Virus record (IMG/VR): IMGVR_UViG_3300042691_018732
Location: 1 to 31,406 of that record
Strand: one strand, 5' to 3'
Origin: a virus
DNA length: 31,406 nt
Part shown: piece after piece, positions 1-31,406 of the stretch
Position numbering within the stretch: the stretch's first letter is position 1
Layout of the letters: the number at the start of each line of letters is the position of its first letter
Program-made: the position numbers and the translations under genes
The notes under the pieces: model-generated
The model's input: only the letters and a program-made list of their open reading frames with translations
Told to the model about the DNA's origin: nothing
Databases searched by the model: none

Positions 1-1
1 C

Positions 2-244
2 ACGTACAAAGCAAAAGAGTACAGACCCAACCACGACCCCGAGCAACGCTTTGTGGGTTTTCTTGCTGACGACGCTGCGTCGGCTGGAATGGAGGAATTT
101 GTTGTCCGCGATGCCGCAAGCGGAGAAGTTGAAGGCTTTCAGTATGACCGAGTAACTGCATTGCTGGTTAATGCCGTTAAGGAGCTTTCAGAAAAAATTG
201 ATTCCCTGCAAGCAGAATTGACTTTGCTGCGGGACAAATCATGA
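2..244 (+). CDS. Tail fibre/spike protein, C-terminal S74-type chaperone end (5' partial)
   Basis: The reading frame is open from base 2, so this is the last 80 residues of a larger protein that begins upstream; an internal GTG at 53 is not a likely start. The segment has the pattern of the intramolecular chaperone domain (Peptidase_S74, endosialidase type): RFVGFLADDA near the start, then GFQYDRVTALLVNAVKEL, then a terminal coiled coil (SEKIDSLQAELTLL). In known members this domain trimerises the fibre and then cuts itself off, leaving the mature fibre or spike on the virion. The catalytic Ser-Asp part would lie upstream of the window and cannot be seen. The stop overlaps the next start (ATGA), so it heads the lysis/virion operon seen here. 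Family call is fairly sure; receptor specificity is unknown. Confidence 0.8.
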   Translation, partial: TYKAKEYRPNHDPEQRFVGFLADDAASAGMEEFVVRDAASGEVEGFQYDRVTALLVNAVKELSEKIDSLQAELTLLRDKS

Positions 245-612
245 TTCCTGCTATTGCCATGACTGAAGACTCCTTTGAATTTATTCGCAAAGACCTCGAC
301 CGCGTTCACGAGCGCAACACCAATACGGAGGTGCGCTTGTCAAAGGTTGAAACAGAGCTTTCAGACGTGCGCGTAGGGCTGGCAAGATTGCACGGAGATG
401 TACAGAACACAAACAAAGCGTTGGGCGATCTAAACAGCAAAATGAGCGAGATTCGTAGTGATACCGCAGCTTTGGTTGCGCTGGACAAAGGGTATCGCGC
501 GTGGAAAACACCGTTGATCATTGTTGGTTCGGTGTTTTTTATGATGGCGTCTTCTCTTGCTGGCGTTATTTGGTACTTTGTACAAAAGTACGGACCGGGA
601 GCGGGATTTTGA
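241..612 (+). CDS. Coiled-coil membrane protein, XhlA-like, lysis cassette
   Basis: This 123-residue protein has a long heptad-rich helix (about residues 15-75: RLSKVETELSDVRVGLARL and onward) and then one strong C-terminal transmembrane segment (about 91-114, TPLIIVGSVFFMMASSLAGV). This layout resembles the XhlA/hemolysin-like proteins that accompany phage holins, but the sequence match is only general. It lies directly before the endolysin. The start at 241 overlaps the fibre stop; the internal ATG at 259 is possible but has no Shine-Dalgarno sequence. Its likely site is the inner membrane. It could alternatively be a spanin-like partner, although no Rz/Rz1 pair is evident. Confidence 0.6.
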   Translation: MIPAIAMTEDSFEFIRKDLDRVHERNTNTEVRLSKVETELSDVRVGLARLHGDVQNTNKALGDLNSKMSEIRSDTAALVALDKGYRAWKTPLIIVGSVFFMMASSLAGVIWYFVQKYGPGAGF

Positions 613-1025
613 AACAGCTATCAGAACGTGATTATTTGCGCCTTAAGGGTGTCGATCCGCGTTTGATTTCGGTTGTTGAACGTGCTGCCGAACTGTCAGA
701 TGTGGATTTTTTCGTGACGGAAGGACTCCGTACACGGGAGCGGCAAGCCGTACTGGTTGCCAAGGGCGCGTCGCAGACGATGAACAGCAAGCACATTGTC
801 GGCAAGGCTGTGGACATCGCGGCGATGATTGATGGCGAGGTCAGGTGGGACTGGCCTCTGTACATGCGTATTGCAGAAGCTTTCAAAGCGGCTGCGGAAG
901 AACTCGGCGTTAACGTCGTGTGGGGTGGTACGTGGAAGCCGCTTTCGGTGACAGACGTACCGATCAAGGCTGGGCAACTTAGCCGGGCTTTCCCGGACGG
1001 CCCGCACTACGAGATCAAAGGTTGA
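609..1025 (+). CDS. Endolysin, M15 family peptidase (L-Ala-D-Glu / D,D-carboxypeptidase type)
   Basis: The 138-residue product has the zinc-ligand pattern of phage M15 peptidases: SKHIVGKAVDIA (His62, Asp69) and PHYEIKG at the C-terminus (His133, Glu135), preceded by the EGLRTRERQ segment (38-46) and VVWGGTW. Members cut peptide bonds in peptidoglycan and lyse the host. I chose the TTG at 609 because a GGGAGCGGGA purine tract lies just upstream, it overlaps the previous stop as TTGA, and homologous sequence begins there (LSERDYLRLKGVDPRL). A longer frame from 501 would add residues lying inside the upstream gene and lacking family resemblance. There is no signal peptide, so release to the periplasm should need the holin next door. 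Confidence 0.87.
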   Translation: MKQLSERDYLRLKGVDPRLISVVERAAELSDVDFFVTEGLRTRERQAVLVAKGASQTMNSKHIVGKAVDIAAMIDGEVRWDWPLYMRIAEAFKAAAEELGVNVVWGGTWKPLSVTDVPIKAGQLSRAFPDGPHYEIKG

Positions 1026-1026
1026 T

Positions 1027-1242
1027 ATGAATCCGGTTAGAGGTATTGTTGCGGCGCTCCTTCCTTTGCTGTTCGCGCTGTTTGCCGCGTTTGGCATTAC
1101 GCTGTCTGAAGATGTGAAGCTGCTTATCCAGACCAACGTTGAAGCAATTCTTATTGCACTCGGCTTGCTTGGTACGGTAGCGCCGGGCATCGTTGCTCAG
1201 ATTAAAAAGCTGAAAGAAGAACAGCAGGAGCCGAAAGAATGA
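1027..1242 (+). CDS. Holin, two transmembrane helices
   Basis: This is a 71-residue protein with two hydrophobic helices (about 5-23, IVAALLPLLFALFAAFG, and 40-58, AILIALGLLGTVAPGI) joined by a short polar loop. It ends in a charged Lys/Glu tail (KKLKEEQQEPKE). Size, topology and position one base after the endolysin stop fit a class II-type phage holin that permeabilises the inner membrane to time lysis. Small holins are too divergent for a family name from sequence alone. The stop overlaps the next start (ATGA). Confidence 0.75.
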   Translation: MNPVRGIVAALLPLLFALFAAFGITLSEDVKLLIQTNVEAILIALGLLGTVAPGIVAQIKKLKEEQQEPKE

Positions 1243-1580
1243 AACGCTTCTTCGCCGCGTTCTTCGTAGCGCTTGCACTGCCTTTCGTGGGTGCAGGCGT
1301 ATCGGGCTGCGTGCCCATGCCGGTAGCTTCTGTTGCGCCGCAAACGTTTAACCAATCTCTGTTGACGGCGTATGTGTCGCTGGCCGCTGTGCAAAACTTG
1401 GCCGCAGATCTGTATATGCGGGGGAGGATCGACAGGGTTCAAGCCCAACGAGTCCTCGACGAATCGACCACTATCCGAGCAGCGCTTGATTTGGCGTCAA
1501 CGACGAAGGATGAAAAAAGCATCCAAGCCGCCACGAGTGCCCTGATCCTGATTGAACAACAGTTGAAGGCCCGGCAATGA
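1239..1580 (+). CDS. Lipoprotein of the lysis region, possible outer-membrane spanin analogue
   Basis: The protein has 113 residues with a type II signal peptide: MKRFF positive start, hydrophobic core (AAFFVALALPFVGAG) and lipobox VSGC with the lipid-accepting Cys24. The mature part (about 90 residues) is Ala-rich and predicted helical (RIDRVQAQRVLDESTTIRAAL). It should be anchored to a periplasmic membrane face. Position after endolysin and holin suggests a late lysis role such as an o-spanin, but it lacks the Pro-rich character of Rz1 and no separate i-spanin is obvious, so that role is only inference. Presence of a lipobox supports a Gram-negative host. Confidence 0.7.
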   Translation: MKRFFAAFFVALALPFVGAGVSGCVPMPVASVAPQTFNQSLLTAYVSLAAVQNLAADLYMRGRIDRVQAQRVLDESTTIRAALDLASTTKDEKSIQAATSALILIEQQLKARQ

Positions 1581-1780
1581 GCAACGCGGTAGCAATCCTT
1601 TCGCTGATCATCGACGGAATGCAAACGGTGAATCAGCTTTCTGCGTCGCTTACGACCATTGCACAAATCAAGGCTAAAGCGGAAGCTGAAGGCCGAGACG
1701 TTTCGAGTGCGGAGCTTGAAGGAGCGCGAGCGTTGGTCGATGTGAGCACGATGAAGCTCAAAGCTCTGCTCAACACCTGA
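1577..1780 (+). CDS. Small helical protein of unknown function
   Basis: A 67-residue protein, overlapping the lipoprotein stop by ATGA. It is mostly amphipathic helix (LIIDGMQTVNQLSASLTTI, then AKAEAEGRDVSSAELEGARA). No recognised motif. Short overlapping spacing shows it belongs to the same operon, between the lysis genes and the tail nozzle gene. I do not recognise the family; similar small proteins often sit in this position in podovirus-like genomes. Confidence 0.6.
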   Translation: MSNAVAILSLIIDGMQTVNQLSASLTTIAQIKAKAEAEGRDVSSAELEGARALVDVSTMKLKALLNT

Positions 1781-1786
1781 TGGGTC

Positions 1787-3646
1787 ATGCCGCTCACCAA
1801 GCTGACGTTTCGCCCCGGTATCAACAAGGAAACCACCGACTACACGTCGGAGGGCGGTTGGTACAACTGTAACCGTATCCGGTTTCGGGATGGGGTTCCG
1901 GAAACTATTGGTGGGTGGCAACCGTATTCACAAACGCTGGCGTATCAGGGCCGGTGTAAAACTCTGTTTTCGTGGCGCACGCTCACGAACGAAACGCTGC
2001 TCGCTGTTGGTACAACCAACAAGTTTTACGTTGAACGCAGCGGTGTACTGAATGACACGACGCCGGTTCGTTCGACCGGCACATTCAGCAGCGCGATCTT
2101 TACTTACGCGAGCAATCCGATCATTCAGATCGTGCTCAACGCGCATGGCGCTCAAGTTGGCGACTTTGTCAGGTTCAGCGGCGCTTCGGGCGTAGGTGGT
2201 TTTACTGCCGGACAGCTAAACAAAGAGCATCAGATCTATGGTGTCGTTGACGCCAATACGTTCCAGATCCTGATGCCGACCAACGGCACCACGACGACAA
2301 GCGGTGGTGGCACGGTTACTTATACGTTCGACATTAACTCCGGGCAGACAACCAATTTGTTTGGTGGTGGTTGGGGCGCGGGCGCGTGGGGCGCAGGCGC
2401 GTGGGGAGAAGGTACAACTGTTAGTAGCCAGATCATCAATGCGCTTCGTATTTGGGCGGTTGATACGTTTGGCGACCGTCTTGTGTTTTGCTATCGCGGC
2501 TCGCCGGTGTACTACTGGGACACTGCGATGGGTTACGGTGTTCCGGCGGCAAAGCTGACCGACATCGTGACTTCGGCGGGTACAGCGCCGCAGACTGCAA
2601 ATTGGGTTCTGGTGTCGCCGGTTGATCGCCACCTCCTTCTATTTGGAACCAACCCCGAAACGTCTTCAACGTTTGACCCGCTTCTCGTGCGCTGGTGCGC
2701 GCGCGAAGACATGACGGATTGGTATCCGAGGATCACGAACACTGCCGGTTCGTTCCGTCTCGACTACGGTAACTACATTGTTACCGCCCGGATGAACAAG
2801 CAGGAGATCCTTGCTTGGACCGACGGCGCTGTTTACTCGGTGCAGTACATCGGCGGGCAGGATGTTTTTGGTCGGCAACTGATCGCGCACAATACGTCGA
2901 TTGCTTCGCCGCAGGCAGCCACGTTTGCCAACGGCATGACGTTCTGGATGGGCGTTGACAAGTTCTACGTCTACAACGGTCGCGTCGAAGCGCTTCCTTG
3001 CGCGCTACAGTCGTACATCTTCAACGACATCAATTACGACCAACTTGACCAAGTTTTCGCGGGCACGAATGAAGGCTTCAACGAAGTCTGGTGGTGGTAC
3101 CCCAGCGCCGGAAGCACGACGACCGACAAGTATGTTGTTTTCAACTACCAGTACGGCATTTGGTACTACGGCTCGCTTACTCGCACTGCGTGGTTGGATT
3201 CGTCGCTGAAGCGATACCCGCTTGGAGCGAACGACGGCAAGCTGTACTACCACGAGAATGGCGTGGATGACGGCAGTACGAACCCGCCTTCGCTTCTCGA
3301 TGCGTACGTCGAGAGCGCGCCGTTTGATCTCGGTGACGGGCAGTACTACATGTTCGTTAGCCGAGTCGTTCCGGATTTGAACTTCGATCGCTCCACAGCA
3401 TCGTTTCCAAAAGTCTTGTTTTCGTTCAGAAACAGCAACGCGCCGGGCGGCGAAGAGCAAGACGGCAGTACCAAGTTCATGCCCGTAAATAGGTGGGCTA
3501 CTTCGCCAGTCACGCAGTACACGCCGATTGGGTATGTGCGCTTTCGCGGGCGTCAAACAGTAATGCGCGTGTCGACAAGCGATCTTGGTGTTAGCTGGCG
3601 CCTCGGTTCCGTGCGGCTAGATATGAAACCCACGGGCAGGAAATGA
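1787..3646 (+). CDS. Tail nozzle / packaged-DNA stabilisation type virion protein
   Basis: The 619-residue protein is rich in beta strands and aromatic residues, with short repeating modules such as WAVDTFGDRLVFCYRGSPVYYWD, LAWTDGAVYSVQYIGG and MTFWMGVDKFYVYNG, as in beta-propeller tail proteins. The N-terminus (FRPGINKETTDYTSEGGW, then RFRDGVPETIGGW) is typical of a widespread podovirus family that I associate with tail nozzle/stabilisation proteins (P22 gp10 or T7 gp12 role). It would sit at the distal tail tube and hold packaged DNA in. A Gly/Trp-rich loop with WGAGA repeats (about residues 194-210) is encoded by a 15-base tandem repeat. The virion assignment is strong; the exact position in the tail is inferred. 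Confidence 0.75.
   Translation: MPLTKLTFRPGINKETTDYTSEGGWYNCNRIRFRDGVPETIGGWQPYSQTLAYQGRCKTLFSWRTLTNETLLAVGTTNKFYVERSGVLNDTTPVRSTGTFSSAIFTYASNPIIQIVLNAHGAQVGDFVRFSGASGVGGFTAGQLNKEHQIYGVVDANTFQILMPTNGTTTTSGGGTVTYTFDINSGQTTNLFGGGWGAGAWGAGAWGEGTTVSSQIINALRIWAVDTFGDRLVFCYRGSPVYYWDTAMGYGVPAAKLTDIVTSAGTAPQTANWVLVSPVDRHLLLFGTNPETSSTFDPLLVRWCAREDMTDWYPRITNTAGSFRLDYGNYIVTARMNKQEILAWTDGAVYSVQYIGGQDVFGRQLIAHNTSIASPQAATFANGMTFWMGVDKFYVYNGRVEALPCALQSYIFNDINYDQLDQVFAGTNEGFNEVWWWYPSAGSTTTDKYVVFNYQYGIWYYGSLTRTAWLDSSLKRYPLGANDGKLYYHENGVDDGSTNPPSLLDAYVESAPFDLGDGQYYMFVSRVVPDLNFDRSTASFPKVLFSFRNSNAPGGEEQDGSTKFMPVNRWATSPVTQYTPIGYVRFRGRQTVMRVSTSDLGVSWRLGSVRLDMKPTGRK
2372..2406 (+). repeat. 15-base tandem repeat encoding WGAGA in the nozzle gene
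   Basis: Two near-identical 15-base units (2372-2386 and 2387-2401, differing at one base) are followed by the first five bases of a third. They keep the frame and encode WGAGA-WGAGA-WGEGT in the nozzle-type protein. Unit number could vary by slippage without breaking the frame. Confidence 0.85.
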
Positions 3647-4008
3647 CGCGTGCTCGGTCTTATCTACCGCCGCTCCCGAGCCCAACGGATCAATATTCAC
3701 GTCCGTACATGGATGAATTGGTGCGAGCGTTGTCGTCCGCGCTCGACTTGCTCAACGTGCATGCTACGAGAGCGCCTATTCTTTTACGCGGCGACGGCAT
3801 CCCTGAAGGACAAGTCCGGGCTTCCCCCGGCGTACTTTACTTTGATGAAACAGGTTCGTCCGGAGACTCGCTCTATTACAAGCAGCACGGTCTTGGAACT
3901 TCTGGATGGATTCGACTTTCAGGCACAGCGCTCGGGACAGTTTTTGAATCTCCGCCGCTTGGTACGCTTTCTATCGTTAGGCTGGCGCCGACGGTAATTG
4001 TTGCCTAG
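3643..4008 (+). CDS. Small virion-associated protein, function unknown
   Basis: A 121-residue protein with ATGA overlap to the nozzle gene. The N-terminal third is helical (YSRPYMDELVRALSSALDLL), followed by a beta-rich part with GVLYFDETGSSGDSLYYKQ and GTSGWIRL. This pattern is common in short connector or fibre-base proteins of phages (a strand-rich 'YxKxxG..GW' ending). I do not recognise a named family. Context between the nozzle and ejection genes points to a minor structural role. The overlapping +2 frame at 3650-3997 is a shadow. Confidence 0.6.
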   Translation: MTRARSYLPPLPSPTDQYSRPYMDELVRALSSALDLLNVHATRAPILLRGDGIPEGQVRASPGVLYFDETGSSGDSLYYKQHGLGTSGWIRLSGTALGTVFESPPLGTLSIVRLAPTVIVA

Positions 4009-4030
4009 AATTTGACAGCTAGGAAAACTC

Positions 4031-5047
4031 ATGGCTTTCGCACCTTTTATTGCGCCGCTTCTTGCTCAGGGAATTGGCGGGTTTCTCGGAGGCCCGCTCG
4101 GTTCCGGCTTACTCACGGCTGCTCTCACGGCGCTAGAAACCAAGGACATGAAGCAGGGTGCCATGGCTGGCCTGATGGGCGGTGGCATCGGCGGGCTTCT
4201 TGGTGGCGCGGGCGGTGCGGCGGGGCAGGCGGCTGCCGCTACTCCAACGATGGCGGCAACGCCGACGGCCCAACTTGGTATCGAGAACATCCTTAGCCAG
4301 CCGGGGTTTGCCGGAGGTGCTGGGTTCAACATGCCGGCGCAGGCGATCCCCGAAGGACTGTGGGGCGGAGAAGGTATTCGCGCGGCGCTGGGGCAACCTG
4401 CGGCACAGGCTGCGGCGCTTCCTGCTGCGGAGTTCAGCGCGCAGGGGCTTACTCCTTCGCTCGGTCAGGTTCCGTCTGCCACGATTCCGCAGCAGGCACT
4501 GGCTGGCAGCAAGTCGATCTTCGATGGCGGCAGCTTTACCGACAACCTAAAAGGCGGATTCAGCAATCTTCAAAACGCCTACAACACGCCGGGCGAGATG
4601 GCGAAGCTGCTTAAGGGGCCGGGCATGATGGCCGGCATTGGCTACCTCGGTCTTCAGTCCGCGATGGAACAGGCGGCTGCGGAAGAAGCGCGCAAGAAGA
4701 GGTCTGGTGACCGACCTTCGGTGTACAACACATACGGCTACCGCTCGGCGTTTGCGCAAGGTGGCCTCGCGCAAATGGATCCCGGTACGATGGCCGGGAG
4801 GTACCTGCGGGGAAAGACTGACGGGGTAGCGGATCAAGTGCCGGCCACCATTAACGGCCAGCAACCGGCTGCCCTGTCGGATGGCGAATTCGTGGTTGAC
4901 GCGCATACTGTGGCTGCGCTGGGTAACGGCAATTCGGAGGCGGGTGCCGCGCAACTTCAAGCCATGCAAGCTCGTGTTCGTAAAGCTAAGTACGGCACGC
5001 CAAAGATGCCGAAGCAGATTAAACCAACTAAAATGCTGCCCGCATGA
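4031..5047 (+). CDS. Glycine-rich internal virion (ejection-type) protein
   Basis: The 338-residue protein starts with a hydrophobic Gly/Ala-rich segment (about 1-70, including GLMGGGIGGLLGGAGGAAG) that could enter membranes. It ends with a motif block recurrent in podovirus internal proteins: GVADQVPATINGQQPAALSDGEFVVDA (residues about 264-290), then AVRKAKYG-type basic helix. An AFAQGGLAQM motif lies at about 239-248. Such proteins are thought to leave the capsid with the DNA and help form a channel across the envelope. A short spacer (4009-4030) with AGGAAAA before the ATG gives the start. Ejection function is inferred from composition and neighbours. Confidence 0.65.
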   Translation: MAFAPFIAPLLAQGIGGFLGGPLGSGLLTAALTALETKDMKQGAMAGLMGGGIGGLLGGAGGAAGQAAAATPTMAATPTAQLGIENILSQPGFAGGAGFNMPAQAIPEGLWGGEGIRAALGQPAAQAAALPAAEFSAQGLTPSLGQVPSATIPQQALAGSKSIFDGGSFTDNLKGGFSNLQNAYNTPGEMAKLLKGPGMMAGIGYLGLQSAMEQAAAEEARKKRSGDRPSVYNTYGYRSAFAQGGLAQMDPGTMAGRYLRGKTDGVADQVPATINGQQPAALSDGEFVVDAHTVAALGNGNSEAGAAQLQAMQARVRKAKYGTPKMPKQIKPTKMLPA

Positions 5048-5484
5048 CGTATTTTGTTTCGGCGATTCCTTCCGGTCATATCCGTAATGTATTGCCCGAA
5101 ATTCTTCCTCTCCTTGATCGCGCCGTAGCGCCGACCCGAGGCAGATGCGCAGTAGACGATCTGTTAGCTGATCTGCTGACAGGTGGGCAAGTTCTCTGGT
5201 GTGCGTTCGATCCGGACAATAAGAACAAAGTCGTCGGCATCGTCGTTACACAAATCTGGAACTACAAGCGAAGGCGAGCGTTAGAAATCGCGTTCTGTTC
5301 AGGTAGCGATCTTGCTAACTGGATTGATCCGATGTTCGACATGGTGATGCGGTTCGCCGTTGATAACCAATGCTCGCTGGTTGAATTTACTGGGCGTAAA
5401 GGTTGGGCTCCGGTGCTGAAGAAATACGGGATGAAGCCCGGTTTCTGGCGCTTTGAAGCTGACCTTTCAGAGTTGAAGAGGTAG
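5044..5484 (+). CDS. GNAT-like acetyltransferase encoded among ejection genes
   Basis: The 146-residue protein fits the GNAT fold by pattern: a VLWCAFDPDNKNKVVGIVVTQ strand pair (about 61-80), a central ALEIAFCSG strand, a helix (DPMFDMVMRFAVDNQCS) and a C-terminal GRKGWAPVLKKYGMKPGF segment typical of the end of GNAT domains. Family members transfer acetyl groups from acetyl-CoA; the usual Q/RxxGxG/A loop is not clear here, so activity is uncertain. Small GNAT-like proteins in this place are found in many podovirus-like genomes. ATGA overlap with the upstream gene ties it to the virion operon. Substrate unknown. Confidence 0.65.
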   Translation: MTYFVSAIPSGHIRNVLPEILPLLDRAVAPTRGRCAVDDLLADLLTGGQVLWCAFDPDNKNKVVGIVVTQIWNYKRRRALEIAFCSGSDLANWIDPMFDMVMRFAVDNQCSLVEFTGRKGWAPVLKKYGMKPGFWRFEADLSELKR

Positions 5485-5486
5485 TC

Positions 5487-6617
5487 ATGGCAGGTGGCGG
5501 CGGAAGCGGTGGCGGCGGGAGTTCGACGGTTTATCAATCGTCGCTTCCTGAATACGCGCGGCCTTACTTCGAAAACATCATGGAGCGTACGCGCTCCGTG
5601 ACGGAGCAGCCGTACGCCCCCTACACGGGCGAGCGCCTCGCGGGTCTTAACCCGATGCAGGCTAGTGCGATCAACAACCTGTCCAACTACGGCGGCAACC
5701 AAGCTGCGTACGGCACAGGCTCCGGGATGGTGGCGCAGGGTGCCAACATGTTCGGCGACATCGCCAACGCCGGCCCCGGTGCGTACGGTCTTAATAACGG
5801 CAGTTATTCCGGTTTCGAGAACTTCTCCAACCCGCAGAACGTTCAAGCCGAACGTGCCGGCACCGGCATGTGGGGGCAGTCCACGGCAGATGCGTACATG
5901 TCGCCGTACATGCGCAACGTCACGGATATTCAGAAGCGCGAAGCCAACCGCCAGTACGCGATCCAAGATCAGGGGCTGCAAGACTCGCTGGTCAAGCGCG
6001 GCTCGTTTGGTGGCACCCGGCAGGCAATCATGCAGGCCGAAGGCGACCGCAACCAAAACATGCTGCTCAACGACATTGAGCAGAAGGGCCAGCAGTCGGC
6101 GTACGAGAACGCGCAGGGTCAGTTTGAGCGGGATCGCAACGCTTCGCTTGCCACGCAGAACATCAACATTCGTAGTGGGCTGGAAGCCGCGCTTGCCAAC
6201 CAAGGCGCGGGGATGGACTTCAACCGCCTGCTGGAGTCGGCGCGGGGCACGAACCTCGGGCAGATGTCCGGCATGAACAACCAACGCCTTGGTGCCGCGC
6301 AAGGCATGACCGGCGCAGGTACTCAATACGGCCAGCTTGCTGGCGCGCAGCAGGGCGACTTCTTCAACTATCTGAATCAGGTCAGTCGGTTTGGAGATCA
6401 GCTTCAGGGGATGGATCAGCAGCGCATGGATCTGTCCTACAACGACTTCACGAACATGCGGGACTACGACCGCAACAACCTGAACTTCTTCTCCGGGATC
6501 ATGCGCGGCGTGCCGACCAGCACCAGCGGTGAAGCGACCCGGTACGATCCGACCCCGAGCTTCGGCAACACGGTTTCGGGTCTTGGCGGCATCGCCGCCA
6601 GCATGATGACGAGGTAA
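5487..6617 (+). CDS. Gln/Asn-rich internal virion protein
   Basis: The 376-residue protein begins with a flexible Gly/Ser stretch (MAGGGGSGGGGSS), then SLPEYARPYFENIMERTRSV and PYAPYTGERLAGLNPMQ, a start I recognise from uncultured podovirus structural proteins. The body is rich in Gln, Asn and Gly with helical segments such as DIQKREANRQYAIQDQGLQD (about 150-170). The SD (GAAGAGG) lies within the end of the GNAT gene. Position between other ejection-type genes suggests an internal or ejected virion component; there is no enzymatic motif. A long antisense frame across 5262-6326 is a shadow. Confidence 0.6.
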   Translation: MAGGGGSGGGGSSTVYQSSLPEYARPYFENIMERTRSVTEQPYAPYTGERLAGLNPMQASAINNLSNYGGNQAAYGTGSGMVAQGANMFGDIANAGPGAYGLNNGSYSGFENFSNPQNVQAERAGTGMWGQSTADAYMSPYMRNVTDIQKREANRQYAIQDQGLQDSLVKRGSFGGTRQAIMQAEGDRNQNMLLNDIEQKGQQSAYENAQGQFERDRNASLATQNINIRSGLEAALANQGAGMDFNRLLESARGTNLGQMSGMNNQRLGAAQGMTGAGTQYGQLAGAQQGDFFNYLNQVSRFGDQLQGMDQQRMDLSYNDFTNMRDYDRNNLNFFSGIMRGVPTSTSGEATRYDPTPSFGNTVSGLGGIAASMMTR

Positions 6618-6619
6618 GC

Positions 6620-8080
6620 ATGGATGTCTCGCTGATGCCGACCGAAGTTCTCCAACGAGAACTTATCAAGCCGACCGGCGCGTTTCCGGCGTACCTCGCG
6701 ATGGCGGAGCTTCAAAAGCGCGTCGCCATGAAGAACCAAGGCGATGCGAGCAAGGCGCAGGGTCCGACGGTCGCGCAGCAGCTTGTTGGTCAGCCGACTG
6801 CGTATGCGGATGGCGGGTCGGTGCGTAGCTATCAAGGCGGAGTGTTCAATCCGGACGGTACGCCAAACGTGCAGCGGGGCATGAGCCCCGGTGGTTACTG
6901 GCAAGGTATTCTTCCGTGGCTGCTCGGTCAGGAAAATAGTAAAGGCGGCACGCCTCGCAAAGACTGGAATCAGCGCGACGAAGGTCCGGCGTTTATGCGT
7001 TGGTTCGGGGGCGCTGGCGGTGCAAGTGAAGCCGCTGTTGCGGGCGAACCGCCTGTTAGCGATTCTTACCGCGACGAAGGCCGCAACTATCCGTTTGTTC
7101 CACAACCCACAAAAGAAGATGCAAGAAAAGCTGATCAGCCGCCTGTACCACCTGAAGGCAAAGGTTCGTCTAGCGTACGCGCGGGTATTGGTGCGTATGC
7201 GCCGGGTGCGGCCCCCGACCTGAGCCGGTTTGCGATGCCCACGATGGGCACGCCGGCCGCCGTAGCGCGGCCTGACTTTGCTTCGATTCGCGCCGGCATG
7301 ACGCTGCCTGATCGTACGGGCAAGGTGAGCGAGGGCATCGCCGGGCTTGAAGAGCGTCTAGGCCAACGCGAGAAGGGCAACCTGTCGAACGCGCTGATGC
7401 AGTTCGGCCTTGGTGCGCTTGCAAGCAAATCGCCGTGGACGGCGGTGGGTGCCGGTGAAGCCGGGCTTGGCGCGCTTAAAGACTACCGTGCTGCTCAGTC
7501 CGAGCAGGACAAGGCTCGCTTCGAACTTCTCAAAGCGCAGGGTGACATCGCGCGTATGCAAGGCGAGGGCGACCGGGCTGGGCTTCAGGCTGCCACGCAA
7601 AACTTTGGCACCGCGATGCGCTCGGCGGATTCGGAAGCCAACAACAACGCGCAGCTTACGGCGGCGCAGTATCAGGGCGCGGTGCAGGGGCGTAACACCG
7701 ACGTGAACGCCGCCACGCAGATGTACGGAATTGGTGAAGCAACAAAAGCGCGGATGCAAGCGGCGGCTCTGTCCGCGCAGGCACGCGGCGATCAGAAAGA
7801 ACAGGACACGCTGTTCAAGTACATGCGCTACATCGAGGACGCAGAGAAGCGTGCCGATGCGTCGCTGGCGACCGACGCCAAGACGATGCTGCTGATGGAG
7901 ACGAACCCCAACGCGTTTGAACTTCTACGCGCGCAGCGCCGCGAAGCCGCCCGTCAGGAAGTCCTGATGAAGATGCCGGTCGAGATGCAGCAGCAGTTCT
8001 CGATGAACATGTCGGCTGCTGGCGGCGGTCAGCCCGGTATTGTTTCTGCTCCCCCGCCTAACGCTCGGATTCGGCAATGA
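6620..8080 (+). CDS. Internal virion (ejection-type) protein with coiled-coil C-terminal half
   Basis: A 486-residue protein. The N-terminus (LMPTEVLQRELIKPTGAFP, AMAELQKR) is a recurrent start in podovirus structural proteins next to giant ejection proteins. A YADGGSVRSYQGG motif follows (about 55-68), then a low-complexity Pro/Gly section (to about 190) and long helices with EEKxx/QQ-rich heptads (about 235-440, for example DKARFELLKAQGDIARMQGE). It overlaps the giant gene by ATGA, implying coupled translation. Probably a partner of the giant protein in the capsid or ejectosome; this is inferred from context, not from a catalytic motif. Confidence 0.6.
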   Translation: MDVSLMPTEVLQRELIKPTGAFPAYLAMAELQKRVAMKNQGDASKAQGPTVAQQLVGQPTAYADGGSVRSYQGGVFNPDGTPNVQRGMSPGGYWQGILPWLLGQENSKGGTPRKDWNQRDEGPAFMRWFGGAGGASEAAVAGEPPVSDSYRDEGRNYPFVPQPTKEDARKADQPPVPPEGKGSSSVRAGIGAYAPGAAPDLSRFAMPTMGTPAAVARPDFASIRAGMTLPDRTGKVSEGIAGLEERLGQREKGNLSNALMQFGLGALASKSPWTAVGAGEAGLGALKDYRAAQSEQDKARFELLKAQGDIARMQGEGDRAGLQAATQNFGTAMRSADSEANNNAQLTAAQYQGAVQGRNTDVNAATQMYGIGEATKARMQAAALSAQARGDQKEQDTLFKYMRYIEDAEKRADASLATDAKTMLLMETNPNAFELLRAQRREAARQEVLMKMPVEMQQQFSMNMSAAGGGQPGIVSAPPPNARIRQ

Positions 8081-11000
8081 GCTTTCTATCGCTTCCTGAC
8101 GGTTCGTACCTTCAGCTTCGTCCGGGTGAAAACCCGGCGCAAGGGCGGCTGCGTGCGATGCAGCAGTACCCGGAAGCGTTTAACCTTAAAGGTCCGGAAG
8201 CTGCACCCGCTCCGCCTAGCGGCGTGATCCCCGCACTTAAGCAGGGCGCTACGAATTGGGCGCAGAACGTCGGCACCGGCATCATGGGGATGTTCAACCC
8301 GCAGGCAGCGGGTCAGGCTGCCGTGGTGGACGCGAAGCAGCCGCAGGCAGCAACGCTCACAAACTTCCAAGACGTTCAGGACGCCTTTAGCAATCAAGGT
8401 ACGTTGTCCGGTATCGGCACGCTGGGTGCGTTTGCGCGCGACAGCATCGTGTCGAATCTTCCAAATATGGCAGCGTCGATTGCTGGTGCAAAAGCTGGTG
8501 CGATGGCTGGCGGCGCTGCGGCACCTTTCCTTGGCCCTCTGGCTCCTGTCGCTCCGCTTGCGGGCGGCGCGCTGGGCGCGTTCGTTCCTTCGCTGGTTAC
8601 GCAGGCTGGTTCTAACATCCAGCGGCAAGCTGTTGAACAGGACAAAGCCGGACAACCCATCGACGTTTCTCGCGCTGCGGCATACGGCACTGCCGTACCG
8701 CAGGCCGGTCTGGACGCGGCGTCTACTTTCCTGATTCTTGGCAAGCTGGGCGTTGCGAAAGTCGGTGGCAAACCGATCCAAGAAGCAATGAAGGCTGCCG
8801 GGGCCGGCGCCGAGAAAGAGCTTCTAAAAGCCGCTGAGCGCAGCGTGCTTGGAAACGTCGGGCGCGGCTTCGGGCGTGGTGCTGCGGCAGAGATGCCTAC
8901 CGAGGTCGCGCAGCAGGTTCTTGAACGCGCGCAGGCAGGGCTGCCTATCACGGGCGAGGAAGCTAACCGCGAATACTTGGAGGTGGCGGCAGCCGCCGGT
9001 ATCTCGGGCGGTGCGTTCGGTGGTGCCGCGCAGTTTGGCGCGAAGGGCGCTGGACAGCAGCTTAAAAAGGCTAACGAAGCTCAGCACAAGATCAACCTGA
9101 AGCACTCCAAAGATTTCGCAGATTCCGAAAACGCGCGGATGCAGCCCAACGACGGGCCGAAACCGTTAGACGATTACGAACGAAATTTTGTTCCCGGATA
9201 CGACAATCCGACGGTCCGCGAAGTCCAACCCGCAACCAAACGCGGTAAAGATGAAGACGGTGTTTCTGGCATGTTTGTCGGCACCGGCAGTACGGCAGAC
9301 GCGCTGCGCGCAAAGATTGAAGAAGAGCAAAACGCCGGGCTAGTTGGCGGGTTCTACGCTGACGCTGCCACACGCGGAAAGCTCAAGTTTCAGGCCGACG
9401 CTTTAGACGAAGCAGACCGCATGACGGCGGAGGAACGCTCTGCCGAAGAAGAGCGCGTTGCTCGTGTCGACCAAATTGAAAAAGCGCCTTTTCAAGTAAA
9501 CGCAGAACGTCGTGCAAATTTCAGCACGATGTTGTCGCTTCCCCGACTGCGTAGAAACAAAGAAGGCGTGGTTGACCCGGCGTTTACCGCCGAACTTCAA
9601 ACTTCGCTTGATCGGGGAGTGCCTACACCTGCGTTTATTCAGGTTGCTGGGCTTCCTAAAGACTTTCAAAAGCTAGATCCTACTGCCCAACTAGAAGCTG
9701 TTCGTACTAAGCACGAGCAAGTTGCTGCGTCGCTTGATCCAAGCAAACCGGAAATACAGCAACGTTCAAAGCTCGCGCATCTTGAACTGCTGAGTAATTA
9801 CGCTCGGGCGCTGGTAGCCGCAGCGGAAAATCCTTCTGGCGGGCAAGCTGCAATCGACGCAACGCGGGAACTAAATCCGGACACCAACATCCCGCGATAC
9901 ACAGGGCCGCGCCCGGAAGAAGTGCCCCAGCAGCCTCCGGCTGCCCCGGTGCAAGATCCGCAACAGCTTGACCTGATTCCGGGCGGGAGCCAACCGCTGT
10001 CTTCGTCTGGACCGCTAGCTGTCGAAGCGCAAGAACTCGGTGCGCAAAAGACGCAAGCCGAAGAAGCGCTTGCGCAGCGTCCGTTCGACCAAGACGCGCA
10101 AGATCAATTTGAACGAGTTCAGCATCCTTTCCAGCAGGCGCGAGAGCGGCAGCTTGCTATGCAAGCGCGGGAAGGGCTTCAGAGTGCGCTGCAAAGTTCG
10201 GCTATTCCGAGCGACACTCGCCAATTGCTGCAAGCAGCCTATGACATTCTGAGCCGCCCGGACGGTAGCCAGCCGCAGCGCGTTACAGATTCGAAAGAGC
10301 AGCTTGCTGCTGCGGCTGAGCGCGTTGTCAACCAAAGTCGGATGCGGCAGCCCGTCGATGCCGAAGGACTCCGGGAGGCACTGCTTGCGTTTCAAACGCC
10401 GGACACACGCACGCGGCCACTTTTCGGAAACGCTCAACCGCAGAAAGGCACTCCGGAAACTCCGGCAGCCAAACTTACCGACCTGCAACTCCGAAACAAA
10501 ATTGCAGAATGGACGGGGCAGCTTAAATCAGCCAAGACCGCGCTAGACAACGCAATTAAGGCATCGCGGGAGGCAGTTGTTCAGTTCCGTAAAAAAGATA
10601 CGGTGCTGTATCCATTGCGCGCTAAGTTAAACGCTGTCAACAAAACGCTTGCTATTCTCGATAAGAGAGATCCCAACGCACTTATCGACAAGATTGAGCG
10701 GTTTGCCGAAGGCGAAATGGATCCGGCAAACCGTCGGTCGTTTGCCGAAAGCGAGATGGACACACAAAGTCCAAATCGTTTTGCTGAAGGCCAGCCGAAA
10801 AACGAACGCCCGCTGACACCTGCGTGGCTTTCTACGATGCGCGCGCAGATTGTGCCTGCGCAGCAGGCGTTGGAAAAAGAACTTGCAGCACTTGAAAAGG
10901 AAGTCGACTCTGCGATGCAGCGGGCCGACGCCGAGTTTCAAGAGTTGCAAAGTAAGGTTGACGGGATCAAAGCACAGTCGCCTGCAAAGAAAGCACTAGA

Positions 11001-14000
11001 AGATAAAATTGCGGCTCGACGTAAACAGCTTGCCGAGATCGCTGAAGAAGCTCGAAAAGTCACGCAGCACGTCAGCCGCTCTCCGCATTTTGTAAAAGCG
11101 GCTCCGGTAAAGGTTCCGGTTGCTAAAGACAGTTCTACACGCGCGGCAGCGATGCCTCCGCCAGTTCCCGGCACTAAACCAAGCGTCGTTAACAAAAAGA
11201 CGGCGACACGAACCAACATGGTCACCGAGGAAGGTGACCCGGTTTATCGCGAGCGCACGCAGACGCAACGCTTTGATACGCCAGAAGCAACACAAGCCAC
11301 GCCGCCTTCGGTCGGGTGGAGTAAACCCGCGCGTGAACTGACGCCAGAAGAACGGCAAGCCAACGAAGCAGAGTTTCAACGCGAAGTTGCCGGACGCGAA
11401 GAACAGATTGATGGACTTTACAAAAAAGCTCCAAAAACTAAACTTGACGACAAAGTTGAAGGTTCTGACAACCTAGATGAACTGACCCCGGCACAGCGCC
11501 GAGAAGTCGAAGCCGCGCTTAAAGGTAAGAAAAAAGCGGAGGGGCAACGCGGCCAGACGCAAGACCCTTTTTCGACGCCAAAAGCCGACGACGTACTCTC
11601 GGATCCTAAGCAGCGTCTTCTAGGAGCGGCAACCGAAGCAATTCGACGCCGCTTTGGAGATACGCCAACGCCACAGCAAACCCGAGACGGTGTGCTGTAC
11701 GCTGCAATGGATCTGCTGGACGATCCGGCTGCGCTTGGCGTTTCGCCGCTGCATGCGAAAGCGCTTCAACAATACCTCTCGTTGCTCGACGGGCTGACAA
11801 AGAACGTCACCGTTAACTTTCAAAACGACTACAAGTACGCGGGCGAATACTTCGCGGAAAGCAACTCGATCACGCTGGATTCCAAAGCGTCGGTCGCTAC
11901 TTTCGTACACGAACTTGCGCACGCAGCTACCGTCAAATCTCTTGCCGATACGGTCAGTGCTTACCGTGCGAACGTAGGCACGCCGCCTGTCGAAAACATT
12001 CGCAAGGCGACGCCCGAGCAGCTTATCGAAATGGCGCGGGGGCTAGCGGCAGCCGGCGCTTGGCCGCAAGAAAAAGCCAACGCGCTTGAAAACCTTGCGG
12101 TGGCGTGGGGGTCTGTCGAAGAAAGCGGGCGTTACGGCGGCGCAAACATTCTTGAATTTGCGGCGGAGTGGTACGCCGACCCGACGTTTGCAGACTTTGC
12201 TTCGAAGCAAGTTGCTGGGCTGAACCTGAAAGACACGACACCGAACAGCGGGTTCTACGCAAAGCTGCGTAAGCTGGCCGACAAAGTGCGTAACTTCATG
12301 GCCGATTTTCTCGGCTTGACTGGGCTGCAACGTACAGCGTTTGAACGCATCAGCAACAGCGTCGCGATGTTCCACGACAATGCGCAGCGCGACGGAAGTA
12401 TTGCTCCGGTACAGCACAAGCCGGACATGTCGCATCTGGAGTCTGATCTTCAGACGTTTTCCGACGTTATCCAGCACAAGAAAGATCCGGGGCTGTGGGC
12501 TACGATCAAAGCGAACATCACCGGAATGGGGTTCCGGGTCAACGTGCTTGATACAGGCGGAGCGCTGGAAGAAGTAGCGACCCGCGCGCGTGACGCAGGC
12601 AAGATTGACAACGACACATGGCTGCGCACCATGTGGCCGTACAGGCAGGCAAACCTGACCTCGCACTACATGCGCTCGATGCTTGCCGACAAAGAAGCGT
12701 TCTTTAACCCGCAGACCGGCATGCTGGATCTTCGGGATTCGCCGAACACGGTCATGAACGAAGCCAGACTGCTCGCAGAGCACGGTGTGCCAGAAGGCGA
12801 AACAACGTTTCAGCTTTACAAGGTCGCCAAGCGTGCGCAGCGTGTTGGTGTTGATCGCCTGCGCAAAGCGCTGGGCAATGAAGGGCTTGACAGCACGTGG
12901 ACCAAAGACAAGATCGACAAGGCTGCGCGGCTTAACGAGCAGTATCCGATCTTCGACAAGCTGTACGAAATGGCGAATGCGCGGCACAACGCGCTGCTCG
13001 ATCTGATGGCGCAGTCTGGTCGGATGCCTAAAGAGCAAGTCGAGCTTCTTAAATCGTTTGGCGACTATGTGCCGTTCTACCGTGCGGATGACGACGGCAC
13101 GCTGTACATCGTTCACGACGACAGCAAAGAAATTGCAATCGGCAAAATCGACGACCCGCAAGAACTGAAAGCGCTGCAAGGCGGCAAGGGCAAGATCAAG
13201 CCGTACTTTACGAACGAGATCACGAACACGCGCTACATCCTGAATAGCGCGCTGCGCAACAACGCGCTTCGGCAAACAGTGAAAGTTGCCGAAGACCTGA
13301 AGCTGGGTTACCGAACCGGAACCAAACGCTCGGCTACCCGCACGCTGACATTCTACGAAGATGGGCAAGAGAAGTTCTTTGAGTTTGACGACAAGGCAAT
13401 CAGCGATCCGGAACAAGAAGGACTGTACGACGGTGTTTCCGCCGAACTGATCGCAACGGCGTTCATGGGCACGCGATATGCACTGCCCGCTGCGCTCAAG
13501 TTGATGCAGTACCCGGCAAGACTGCTTCGGCAAGCCGTCACACGCAGCCCGCTCTACCCGCTGCGCCAGCTTCTGCGCGAACCGATCACGTCAAACTTCA
13601 CGGCCGGCAACAATACGGTGCCGCTGGTGGGCGCGCTGCAAGCGCTGGTCGGGGCTAAGCAGGAATACCGCGATTCCGCCAAGACGCTTGAGCGGTACGG
13701 CATCGTTGGCGGGCAGGCGCTGTCCGGCACGACCGAAGATGTTCAAGATGTGCTGCGCAACCTCGTCGCCGGTAAGACACCGCTGAACAAGGCACTCGCT
13801 GCGCTCGACAAGTTCGCGATGGCTGCGGACATGTCTACACGGCAGACGATCTTCGCGTCGGCGATGAAGCAGGGCATGAGCGAGCCCGAGGCCGCACTGA
13901 TGGCGCTGGAGTCGATGAACTTCACGCGGCACGGCGCGCTGCCCACAGTGCAGATGCTCTCGATGCTGGTGCCCTTCTTGAACGCGCAGCTTCAAGGTCT

Positions 14001-15033
14001 TGACGTGCTCTACAAGTCCGCGCGCGGCAAGATGGCGTTCAACGACCGGCTTGGTATTCAGAGGAAGTTCTTCACCCGCGCCGCGATCATGTCCGGCATG
14101 GCGATGGCCTACGCTGCTTCCATGTCCGACGAAGAGCCGTGGAAAACGGCGAACGAGCAAGAGCGCGACATGAACTGGTTCGTGCCGGTGCCGGGCGTCG
14201 AGGGCGCGTGGATCAAGGTGCCGGTCAACTTTGAAATCGGCTATCTGTTCAAAGCGCTGCCCGAACGCATGATGGCGATCATGCAGGGCGACGACAAAGC
14301 TACATCGGTTATCAGTTCGTTCAAGTCGTTCGCCGCGCAGACGTTCCCGAATCCGATCCCGCAGGCGATCAAGCCGGTGCTGGAGTGGTGGACGAACTAC
14401 TCTTTCTTCACCGGCCGTCCGATCCAGACCGAGCGGATGATGAGCCTCGATCCGAGCCAGCGGTTTACGGAGCGTACGTCCGAGCTTGCGAAGGCAGCCG
14501 GCCGCGTTACAGAGTTCACGACGCCGACCGGGCAGAAAGTCGGACTATCCCCGGCCGTAATCGAGCATTTGGTTCGGGGGTACACCAGCCAGCTTGGCAT
14601 GGTCGTCATGCAGACTGCCGGCGGAGCGATGGAGGCGATGGACGGTAGCCAGCGATCGGAAAGACCTACACGAGAATTGTACGAAACTCCGTTGTTTGGG
14701 CCGGCGCTTGCAAATACGCGCGGGTTCGGGCCGACCAACAAGTTCTACGAGATCAAGACGGAGCTTGACCGTCGAGCCAACACGCTGCGCGATCTTGCGA
14801 TGCAAGACCCCGACCGAGCCCGGCAGTACGCGCAGGACTACGCGCAGGACGCCGCCATGTCCAAGGTTGCCAACCAAATCTCCGGCAAGCTCAACCAGCT
14901 TCGCAAACAGCAGGCGCAAATCTGGTACTCGGACGCCGACCCGGACGAGAAACAGCGCAAGATCAGGCAGCTACGTGAAGCCGAGCTTCAGCTTGTCAGC
15001 CGCTTCAACGTCCAGTATCAGGCGTTACGTTAA
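8077..15033 (+). CDS. Giant multidomain ejection (polyvalent) protein with zinc-protease-like motif
   Basis: The 2318-residue protein has recognisable regions in order. Residues 1-40 contain DGSYLQLRPGENP. Residues about 110-195 are Gly/Ala-rich and hydrophobic, likely membrane-active. Residues 230-830 are largely disordered and charged. Coiled coils lie at about 845-960 and 960-1015, separated by three FAEG-type repeats (876-905). A zincin-like domain holds HELAH at 1278-1282 (FVHELAHAA) with candidate third ligand Glu1360 or Glu1364 (LEFAAEWYADP). The C-terminal third (about 1440-2318) resembles large polyvalent protein-associated domains, with MLSMLVPFLNAQLQGLDVLY and a helical end. Such proteins are packaged and injected ahead of DNA. 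It overlaps the 486-residue gene by ATGA and ends tail-to-tail with the replication unit. Single intact frame; protease activity is inferred from the motif only. Confidence 0.7.
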   Translation: MSFLSLPDGSYLQLRPGENPAQGRLRAMQQYPEAFNLKGPEAAPAPPSGVIPALKQGATNWAQNVGTGIMGMFNPQAAGQAAVVDAKQPQAATLTNFQDVQDAFSNQGTLSGIGTLGAFARDSIVSNLPNMAASIAGAKAGAMAGGAAAPFLGPLAPVAPLAGGALGAFVPSLVTQAGSNIQRQAVEQDKAGQPIDVSRAAAYGTAVPQAGLDAASTFLILGKLGVAKVGGKPIQEAMKAAGAGAEKELLKAAERSVLGNVGRGFGRGAAAEMPTEVAQQVLERAQAGLPITGEEANREYLEVAAAAGISGGAFGGAAQFGAKGAGQQLKKANEAQHKINLKHSKDFADSENARMQPNDGPKPLDDYERNFVPGYDNPTVREVQPATKRGKDEDGVSGMFVGTGSTADALRAKIEEEQNAGLVGGFYADAATRGKLKFQADALDEADRMTAEERSAEEERVARVDQIEKAPFQVNAERRANFSTMLSLPRLRRNKEGVVDPAFTAELQTSLDRGVPTPAFIQVAGLPKDFQKLDPTAQLEAVRTKHEQVAASLDPSKPEIQQRSKLAHLELLSNYARALVAAAENPSGGQAAIDATRELNPDTNIPRYTGPRPEEVPQQPPAAPVQDPQQLDLIPGGSQPLSSSGPLAVEAQELGAQKTQAEEALAQRPFDQDAQDQFERVQHPFQQARERQLAMQAREGLQSALQSSAIPSDTRQLLQAAYDILSRPDGSQPQRVTDSKEQLAAAAERVVNQSRMRQPVDAEGLREALLAFQTPDTRTRPLFGNAQPQKGTPETPAAKLTDLQLRNKIAEWTGQLKSAKTALDNAIKASREAVVQFRKKDTVLYPLRAKLNAVNKTLAILDKRDPNALIDKIERFAEGEMDPANRRSFAESEMDTQSPNRFAEGQPKNERPLTPAWLSTMRAQIVPAQQALEKELAALEKEVDSAMQRADAEFQELQSKVDGIKAQSPAKKALEDKIAARRKQLAEIAEEARKVTQHVSRSPHFVKAAPVKVPVAKDSSTRAAAMPPPVPGTKPSVVNKKTATRTNMVTEEGDPVYRERTQTQRFDTPEATQATPPSVGWSKPARELTPEERQANEAEFQREVAGREEQIDGLYKKAPKTKLDDKVEGSDNLDELTPAQRREVEAALKGKKKAEGQRGQTQDPFSTPKADDVLSDPKQRLLGAATEAIRRRFGDTPTPQQTRDGVLYAAMDLLDDPAALGVSPLHAKALQQYLSLLDGLTKNVTVNFQNDYKYAGEYFAESNSITLDSKASVATFVHELAHAATVKSLADTVSAYRANVGTPPVENIRKATPEQLIEMARGLAAAGAWPQEKANALENLAVAWGSVEESGRYGGANILEFAAEWYADPTFADFASKQVAGLNLKDTTPNSGFYAKLRKLADKVRNFMADFLGLTGLQRTAFERISNSVAMFHDNAQRDGSIAPVQHKPDMSHLESDLQTFSDVIQHKKDPGLWATIKANITGMGFRVNVLDTGGALEEVATRARDAGKIDNDTWLRTMWPYRQANLTSHYMRSMLADKEAFFNPQTGMLDLRDSPNTVMNEARLLAEHGVPEGETTFQLYKVAKRAQRVGVDRLRKALGNEGLDSTWTKDKIDKAARLNEQYPIFDKLYEMANARHNALLDLMAQSGRMPKEQVELLKSFGDYVPFYRADDDGTLYIVHDDSKEIAIGKIDDPQELKALQGGKGKIKPYFTNEITNTRYILNSALRNNALRQTVKVAEDLKLGYRTGTKRSATRTLTFYEDGQEKFFEFDDKAISDPEQEGLYDGVSAELIATAFMGTRYALPAALKLMQYPARLLRQAVTRSPLYPLRQLLREPITSNFTAGNNTVPLVGALQALVGAKQEYRDSAKTLERYGIVGGQALSGTTEDVQDVLRNLVAGKTPLNKALAALDKFAMAADMSTRQTIFASAMKQGMSEPEAALMALESMNFTRHGALPTVQMLSMLVPFLNAQLQGLDVLYKSARGKMAFNDRLGIQRKFFTRAAIMSGMAMAYAASMSDEEPWKTANEQERDMNWFVPVPGVEGAWIKVPVNFEIGYLFKALPERMMAIMQGDDKATSVISSFKSFAAQTFPNPIPQAIKPVLEWWTNYSFFTGRPIQTERMMSLDPSQRFTERTSELAKAAGRVTEFTTPTGQKVGLSPAVIEHLVRGYTSQLGMVVMQTAGGAMEAMDGSQRSERPTRELYETPLFGPALANTRGFGPTNKFYEIKTELDRRANTLRDLAMQDPDRARQYAQDYAQDAAMSKVANQISGKLNQLRKQQAQIWYSDADPDEKQRKIRQLREAELQLVSRFNVQYQALR

Positions 15034-15038
15034 ACGCC
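15021..15038. terminator. Short inverted repeat at the convergent gene ends
   Basis: GGCGTT (15021-15026) and AACGCC (15033-15038) form a perfect 6-base stem with a 6-base loop exactly over the overlapping stop codons of the late and replication units. There is no T-tract on either side, so a classical intrinsic terminator is doubtful; it could be a weak bidirectional pause site. Confidence 0.3.
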
Positions 15039-15231
15039 AGACGCGCAGCCCGTAGAAGCCGTCGTGTACTTCCTCGTTGAAGCGCACGCGGCACTCTACG
15101 GCTTGCGCAAACTCCTGCACCTCTGACCTCACGCGGTCGGTATCCAAGCACGGCACGAAGAAGCTGTCGCCGGGCATCATTAATGCCAGAGGGTAGAAGT
15201 ATCTAGTCTTCCTTTTGGACGGACGTTCCAT
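15025..15231 (-). CDS. Small conserved-type phage protein (GDSFFVP motif)
   Basis: A 68-residue protein from the ATG at 15231 (MERPSKRKTRYFYPLALM); an upstream in-frame ATG at 15279 would overlap the primase gene by far more and adds residues unlike the family. The chosen start overlaps the primase end by 29 bases. The pattern YPLALMMPGDSFFVPCLD, a helix (VRSEVQEFAQAV), then RVRF and a terminal GLRVWRL is one I recognise from many small phage proteins next to replication genes. Their function is unknown to me; the fold looks like a short alpha/beta unit. Its stop overlaps the end of the giant protein gene on the other strand by nine bases. Confidence 0.65.
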   Translation of the reverse strand: MERPSKRKTRYFYPLALMMPGDSFFVPCLDTDRVRSEVQEFAQAVECRVRFNEEVHDGFYGLRVWRLT

Positions 15232-18184
15232 CGGAATCCGCCACCACCGCGTCGATGTCGTTACGCAACGACACGCCAATCTCTACACACAGGAGCGGGA
15301 GGTCAATCCCGAGGTTAGTGTCCGCAAACAAACGGCGTCGGCACCCAGTCTTCACGGCTCTCTCAAACGAGAGTTCAACCAGCAGTTCGTTTGCATCAAG
15401 GCGCTTTTCATGCTGACACCACGTACGAAACGACGCTTCTTCGATATAGAGTTTCGCGTCGTCACAGCCCTCTACCTTTTCGAGACGACCCCGAATATCC
15501 CGCGCAGTAAACTTGGAATCAGCGAGTGCCTTGAATCCGATAGTCGTGTTGTGCCCACCGCCTCCACCCATGTCGGTGATCACGAGAAACTGCCCGAAAA
15601 ACTGGTTGATGTAGCGCGCGAGAATCTCCGTCGCGCTCTCCCTGAGTTTCAGGGCAACCGTTCGTTGGTTAAGGAATAACTCATAGACAAACTTCTCAGC
15701 GTGCGAGCAATCAAAATCAATGATCTTGGCTTCTTGCGCCAGCGGGATCGCCGCCAGCACCGTGACCGCCCATGCTCGCCAAAACCGTTCATCGTTCTGC
15801 GGTGCGACGTGTCGCTCAAGCAATCTCTCCGCAGCAACGATCGCCATGCGGACGCGCTCCGGGCGCGTGACCAAGTACCGTACGAATTCGGGGCCGGCGT
15901 GTCCGTAGTGATTCTTCAGGTTGTCGAAGATCCGGCGCTTCTCAAGCGGAAGCTGGATCACACGGTTGACTGGAATATCTACGATCCGACGAAGTTCAGG
16001 GGCGATGTTCCGTCCCTCATTTTCCAGCAGCGTGGCAAGCGTTGCGTTGCTGGAGCACACAAGATGCGAGTTCCAGTACGTCGTGTTCACCTTCGCGCGG
16101 CCCTGCGAGTCCAGCCGCTCTTTACCTTTGCCGTGCGTGACCTCCATCACCATGGAACGCAACCGCTCCGCAGCCTGCGTAGCAATCTCGTCGACTGTGC
16201 AGGCAATGTCGTGCAGCACGCCCATGAACTGCTGGATCGCCACGTTCGACGAACTCGATGGCAGCGCCATGTCTTGCGGGTTACCCCACAGCGAGTTGAT
16301 CGCATAGAGCAGCGTCGACTTGCCGGTGCCCGACATGGGAGCGCCGAAATGAACCAGCACGCCGCGTTCGGCTTGCGAACGCATAAGCAGCGAGCCAAAC
16401 CCCGACAGAAATCCAGCCATGTGCCGACCTCCTTCGGGTACGCTGTAGACACGAATAACTTCTTTCCAGCCGTCGTAGTCGCCAACCTTCTTCATCAAAT
16501 TGATCTGGTTGGTAGCGGCGGGGCAGGCCGGTACAGGCCGATAACCACGGGGCGAGATTTCTACCTCGCCGATAACGAATGACTTTTCGTCTTGCCAACC
16601 GAGGTGAAGCGGTACGGTGGTGGCGCGTGTGGTGTAAGTTAGGTTCTTGGCAACCGCGTTCATGTACAGAGCGATCTGCTTCGACTCGCTCTCCAGCACC
16701 GGCACCCCAGCGCTGTCCAAAACAACCTTGAGCTTGTCCGGGGCCATCTTGTCCCCGCCGATGAAGATCTGCTTCCAACCCTCGACCGGGTTGTGGCACA
16801 ACGCGCGAATTGAATATGAGCCGCCGTAGTTCACCATCGACACAAAGAACAGATTGTGTGAGGTGACGAGCTTGTGCTCTTTTTGGGTAACGCCGTCGGA
16901 ATCAGTCTTTTGCTCTAAGACGTAGATACCCACGCCGTTTGGCCCCCACACGTACGGGGCCGGCAGTGGAGGAATCTCCGAGGGTAGTTCCGTCAGGCGT
17001 TCTTCTGTTGGGCGCGGCTTGGCTTCCGGGTCCGGGTCTTCCGGTTCCTCCGGGCTCTCCGAGGGTTCCGATGCCGACATGTAAGCCAGCGCTTGCGGGG
17101 GCGGGGGCGGGCCGGAGCGCAGCACCTTCGTCAACATGATCGGCCCGACGATCTTCCCGTTGTGGCTGCACGTCGAGCAAGCGTCCGGGTTCTGGCTGGA
17201 CTTTCGGAGCGCCTCGCAAGAGTACGGCCCCCGCATGTCCTTTAATTTCTGCTCGGCCCGGCTCCAGTCGTAGGGGTGAAGCTTCGTCAGAAAGCGCGCC
17301 GACTTTTCGCGGTCCGTGCAGCAAGAAACAATAGTCAGTAGCCCGCGCCACAGCGGCTCCATGTTTTGCTCTTTGGCATTGCGCACATAGTAACGAAGCT
17401 GTTCGCATCCGTCGTTAGCCTCGGTGCGATCCAGCAGCCGGCGAAACACCGACTCCTCGTTACCAGCGAGCGCGAGCGTCAGCGCGCTAGGTTCGCTCTT
17501 GGGCAGGGGTGTCCCTTCCAGCGCGAACAGGCTGCTCGGTGCCTCCTTCTTTGTGTACGGCTCGGCAAGAGTACGGAACACTTCGAACTCGGTCTGCGCG
17601 CCTTCCTGCAAAACCTGTACAAGACGCGGCGCGTCAGGGTTCTTCGTGTTCAGCGTGCGTGGCACGCGCAGCACGCGTGCAGCATCGGCAGCGGCGGATC
17701 GGTCGATCCGGATGCCCTTGACCTCCAGCATTGCCTTGAACCCGTCGGCAACGCGCTTCCACTCGGAGGTCGGTACGTCTTCGGTGAACGCCCAATAAAC
17801 GTGGATGCCGTAACCGGAGTCTACGAGGTAAGGCACGCTCAGTCCGTGCTCGGCGCTGAACGCGTTAATAACGTCGGTTATTACTTCCTTTGATTCGTAG
17901 CCGGCGGTGGCGTTGGCGTGAGCGTCTCCGTTTTCTTCGATGTCAAGGAACATCGCGCGGGTAAGCAGCGCGTTGTCGGCCTTACGACTTTGGTTGGTCT
18001 TAAACGACGACAGGGCGAAATACACATTTCGCCCCGCCTTCATGTTCGCCCCGATAAGGGGTTTAAGTTCGTCGATGTTCTCGGCGAACTGCTGCACAAC
18101 CGGATCGGTTTTTCCCGCGATACCGACGATGCAGTAAACCCCCTGCGCCGGAAGAACCCGGCGCATGAACTCCAACGGCTGCAT
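15203..18184 (-). CDS. PrimPol (archaeo-eukaryotic primase) fused to DUF927/D5-like helicase
   Basis: The 993-residue protein has an N-terminal AEP-type primase with motif I FLDIE (79-83, Asp81/Glu83), motif II SGYGIHVYW (123-131, His128) and motif III region LRVPRTLNTKN (172-182). A Cys cluster (C323, C336, C339, with H341) suggests a small zinc module, followed by a Pro/Asp/Glu-rich linker (358-410). The C-terminal ATPase has Walker A GAPMSGTGKST (614-624) and Walker B-like TVDEI (663-667), as in DUF927-type replicative helicases. It should prime and unwind at the fork. SD GAGG precedes the ATG, twelve bases after the HTH gene. Domain calls are firm; whether it also polymerises long products is unknown. 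Confidence 0.85.
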   Translation of the reverse strand: MQPLEFMRRVLPAQGVYCIVGIAGKTDPVVQQFAENIDELKPLIGANMKAGRNVYFALSSFKTNQSRKADNALLTRAMFLDIEENGDAHANATAGYESKEVITDVINAFSAEHGLSVPYLVDSGYGIHVYWAFTEDVPTSEWKRVADGFKAMLEVKGIRIDRSAAADAARVLRVPRTLNTKNPDAPRLVQVLQEGAQTEFEVFRTLAEPYTKKEAPSSLFALEGTPLPKSEPSALTLALAGNEESVFRRLLDRTEANDGCEQLRYYVRNAKEQNMEPLWRGLLTIVSCCTDREKSARFLTKLHPYDWSRAEQKLKDMRGPYSCEALRKSSQNPDACSTCSHNGKIVGPIMLTKVLRSGPPPPPQALAYMSASEPSESPEEPEDPDPEAKPRPTEERLTELPSEIPPLPAPYVWGPNGVGIYVLEQKTDSDGVTQKEHKLVTSHNLFFVSMVNYGGSYSIRALCHNPVEGWKQIFIGGDKMAPDKLKVVLDSAGVPVLESESKQIALYMNAVAKNLTYTTRATTVPLHLGWQDEKSFVIGEVEISPRGYRPVPACPAATNQINLMKKVGDYDGWKEVIRVYSVPEGGRHMAGFLSGFGSLLMRSQAERGVLVHFGAPMSGTGKSTLLYAINSLWGNPQDMALPSSSSNVAIQQFMGVLHDIACTVDEIATQAAERLRSMVMEVTHGKGKERLDSQGRAKVNTTYWNSHLVCSSNATLATLLENEGRNIAPELRRIVDIPVNRVIQLPLEKRRIFDNLKNHYGHAGPEFVRYLVTRPERVRMAIVAAERLLERHVAPQNDERFWRAWAVTVLAAIPLAQEAKIIDFDCSHAEKFVYELFLNQRTVALKLRESATEILARYINQFFGQFLVITDMGGGGGHNTTIGFKALADSKFTARDIRGRLEKVEGCDDAKLYIEEASFRTWCQHEKRLDANELLVELSFERAVKTGCRRRLFADTNLGIDLPLLCVEIGVSLRNDIDAVVADSDGTSVQKED

Positions 18185-18196
18185 GCCGGAACCTCG

Positions 18197-18469
18197 TCAG
18201 GTCGAGAACTTTTTCAGTTGACGCAGTGCGTCGTCCAGATCTTTCGCATCAGTAAGAAGTTGGAGAAGTTTCGTAGCTCGATCGTGGTAACGCTCGGCCA
18301 CGCTTCCGGTCTTGAACCAGTTGTAGATGGTTTGACGCGAAAGGTTCGTAGCGTAGGCGATGTTGGCTACAGGCACGCCCAACCGCACCGCTTGCTTTGC
18401 AAGTTTTGAGCCGAGAGTTCGGGAATAGTTGCTTGTAATCTTTTGGCGAAAATCAGTTCTGTACGTCAT
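18197..18469 (-). CDS. Helix-turn-helix DNA-binding protein
   Basis: A 90-residue protein with a central helix-turn-helix: LGVPVANIAYATNLSRQTIYNWF (residues 30-52), where ATNLSRQTIYNWF looks like the recognition helix of Cro/transposase-type HTH proteins. Basic N-terminus, charged C-terminal helix (DAKDLDDALRQLKKF). It is the first gene after the hairpin at 18494-18513 and directly precedes the PrimPol gene. Its SD (AAAGG) lies inside a 9-base inverted repeat, so its expression may be controlled by RNA folding or by protein binding. It may regulate replication genes or bind the origin; target unknown. Confidence 0.7.
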   Translation of the reverse strand: MTYRTDFRQKITSNYSRTLGSKLAKQAVRLGVPVANIAYATNLSRQTIYNWFKTGSVAERYHDRATKLLQLLTDAKDLDDALRQLKKFST

Positions 18470-18470
18470 G

Positions 18471-18531
18471 GCATACCTTTAGAGGAGAAGAAAACAGGGG
18501 CCGCAGCCCCTGTCGTAAGCACAAGGTATGC
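18471..18531 (-). promoter_or_regulatory. 9-base inverted repeat flanking the terminator and covering an SD
   Basis: GCATACCTT (18471-18479) and AAGGTATGC (18523-18531) are perfect inverted copies, 43 bases apart, on either side of the hairpin at 18494-18513. Read on the - strand, the first copy begins immediately after the stop of the SSB-like gene and the second contains the AAGG Shine-Dalgarno sequence of the HTH gene, just before its ATG. Pairing would close a long nested stem that hides the SD; alternatively the copies are operator half-sites. Confidence 0.6.
18484..18513 (-). terminator. Intrinsic terminator after the SSB-like gene
   Basis: ACAGGGGC (18494-18501) and GCCCCTGT (18506-18513) form a perfect 8-base GC-rich stem with loop of four. 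On the - strand it is followed by TTTCTTCT, an imperfect T-tract. It lies between the SSB-like gene and the HTH/PrimPol genes, so it probably reduces read-through to the distal part of the replication unit. No + strand gene ends nearby. Confidence 0.7.
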
Positions 18532-19377
18532 TCAGGCGTCGTCCCACTCTTTCATCACGTCGGCAATGCTCGCTTTGTCGACGGTCGGTGCTTCGGTCTT
18601 GCCCTTCGCGCGGGTCTTCGGTTCTGCGGCAGGTTCCGGAGCAGCAGGCTTGGCTTCGACACCATCTTGCTTGGCGACCGTGAACGCCACGGCTTGCAGC
18701 GCGTCTGGCGACTGGCCTTGCGCTTGTGCCAGCTTGTACTCCGCCTCGTTCAGATAACGCAGACCACGGAAGAACAATTTGGGAACGGGTGCTTTCGTAT
18801 CGAAAGAAAGCTCAGTGACGATGCTATCCGGATCAACACCCTGCGCTTTCAGCATGCGCGCGTAAGACTGGAGCGGATGCTTGCCGGATTCCTCGTCGCC
18901 AAACAGCGAGGTGGCAGGCACCGACAGTTGCAGCACGTCGCCCTCGATGTTGTTCGCCAGCACCACGGCAAGACGCTGCGAGTAACGGCAAGCGCGCGAG
19001 TCGCCCTTGCCCGAGCCCTTGATGTTCTGCGCGCATGTAGCGCAGGCCGGCGACTGCGGGTCAGGAACATCGGCGTCAGGCTTCAGCCCGTCAGCGGACC
19101 AGCACTTCGGCGCGGCAGTCTGATCGTCCGAATACTCCCCTGCGTAGTACGTTCGCCCAACGCGCGGCATCGCGTTGACGATGATCACAGGCAGCTTGCG
19201 ATCTTCGATGCTCGCAATCTCCTTGCCGCCCACGATCATGCGGAACACACCGCCCTTGATCGACAGACGCTTGCCTTGTGCGCTACCCGCCAGCGCGGTT
19301 GTCAGCGCGGAGTTGCCGCCTTGTTTGATGTGCGAGGGGACTGCCCCGCCAAAAGGAACCACTTCGTTTGTGCTCAT
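18532..19377 (-). CDS. Single-stranded DNA-binding-like protein with Cys motif
   Basis: The 281-residue protein has a central OB-type beta-rich region (residues about 37-210), a four-Cys set (C92, C112, C115, C130) within a loop (KCWSADG, CATCAQN, SRACRYSQR), a Pro/Ala/Lys linker (240-265) and an acidic/aromatic tail (MKEWDDA). An acidic tail is the hallmark of phage and bacterial SSB proteins that recruit polymerase and helicase. The Cys set suggests a zinc site. I know this protein type from phages as a replication-associated ssDNA-binding protein, but no search was made. It lies in the replication operon six bases after the preceding gene and ends just before a terminator. Confidence 0.65.
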   Translation of the reverse strand: MSTNEVVPFGGAVPSHIKQGGNSALTTALAGSAQGKRLSIKGGVFRMIVGGKEIASIEDRKLPVIIVNAMPRVGRTYYAGEYSDDQTAAPKCWSADGLKPDADVPDPQSPACATCAQNIKGSGKGDSRACRYSQRLAVVLANNIEGDVLQLSVPATSLFGDEESGKHPLQSYARMLKAQGVDPDSIVTELSFDTKAPVPKLFFRGLRYLNEAEYKLAQAQGQSPDALQAVAFTVAKQDGVEAKPAAPEPAAEPKTRAKGKTEAPTVDKASIADVMKEWDDA

Positions 19378-19383
19378 GGATTT

Positions 19384-19659
19384 TCAGTTCAGGGTTTCGT
19401 CAAAGTCGCTACCGATCATCTTTTCGAAAGTCTGGTCGATGATCGCGTGAATGAAGTCCTTGGAAATCTTCTGCTCGCGGATACCGCGCATCACCAGCGT
19501 CATGCCGATGGAGAGCGTTACGTCCGATTCCATTTCAAGCGTGTTGATGAACTCCTCGATCAGTTTAAGTTTAGCTTCGATCTCGTCGCTAACCTCAGCC
19601 ATCCTTTCTTGAACTTCTTCTGGAATGGTGTCGTCCTCGCTGATTTGTACTTTGCTCAC
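19384..19659 (-). CDS. Small acidic protein of unknown function
   Basis: A 91-residue, Glu/Asp-rich, mostly helical protein (EVQERMAEVSDEIEAKLKLI, then FINTLEMESDVTLSIGMTLV). No signal peptide or known motif. It overlaps the preceding gene by four bases and is followed six bases later by the SSB-like gene, so it is part of the replication operon. I do not recognise it. Confidence 0.6.
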   Translation of the reverse strand: MSKVQISEDDTIPEEVQERMAEVSDEIEAKLKLIEEFINTLEMESDVTLSIGMTLVMRGIREQKISKDFIHAIIDQTFEKMIGSDFDETLN

Positions 19660-20063
19660 TTGGCGTTTGCCTTTCTAACGCTTACGTCGTACTTCGAATC
19701 CGAGTTCAATGTCGGCGGAATCACGCCGGGGTTGTTCTTCAGAAACTCGGTCATGTTCGTCTGGTGGATCCGCTTCTCGTACAGATCAACCGCTTCATGC
19801 TCCAGCACGAACTTGTTGAACTCCGACCAGTCGTTGACGTAGTAGCGCGTCTTGATGGTCTTCCAGACAGTACCGAAAGGTGTGCGGATGCTTTCCGCGC
19901 CGGTTTCTTTCAGCATGTCCAGCATTGCCTGAGCTACGGTGTCTTGCTTCTCCTTGAGCTTGTTGATCTCCGTGTCGCGTTCGTCGGTGACGCGTTTGAT
20001 TTCATCTCGGAGCTTGATGTAGATCTTGACTAGCTTTTCCATGGGAGGGATTGCGTCCGCCAT
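19656..20063 (-). CDS. Conserved-type phage protein, replication operon
   Basis: A 135-residue protein with an N-terminal coiled coil (LVKIYIKLRDEIKRVTDERD, INKLKEKQDTVAQAMLDML) and a C-terminal alpha/beta part with ESIRTPFGTVWKT, NDWSEFNKFVLEH and PPTLNSDSKYDVSVRKA. This pattern (coiled coil, GTV, DWxxFxxF, PPxxN and VxVR ending) recurs in many phage genomes near SSB and recombination genes; I know no function for it. A GAGG SD lies before the ATG. The hairpin at 20087-20102 lies between it and the upstream helicase gene. Confidence 0.65.
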   Translation of the reverse strand: MADAIPPMEKLVKIYIKLRDEIKRVTDERDTEINKLKEKQDTVAQAMLDMLKETGAESIRTPFGTVWKTIKTRYYVNDWSEFNKFVLEHEAVDLYEKRIHQTNMTEFLKNNPGVIPPTLNSDSKYDVSVRKANAK

Positions 20064-20080
20064 GCGAAGTCCTCGTGGGT

Positions 20081-20102
20081 TAATAACCGGCGTTATTGCC
20101 GG
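20081..20102 (-). terminator. Weak hairpin after the helicase gene
   Basis: CCGGC (20087-20091) and GCCGG (20098-20102) pair with a loop of six; on the - strand TTATTAA follows. An alternative stem AATAAC/GTTATT (20082-20087 / 20092-20097) overlaps it. This may be a weak terminator or attenuator between the helicase and the next gene. Confidence 0.4.
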
Positions 20103-20112
20103 GGAACAAACT

Positions 20113-21663
20113 TTACATGTTGATCAACTCTTTGTAAAGCGAAACCACAGCTTCGTGGTCGTCGATACGTTCTGACAGCACCTTGTACATTTTTCTTTCT
20201 ACGTCGCTGCCTTCGATGTGAACGACGGTGACCTTGGTGCTGTCCTGCCCTACCCGGTCAGCACGCGCGATACATTGAATGTAAGTCTCCACCGACATCA
20301 CCGGCCCCCAAAACACAACCGTGTCGGCTGCCGTCAGTGTGACGCCGTGCGAGGCCGCCTGCGGCTGAATCACCAGAACGCGAAGCGTAGCATCAGTCTG
20401 GAATTGGTTGAAGATCAGGGCGCGCTTGCCGGGCGTTACGTCGCCGTGAATCGCATCGCAGCTTATGTTGGACTTCTGTAGATGCTGCTGGATCGTATGC
20501 ATGGAGTGCCTATACGGCGCAAACACGATCACTTTGCGTTGCGTTTCGGCCAGCACTTCGTCCAGCACGTTCAGCCGCGTTGAGCAGTCGAACTCCACCA
20601 CGGTGCCGGAATCAGTGTACGCAGCGCCTGCTGAAATTTGGAGCAGCTTGTTGACGTTGACGGCGGCGTTGACGGTCGTGATCACTTCGCCTGCGGCTTC
20701 GACCAGCATGCGCTGCTTGAGTAGCTTGTAGTACTTTTCCTGCTGCGTGGTAAGCGGTGCTTCGCGCGTAACCGTGATGACCGGCGGAAGATCTAGACAC
20801 TCAGCCTTCGTGAATCGGACTGCCGGTTGCAGGACGTTGTGGACTTGTTCGGCTGCCCCCGGTTTCGGCACCCACTTGAAGTTCGACACTTTGTACAGGA
20901 CAAGGTCGCGCCAAGCAGTAAGAAATTTCGGCACAGAGGTCGGGTTGACCAATTTTGCAAGACCGTACGCATCCTCCGGCGATTGTGAAGCCGGAGTCCC
21001 CGTCATCATCCACAGGTGCGTGTCCGGGCGCAGAATCTTGTTGAGCGTCTTCCATCGTTGTGTCCTTGAGTTTTTATAGGCGTTCGCCTCGTCAACGATC
21101 ACAAGATCGAACCGGCCGTCTTTGACAATCTCCTCGGCGCAGATGTTCAGTCCGTCGTAGTTCATGATGACGAACTCGTAGTTGCGCCGGATGGCGTCAA
21201 TGCGCCGCTTTGAATCGGTGTGGTACGCGATGACAGCGCTTCGGTGCAGGACGGTCTTCATCAGGTCGTCCATCCACGCCGCCTTCATGATCGACAGCGG
21301 GCACAAGATCAGGCAGCGCCGCACAGCGCCCCGCGCCATCAGATAGTCAGCCGCCCACAGCGCGGACACGGTTTTGCCGGTGCCGGGTTCGTTGAACACG
21401 AACGCGCGCTTGTGCAGCGTAAGAAAAGAAGCCGTCGTGTTCTGGTGCTTGAACGGCTTGTATTTGCCGGGCCAGTTGTAGTCCCGGTTGATCGGAGAGG
21501 GGACGTTTTTGACGCCGAGCCGTTTCAGCAGGCGTGCTTCTTCCAAACCCCAAAAGACGACGACTTCATGCTCCGCCGTCTGTGTGCTGCGCTTGATTGC
21601 AGCCGTGTACTTCTCGGGATTTTTAGTTCTTAGTACGAGTAGCTTGTTGTCAACTACCTGCAT
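20113..21663 (-). CDS. SNF2-type DEAD/H-box superfamily II helicase/ATPase
   Basis: A 516-residue protein with two RecA-like domains. Visible motifs: KPFKHQ (69-74, Q-like), Walker A NEPGTGKT (91-98), Walker B DEAN (191-194), TGTPASQSPEDAYGL (221-235, motif III) and in the C-terminal half a VIVFAPYRHSMHTI strand, AIHGD, SHGVTLTAADTVVFW and the motif VI segment QCIARADRVGQ. The VGQ ending and the TGTP motif are characteristic of SNF2-like ATPases. It probably translocates on DNA during replication or recombination. It starts inside the end of the upstream gene (14-base overlap). The superfamily is sure, the exact role is not. Confidence 0.88.
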   Translation of the reverse strand: MQVVDNKLLVLRTKNPEKYTAAIKRSTQTAEHEVVVFWGLEEARLLKRLGVKNVPSPINRDYNWPGKYKPFKHQNTTASFLTLHKRAFVFNEPGTGKTVSALWAADYLMARGAVRRCLILCPLSIMKAAWMDDLMKTVLHRSAVIAYHTDSKRRIDAIRRNYEFVIMNYDGLNICAEEIVKDGRFDLVIVDEANAYKNSRTQRWKTLNKILRPDTHLWMMTGTPASQSPEDAYGLAKLVNPTSVPKFLTAWRDLVLYKVSNFKWVPKPGAAEQVHNVLQPAVRFTKAECLDLPPVITVTREAPLTTQQEKYYKLLKQRMLVEAAGEVITTVNAAVNVNKLLQISAGAAYTDSGTVVEFDCSTRLNVLDEVLAETQRKVIVFAPYRHSMHTIQQHLQKSNISCDAIHGDVTPGKRALIFNQFQTDATLRVLVIQPQAASHGVTLTAADTVVFWGPVMSVETYIQCIARADRVGQDSTKVTVVHIEGSDVERKMYKVLSERIDDHEAVVSLYKELINM

Positions 21664-22258
21664 TTTTTAACTTGAAGTACAGAGTCTGCTTGTACGTATC
21701 GTACATCCTCTCCACCTTCAAGTCATGAGCAAGGACTTCGAACAGTGCGGAGCCCACGCAGTCATTCATTACGTCATCAACACTCGCTACTTCATCGCCA
21801 AACTTCGCGCGCCACATCGTACGAACGTCATCAAGCTCCATCGCCTTGAACGACTCCACCAGCGCAGCAACCTCCGCGTTGGTGACTGTCAGATCGAGCG
21901 GGAACTGCGCCATGACATCCTTGAATTTGTACGGCTCTTCCAGACGCTTATCTCGTACGTTCAATTCGACCCAGTATTCAGCGTGAAAGTTCTTGGCATC
22001 TCGCGTACCGACTGTTCCTTCTTCGTGCTTGTTACGTAACTCTTGTACATGGCTCGCGAGGTCTTCGCACAGATCTCCGGGCCTTCGGTGGATGTATTCC
22101 TGAAAGACACCTTGGTGGTCACGCACACGTTCCTCGATAGCTTGGCGGTGCTTGATTCGGTTTCTTTCTCGTTGAAGCTCACGTAGTTCAAGCCAAGTTT
22201 TGATCAACCAGTAACCACCAACTGCGCCTACTGCCACAAGAGCAATGTTTTCTAGCAT
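21650..22258 (-). CDS. N-terminally membrane-anchored protein, unknown function
   Basis: A 202-residue protein with one N-terminal hydrophobic segment (ENIALVAVGAVGGYWLIK), then a basic coiled-coil stretch (ELRELQRERNRIKHRQAIEE) and a soluble acidic C-terminal part ending in helices. Topology suggests an inner-membrane anchor with a cytoplasmic domain. It is placed between the HNH-like and helicase genes in the replication unit. I do not recognise the family; a role in tethering replication to the membrane would be a guess. Confidence 0.6.
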   Translation of the reverse strand: MLENIALVAVGAVGGYWLIKTWLELRELQRERNRIKHRQAIEERVRDHQGVFQEYIHRRPGDLCEDLASHVQELRNKHEEGTVGTRDAKNFHAEYWVELNVRDKRLEEPYKFKDVMAQFPLDLTVTNAEVAALVESFKAMELDDVRTMWRAKFGDEVASVDDVMNDCVGSALFEVLAHDLKVERMYDTYKQTLYFKLKNAGS

Positions 22259-22273
22259 TGTTTGTTCCCGTGT

Positions 22274-22567
22274 TCATTTTTTCTTCCGACGCTCCTTGTC
22301 GGAAACTTCAGACACGACCTTGTGGTTGCTGCCACGCTTGATCGACATGTTCTCCTTCGGGTCTTGGATGACCAAGTTGGACAACGTGGACTTGCCACCT
22401 TTACTTAACGCAACTTTGTGGCCGACGTGTTTGCCGTCGCGGTCGATGCCGGCGTTGTCGATCAGGCGTCGCGCTTTCGCGCGTTCAAGGTCGTCCTTGT
22501 TCTTGCCTGTCTTTTTGTCTTGGCGCCACTCTTTCTTCCAGTCGCGCTTATGCAGGGGGGTTGGCAT
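22274..22567 (-). CDS. HNH-like small basic protein
   Basis: A 97-residue, very Lys/Arg-rich protein. The core GHKVALSKGGKSTLSNLVIQ followed by PKEN (49-73) matches the layout of the HNH nuclease motif: His50 in place of the 'DH' pair, Asn64 in SNL, and Asn73 at the last position (an N variant). The usual zinc-binding Cys pairs are absent. Members cut or nick DNA; with this divergent core, activity is uncertain and it may only bind DNA. SD GGAG stands before the ATG. It lies in the replication operon, three bases after the Fe-S nuclease gene. Confidence 0.6.
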   Translation of the reverse strand: MPTPLHKRDWKKEWRQDKKTGKNKDDLERAKARRLIDNAGIDRDGKHVGHKVALSKGGKSTLSNLVIQDPKENMSIKRGSNHKVVSEVSDKERRKKK

Positions 22568-22570
22568 GAT

Positions 22571-23233
22571 TTACTCCGGATGATTTACACAGTCAGTGAC
22601 AGGGCAGAACCGGCACAACGGCGTCGGGGTGGGGTTCCATACTTTTGTCCTGTGTGCTTCGTCGATCCGGCCAACTCGCTCGCGGTATTTAACCCACAGC
22701 ATCGAGGAGTCGTCGATGAACGTCTTGCTTTTAACTACGCTGTTCTTCACGACAAACAACAGCGCCGAATGCACGACCTTGATACGCGGGTAGTGCGCGA
22801 AGGTCATCAGCGCCATCAGATCTAGCTGGTCAGTGTCGGGATACTTATCGTTCCCGGTCTTGTAATCAACAATCCAAGCACGCTGGTTTTCGTCGTCGAT
22901 GATCAACAAATCCGCGATACCTCGCACCCATACGTTCGGCGCAAACCAATCGCAGGGATCCAGATCGCGGGTAAGTGCCATCTTCTGCTCGCCGAACTTC
23001 TTGCCCGGCTTCTCCAGCAACGCGTCGATGATGGGCCACATGAAATCGTAGCCCGGAGTCTTTTCGCCGGTCAGCGTGTACTTCTCCGCCGCCTTGTGGA
23101 CTTCGTTGCCGTAGCGGATCTGCTCGGTTTCCTTGAACGGGAAACGCTTGAGCACTTTGACTTCGTGATACCGCTTCGGGCAGCCTTCGAAGTCTTTGAG
23201 CGAGGAGTGGCTCCACGTGACCGGCTTAGTCAT
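22571..23233 (-). CDS. PD-(D/E)XK nuclease of Cas4/RecB type with Fe-S cluster cysteines
   Basis: The 220-residue protein has the conserved set of the RecB-like nuclease family: FEGCPKRY with Cys18, GNEVHKAAE with His46, a Glu-containing strand (GEQKM), GIADLLIIDD with Asp108, IVDYKTG with Asp123 and Lys125, and Gln136. C-terminal CRFCPVTDC gives C207, C210 and C215, which with C18 match the 4Fe-4S ligands of Cas4 and AddB. Such enzymes process DNA ends in recombination. No CRISPR array is present, so this is a phage replication/recombination nuclease rather than a cas gene. ATGA-type overlap with the upstream gene. Confidence 0.85.
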   Translation of the reverse strand: MTKPVTWSHSSLKDFEGCPKRYHEVKVLKRFPFKETEQIRYGNEVHKAAEKYTLTGEKTPGYDFMWPIIDALLEKPGKKFGEQKMALTRDLDPCDWFAPNVWVRGIADLLIIDDENQRAWIVDYKTGNDKYPDTDQLDLMALMTFAHYPRIKVVHSALLFVVKNSVVKSKTFIDDSSMLWVKYRERVGRIDEAHRTKVWNPTPTPLCRFCPVTDCVNHPE

Positions 23234-23586
23234 TGTTCTTTGATCAGAGTTTGAACTTCTTTTTCGAGCGCTGTTCTTGCTGCACTTGGAGCGACCAGTT
23301 CATCCAGTCTTTCTGAAACTGCGCCACACTCCCCACGTTTTTCCAGTTCGGATTCGACAGAAAGCCATACCGCGTTGACGAGTTGGTCCACGAATTGTTG
23401 TACAGGTGTGCGCCGGTCGTGCTGAACCAGATTGTTCCGGGTGGAAAGTGTGGGTTTGGTGTTCGCAGTTCGGATAACCCCCGCGTGATCTCCAAATCGC
23501 CAAACTCCGATGAACTCTCTTTTTCCATCGTGTGTGTATCCTAGTTCTAGTCTGTAGGTGATGTTATTGATCGTGACGCTGCGCAT
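23230..23586 (-). CDS. Small protein of unknown function
   Basis: A 118-residue protein from the ATG at 23586 (MRSVTINNITYRLEL). A longer frame to 23643 would run deeper into the upstream gene and adds a Cys-rich start that looks unlike the rest. The chosen start has GCGGGAC upstream and overlaps the preceding gene by 23 bases. The N-terminal half is beta-rich (ITYRLELGYTHDGKREFIGV), the C-terminal half helical (FVDQLVNAVWLSVESELEKR). No recognised family. It overlaps the Fe-S nuclease start by four bases. Confidence 0.55.
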   Translation of the reverse strand: MRSVTINNITYRLELGYTHDGKREFIGVWRFGDHAGVIRTANTKPTLSTRNNLVQHDRRTPVQQFVDQLVNAVWLSVESELEKRGECGAVSERLDELVAPSAARTALEKEVQTLIKEQ

Positions 23587-23755
23587 CAATCTTGTCCCGC
23601 AGATACAGATCCATGGAAAGCACGGCGCTGTACATGTTTTCAACAGACTGAAGACACAGTTCCCACTTCTTGTCGGGAAGCTGCTGCGTAAGCGCGCGGA
23701 CGGACTTCTCCATCACGTTGAGCGCGTCGGTGTAATCCTTGTGATCGATCGGCAT
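23564..23755 (-). CDS. Small helical protein
   Basis: A 63-residue protein, largely alpha-helical (YTDALNVMEKSVRALTQQL, ENMYSAVLSMDLYLRDKI). A strong SD (AGGAGAACGC) lies just upstream and overlaps the end of the DNA polymerase gene, which supports it as a real gene. Function unknown. Confidence 0.6.
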   Translation of the reverse strand: MPIDHKDYTDALNVMEKSVRALTQQLPDKKWELCLQSVENMYSAVLSMDLYLRDKIDAQRHDQ

Positions 23756-23763
23756 GCGTTCTC

Positions 23764-25728
23764 CTATTTGGCCTCGCCGTAGCGCTCATGAAACCCTCCT
23801 TCGGCGGCGAGCGGGATGCCGGGGAGGTAACTCGGTTCCAGTGTCATCTGCTCGACCATCCACGCAGTACCTTCTGCCGCTTCGGACTCGGGGATGATTG
23901 CCACGGCTTCGTCGTGAACCGTCAAAGCTACCGGGTAGCGTTCTTGGATGCGCAGCATGCCGTCCGTCATGACAATCCGCGCAATTGCCTGAACAATATT
24001 TTCCGTCAACTTGGAACCGTAGATTTTAACGTCAGACTTGCCGTTCTTGTAAAAGTAGTTGCCGGTGTCCGTGTCCATCCGAAGCTCGGGGTAGCGCAGC
24101 GCCATGCCGTTGGGCATCCAGATGGTCTGGTGCTCGACCTCCAGATTCTTGAACGACATCTTGTTTCCCTGCGCCAGCATCGTGTCGATGAACATCTGGC
24201 AATGTTTCCAGAACTTCGTGACGGTCGGCGATGACGCGCGGTATTTGCGGATGATCTCGCTTGCCGCGATGCAGTGAATCAAAAGCTCAGACTCTGTGCA
24301 GGTATGCGGTACCTCCAAGGCACGGTTGAAAAACACAGGGTCTTGCATGTACTGACGTACCGTATCCCCGCCGATCTTCATCTGGCGCAGGAACGCCATG
24401 TCGTAGCGCACAGGCGGAGCGCCAAGAAAACCAACCAATAACTGCGCCGCGAACGAGAACCACGACAGCCCGTAACCGCAGCCTAGCAAGGCCGACTTGG
24501 CCGACTGCCGCAGCACCGGGTGGCTTTCCTTAGTCATGCCGGGGATGCCGAACATGCCCGCGCCGAACTGCGAATACACGTCCTTGCCGGAGCGGAAGAT
24601 CTCCATCACCTGCGTGTTACCCGCGTACCACGCCAGCACACGTGGCTCGATCTGCGCTAGGTCAACCACCGCACACACATAACCTTTCGGCGCGTAGATA
24701 GCCTTCCGTAAGAAAGACCCGCGCTTCATGTTCTGCATGTTGATCGCCTGCCCCCGCGCAGCCTGCACCCGACCCGTCAACGCGCCGTAGTAATGCAGGG
24801 GGACAGGTAGTGCCCCCCGCTTGGCAATGTCGATGAGCCGCTGCGCCCGCGTGCGGGCCTGCGTAGACTTGACCTTCAGCCTTGCCTCGCACAACGTCGA
24901 CACGTTGTCGTTGTCGCTCTCCAGCAGCGCTTGAAACGCGGCGTCTGTCTTGGCAAACGCAGGCTTCACGTTGCCCTTCGGTGTCGTCTTCATCGGCACC
25001 TCGACACCCAGCGCGGACAGGATCTCGGCAAACTTGTCGTCGCTCGCCAAATCTGTTTCTTGGATGTTTAGGCGCGTCAAAAGCTCTGCCAGTACCCGGC
25101 GTTCCTCGTCTACCGCAGCTTGAAGCATCTGCTCGTCGAGCAGCATGCGAGGTTGCAGGTACATGCGCAGAATCATGTCGATCAGGCGTAGTTCCTTGAC
25201 CGGGTAGTTGTACCTAGTCCGGATCTCCCGAAAGATCTGCTCACACAACCAGTTGTCGTGTTTGCAGTAGTCCGCAAGTTCGCGCTCAGTTTCAGGGTCC
25301 AGATCACGCACGCCGTCCGTCTTGGCAAGCGCCGTACCCTTAGAAGGCAGGGCGAAGCGCTCAGCAAGATCGGCCAGCGAGTTGCCCCCGCGCGGGCCAT
25401 GAACAGCGCGTGACATCGACAACGTGTCGATAATGAATGCGGGCTGAACTTTGTACTCCCACATCAGAATCGTTGCGTCGAAAATCGCGTTGTGCGCCAG
25501 TACGGCGGTGTCCGACCATGCAGTTATCGCGGATAGTGCGGCTGGTAGGTCTTCCCTCGACACCCATCGACAATCGTCTTGACCGTACGTCTTCAACGCT
25601 GCGCCGTGTACTTTGAAACGAGGATCGCGGATGTACTCCTCGTTGGTCATGTTCTTGAGTGAGTATTTCTCCTTCGTGTTGTAGTAGGTTTCGAAGTCAA
25701 TAACGAGGATGTTATTAAACTTGCGCAT
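23764..25728 (-). CDS. DNA polymerase I family (family A), T7-like, with 3'-5' exonuclease
   Basis: The 654-residue protein has all key motifs. Exonuclease: Exo I DFET (Asp11, Glu13), Exo II NAIFD (Asn80, Asp84), Exo III YCKHD (Tyr154, Asp158). Polymerase: motif A DLAQIEPR (Asp356, Glu361), motif B R407-x3-K411-x7-Y419-G420, motif C VHDE (604-607). The O-helix Tyr419 is the T7/Taq-type 'Tyr' position. It has no 5'-3' nuclease domain and fits the length of phage family A replicative polymerases. It is the main replicase for the operon, working with the PrimPol, SSB and nucleases here. Its start overlaps the preceding stop (TGATG), so translation is probably coupled. Confidence 0.95.
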   Translation of the reverse strand: MRKFNNILVIDFETYYNTKEKYSLKNMTNEEYIRDPRFKVHGAALKTYGQDDCRWVSREDLPAALSAITAWSDTAVLAHNAIFDATILMWEYKVQPAFIIDTLSMSRAVHGPRGGNSLADLAERFALPSKGTALAKTDGVRDLDPETERELADYCKHDNWLCEQIFREIRTRYNYPVKELRLIDMILRMYLQPRMLLDEQMLQAAVDEERRVLAELLTRLNIQETDLASDDKFAEILSALGVEVPMKTTPKGNVKPAFAKTDAAFQALLESDNDNVSTLCEARLKVKSTQARTRAQRLIDIAKRGALPVPLHYYGALTGRVQAARGQAINMQNMKRGSFLRKAIYAPKGYVCAVVDLAQIEPRVLAWYAGNTQVMEIFRSGKDVYSQFGAGMFGIPGMTKESHPVLRQSAKSALLGCGYGLSWFSFAAQLLVGFLGAPPVRYDMAFLRQMKIGGDTVRQYMQDPVFFNRALEVPHTCTESELLIHCIAASEIIRKYRASSPTVTKFWKHCQMFIDTMLAQGNKMSFKNLEVEHQTIWMPNGMALRYPELRMDTDTGNYFYKNGKSDVKIYGSKLTENIVQAIARIVMTDGMLRIQERYPVALTVHDEAVAIIPESEAAEGTAWMVEQMTLEPSYLPGIPLAAEGGFHERYGEAK

Positions 25729-25964
25729 CAGTGAATGCGTGTGTCTGTGGGTTTGTCTTTGTCTTCGGTCATCGACAAGCAGGCTTGAATCATCGTACGC
25801 ACATCGCTCATGTCGGCACGCGCAGTAACGATCTTCATGGCGCTCGCATCGTCTGTATCGCGCCTAGAAATCAGCACGAGGCTGATCTCGTCGTCGTTGC
25901 GCATGTCCTCGATCATCTTGTGCATCTCTTCGATGACCTGTTCTTTGCTCGTCACGGTGCTCAC
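25728..25964 (-). CDS. Small acidic protein of unknown function
   Basis: A 78-residue protein with an acidic N-terminal helix (QVIEEMHKMIEDMRNDDE) and a short beta-hairpin region (ISLVLISRRDTDD, MKIVTARADMS). It overlaps the nuclease gene by four bases upstream and the polymerase gene by one base downstream, so it is translated within the replication operon. I do not recognise it. Confidence 0.6.
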   Translation of the reverse strand: MSTVTSKEQVIEEMHKMIEDMRNDDEISLVLISRRDTDDASAMKIVTARADMSDVRTMIQACLSMTEDKDKPTDTRIH

Positions 25965-26284
25965 AGCGGAACCTCCTTTTCTTCGTCATTACCGATCTTC
26001 AACCACGTTTCAAGCATACGCAGCGTAGCAGGGTCATCGGTGATCAGGAAGAACGCGCCCCCCGCGTTTGTGATGTCGTAAGAGTTTTTCATTTGCAGGG
26101 CAGTCATGACGCCTTTGCCCGCTTTGCATTCGATGCCGATAAAGTTGCCTTTGTGGCAAACCAAAAAGTCAGGCGCCCCACTACTCCCGTAGCCTCCTGT
26201 CACGGGCATCACGTAGTAGGCGCCCGAGGCTTTGAGCAGGGCTTTAACTTTGGCCTTGACCTTCGCCTCGGGCGTGGCACTCAC
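25961..26284 (-). CDS. VRR-NUC-type nuclease (PD-(D/E)XK)
   Basis: A 107-residue protein with the compact VRR-NUC layout: a Glu/Lys-rich first helix (EAKVKAKVKALLKASG), a GSSGAPDFLV segment with Asp39, IGIECKAGKG with Glu52 and Lys54, and the MTALQ segment with Gln64. Stand-alone VRR-NUC proteins are common in phage replication modules and are proposed structure-specific nucleases (for example, Holliday junctions). ATGA overlaps on both sides place it near the front of the early operon. Confidence 0.82.
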   Translation of the reverse strand: MSATPEAKVKAKVKALLKASGAYYVMPVTGGYGSSGAPDFLVCHKGNFIGIECKAGKGVMTALQMKNSYDITNAGGAFFLITDDPATLRMLETWLKIGNDEEKEVPL

Positions 26285-26835
26285 GACGATTGCTCGCCTT
26301 TCATGGTGCGAAGCTCTTTCTGGAGTTCGCCCACATCGACCATCAGCTTGATGATCAGATCCTCGATCTCCTTCATGCGGCTGATTGGCACGTGCTCCAC
26401 GCCTTTCTTGACGATGACACCCGCCGCCATGCGCTGGCGGTTCAGTTCCTGCACACGCTGAATGTGCGCAAGACGCGCCGGGGTGGCGACCCAGTTCCCC
26501 TTGGCTTTTGTGGGGTGCGCTGCGCGGATGCGGCGGATGCCGCTCGGGCTCAGCCGGTTTTTCTTCTCTTCGGCGTTGGCCGCCTTTACCGCTGCTTGCT
26601 TCTTGGCGGCTTCTTCCTTGCGCTTGATGTCGGCTTTCTTCTCCGCGTCAAGCTTCATTTTCGCGGCTTCCACGTCCTTGCGGTGGACGAGGATAAAAGG
26701 CCGGGAGCCTTTGCCGACACGCGCCGCCACCGGGATGCCGTACGTGACCAGACGCTCTTCAGATTTCTTGCCGGCGGTCACGCCGAGGATGCGGTACGCG
26801 TCACGTGCGGAAATCAGATCGATTTGGTTGTCCAT
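26281..26835 (-). CDS. Putative winged-helix protein with Lys-rich coiled coil, first gene of the early operon
   Basis: The N-terminal 60 residues of this 184-residue protein (ISARDAYRILGVTAGKKSEE, then GIPVAARVGKGSRPFI and HRKDVEAAKM) follow the pattern of excisionase/MerR-like winged helices (short helix-turn-helix, then 'GIPVAARxG..PF' wing). A basic coiled coil (KKADIKRKEEAAKKQAAVKA, 66-85) and a C-terminal helical part follow. No Shine-Dalgarno is visible before its ATG, so it may be leaderless or weakly initiated. As first gene of the divergent early unit, it is a candidate to bind the inverted repeats beside it. Confidence 0.5.
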   Translation of the reverse strand: MDNQIDLISARDAYRILGVTAGKKSEERLVTYGIPVAARVGKGSRPFILVHRKDVEAAKMKLDAEKKADIKRKEEAAKKQAAVKAANAEEKKNRLSPSGIRRIRAAHPTKAKGNWVATPARLAHIQRVQELNRQRMAAGVIVKKGVEHVPISRMKEIEDLIIKLMVDVGELQKELRTMKGEQSS

Positions 26836-26992
26836 GTGTGTTTGCGTTGGTTGTCAGGTTGTGAAACGATCTTCCTTGTTGTAGGTACGTGCTTACATCA
26901 GCGCATAGATTCTCTCCTTTCAGTCTCAAAAAGCAAGTGAGACAAATGACATTGATCTCACTTTACATCAAGTCAACAGGAACGTAAACCCC
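26836..26992. promoter_or_regulatory. Divergent control region with operator-like inverted repeats
   Basis: This 157-base gap separates the leftward replication unit and the rightward fibre/methyltransferase unit, so it should carry promoters in both directions. AAGTGAGA (26935-26942) and TCTCACTT (26956-26963) are perfect 8-base inverted arms spaced by 13. GTCTCA (26923-26928) also pairs with TGAGAC (26938-26943). TTACATCA occurs twice (26893-26900, 26963-26970). I find no convincing sigma-70 -35/-10 pair: the best - strand candidate is TTGACT (26970-26975), without a good -10. For the + strand gene, AGGAA gives the SD at about 26978-26982. Confidence 0.5.
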
Positions 26993-28414
26993 ATGTCAAA
27001 CGTCAAAGTCGGCATGACCGGCCACGCCCCTAGCGTCCTTGTTCAGCCCGTTAAAAACAGCGAGCAGGAAAAGTACGACGAGGTCTGGAAGCACGCCGCT
27101 TACCGGGCGCATGCGCCGGGCGAACATCTTGTCGACGAGTTCATGCTGCGGTGCAGACCGCTCCCCGGAGACACCATTCTTGACTTCGGTTGTGGCACGG
27201 GACGCGCAGCCATTCGGCTGGCGAAAGCCAACCCTCACTTCAACGTCGTCGGTCTGGACTTTGCTGCCGGCTCGCTGGATGCCGAGGTTGCCGACGGGGT
27301 AGCGCAGGGCGCTATGAAGTTCCACGTTGCCGACCTGACCCGCCCGATTACCTACGCCGGCAGGCTTGGGATGTGTACGGACGTGATGGAGCACGTGCCG
27401 GAACCTGACGTTCAAAACACCCTTAAAAACATCCTGAACGCGGCGCAGGTAGTGTTTTTCCAGATCTGCACGGCGCCGGACCACATGGGGGCGCTTATCG
27501 GCGAGACGCTGCACGTGACCGTCAAACCGCACGCTTGGTGGAAAGCACAGCTAGAAGCGCTGGAATGCACCTTTTTCTACGAAGACGAGCGGGGTGTTGA
27601 GTCGATCTTCGTCGTGTCTAACTGGATTAACGTTAGAAAACTGATCGAGCGCGGCGGTATCAACATCCCGGAAGAAGAACTTAGGGATCACATCCGCCAA
27701 AACGTCGCCGCAGATTACACACAGGTGACGCCCCACGAGCTTCAAGCGACCGAGATCATGGTGGTAGCGGGGGGTCCATCGCTAGCCGCATACGCAGACG
27801 AAATCAAAGCAAAACGCCTTGACGGAATGCCCCTCGTTACGGTAAATGGTGCCTATAATTGGGCCTTGGCACACGGGCTATCCCCGTCGGCGCAGATCAT
27901 GCTCGACGGACGCGAATTTATGTCGCGCATGCTCCAGCCCATTGTGCCGGGGTGCAAGTATCTGCTTGCTTCCCAAATGCACCCATCTGTTCTACGGATG
28001 GTGCCTGCCGATCAGTTGTGGATGTTTCACGCTGCAATCAGCCCGAAGACGGCGGAGTTTTTTGACTCCCTGTACGAAGGCAAACCGTGGTTCCCGGTTC
28101 CGGGCGGTTCCACGGTGATGCTCAGAACTTTCCCGTTGCTGCGGATTCTTGGGTTTCGGCGTTTCCACGTGTACGGCTTCGATTCGTGCATGCAGGACGA
28201 CGCCCATCACGCTTACGCGCAACCGGAAAATGACAGCGAGCCTGTCATGAACATCCAGATCGGCACGAAGACGTTCTTTTGCCAACCGTGGATGGCTAGT
28301 CAGGCTCAAGAGTTTATAGACCTCGTACGAATGTACGGGGATGAGTTTGAAATGATCGTGTACGGGGACGGGCTGATCGCCAACATCCTTGAGCACGGAG
28401 CTTCCATGGAGTAA
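26993..28414 (+). CDS. SAM methyltransferase fused to DUF115/MptE-like domain
   Basis: The 473-residue protein joins two parts. The first (about 25-215) is a class I SAM-dependent methyltransferase: motif I LDFGCGTG (63-70), post-I VVGLDF (85-90) and the acidic CTDVMEHVPEPD loop (128-139). The second (about 255-465) resembles DUF115 / MptE-type or Maf-flagellin glycan-associated proteins: VVAGGPSLA (257-265), VNGAYNWALAHGLSPSAQ (284-301), then GGSTVMLRTFPLLRILGF (371-388) and VYGFDSC. The SD is AGGAA. It is the first gene of the + strand unit after the divergent region and is followed by virion-type genes. Substrate is unknown; it may modify a glycan or other surface structure. Two-domain reading is firm, function is inferred. 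Confidence 0.7.
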   Translation: MSNVKVGMTGHAPSVLVQPVKNSEQEKYDEVWKHAAYRAHAPGEHLVDEFMLRCRPLPGDTILDFGCGTGRAAIRLAKANPHFNVVGLDFAAGSLDAEVADGVAQGAMKFHVADLTRPITYAGRLGMCTDVMEHVPEPDVQNTLKNILNAAQVVFFQICTAPDHMGALIGETLHVTVKPHAWWKAQLEALECTFFYEDERGVESIFVVSNWINVRKLIERGGINIPEEELRDHIRQNVAADYTQVTPHELQATEIMVVAGGPSLAAYADEIKAKRLDGMPLVTVNGAYNWALAHGLSPSAQIMLDGREFMSRMLQPIVPGCKYLLASQMHPSVLRMVPADQLWMFHAAISPKTAEFFDSLYEGKPWFPVPGGSTVMLRTFPLLRILGFRRFHVYGFDSCMQDDAHHAYAQPENDSEPVMNIQIGTKTFFCQPWMASQAQEFIDLVRMYGDEFEMIVYGDGLIANILEHGASME

Positions 28415-28416
28415 AC

Positions 28417-28845
28417 ATGCCTGCAACAGCGTGGTCTTTTTATACGAGAGCCAAAAGGAAAATTGGAAACGCCACGATTAACCTCGGGTCGAACAATTTT
28501 CTGATCGGTCTTTTCACTTCGGCGTCGAACGCTTCGACCGCCACTCTTTCTACTTACGCCTCGGTCAGTAACGAAGTCGCCAACGGAAACGGCTATGTGA
28601 CGGGCGGTCAGGCGCTTGGGTCGCGTGTCTGGACCACGTCTGGCACTGCCATTAAGTTTGATGCCGCAGATCCGATCTGGACTGCAACCGGTGGCAACAT
28701 CGCCAACATCAAGTTTGCGGTCATCAAGAATTCGGCAGGGCAGGCGTTGTGCTGGTCAAGGCTGACCACCGCTCAGTTCACGCTGACGACCAACAACACA
28801 CTGACGATCCAGTTCGCGACGGCTGGCATTTTTACGCTGACCTAA
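28417..28845 (+). CDS. Small beta-rich virion protein (tail fibre/adaptor type)
   Basis: A 142-residue protein rich in Thr, Ala, Ser and Asn, composed mainly of beta strands (NFLIGLFTSASNASTATLST, then FTLTTNNTLTIQFATAGIFT). I recognise this layout (RKIGNATINLGSNNFLIGLF, then KFDAADPIWTA) from many phage structural genes near tail fibres, without a known function. SD GGAG lies in the end of the methyltransferase gene. No enzymatic motif. Probably a minor head-to-tail or fibre component. Confidence 0.6.
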   Translation: MPATAWSFYTRAKRKIGNATINLGSNNFLIGLFTSASNASTATLSTYASVSNEVANGNGYVTGGQALGSRVWTTSGTAIKFDAADPIWTATGGNIANIKFAVIKNSAGQALCWSRLTTAQFTLTTNNTLTIQFATAGIFTLT

Positions 28846-28857
28846 GCGGAGTACGGG

Positions 28858-29349
28858 ATGGCTACTCGTGTTGTGTACACGCCGATGTCGGCAGAGTTTC
28901 CGGTGTCCGCGTTTCCGGCGCTGAAAAAAGACGCGCAAGACCGCATGGTTCTAGCGTTTGACGCAGCGACAGATGAAAACATCTATTGGACTTCGGTTGC
29001 TCCGCAAGGGTTGACCGGCACAATCACGCTGGTCATTTTGTACTACATGGTTTCGGCTGCGTCCGGAGCCGTTCGTTTTCAGGCGGCGCTGGAAGCGGTT
29101 ACTGCGGGTGACGCGTTGGATCTTGATTCTGCCGCTTCGTTCGATACCGACAATTCCAATGGCGCTACCGTTCCTGCCACGCAAGGTTACCTCGGGCAGA
29201 TTTCTATCACCATGACGAACGCCGACAGCCTTACCGCTGCGGATGTATTCAGGCTCAGGTTGCGCCGCGATGCAGACGGCACTTCAGGTACGGACGACGC
29301 GGCAGGTGATTGTCATGTGCTAGCCGTTGAACTTCGGGATGCTGCCTGA
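28858..29349 (+). CDS. Beta-rich virion protein, tail-associated type
   Basis: A 163-residue beta-rich protein with FDAATDENIYWTSVAPQGL and LRLRRDADGTSG, typical of small beta-sandwich proteins encoded beside tail fibres in uncultured phages. A GGAG SD precedes the ATG by about seven bases. Its stop overlaps the next start (TGATG), consistent with coupled translation. I do not recognise a named family and see no catalytic residues. Likely a fibre-base or capsid-decoration component; unproven. Confidence 0.6.
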   Translation: MATRVVYTPMSAEFPVSAFPALKKDAQDRMVLAFDAATDENIYWTSVAPQGLTGTITLVILYYMVSAASGAVRFQAALEAVTAGDALDLDSAASFDTDNSNGATVPATQGYLGQISITMTNADSLTAADVFRLRLRRDADGTSGTDDAAGDCHVLAVELRDAA

Positions 29350-30446
29350 TGGCTGTTTCTTTTCCCGGCACAGCGGGGGTTTATCTCGTCCAAGCCGCAG
29401 GCTCGGGCGGGACTCCTTCGATGACAAACGTCACGATCTGCGGTTGGGCAAGACTAGACGCCGATCGAAACGCGCTGTCTAACATTTGTTCTTTGCAGAG
29501 CGTTGCGCCGGGGTTTTCGTACATTGGCATTAGTACCGATTCAGATGGCACGACGCTTGTCGGACAAACCGAAGGGCTTAGTACAACTGTTTTGTCTTTA
29601 GCGGTAAACGACATTTTCTTTTGGGCATTTTCTTGCTCAGGCGCTGGCACTAATACATTTACAGCCTATGCCGCAAAAATTGGCGATTCGGCACTTACAA
29701 GCGTAACGATTAACGTAGCCGACGTTGCCGATACGGACGGGTTACTGACATTTGGCGACAACGCATACAGTGAGCCTTTTAATGGTGTTATAGACAACAT
29801 CATCATTTTTGATTCGCTTTTGTCTGCGCAAGAACTTGAACAACAACGTTGGAAACGCGTTCCTGTTAAAGCGGCGTGGGCGTGGTACCCGCTGCTTGGA
29901 CCTACGTTTTCAGACAGTCTTGTTGATTTTTCTGGTAACAACCGAACTATCAACGGATCAACGCCTACACCGCCAACGCAAGCAGATTCGCTTCCGTTTC
30001 CGTGGGGCGCGCGCGCTCTGCTTATCTCGCAGCCGCTGACGCTACAAACTGGTACGGCAATTACCGATAGCAACGTTAGTGGATGGACATCCAACGTAGG
30101 AGGCTCGTTGTTTGCTGCAATTGACGAAACGTCTCCAGCAGATACCGACTTCATTTACACTAGCACTAACAGCACTGCACGTTTTAAGCTAACTTCGTTG
30201 CTTGATCCGCAAACATTGACCGGCCATACGTTGTCGTACAGAATTCAGTCGCTGACAAGCGGCAATATGCGCGTCAAACTTTATCAAAGTGGCGGTACCA
30301 CAATTAGCGCAGGTACGTTAATCGTGACTTATACGCACGCGCCAGCACCTACATCTTTTACGACATACAACCAAACTCTAACAAGCGGCGAAGTTGATTC
30401 AATTACCGATTACACCGACTTGTATGTCGAGTTTGAAAAGTATTAA
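29349..30446 (+). CDS. LamG/concanavalin-like putative receptor-binding protein
   Basis: A 365-residue protein. The first about 170 residues look like a LamG-type jelly roll: VTICGWARLDADRN near the start, LAVNDIFFWAFSCSGAGT, then FNGVIDNIIIFDSLLSAQEL, the classic end of such domains. The second half (about 205-365) is a second beta-rich domain ending in LYVEFEKY. Lectin-like folds on phages usually bind host surface sugars, so this is a candidate fibre or spike component. Its codons are visibly more AT-rich than the next genes. Specificity unknown. Confidence 0.65.
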   Translation: MAVSFPGTAGVYLVQAAGSGGTPSMTNVTICGWARLDADRNALSNICSLQSVAPGFSYIGISTDSDGTTLVGQTEGLSTTVLSLAVNDIFFWAFSCSGAGTNTFTAYAAKIGDSALTSVTINVADVADTDGLLTFGDNAYSEPFNGVIDNIIIFDSLLSAQELEQQRWKRVPVKAAWAWYPLLGPTFSDSLVDFSGNNRTINGSTPTPPTQADSLPFPWGARALLISQPLTLQTGTAITDSNVSGWTSNVGGSLFAAIDETSPADTDFIYTSTNSTARFKLTSLLDPQTLTGHTLSYRIQSLTSGNMRVKLYQSGGTTISAGTLIVTYTHAPAPTSFTTYNQTLTSGEVDSITDYTDLYVEFEKY

Positions 30447-30497
30447 AAAGTAAACAGTTGACACCGGCGTTCCAACCGACTGCACGAGATTCCGACA
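30447..30497. other. Short intergenic spacer at a composition boundary
   Basis: Fifty-one bases without a gene. They begin AT-rich (AAAAGTAAAC) and then turn GC-rich. A TTGACA hexamer (30458-30463) stands alone with no suitable -10 17 bases downstream, so I do not call a promoter. Confidence 0.5.
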
Positions 30498-30659
30498 ATG
30501 GACCTCACCCCCACCCAGCGCGCGACGCTCAAGACCGCGATCCAGGCCGAGCCGTCGCTTGCGACCGCGCTCGCGCAGGGCAACTACGTGGCGGTCGCGG
30601 CGTGGTGCAACACGCCGAGCCCGTTCGTCGTCTGGCGCACGCGCGTCGGGGTCGAATAA
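30498..30659 (+). CDS. Very short conserved-type phage protein, probably truncated
   Basis: A 53-residue reading frame: LTPTQRATLKTAIQAEPSL, then NYVAVAAWCNTPSPFVVWRT and VGVE followed by TAA. I recognise the start (LTPxQRAxLKxxI) and the 'W.N.PxPFxVWRT.V' segment from a longer phage protein family of roughly 100 or more residues; the usual C-terminal half is missing here. It is codon-biased and directly followed by the next gene start. A weak SD lies in the spacer. Short length makes this call tentative. Confidence 0.55.
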   Translation: MDLTPTQRATLKTAIQAEPSLATALAQGNYVAVAAWCNTPSPFVVWRTRVGVE

Positions 30660-31406
30660 ATGCCGCTCGCTCAGGCACAGTCGCCGGTAAACGGACGGAC
30701 AGCCGGCGGCACGTCTTTCTCGCTGTCCTTTGCGTCGGCGCCAGCGCAGGATTCGATAATCGTTATCGTCGCGTCGGCGTGGGCGTCCGGGACGCAGTCT
30801 GCGTGGACTGACGACGATATCCGTAACGGAGCGTCGAGCGCCGGATTCACGCTGGCAGGGTCGGTTTTTTCTTTGTATGGCGTCCGGCATGGAGTGTTCT
30901 GGAAACGGGCGGGCGCAAGCGAACCGGCAACGTACACGTTCGATCCGCAAAATGCGGACATTACGACGCTCTATTCGGTTGGCTGCGCGATCAACTGGAC
31001 TGGCCAAGACCTAACAAGCCCGGTCGATCGGTTCTTTACGGCGACCGGCGAAAGCAGCGCCCCAACAATTACCGATTCGGCGGCAACTTCGCAGGCTGCC
31101 GAGCTTGTCGTAGCGTCGGTAATGGTGGACGCGGGAGACACGAACGTCGGCATCGACGTGCCGGCTACCACCGGCTACACGAACGCGCACATCGAGCAGA
31201 ACTCAACCTCGTACACGGCGCTCTCAGTAGATACCAAAGTCGTGAGCAGCATCGGATCGCAATCGGCAGCGTGGGGCACGCTCGCAGGCTCTTACTCTTG
31301 GACGGCGATCTTGTTCACGATCAAGGAAGACGTCAGCGGCATCCCGGTCCTAAGCGGCTCGACCGTCATCGACATCGGGCAGACCTCCGCGCGGCCGCGC
31401 GTCACC
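30660..31406 (+). CDS. Beta-rich putative tail/fibre protein (3' partial)
   Basis: The frame starts with ATG immediately after the preceding TAA and stays open to the window edge, giving 249 residues. The protein is rich in Ser, Thr, Ala and short beta strands (DSIIVIVASAWASG, ELVVASVMVDAG, SYSWTAILFTIKE) with no charged helices or enzyme motif. The N-terminal layout (FSLSFASAPAQDSIIVIVAS, later YTFDPQNAD) is the type of a repeated beta-sandwich in phage fibre-associated proteins. The full length cannot be judged. Its context supports a virion surface role. Confidence 0.6.
   Translation, partial: MPLAQAQSPVNGRTAGGTSFSLSFASAPAQDSIIVIVASAWASGTQSAWTDDDIRNGASSAGFTLAGSVFSLYGVRHGVFWKRAGASEPATYTFDPQNADITTLYSVGCAINWTGQDLTSPVDRFFTATGESSAPTITDSAATSQAAELVVASVMVDAGDTNVGIDVPATTGYTNAHIEQNSTSYTALSVDTKVVSSIGSQSAAWGTLAGSYSWTAILFTIKEDVSGIPVLSGSTVIDIGQTSARPRVT

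Follow-up and report, generated by a model that had tools for sequence, protein, structure and literature searches.

A nested RNA hairpin in the gap between an SSB-called gene and an HTH-primase gene pair of an IMG/VR virus, at a junction that holds differing RNA structures in relatives

Introduction

CUUCGG intercistronic hairpins and PeSLs are T4-type intercistronic cassettes, RNA elements set between the genes of a phage operon. Another cassette of this type is the IC-UTS of 44RR gene 43, and in the T4 genes soc, e, I-TevI and mobE the ribosome-binding site is sequestered in a hairpin that has a late promoter within it (PMC2988022). T4 gene 32, which encodes the phage SSB, is controlled at the mRNA level through a 5' pseudoknot to which gp32 binds, and an RNase E site lies near its stop codon (PMC3014915). 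Translational coupling through an RNA structure that is unwound by the ribosomes of the upstream gene has been reviewed (PMC7538156). Here we set beside these systems the junction between an SSB-called gene and a small HTH gene in a 31,406-base IMG/VR virus record, the whole of which we call the window.

Results

The gap and its neighbouring genes

A replication operon on the - strand takes up most of the window's right half, and the SSB-HTH gap is the longest in it, the other junctions being overlaps or spacers of at most 15 nt with the exception of one 49-nt gap. The latter, at window 20064-20112, holds a short hairpin, CCGGC-AAUAAC-GCCGG. Further along the window, positions 8077-15033 contain a 2318-aa open frame with the large polyvalent protein-associated domain LPD38.

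We infer the SSB label for the upstream product, which has conserved Cys 92/112/115/130 and an acidic WDDA-type tail and no match in Pfam or by PDB sequence search. The fold predicted for it (pLDDT 68) has a weak resemblance to a fusion of the phiC31 recombination directionality factor, with a chain of the phiC31 integrase-RDF fusion as best match (E 4e-3, prob 0.96). The start of the HTH gene is backed by homology, with M1 and Y3 invariant in the alignment of homologues.

Table 1. Positions of genes and RNA features around the SSB-HTH gap, in window coordinates.
Feature	Position	Strand	Basis or remark
SSB-called gene, 281 aa	18532-19377	-	ORF list, phrog_27714 (unknown function), homologue alignment
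SSB stop TGA	18534-18532	-	proximal arm begins at 18531
Proximal outer arm GCATACCTT	18523-18531	-	nt +1 to +9 past SSB stop
Inner hairpin GACAGGGGC-UGCG-GCCCCUGUU	18493-18514	-	9 pairs
U-rich tail UUCUUCUCCUCU, intrinsic-terminator-like	18481-18492	-	sequence
AAAGG Shine-Dalgarno-like sequence of HTH gene	18480-18476	-	6 nt 5' of ATG
Distal outer arm AAGGTATGC	18471-18479	-	ends one base short of HTH ATG
HTH ATG	18469-18467	-	sequence
Small HTH protein gene, 90 aa	18197-18469	-	homologous to same-place gene in relatives
PrimPol-type primase/helicase gene (DUF927)	15203-18184	-	12 nt past HTH

A two-layer hairpin fills the gap

The gap measures 62 nt on the - strand and is filled exactly by the two outer arms, which pair 9/9 (100% complementary, 9 bases each) across the 43 nt that separate them. 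Within it, the inner arms 18494-18501/18506-18513 pair at 8/8 positions, and an outer G-U (18514-18493) brings the inner hairpin to its nine pairs. Most of the AAAGG Shine-Dalgarno (SD) sequence sits in the distal arm. An earlier, sequence-only reading of this DNA had described perfect 9-base outer arms nested around a perfect 8-base inner stem, a proximal arm directly after the SSB stop codon and a distal arm that contains the HTH SD, and all of this proved right at the positions of Table 1. The nested two-layer intercistronic RNA hairpin is confirmed as sequence and pairing potential, and its outer stem presumably also forms in the cell.

Across the window as a whole the arms are unremarkable, 9-base inverted repeats with arms less than 80 nt apart being both expected and found across the 31 kb. 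Within this gap they are unusual and unlikely to have arisen by chance: shuffling the two flanks 20,000 times gave at least 9 pairs at the gap ends in 2 cases, and 18 of 20,000 random 62-mers from the window gave them at the same position. RNA folding of the junction, which had been suggested as a check, gave a strong fold of -33.1 kcal/mol (z -4.5, equalled by 0 of 200 shuffles; z -4.2 when folded with the gap boundaries), and two same-length control segments from the adjoining coding ends gave z +1.1 and +0.25.

The terminator that had been claimed inside the repeat is present as a terminator-like GC hairpin with a U-rich tail: nine pairs (six of them GC), a loop of 4 and the tail UUCUUCUCCU, in keeping with the GC-hairpin plus U-tract pattern of intrinsic terminators. 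Such a match says little by itself, the surrounding 7-kb region holding 7 terminator-type sites against 7.6 expected in shuffles. The hairpin and tail would nevertheless suit a plain leaky intrinsic terminator, or a hairpin that stabilises the 3' end, following an SSB message made in abundance; the outer arms would then only add length to the stem and play no part of their own in translation. Relatives often have simple GC hairpins without a masking arm at this junction, which speaks for it as well. We hold this explanation to be possible but rather doubtful, because the arms match the gap to the base, which chance is unlikely to produce, and because they cover the SD.

The outer stem masks the HTH start in folding

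When the arms are paired in folding, P(unpaired) is 0.00-0.08 for the SD bases 18479-18476 and about 0.1 for A and G in the HTH AUG (~90% hidden). Covering or removing the proximal arm opens the AUG to 0.91-1.0 and most of the SD bases to 0.5-0.7; with the arm covered, the last G of the SD is still paired, in a weak local hairpin. The HTH SD and start thus pair with sequence that a ribosome at the SSB stop can reach, as in a coupling hairpin. A terminating ribosome extends about a dozen bases beyond the stop codon. The proximal arm directly follows the SSB stop and falls entirely within this reach, so such a ribosome should open it, which favours translational coupling of HTH-PrimPol to SSB over blocking. 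The earlier proposal that read-through from SSB blocks HTH translation is therefore kept in one half, the outer stem masking the ribosome-binding site in folding, and given up in the other, as SSB RNA under translation should open HTH.

In the mechanism that we favour, the outer 9-bp stem would hide the HTH SD and start codon unless the proximal arm is covered by the ribosome that completes SSB, and HTH, and PrimPol through HTH, would be translated mainly from messages with SSB under translation. The inner GC hairpin and its U-rich tail would act as a leaky terminator and/or a 3'-end-protecting hairpin, and the outcome would be SSB message made in excess of HTH-PrimPol message. To this reading, in which the gap is a translational coupling element with a leaky terminator or 3'-end-protecting hairpin at its centre, we assign a probability of about 0.48; the opening of the stem by ribosomes and the terminating or protecting role of the hairpin are both inferred. 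Of 103 gaps of 18-200 nt, the window's among them, just 7 have an SD-like sequence before HTH, a rarity that fits coupling as the default translation mode of this gene. The junction hairpins of relatives mostly have neither U tract nor SD and may accordingly serve another role than the window hairpin.

The sequence-only reading had proposed a switch, in which RNA that reads through from SSB is blocked for HTH and RNA initiated within the repeat is free, as in T4 late genes. The masking geometry is indeed that of T4 soc, e, I-TevI and mobE (PMC2988022), and RNA that lacks the proximal arm is open in silico. Ribosomes translating SSB would, however, open the proximal arm, and the free RNA claimed to start inside found no promoter-like site in the gap, in a scan confined to sigma-70-like sites. 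We consider such a switch between SSB and primase expression very unlikely.

The junction position is conserved in relatives and the arms are not

We collected relatives with SSB queries, which gave 45 viral loci and then 80 of at least 592, and with a SNF2 helicase query, which gave 75. Among the matches listed, the HTH gene follows SSB in 205 IMG/VR loci, with 152 distinct junctions after deduplication, and the nearest SSB homologues are ~50-58% identical to that of the window. The window's two outer arms occur in none of these 205 junctions among the matches listed, where single-arm near-matches are scattered. Near relatives with the same arms were likewise absent from a DNA search of named phages and from an SSB query of GTDB genomes, a PrimPol query found no relatives, and the HTH protein had no match against named phages. 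Conservation of the arms, set beforehand as the refutation test, thus fails at the level of sequence, though RNA structure at the junction is widespread in relatives. Judged by these alignments, the junction position is conserved and the window's sequence version is its own.

These data bear on a second proposal of the earlier reading, that the arms are operator sites for the HTH protein, which we take as DNA half-sites for autoregulation. The adjoining gene does encode a DNA-binding-type HTH protein, and the arms lie 52 bp apart, about five helical turns. Relatives, however, keep the HTH gene and not the arms, and the exact arm occurs in the window only at 18471 and 18523, its near-matches being scattered like chance, which leaves the claimed operator with neither a second copy nor further half-sites at a promoter; the sigma-70-like scan found no promoter at the site itself. 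Autoregulation through these arms appears most improbable.

Among the matches listed, the 152 distinct junctions are of several kinds, namely overlapping or abutting genes, short gaps with one hairpin, longer gaps with larger structured RNAs, and junctions with an extra gene. The short gaps, of ~29-45 nt, hold one GC hairpin, often GGGGGC-UUCG-GCCCCC, and in the compact type it typically stands 7 nt from the stop codon and 8 nt before the ATG. The density of GC-rich hairpins is ~13 times higher in the junction gaps than in the rest of these loci (2.37 vs 0.18 per kb), and the junction folds of relatives have a median z of -1.5 vs -0.2 and -1.0 in coding controls. A closing stem of at least 5 pairs near both ends is seen in 42/79 junctions (53%) vs 31% of coding control segments, an enrichment of this theme that is only moderate. 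A GC hairpin also follows the SSB homologue of phage Rollin and, by fold, that of Rhizobium phage RHph_TM3_14A; none was found at this place in Xp15, Effie and KPP25.

Larger RNAs at the same junction

Two larger RNAs recur at the SSB-HTH junction of relatives, neither of which is in the window. The first, of ~150 nt, covaries: of the 29 pairs predicted from an alignment of 13 loci, 14 show pair-keeping changes on both sides. Examples are L048:9009-9164, L013:5952-6103, L059:4436-4599, L297, L313 and others. A pattern scan for this RNA returned mostly likely chance or coding matches, at a fixed 89-nt spacing, and was discarded.

The second has an invariant frame around an interior that is wholly different between phages: about 5-8 nt after the stop codon comes TTTC GGGGGGAAAGCGGATGC ... 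GCAGCGAGTACCCCC ACC. The element GGGGGGAAAGCGG...GAGTACCCCC is seen directly past stop codons in uncultivated phages, for example at L063:9012, L064:9042, L070:3130, L129:2859, L190:9068 and L126:5439, with about 100 more. In the pairs L063/L064, L190/L229 and L129/L189, the SSB ends are 96-97% and the downstream parts 96-99% identical, and the interiors differ in length and have near-random identity. An unbiased pattern scan for the frame gave 123 occurrences; 119 lie at most 45 nt past the stop codon that closes an open frame, and 120 include the invariant frame's 3' half. Among 74 distinct proteins upstream of the frame, 34 are SSB-like and 3 more have DLPF tails; 23 of the 34 belong to the window's family and the rest to DUF669/phrog_6015, Enc34-type and phrog_7364 proteins, several unrelated families. 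The frame is practically absent from named phages, our literature search found no paper with its sequence or an equivalent element, and Rfam at or above the gathering threshold returned nothing in the window and no credible match for the relatives' structures.

Some of the hypervariable interiors (L070:3130; L143, - strand 10659; L231, - strand 9499) resemble pieces of the tRNA T-arm, in sense or antisense. ARAGORN calls no tRNA genes within the interiors despite these T-arm-like pieces. The junctions of L269, L294, L285, L252, L283 and L263 hold further unrelated large folded RNAs with a G-run/C-run closing stem.

Discussion

We see even odds that in this large phage group the gap after SSB is a conserved slot that swaps unrelated structured RNAs (compact UUCG hairpins, the covarying RNA, and the invariant-frame RNA with its hypervariable interior) and sets SSB/primase expression, the window holding one more, so-far-unique version. 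This proposed exchangeable-RNA slot is a more surprising result than the window hairpin. If the slot is real, the invariant-frame RNA, which also follows unrelated SSB families, would represent a so far undescribed family of exchangeable RNA cassettes in phages. One junction with differing RNA structures across many uncultivated phages offers a natural variant series in which intercistronic RNAs can be tested. For the window itself, if coupling around a leaky terminator or protecting hairpin holds, one structure would both trim transcription and link the translation of primase to that of SSB; with SSB required in bulk and primase in small amounts, it would be a compact ratio setter.

The described systems each share part of this arrangement. 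Like T4-type cassettes, these are RNA hairpins in phage gene junctions that vary between relatives, whereas the literature searched gave no description of a post-SSB junction that swaps many unrelated structured RNAs. As in T4 gene 32, mRNA-level control is proposed for an SSB-type gene, but the window structure, predicted from sequence and folding, lies 3' of the gene. With the hairpins of T4 soc, e, I-TevI and mobE it shares a phage operon and a ribosome-binding site within the stem; theirs contain a late promoter, whereas the sigma-70-like scan found none in the window gap. Intrinsic (Rho-independent) terminators likewise have a GC hairpin followed by a U-rich tract, but the window tract is interrupted by C and sits inside a larger stem, and genes of the same operon continue downstream. 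As in coupling of the type reviewed in PMC7538156, the RNA masking the downstream start begins where the upstream gene ends; in the window, in contrast, an intrinsic-terminator-like hairpin is nested within the predicted masking stem.
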